From contig JAFXJK010000021.1 of NCBI GenBank assembly GCA_017532355.1, positions 1 through 8,008 on the forward strand: a DNA stretch of 8,008 nt. The letters are read 5' to 3'. Made by a program: the position numbers and the translations under genes. The notes under the pieces are model-generated. The model did no database searches, was not told the origin of the DNA, and saw only the letters and a program-made list of their open reading frames with translations. The stretch is from Oscillospiraceae bacterium. Its GTDB lineage: Bacteria; Bacillota_A; Clostridia; Oscillospirales; JAAYXM01. The first letter of the stretch is position 1. Every line of letters starts with the position of its first letter. Shown here piece by piece: positions 1 to 8,008 of this stretch.

Positions 1-729
1 GAGGAAACTCTCCTGAAGTGCCCGACGAAAGAGGATATGGACAAGCTTATTGCGGCAGGAGAGGGGAATCTCCGTGTTATTGCGATAGCGCCTGAGATTG
101 AGGGAGCGATTCCTGCTATAAAATATTTTAAAGAAAAGGGCGTCAAGGTTTCGCTCGGTCATTCCGGTGCAACATTTGCCGAGGCAAGTGCAGGGTTTGA
201 GGCAGGCGGTAGCATTGCCGTTCATACATACAACGCAATGCGTGGACTTAACCACCGTGAGCCGGGCTTTCTTGGTGCGAGCCTTATTGCCGATGATGCT
301 TACGGCGAGATTATCTGCGATTTTCTCCACGTAGCGCCCGAGGCTGTCAGAATTGCGCTCAGATGTAAGGGAAAAGATAAAATTGTGTTTATAACCGATT
401 CAATCGTTACGGCAGGTCTTCCTGACGGTGAGTATCTCTCAGGTGCACTTCCGGTTACGGTGAAGGACGGCGTGGCAAGAGCGCATAACGGCGCGCTCGC
501 AGGCTCGTCGCTCCGTATAAACCGTGCTTTCGGAAATGTAGTTGAAACATTGGGAGTATCGGTAGAGGATGCGATGCTCGGCGTTACGAAAAACCCTGCC
601 GAGGCGCTTGGGATGTACGATGAAATCGGCTCGATAGATGTTGGCAAGCGAGCGCACTTTACAGTGCTTGATGACAAGTTCAATGTTGTTATGACAATCG
701 TCAACGGAAATGTTGTTTACAGAGCCTGA
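1..729 (+). CDS. nagA: N-acetylglucosamine-6-phosphate deacetylase, C-terminal part (5' end outside window)
   Basis: Cytoplasmic amidohydrolase that removes acetate from GlcNAc-6-phosphate to give glucosamine-6-phosphate, in amino sugar and peptidoglycan recycling. The frame is open from base 1, before the first internal ATG at 37, so the gene is truncated by the window; about 240 residues are present, and the family is usually near 380. The C-terminal half of the active site is visible: GHSGAT (His codon 160-162), VHTYNAM (His codon 223-225), the DFLHV His (328-330) and the catalytic Asp of FITDS (397-399) followed by AGLPDGEY. The C-terminal AGSSL, NPAEALG and GSIDVGKRAHF blocks are also typical. 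It stops with TGA at 727-729. No terminator follows; the mgtE promoter begins seven bases later. Whether it has any link to the glycosidase-like operon downstream cannot be told: mgtE and an opposite-strand regulator lie between them. The family call is firm. Confidence 0.95.
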   Translation, partial: EETLLKCPTKEDMDKLIAAGEGNLRVIAIAPEIEGAIPAIKYFKEKGVKVSLGHSGATFAEASAGFEAGGSIAVHTYNAMRGLNHREPGFLGASLIADDAYGEIICDFLHVAPEAVRIALRCKGKDKIVFITDSIVTAGLPDGEYLSGALPVTVKDGVARAHNGALAGSSLRINRAFGNVVETLGVSVEDAMLGVTKNPAEALGMYDEIGSIDVGKRAHFTVLDDKFNVVMTIVNGNVVYRA

Positions 730-735
730 TTTTTG

Positions 736-765
736 TTGACAAAAAGATATTTTGAGGAATATAAT
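736..765 (+). promoter_or_regulatory. Near-consensus sigma-A promoter for mgtE
   Basis: TTGACA at 736-741 and TATAAT at 760-765 are separated by an 18-base spacer, so both hexamers match the vegetative consensus exactly. A second overlapping TATAAT at 765-770 would give a 23-base spacer and is less likely to be used. Transcription would start around 772, leaving a leader of about 190 nt before mgtE. Such a strong basal promoter fits control acting after initiation, in the leader. Confidence 0.8.
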
Positions 766-789
766 ATAATAGTTAAATAAAAATAATGA

Positions 790-956
790 GGTAGGTGAGA
801 ATAATGGACGCAGGCGGTAGTAGAAGCACATCTGATGGGCGAAGTTTTGGCGCCGTTGGGCGTTCGTTATTTCTTGTTGCAATAAAATAGCTTTGCGGCA
901 AGGTCTTTGCCCTTGTATTGTGCCTTTGCTTCCTGAAAATACGAAAAGGAGGAAAG
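790..956 (+). ncRNA. Structured mgtE 5' leader, candidate cis-regulatory RNA (possibly Mg2+-responsive)
   Basis: The bases 799-811 can pair with 860-872 as a continuous 13 bp helix that includes G-U pairs. It encloses a 48-nt region in which GGCG (838-841, or alternatively 813-816) can pair with CGCC (851-854). Further on are a GGCAA/TTGCC hairpin (897-901 with 907-911) and a competing pairing of GCAAGG with CCTTGT (898-903 with 911-916). CTTCCT at 929-934 can pair with AGGAGG at 947-952, which is the mgtE ribosome binding site. No U-tract terminator is present, so any switch would act on translation. Clostridial and bacillar mgtE genes are often preceded by the M-box (ykoK) Mg2+ riboswitch. 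The AGGTGAG at 793-799 resembles the start of that motif, but I cannot align the rest and do not claim it. Pairings were found by eye, not by energy calculation. Confidence 0.45.
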
Positions 957-962
957 GAATTT

Positions 963-2312
963 ATGGGAGAGACATCCGCTTCACTTGAAAAAACAATACT
1001 TGCACTTCTCGAAGAGCGGAAATACCCGACACTCAGAGACGTGCTCAACACCATGGCTCCTGCGGACATCGCGATTTTGCTCGATGAGGTTCCGCGCGAG
1101 CGCATGCCACTTCTTTTCAGGCTTCTTACAAAGGAGCTTGCGGCAGAAACATTTGTCGAAATGGATACAGACCTACAGGAAATTCTTATAAAGGGTTTTT
1201 CCGACAGTGAGCTCAAAGAAGTTGTTGACGAGCTTTATGTTGACGATGCGGTTGACATCGTTGAAGAAATGCCGGCAAATGTTGTAAGACGAATTCTCCG
1301 TCAGGCAGACCCTGATATGAGAAAAATGATAAACGAAATCCTCAAATACCCCGATGACTCTGCAGGTAGCCTTATGACGACGGAGTACGTTAACTTCCGT
1401 CCGGATACGACGGTTTCGGAGGCGATACTTCATCTTCGCCGTGCAGGCGTGGATAAGGAAACGATATACACCTGTTACGTTACAGAGCGTGACAGAAAGC
1501 TCACGGGTATCGTTACTGTCCGCCGTCTTCTTATGGCGGATGATGAGGTAGAGATTCGTGATATTATGGAAGAGAATGTTCTTTCGGTAAACACTCTTGA
1601 TGACCGAGAGGACGTTGCAAATCAGTTTGCGAAATACGGTCTTCTCGCGCTTCCTGTTGTTGATAACGAAAGCCGCCTTGTAGGTATCATCACGATCGAC
1701 GATGCTATTGAGGTTATCCGTGAAGAGGCAACAGAAGATATCGAGAAGATGGCGGCTATTACTCCGTCAGATAAGCCGTACCTGAAGACGAGTGCATTCG
1801 AGCTTTTTAAAGCGAGAATTCCGTGGCTTATGCTTCTTATGCTGTCTTCTGCATTCACGAGCCTTATTATAACGAGGTTTGAGTCCGCACTTGCGGCGAC
1901 GGGTGTTCTCGCTGCTTACATCCCGATGCTTATGGGCACGGGCGGTAACTCGGGTAGCCAGTCGTCCGTTGCGATTATCCGAAGTCTTTCGCTTGATGAG
2001 ATTGAGTTTTCGGACATCTTCCGCGTTCAGTGGAAGGAAATTCGCGTTTCCGTGCTTTGCGGTATCGCGCTTGCAGTGGTAAACTTCCTAAAGCTTATGT
2101 TGCTTGACAAAGTCGGAACCATGGTCGCGTTTGTGGTTTCAATCGCGCTTGCGGTTACGGTTTTTACGGCGAAGTTTGTGGGTTGCTCACTTCCGATTCT
2201 TTCAAAGAAGCTGAAGTTTGACCCTGCCGTTATGGCGAGCCCGCTTATCACGACGATTGTTGACTCACTCTCGCTTCTCATTTATTTCTACATCGCATCA
2301 ATATTGTTATAG
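963..2312 (+). CDS. mgtE: Magnesium transporter MgtE
   Basis: Inner-membrane, homodimeric Mg2+ channel/transporter gated by cytosolic Mg2+. The product is 449 residues, the normal family length. Domain order is an MgtE N superhelical domain (about 1-125), a CBS pair (about 135-255; LMTTEYVNFRPDTTVSEA and VLSVNTLDDREDVANQ begin the two repeats), a connecting plug helix, and five membrane segments from about 280. The family signatures are present: PMLMGTGGNSGSQS in the membrane domain and DPAVMASPLITTIVD near the end. D434 of the latter corresponds to the pore Asp (Asp432 in Thermus MgtE). The ATG at 963 is chosen because AAGGAGG at 946-952 sits 10 bases upstream; the frame stays open to an ATG at 918, but that would add residues with no homology and translate through the ribosome binding site. 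It is monocistronic, between its own promoter and the terminator at 2313-2342. Confidence 0.96.
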   Translation: MGETSASLEKTILALLEERKYPTLRDVLNTMAPADIAILLDEVPRERMPLLFRLLTKELAAETFVEMDTDLQEILIKGFSDSELKEVVDELYVDDAVDIVEEMPANVVRRILRQADPDMRKMINEILKYPDDSAGSLMTTEYVNFRPDTTVSEAILHLRRAGVDKETIYTCYVTERDRKLTGIVTVRRLLMADDEVEIRDIMEENVLSVNTLDDREDVANQFAKYGLLALPVVDNESRLVGIITIDDAIEVIREEATEDIEKMAAITPSDKPYLKTSAFELFKARIPWLMLLMLSSAFTSLIITRFESALAATGVLAAYIPMLMGTGGNSGSQSSVAIIRSLSLDEIEFSDIFRVQWKEIRVSVLCGIALAVVNFLKLMLLDKVGTMVAFVVSIALAVTVFTAKFVGCSLPILSKKLKFDPAVMASPLITTIVDSLSLLIYFYIASILL

Positions 2313-2342
2313 AAAGCAGGTGGAAAATCCACCTGCTTTTTT
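2313..2342 (+). terminator. Rho-independent terminator of mgtE, placed between convergent genes
   Basis: A perfect 11 bp stem (AAAGCAGGTGG at 2313-2323 with CCACCTGCTTT at 2329-2339) can extend by one A-T pair to leave a three-base loop, and a run of six T (2337-2342) follows. It starts on the base after the mgtE stop. On the minus strand the same hairpin lies directly after the regulator's stop codon, but its 3' tail (CTTTCTAT) is poor in U, so it may stop that transcript less efficiently. Confidence 0.93.
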
Positions 2343-3213
2343 ACATATTCAGTTTGAGTTTTATCGTATTTAAATATTCCGTAGGGGAGAGACTCTCGTA
2401 GGATTTGAAAATTCTGCTGAAATAATGTATGGATGAAAAACCGACCGCTGCGGAAATCTCTGTGAGATTCATCGTTCCGTCGCGAAGAAGTTCTTTTGCG
2501 CGTTTTATGCGAAGACGGTTTATATAGGTTATCGCGCTTTCTCCATATACTTCCTTGAACGCCTTGCAGAGGGATGTTTTGTTTGTGTTGAAAAGGAAAC
2601 ATAAATCGTCAAGCGTTATCTTTTCCGTGAAGTTATTGTTGACGTAGGAGAAAATCTCTTCTGTTTTTGAATCGGTCTCGACGCTCTTATGCGTGCGCGG
2701 CGGAGCTTCCGTATGGCGGACGAGTTCGATTAAAAACATCTCGAACTTCATCTTCAGAAGCTGGTCAGCACCGAATGGGAAGTCGCGCCGCTTTTTCATA
2801 TCGCGCTGACCGGGGATATCGTAGGGCGGAAGAAAGACCGTGCGCCCTTCCTTTATAACTTCTGTGAGCATCTTTATGAGCTCGTTTGAAAGCGTGTATG
2901 CGCTGTTCGCGAACTTATCGAGCCTTTTGCAGTCGCACTCGAAGCCTATTATTATGACATTTGGAGCTTCATTCTGCGGGCAGGAGAGTGAGTGTGGCTC
3001 ATCTGCACGGTGAATTATAAGCTGTTTGCTGTGAAGTGTTCCCGAAAAGTTTTCGGCGCTTACGTCCATTGTGCCGCTGTCGATGTATATGAGTTCTCTG
3101 AAAGGGTGGCTGTCCTTGAATGTATGGTATTCCTTCACGAATTCAAAGTAATGCAGGTTTGCCATCCGAGAAACCGAAATATCTGTTCTGAATTTTTTTA
3201 GTTTAAATTGCAA
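2341..3213 (-). CDS. AraC-family transcriptional regulator
   Basis: A 290-residue regulator with AraC layout. An N-terminal cupin-like sensor half (about 20-110; HPFRELIYIDSGTM and the HRADEPHSL strand turn) is followed by a linker and a C-terminal DNA-binding domain with two helix-turn-helix units: about 200-224 (LDDLCFLFNTNKTSLCKAFKEVYG) and about 249-272 (LTEISAAVGFSSIHYFSRIF), ending in SPTEYL. The start is TTG at 3213-3211: an in-frame TGA lies nine bases upstream, and GAGGTG (plus-strand 3221-3226) is correctly spaced. The next in-frame ATG would lose 16 residues. It faces away from the M24/ASRT/creatininase operon across 149 bp, the usual arrangement for a local activator of a sugar or nutrient operon, so it probably senses that operon's substrate or a product. 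The effector is unknown. The family call is firm; the regulatory target is inferred from position. Confidence 0.93.
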   Translation of the reverse strand: MQFKLKKFRTDISVSRMANLHYFEFVKEYHTFKDSHPFRELIYIDSGTMDVSAENFSGTLHSKQLIIHRADEPHSLSCPQNEAPNVIIIGFECDCKRLDKFANSAYTLSNELIKMLTEVIKEGRTVFLPPYDIPGQRDMKKRRDFPFGADQLLKMKFEMFLIELVRHTEAPPRTHKSVETDSKTEEIFSYVNNNFTEKITLDDLCFLFNTNKTSLCKAFKEVYGESAITYINRLRIKRAKELLRDGTMNLTEISAAVGFSSIHYFSRIFKSYESLSPTEYLNTIKLKLNM

Positions 3214-3220
3214 CTTGCGT

Positions 3221-3226
3221 CACCTC
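3221..3226 (-). promoter_or_regulatory. Ribosome binding site that decides the TTG start of the AraC regulator
   Basis: On the minus strand this reads GAGGTG, seven bases before TTG. No ATG or GTG is available in the frame at this distance, and an in-frame TGA sits between this site and the TTG, so the site supports TTG as the real start. Confidence 0.75.
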
Positions 3227-3233
3227 TTTTTTT

Positions 3234-3263
3234 ATCGTAACACAGGTTGTATAATTGTGTCAA
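3234..3263 (-). promoter_or_regulatory. Promoter of the AraC regulator
   Basis: On the minus strand a perfect -35 TTGACA (plus 3258-3263) is followed after 18 bases by TACGAT (plus 3234-3239; 4 of 6 consensus matches including the key T, A and last T). The transcript would begin only a few bases before the ribosome binding site, giving a very short leader. The -35 lies within the repeat-rich part of the divergent region, so the regulator may control its own transcription. Confidence 0.55.
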
Positions 3264-3321
3264 TGTTTAATATTGTGCAAAAAAGATTTAATATGCTTTA
3301 AATACATAAAGGCAAAAGATT
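3248..3321. promoter_or_regulatory. Candidate operator region between the divergent regulator and operon
   Basis: Two kinds of repeat are visible. A direct repeat GCAAAA(AA)GATT occurs at 3277-3288 and 3312-3321, with the GATT parts 33 bp apart, about three helical turns, so both lie on one face of the DNA; the second copy abuts the operon's -10. An imperfect inverted repeat TTGTATAAT (3248-3256) / ATTGTGCAA (3272-3280), 7 of 9 matching, spans the regulator's -35. AraC proteins often bind direct repeats beside the -35. The sequence is AT-rich, so chance similarity is possible. Confidence 0.35.
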
Positions 3322-3329
3322 GTTATAAT
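3321..3329 (+). promoter_or_regulatory. Extended -10 promoter of the four-gene operon
   Basis: TGTTATAAT combines a perfect TATAAT (3324-3329) with a TGn extension. At a 17-base spacing the -35 position is AATACA (3301-3306), matching only 3 of 6. Start of transcription would be near 3336, with a leader of about 27 nt. A weak -35 beside the repeat at 3312-3321 suits activation by the divergent AraC regulator. Confidence 0.6.
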
Positions 3330-3362
3330 TCTCTTATAAACATATTTTTAGGAGGAATTATA

Positions 3363-4535
3363 ATGAGCAGAATTTGCATACCCGATTGGGAGTATAAGGA
3401 GAGAATCGCCCGTGCGGCAAAGCTCGTTCGAGAAAGGGGACTTGACGTAATGGTCGTTTCGAGTACGGAATCCGACTATGCCAACGCAAGATACTTCAGC
3501 GGTTTCTGGCCGCTTTTTGAGCGTGCAGGCGTCGCCATTTCGGCGAACGGCGACGCGGCTCTTATGGTAGGACCTGAGTGCATAATCTTTGCGCAGGACG
3601 TTGCAAAGATAGATAAGATTTTTTGTCTGCGCGAGTTCCGCGAGTCGGCTGACCCGTCATACCCCGAGCTTTCTGCAAGCACATTCCGCGATGTGTTCCG
3701 AGCAATCGGTGTCAGCGGCGATAAAATCAAGATAGGGCTTGGCAGTTATGTAGAGTGTACTCTCCCGATTTTTGAAGGTCTCAAGGAAAGCTATCCCGAT
3801 GCCGAGATCGTAAAGTGCAATGAGATAATGGTTGAGCTTCGTCAGATTAAGAGCGAAAACGAGCTTGCATGCATTCGTGAGGGATTTCGAATTGTTGACC
3901 TTGCAACGGACGAGGTTATAAGACATTTGAAACCCGGCGTAACAGAGCTTCAGATGGTCGGTATTGCGCAGAGGGTAATTTACGAAGAGGGCGCGGAGTA
4001 CGAAGGTCTTCCGATGTACGTTTTCAGCGAGAAGTCAACAAGCCATGCTATAAGCCGCAGCGGATACAGAACAATAAACAAGGGAGATATTGTTCAGCTC
4101 AACCTTTCTGCAAAGGTTGACGGCTATTCTCCGGCAATCGGTCTTCCTGTTGTTATGGGTAAGCTTGAGGGTGAGAGAAGACGCGTTGTCGAGTTCTGCA
4201 AAACTGCACATGACTGGACTGTGGATAAGCTCAAGGCAGGTGTTCTTGCAAGCGATATCGCAAAAGAATTTTATCAGATGTATGTCGATAATGGCTTCAA
4301 GGACAATTTCGTTTACGGTCCGTGCCACGGTACGGGTATGATAGAGGTCGAAGCTCCGTGGATGGAGACAATAAGCGATTATCCGCTTATGGAGAATATG
4401 ACCTTCCAGGTTGATACATTTATTTCCGGTGATGGATTTGGTGTAAGATGGGAAAAGGGCGTTGCAATCACAAAGGACGGTTGCGAGTCAATGACGGATT
4501 ACTTGAAGAAAGGAATTATAGAGCTCGATGTGTAA
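3363..4535 (+). CDS. Peptidase M24/creatinase-fold hydrolase with substituted metal site
   Basis: A 390-residue cytoplasmic protein with the two-domain creatinase/prolidase layout: creatinase N-type domain (about 10-150) and a pita-bread catalytic domain (about 165-390; ELRQIKSENELACIREG opens it). The family includes Xaa-Pro peptidases, creatinase and DMSP lyase DddP. The five usual metal ligands (Asp, Asp, His, Glu, Glu) read N247, A258, H322 (CHGTG), D351 (FQVDTF) and E364 (GVRWEKG), so both Asp are lost. The upstream His (H228) is kept; it matches the position of the catalytic His of metal-free creatinase. A true aminopeptidase is therefore unlikely; a metal-independent hydrolase or a non-catalytic binding protein fits better. 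The start is ATG 3363, seven bases after AGGAGG (3350-3355); an open frame reaching back to 3255 lacks such a site. First gene of the operon; its end overlaps the ASRT gene by 8 bp, and a creatininase-family gene follows. Confidence 0.85.
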   Translation: MSRICIPDWEYKERIARAAKLVRERGLDVMVVSSTESDYANARYFSGFWPLFERAGVAISANGDAALMVGPECIIFAQDVAKIDKIFCLREFRESADPSYPELSASTFRDVFRAIGVSGDKIKIGLGSYVECTLPIFEGLKESYPDAEIVKCNEIMVELRQIKSENELACIREGFRIVDLATDEVIRHLKPGVTELQMVGIAQRVIYEEGAEYEGLPMYVFSEKSTSHAISRSGYRTINKGDIVQLNLSAKVDGYSPAIGLPVVMGKLEGERRRVVEFCKTAHDWTVDKLKAGVLASDIAKEFYQMYVDNGFKDNFVYGPCHGTGMIEVEAPWMETISDYPLMENMTFQVDTFISGDGFGVRWEKGVAITKDGCESMTDYLKKGIIELDV

Positions 4536-4899
4536 GGCGGTAGGAAAGAAAGTCTGGATTCTTCCCGATTGCGAGCTCCCGAAAGTCGGTGAAGGCGTCG
4601 CAAAGGGGCATGAGTCCGTGATCATAGTAAATGACAGTGAGCGCGATGCAGAAATTTCCGTCAAGCTTTTCTTTACCGATAAAGAGGCACATGATAAAAT
4701 AAAGTGGACGGTAAAGAGCGGAAGAGTGCGCTGTTTCAGAACGAATAATGTCGAAGATATGTGCGGATATGTTGTTCCGCTTGAAACTCAGTATGCTATG
4801 AAGCTTGAGTCGAGTGAGAACATCGTCGTGCAGTACGGCAGACTTGACAATACGCAGGCAAATCTCGCTTTTTATACAACTATGGGGTATGCCGAGTAG
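4528..4899 (+). CDS. ASRT-family (sensory rhodopsin transducer-like) small-molecule-binding protein
   Basis: A 123-residue soluble protein that closely resembles the Anabaena sensory rhodopsin transducer over its full length. Recognisable blocks are VWILPD (9-14), HESVIIVND (28-36), FFTDKE (48-53) and the C-terminal VVQYGRLDNTQA (100-111) ending in TTMGYA. The fold is a beta-sandwich that forms tetramers in characterised members. Homologues are common in bacteria without rhodopsins, and comparative work proposed that they bind small molecules, probably sugars, as sensors or accessory proteins for sugar operons. No rhodopsin gene is seen here, so a photosensory role is not suggested. It begins inside the last codons of the M24 gene (8 bp overlap), indicating translational coupling. 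Its stop TAG overlaps the ribosome binding site of the creatininase-family gene. It might stabilise, deliver to, or sense the substrate of the flanking enzymes; that is inference. Confidence 0.88.
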   Translation: MCKAVGKKVWILPDCELPKVGEGVAKGHESVIIVNDSERDAEISVKLFFTDKEAHDKIKWTVKSGRVRCFRTNNVEDMCGYVVPLETQYAMKLESSENIVVQYGRLDNTQANLAFYTTMGYAE

Positions 4900-4911
4900 G
4901 AGGTTTGGAGA

Positions 4912-5646
4912 ATGTATCTTGATAAATGTTTTCCGCGCGAGGTGGATGCGGCAAAGGAGAGAAGAACGCCCGTTGTTATGGTAGGCGGAACGGTTGAATA
5001 CCACGGTCCTCATTGCGCCTATGGTTGCGATACTCTTATTGCAGAGGGGCTTGTTGCACGACTTGCCCAAAAGAAGGATATAATAATTGCACCAACGGTC
5101 AATTACAGCCCTGCAAGCTTCGCGGTGGCTGATGAAACAAGCGGAACGGTGCATATAGAAGAAGATGTGTTTGAGGCGTATCTTTTTCAGATTTTTATGA
5201 ATATGCTATCGAGTGGACTTCGCAATATCTACGTTGTGATTCACCACCAGTTTGAGCAGGAAAACCTGATGCCGATGACGCTTTCGTATATGAAGGCGGC
5301 AAAGCGCGCAACAATGCGCTATCTTGAGAAAACGCAAGGTAAAGGCTGGTGGGGGAACGAAAATTATGCCACCTACTACGAAAATCTTGGCGGCGGAGAC
5401 GATCCGTTTAGCTGGATAAAGGTAATTCCAACGATGAGTACCGAGGTTCAGAACGCGACGGGTTATGACCACGCAGGCAAATTTGAATGTTCAATTCTTA
5501 TGGCGCTTTATCCGGAAGCAGTAAAGCTTGAGCGACTTTCCGATATAAAGCATTGGTTTACGGAAAGTGCCGCCGGGGCAAACAAAGAACTCGGCGATGA
5601 GATGGTACGTCTCTCGCTTGAATATTTAGAAGAGAAGATAAAATAG
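4912..5646 (+). CDS. Creatininase-family amidohydrolase
   Basis: A 244-residue cytoplasmic metalloenzyme of the creatinine amidohydrolase family, whose members hydrolyse lactam or amide bonds (creatininase, the formamide hydrolase ArfB, the mycofactocin peptidase MftE). The signature GGTVEYHGPH then D40 supplies E29, H31 and D40, the standard metal ligands. The next motif, usually NGHGGN or GHYEN, is here IHHQFEQEN (110-118): H111/H112 and E115 could serve as ligands but the form is unusual. H187 and E192 in DHAGKFECS keep the five-residue spacing of the catalytic His178/Glu183 of Pseudomonas creatininase. Trp at 146, 147 and 168 may line the pocket. The ATG at 4912 has AGGAGG at 4898-4903, overlapping the previous stop. 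The next gene starts 11 bp after this one ends, and its ribosome binding site AGAGGT overlaps this stop. The substrate is unknown; creatinine itself is only one option. Confidence 0.9.
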   Translation: MYLDKCFPREVDAAKERRTPVVMVGGTVEYHGPHCAYGCDTLIAEGLVARLAQKKDIIIAPTVNYSPASFAVADETSGTVHIEEDVFEAYLFQIFMNMLSSGLRNIYVVIHHQFEQENLMPMTLSYMKAAKRATMRYLEKTQGKGWWGNENYATYYENLGGGDDPFSWIKVIPTMSTEVQNATGYDHAGKFECSILMALYPEAVKLERLSDIKHWFTESAAGANKELGDEMVRLSLEYLEEKIK

Positions 5647-5656
5647 AGGTAAGTTT

Positions 5657-7762
5657 ATGGGTGTTGAAAAAGCATACACATTCAGAGAAAGACTGCTCAC
5701 GGTTCACGAGAAGAATGTCCGTGATTTTTCAGTAGTTGCGGTGGACGATGAGTTTTGCCTTGCGGATGAAGTGATTATCGGAATCGGGGAAGATGCAAGC
5801 GAGGTAGTAAAGTTTGCTGCAGAAGATTTTGTAGATTTTCTTGCGGTTTCGATGAATATAAAGGCAAGTATTTCGGGTGATGTTAAGGCGGATATCTCGC
5901 TTAAAATAGCAAATGAGACGGCTCGGCTTCGAGAAGCAGACGGGTACAAAGGCTTCTTTATAAATGTCTCGGACGGGATCGAGATCTACGGTGCGGACGA
6001 GCGCGGCGTCGCGGCGGCACTTTATTACATAGAAGACCTTATGTGTATGAAAAAAGCACCCATACTCGCGCGTGGAGAGATCAGAAAAAAGCCGATGCTG
6101 TCACCTCGGATGGTTCATTCGGGATATGCACTTGACGATTATCCTGACGAATATCTCACGAGAATTGCCCACGAGGGAAGAGATGCGATTCTCATCTTTG
6201 CGTGGGACATTAACAAAACACATCTTGGACATCTTGATTTCAACGACCTTATCGCGCGTGCCAAGGTACGCGGGATAGATGTCTATGCTTACAGCTTCTT
6301 TATTGGTGGTCCGCACCCCGACGAGGAGGGAGCATATGAGTATTACGATAATACTTACGGGCGTCTTTTCAGGGAATGTCCCGATCTTCGCGGTGTTACC
6401 TTCGTTGGCGAGGTTGTGGAATTTCAGAGCCGAGACCCTCACGTTTCAAAATTCCGTTGCCGCGATACGGTGACGGATGACCTTCCTGACGGCAAACCGT
6501 GGCCGGGGTGGTATCCGTGCGAAGACTGGCCAAAGTGGCTCTCTCTTGTTGAAAAAGTCATACATAACGCAAAGCCTTCTGCCGATATAGTTATGTGGAG
6601 CTATAATTGGGGATATCAGTCTGAGGATGCAAGAGTGAGCCTTATTGAGAATATGCCCGAAAATGTAACTCTCCAGGCGACATTTGAAATGTTCGATAAC
6701 AGAAAAACAGAAGATGTCGTCACCGCGGTTTCAGATTATTCACTTTCGTATGTCGGTCCGGGACCGTACTTTGTGAGCGAGGCGAAAGCTGCCGCGCGGC
6801 GCGGAATAAAGTTTTATGCACAGACGCAGGCGGCGGGGGTCACCTGGGACTTTGGTGTAATCCCGTATCTTCCGATGCCGCAGCAATGGCTTGCGCGTTT
6901 TGAAAAGATGCGAGAGGCAAATCGCGATTGGGGATTCTGCGGTGGTATGGAAAATCACCACCATGGCTTTTATCCGTCAATTATTTCAAAATTCTCCCAT
7001 CATGCATTTTTGGAGCCATTAGAGCCGCTTGACGAGCTTCTCTCAAAGCTTCTTGCCGCAGAATACGGCGCGGAGAATCTTGAAAAAGTAAGCCTTGCGT
7101 TTGAGTTATGGAGTAAAGCTATTTCACATTACACACCGTCGGAGGGCGATTTCAGCGGTGCCGCGAGAATCGGGCCTGCGTATCCGTTCTGTCTCTTTTA
7201 TCAGGCAAAGCCGCCTCGTGATGAGAGCGCATTTTTCGGGATTGATATATTCTTAACGGAATATGCAACGGGTATGGAGCATTCCGTGTTCATCAGTGCA
7301 CCACCGCGTGAAAATTTCATCAGTATGAGAATATGCCCTGAACTACGATCGCTTAAGACGATGCATTCGCTTATGAAACAGGGGATAGAGGTTTTTGAGT
7401 CAATAGAGAATAAGAACGAAAAGCTTCTTTCGGTAATAAACCTCGGAAAGTTCATAACCTGTTCTGTGCTTACCAACATCCATGCAAAAGAGTGGTACAT
7501 ACTTAAGCGTAAGCTCTATGCGGAGGAAGAAAGAGAGGCTCTTCTCAAAATCGTTTCGGACATGGAGAAACTTCTCCTTGATGAGATTGAGAATGCAAGA
7601 GAGGCACTTCCGCTCGTCGATTTTGATTCACGTCTCGGTTGGGAGCCTACAATGAATTACCTTGGCGACCGCGAGCATATCGAGTGGAAAATCCGTCAGG
7701 TAAAATATGTCCTTGAAAAGGAAATGGTTAAGCTTCGGAAATCAATAGAGCTTGAAATGTAG
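5657..7762 (+). CDS. Putative intracellular glycoside hydrolase with GH20/GH67-type N-terminal domain
   Basis: A 701-residue protein without signal peptide or membrane segment. Residues about 35-145 look like the alpha/beta domain that precedes the barrel in GH20, GH67 and GH84 enzymes; the strand-turn-strand GFFINVSDGIEIYGADERG (99-117) then an AALYYIEDL helix is characteristic. A probable TIM barrel follows (about 150-450), with barrel-like strands at RDAILIFAW, VRGIDVYAYSFF, GVTFVGEVVEF, ADIVMWSYNWG and GIKFYAQTQAAG. E252 and E255 in FVGEVVEF lie where GH20 enzymes carry their catalytic acid pair, but the GH20 HxGGDE motif is absent. MENHHHG (431-437) is another possible active-site segment. 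The C-terminal 250 residues look mainly helical. It is the last gene of the operon, with its ribosome binding site on the previous stop, and has a tandem paralogue downstream. I cannot assign a CAZy family; a non-hydrolytic role is possible. Confidence 0.6.
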   Translation: MGVEKAYTFRERLLTVHEKNVRDFSVVAVDDEFCLADEVIIGIGEDASEVVKFAAEDFVDFLAVSMNIKASISGDVKADISLKIANETARLREADGYKGFFINVSDGIEIYGADERGVAAALYYIEDLMCMKKAPILARGEIRKKPMLSPRMVHSGYALDDYPDEYLTRIAHEGRDAILIFAWDINKTHLGHLDFNDLIARAKVRGIDVYAYSFFIGGPHPDEEGAYEYYDNTYGRLFRECPDLRGVTFVGEVVEFQSRDPHVSKFRCRDTVTDDLPDGKPWPGWYPCEDWPKWLSLVEKVIHNAKPSADIVMWSYNWGYQSEDARVSLIENMPENVTLQATFEMFDNRKTEDVVTAVSDYSLSYVGPGPYFVSEAKAAARRGIKFYAQTQAAGVTWDFGVIPYLPMPQQWLARFEKMREANRDWGFCGGMENHHHGFYPSIISKFSHHAFLEPLEPLDELLSKLLAAEYGAENLEKVSLAFELWSKAISHYTPSEGDFSGAARIGPAYPFCLFYQAKPPRDESAFFGIDIFLTEYATGMEHSVFISAPPRENFISMRICPELRSLKTMHSLMKQGIEVFESIENKNEKLLSVINLGKFITCSVLTNIHAKEWYILKRKLYAEEEREALLKIVSDMEKLLLDEIENAREALPLVDFDSRLGWEPTMNYLGDREHIEWKIRQVKYVLEKEMVKLRKSIELEM

Positions 7763-7764
7763 CG

Positions 7765-7796
7765 AAAAGGAGGAGACTGTCGTCTCCTCCTTTTTT
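7765..7796 (+). terminator. Rho-independent terminator ending the operon
   Basis: GGAGGAGAC (7769-7777) pairs perfectly with GTCTCCTCC (7782-7790) across a TGTC loop; four A on the 5' side pair with the first of six T (7791-7796). It lies three bases after the stop codon of the glycosidase-like gene, so the paralogue downstream is not simply the fifth gene of the operon. Confidence 0.95.
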
Positions 7797-7812
7797 GGTC
7801 GGAAAATGCCAC

Positions 7813-7841
7813 TATACAATGCTTTTTTGATGTGTTAGAAT
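7813..7841 (+). promoter_or_regulatory. Extended -10 promoter for the downstream paralogue
   Basis: TGTTAGAAT (7833-7841) holds a TGn extension and TAGAAT (5 of 6). TATACA at 7813-7818, 17 bases before, matches the -35 in 4 of 6 positions. Transcription would begin near 7848, inside the inverted repeat at 7841-7860. An alternative pair, TTGATG (7827-7832) with TAATAA (7849-7854), has a 16-base spacer and is weaker. Confidence 0.45.
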
Positions 7842-7860
7842 CAAGGTGTAATAACCTTGA
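7841..7860 (+). repeat. Perfect 7 bp inverted repeat against the ribosome binding site
   Basis: TCAAGGT (7841-7847) and ACCTTGA (7854-7860) form a perfect palindrome with a six-base centre. It overlaps the last base of the -10 and the likely transcription start. Its right arm runs straight into the GGGGTG ribosome binding site. It could be a repressor operator. It could act as an RNA hairpin only if transcription starts at or before 7841. No terminator U-tract follows. Confidence 0.5.
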
Positions 7861-7872
7861 GGGGTGATAATG

Positions 7873-8008
7873 ATGAAAGTTGAAAACGCATACGACTTTA
7901 GAAAAAAACTTTTTACGGTTCACGAAAATGATGTAAGAAAATTTAACTTAAATACAAAGACGGAAGAGCTTGAGATTTGCGACGTTGTTGTTATCGAAAT
8001 AGGCACTA
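7873..8008 (+). CDS. Paralogue of the glycosidase-like protein, N-terminal part (3' end outside window)
   Basis: The 45 visible residues begin MKVENAYDFRKKLFTVHE and match the start of the 701-residue protein (MGVEKAYTFRERLLTVHE): 15 of the first 26 residues are identical. The frame is open to the window edge. Two adjacent ATGs exist (7870 and 7873); 7873 is preferred because it aligns exactly with the paralogue's start and sits eight bases after AGGGG (7860-7864), but 7870 is possible. The gene lies past a strong terminator and has its own candidate promoter and inverted repeat, so the two copies can be expressed separately. What follows the first 45 residues cannot be known here, but a full-length tandem duplicate that has since diverged is the likeliest reading. 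Confidence 0.85.
   Translation, partial: MKVENAYDFRKKLFTVHENDVRKFNLNTKTEELEICDVVVIEIGT

Follow-up and report, generated by a model that had tools for sequence, protein, structure and literature searches.

The window, by which we mean the whole stretch of DNA analyzed, covers positions 1 to 8,008 (8,008 nucleotides, forward strand) of contig JAFXJK010000021.1 from Oscillospiraceae bacterium (GCA_017532355.1). The open reading frame calls place four tightly packed genes on the same strand in positions 3363 to 7762, with an AraC gene facing them (Table 1). The M24 and ASRT genes share an 8-bp overlap (4528-4535). On reading the sequence, the ASRT stop codon (TAG, 4897-4899) merges into TAGGAGG and the creatininase-like stop codon (TAG, 5644-5646) merges into TAGAGG, each upstream of the next ATG. 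The overlap, the two stop codons overlapping the next ribosome binding site, and the facing AraC regulator had all been described in an earlier note on this DNA, and the reading frames and the sequence bear them out. The hairpin behind the last gene has 14 pairs and a T run that ends its 3' side (-22.2 kcal/mol, z -4.2), and another hairpin (2311-2341, z -7.9) separates mgtE from the AraC gene. Neither was among the predictions of a motif scan, which listed promoters and terminators about as often as expected by chance. The four genes look like a single transcription unit. The NagA gene of the window sits outside this unit, past mgtE, the hairpin, and the AraC gene.

Table 1. Positions of the genes and regulatory features at the locus
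Feature	Position	Strand	Description
M24 gene	3363-4535	+	M24 (creatinase/aminopeptidase P fold) protein with a degenerate metal site
ASRT gene	4528-4899	+	Small beta-sandwich protein of the ASRT family, predicted to bind sugar
Creatininase-like gene	4912-5646	+	Protein of the creatininase family whose candidate metal ligands are conserved
Glycosidase-like gene	5657-7762	+	701-aa protein with a GH67/GH138-type predicted fold, without a Pfam match
AraC-family regulator gene	2341-3213	-	TTG start, divergent from the operon
Operator	3266-3306	+	41 bp, two direct repeats in 21-bp register
-10 element TATAAT	3324-3329	+	17 bp 3' of the operator; read from the sequence
Hairpin with T run	7764-7795	+	Probable intrinsic terminator at the end of the four genes

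The M24 protein matched Peptidase_M24 (91.6 bits; cut-off, 23) and Creatinase_N above the Pfam cut-off, which places it in the M24 fold. M24 metallopeptidases carry five metal ligands (D, D, H, E, and E). The alignment of 44 sequences did not show this five-ligand site, with substitutions at N247, A258, and D351. Position 247 was Asn in 39 sequences and Gln in 5, position 258 was Ala in 26 and Ser in 18, and Asp replaced Glu at position 351 in all 44; H322 and E364 were invariant. The alignment thus indicates a loss of metal ligands from the M24 protein. Creatinase itself has a catalytic His (His232) and Glu residues that bind the substrate. In the residue-level alignment, which contained no creatinase, H228 was present in 39 of the 44 M24 sequences and replaced by Gln in five paralogues of 38 to 40% identity.

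The creatininase-like protein matched PF02633 with 103.7 bits (Pfam cut-off, 31.3). The metal ligands of creatininase are Glu, His, Asp, His, and Glu, and the residues E29, H31, D40, H112, and E115 were identical in at least 97% of 48 creatininase-like sequences. The first three align with creatininase, and H112 and E115 were placed by motif, E115 lying one residue out of register. The protein therefore appears to keep candidate metal ligands. The ASRT protein matched PF07100 with 102.9 bits (cut-off, 25), so that the creatinase, ASRT, and creatininase families named earlier are all found above their Pfam cut-offs. According to PMC2739507, the ASRT pocket signature is SHExxCxxN. This signature was not found in 37 ASRT sequences, where the Cys position (32) was Ile in 34, Met in 2, and Val in 1, and G27, H28, E29, and N35 were present in all 37.

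For the 701-aa glycosidase-like protein, neither Pfam (including GH67) nor a sequence search of PDB chains gave a match at an E value of ≤1, and no signal peptide was seen by eye. Its predicted structure (pLDDT, 93) has a GH138/GH67/GH115/GH84-like fold, which makes the original guess of a GH20/GH67-like protein a good one. Identity to GH67 alpha-glucuronidase and GH138 was 11 to 15%, and the match to the GH67 sequence profile was weak (14% probability at an E value of 0.0019, confined to residues 45-315). GH20 (PF02838) was not found in the window protein, and one homologue barely exceeded the cut-off (27.0 versus 26.1). E252, E344, and D398, which may be catalytic acids, were invariant in 64 sequences and lie near strand ends of the predicted model.

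Conservation was examined in 43 relative loci. Because 13 of these were fetched through a creatininase-like match, the linkage count was confined to the 30 M24-seeded loci, in which 22 had both ASRT and creatininase-like genes beside M24 on the same strand, 3 had only the creatininase-like gene, 2 had only ASRT, and 3 lacked both, 2 of these lying at contig ends; 27 of the 30 thus had at least one partner. The gene order varied between ASRT-M24-creatininase (L039 and L135), creatininase-ASRT-M24 (L132), and creatininase-M24 (L137), and the linkage survived these changes at M24 identities of 63 to 91%. As judged by these comparisons, the M24-ASRT-creatininase trio is a conserved core unit. The glycosidase-like gene was near M24 in 5 of the 43 loci, stood solo in L001, and was often located elsewhere, and is thus a variable partner and no fixed operon member. 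The expectation that all four genes stay together in related genomes therefore holds for the trio and fails for the glycosidase-like gene, so that part of what the earlier note had named as counting against its proposal was found. Among 199 genomes, close creatininase-like (27), ASRT (24), and glycosidase-like (12) genes were all nested within the 30 genomes with a close M24, at identity cut-offs set by eye (about 58% for M24, 54% for creatininase-like, 47% for ASRT, and 37% for glycosidase-like) and with p values that ignore kinship. These cut-offs dropped 20 of 47 creatininase-like genomes, 25 of 49 ASRT genomes, and 15 of 27 glycosidase-like genomes, including genomes without a close M24 (G089 at 44%, G113 at 45%, and G102, G184, G189, and G191, respectively). 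Linkage and co-occurrence both go beyond chance.

The AraC protein belongs to the AraC/XylS HTH_18 family (70.5 bits; Pfam cut-off, 33.6), and 22 of the 43 relative loci encode a homologue (27 to 58% identity) on the strand opposite to M24, no more than 4.5 kb away from it to one side or the other. In a set of 12 loci, the best 12-base word occurred in 11 with at most 2 mismatches, compared with 5 to 10 in 20 shuffles; a longer motif common to all 12 was spotted by eye and scored afterwards. The operator at this locus matched the consensus at 37 of 41 positions, and at least 30 positions matched in 27 of the 43 other loci, the best score among 220 shuffles being 25. A threshold of 26 was too lax because real operator-free stretches reached 28; operators were therefore counted only at 30 or more matches, which left out L128 (26). 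The AAATACA end of the operator occupies the expected -35 position, and in the listed loci with at least 30 matches, a TATAAT-like element lies at a similar distance downstream. Class II AraC activators bind direct-repeat sites in 21-bp register that overlap -35 and contact RNA polymerase. The arrangement here is alike, with direct repeats in the same register over the -35 position, but neither the regulator nor the operator sequence was matched to a described example, and we infer that AraC binds the 41-bp operator.

The operator was searched for genome-wide in 35 genomes picked for carrying M24 or creatininase-like genes, and 39 sites were obtained, compared with none for the reversed pattern. 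Because the pattern was derived upstream of M24 and the genomes were chosen for these genes, the 29 sites directly preceding M24 are partly expected by construction, and they include identical sites from near-duplicate genomes (G036/G073, G137/G164, and G016/G020). The independent evidence consists of the other 10 sites, which do not directly precede M24. One precedes a DUF4432-M24-creatininase-DUF4432-NagB-NagA run, and 7 of the remaining 9 precede GH3, GHL6, DUF2961, DUF4432, or secreted-protein genes; SLH-GH16 is also among the gene types at operator sites. No site was found in 5 of the 35 genomes, and none lay directly upstream in the eight M24 loci below 70% identity or in L061, L065, L124, L125, and L126, the last having its operator before DUF4432 instead of M24. 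On the sequence evidence, the AraC regulator is more than a neighbor, and the common operator outlines a regulon. The 41-bp direct-repeat operator is new here.

The trio also has a sugar-related gene context in relatives. It includes DUF4432 (mutarotase-like), GH3, and Antibiotic_NAT; GH38, a divergent GH42, and DUF2264; GH1; a sugar-type ABC transporter with LacI and an M20 peptidase; PIG-L, AP_endonuc_2, and Gfo/Idh/MocA; and PL8 with an ABC transporter, NagB-type, SASA, and GH2 genes. No transporter recurred as a constant partner among the relative loci. The NagA proteins of L126 and L183 pass TIGR00221, and the NagB candidates (129.8, 121.8, and 111.4 bits) fall below the TIGR00502 cut-off of 236.9. 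The genes at operator sites and near the trio support the carbohydrate (amino-sugar) context proposed earlier. Because the operator sites precede M24, the NagB-NagA run, and the other glycan-type genes, AraC probably activates a regulon for glycan catabolism here, whose substrate is likely to contain N-acetylhexosamine. The enzymes encoded near the trio are nevertheless varied, among them a mannosidase, a galactosidase, and a hyaluronate-type lyase, and the common substrate may therefore not be an amino sugar.

Taken as a whole, the prediction that AraC activates an operon for the breakdown of an N-acetylhexosamine-containing glycan or glycoconjugate is slightly favored; the regulon and the sugar class are quite likely, and the sequence in which the two core enzymes act and the chemistry they perform are doubtful. 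AraC would bind the operator and activate the operon at a class II-like position. An imported oligosaccharide or glycoconjugate would be cut in the cytoplasm by the strain's own glycosidase, here the 701-aa protein. The creatininase-like metalloenzyme would then hydrolyze an amide or a ring bond in the released amino sugar or in its oxidized form, and the M24 protein, with its degenerate metal site, could follow, like creatinase, with a second hydrolysis or an elimination that needs no metal. ASRT may bind the sugar as sensor or carrier, and the products would reach glycolysis via NagA and NagB. The trio could tentatively be an unrecorded catabolic module in which an amino-sugar intermediate, N-acylated or N-glycosidic, is processed in two successive steps by a metal-free creatinase-fold enzyme and a metallohydrolase of the creatininase fold (examples would be the GlcNAc-amide that remains from glycoproteins and an amino-sugar lactam), with ASRT as sugar-binding partner and the two-step creatinine logic re-used for glycans in gut Clostridia. 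The amide- or lactam-containing sugar conjugate suggested earlier is a guess that fits the metal-keeping creatininase and metal-stripped creatinase-like folds.

Alternatively, the creatininase-like enzyme could resemble IolN (NF041098, 3-dehydro-scyllo-inosose hydrolase), in which the creatininase fold is applied to a carbohydrate, and split the ring of a keto-sugar or cyclitol oxidized by Gfo/Idh/MocA, with M24 acting on the product. IolN is one of three NCBIfam families matched and the best for the L039 homologue (68.6 bits), and in L125 the trio is flanked by Gfo/Idh/MocA and AP_endonuc_2 genes, which also adjoin the glycosidase-like gene of L051, L082, and, by clustering, L085. However, the protein here is far below the curated cut-off (51.8 versus 245 bits), and many same-strand runs, as far as their neighbors were scanned, contain nothing but the trio, DUF4432, or a glycosidase; ring opening is somewhat improbable. 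Peptidoglycan salvage, in which a muramic derivative released by a NagZ-type GH3 has its delta-lactam opened by the creatininase-like enzyme, is re-acetylated by the acetyltransferase-like protein, and loses peptide or lactate to M24, would account for the Antibiotic_NAT gene that separates ASRT from creatininase in L064 and L073 and for the GH3 adjoining the trio in L054, whose DSH motif we take as a pointer to a NagZ-type enzyme. It is unlikely, since GH38, GH42, GH1, PL8, SASA, and GHL6 are ill-fitting partners and M24 has lost peptidase metal ligands. That the co-transcribed genes are functionally unrelated is very unlikely: the frequent location of the glycosidase-like gene elsewhere makes this possible for that gene, but the common operator and the linkage through order changes disfavor it for the trio. 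True degradation of creatinine via creatine to sarcosine, already doubted earlier, is suggested by the two folds side by side within one unit but is extremely unlikely, given 63.3 bits against the curated TIGR04448 cut-off of 235 for creatininase proper, an M24 protein nearer to aminopeptidase P and prolidase (4.9e-25) than to creatinase (2.2e-12), and glycan-type genes behind the operator sites outside the trio.

If the favored reading of an AraC-activated glycan operon is true, a common, unread piece of Clostridia metabolism is made testable. The few source-named M24 relatives are labeled "aminopeptidase P family protein" or "Xaa-Pro aminopeptidase" despite the degenerate metal site and the glycan-pointing operator sites. 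The operator offers a direct handle on the inducer and on further regulon members, and the trio offers one on the role of standalone ASRT proteins.

An open-licence PMC search for the creatininase-M24-ASRT combination gave no paper on it among the matches listed. ASRT-associated sugar operons have been described (De Souza, Iyer and Aravind 2009, PMC2739507). In the portions consulted, they resemble this operon in having a lone intracellular ASRT among sugar enzymes or a monosaccharide transporter and differ in its partners, which are isomerase, aldolase, kinase, dehydratase, amylase, or ABC genes. A term search of the main text found no words starting with creatininase, peptidase, or M24. The same portions name an inactive zincin-like metallopeptidase beside an actinobacterial cell-surface ASRT family.

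All four plus-strand genes proposed in the earlier note were present in the window by ORF calling and sequence inspection, with the AraC-family regulator gene (AraC) facing them. The sequence also bore out the 8-bp overlap between the genes for M24 (creatinase/aminopeptidase P-fold) and ASRT (predicted sugar binder), and the two stop codons overlapping the next ribosome-binding sites. Given the hairpins at 7764-7795 and within 2309-2350, the four genes (3363-7762) are probably a transcription unit that has an end of its own. The first 46 residues of the protein starting at 7870 resemble P0006, which has 69% identity to the 701-aa glycosidase-like product of the fourth gene; P0001 has 99% identity to the same product. 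The genes for P0006 and P0001 may be neighbors, since the longest contig given for either one is 23180.

Features of the window and operator sites outside M24 in relatives
Feature	Location	Strand	Detail
NagA gene, 3' end only	window 1-729	+	TIGR00221, 199 bits on fragment
mgtE magnesium transporter gene, complete	window 963-2312	+	upstream of AraC gene
Second hairpin	within 2309-2350		-20.8, z -7.9 (RNA folding)
Operator	3266-3306		41 bp, two direct repeats, 21-bp register
TATAAT	3324-3329		17 bp after operator end
Hairpin	7764-7795		14 pairs, 3' side ending in T run; -22.2 kcal/mol, z -4.2 (RNA folding of 7763-7802)
Start of second protein like the 701-aa one	7870-8008	+	3' of hairpin
Site before GH3	G073 and G036		near-identical loci
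Site before GHL6	G034
Site before DUF2961	G066
Site before DUF4432	G221
Site before SLH-GH16 protein	G146
Site before 880-aa protein	G172		signal-like start
Site before 167-aa ORF	G013
Ninth site outside M24	G221		no clear downstream assignment

M24 at 58% identity or more was found in 30 of 199 relative genomes, including G001, and a locus was fetched around each match. In 22 of these 30 loci, M24 had same-strand neighbors of both kinds, ASRT within 1 kb and CREAT (creatininase-like) within 3 kb; CREAT without ASRT was found in three, ASRT without CREAT in two, and neither in three, of which two stop at a contig edge (L035 and L041) and one has DUF4432 as the next gene (L038). A scan of genome contigs returned only L001, where the 701-aa relative is solitary; elsewhere in its genome (G001), an 87% M24 gene adjoins a 77% CREAT gene, with AraC facing and no ASRT there. 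In 17 further loci seeded with CREAT from the class sample, M24 was close by on the same strand in 12, convergent in one (L133), and absent in four. The commonest order was M24-ASRT-CREAT; others were ASRT-M24-CREAT (L039 and L135), CREAT-ASRT-M24 (L132), and CREAT-M24 (L137). Pairwise identities of the three proteins co-varied (Spearman 0.66 to 0.77). With cutoffs set by eye, the genomes with close CREAT (27), ASRT (24), and glycosidase-like (12) homologues all fell inside the 30 M24 genomes (naive P values of 2e-30 to 1.5e-11, kinship ignored). A CREAT gene was found in 28/391 genomes of the class sample (E ≤ 1e-20) and 2/378 of the phylum sample (E ≤ 1e-30), one being G001.

The glycosidase-like gene immediately follows CREAT in the window, L037, and L039, and lies upstream in L137 with a LacI gene in between; L037 and L137 have no ASRT at the locus. 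A relative of 901 aa follows in L068, and the one in L073, of 903 aa, is divergent. In L074 to L077, the gene occurs with a distant CREAT (39 to 45%) and without M24. NagA-like genes (L049, L051, L085, and L090), a NagB-type gene (L090), and AP_endonuc_2 and Gfo/Idh/MocA genes lie near it in further loci. Elsewhere, GH3, GH38, or GH1 follows the trio, or GH42 is divergent. This varied placement makes the glycosidase-like gene a recurrent yet replaceable partner; thus, of the four-family co-occurrence proposed earlier, the linkage of the trio held and the fixed place of the fourth gene did not.

One motif upstream of M24 was common to the window and eleven AraC-facing loci; its best 12-base word occurred in 11 of the 12 (5 to 10 in shuffles). 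The operator matched at least 30 of 41 positions in the window and in 27/43 relative loci, against ceilings of 25 in 220 shuffled stretches and 28 in other real stretches, further operators excluded. With 3 mismatches allowed, 39 sites turned up in 30 of 35 genomes that had been selected for carrying M24 or CREAT genes; the reversed pattern gave none. By hand assignment from coordinates, 29 sites directly precede M24 or an M24 fragment (two belong to one genome, on overlapping contig ends), one precedes a DUF4432-M24-CREAT-DUF4432-NagB-NagA run (L126; a 140-bp gap separates NagB from the second DUF4432), and nine lie elsewhere. Because the pattern was derived from M24 sites, only the latter ten are independent evidence. 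In G146, NagB-type, NagA, and DUF4838 genes lie ahead of the site on the same strand. NagA of L126 (261.3) and L183 (234.5) passed TIGR00221 (cutoff, 225.65); the NagB candidates fell below the TIGR00502 cutoff.

In alignment to 2zsg, positions that we take to be metal ligands of M24 are substituted across 44 sequences: N247 (N in 39, Q in 5) and A258 (A in 26, S in 18) replace aspartates, and D351 replaces glutamate in all 44, while H322 and E364 are retained. These substitutions make an ordinary metallopeptidase unlikely. CREAT retains E29, H31, D40, H112, and E115 in at least 97% of 48 sequences, which is compatible with a working metal site (H112 and E115 assigned as ligands by motif). ASRT keeps the pocket His in 37 sequences, and Ile replaces the Cys of the published His- and Cys-containing signature (PMC2739507) in 34 of them. 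De Souza 2009 (PMC2739507) predicted sugar binding for standalone ASRT and named partners for it other than M24 and CREAT; a term search of its main text gave no word beginning creatininase, peptidase, or M24. No paper on the creatininase-M24-ASRT combination was among the matches listed from open-licence literature.

Because the operator is shared, an activator role for AraC, which is predicted to bind it, and a glycan regulon are the best-supported statements. Neighboring NagA, NagB-type, PIG-L, SASA, and PL8 genes point to N-acetylhexosamine-containing glycans; since GH38, GH42, GH1, and others are also mixed in, we only infer a common substrate. Judged by fold, CREAT, which keeps its metal residues, would hydrolyze an amide or ring, and the metal-stripped M24 would carry out a metal-free step like that of creatinase.

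In L133 (6239-9459), nucleotidyltransferase and APH-type kinase genes precede M24, with CREAT convergent. The M24 frame of L043 (1149-2322; G012:C122) is in two pieces, a frameshift or assembly error. An Antibiotic_NAT (aminoglycoside 3-N-acetyltransferase family) gene lies between ASRT and CREAT in L064 (982-1773) and L073 (6726-7532), and its context suggests that the protein is perhaps a sugar acyltransferase. M24 paralogues (38 to 40%) in L044, L045, L046, L047, and L048 form a sister module, beside a second ASRT type (L046 and L047), a phosphotriesterase-family protein (L044, L047, and L048), or a 267-aa protein without a Pfam match (L044 and L045).
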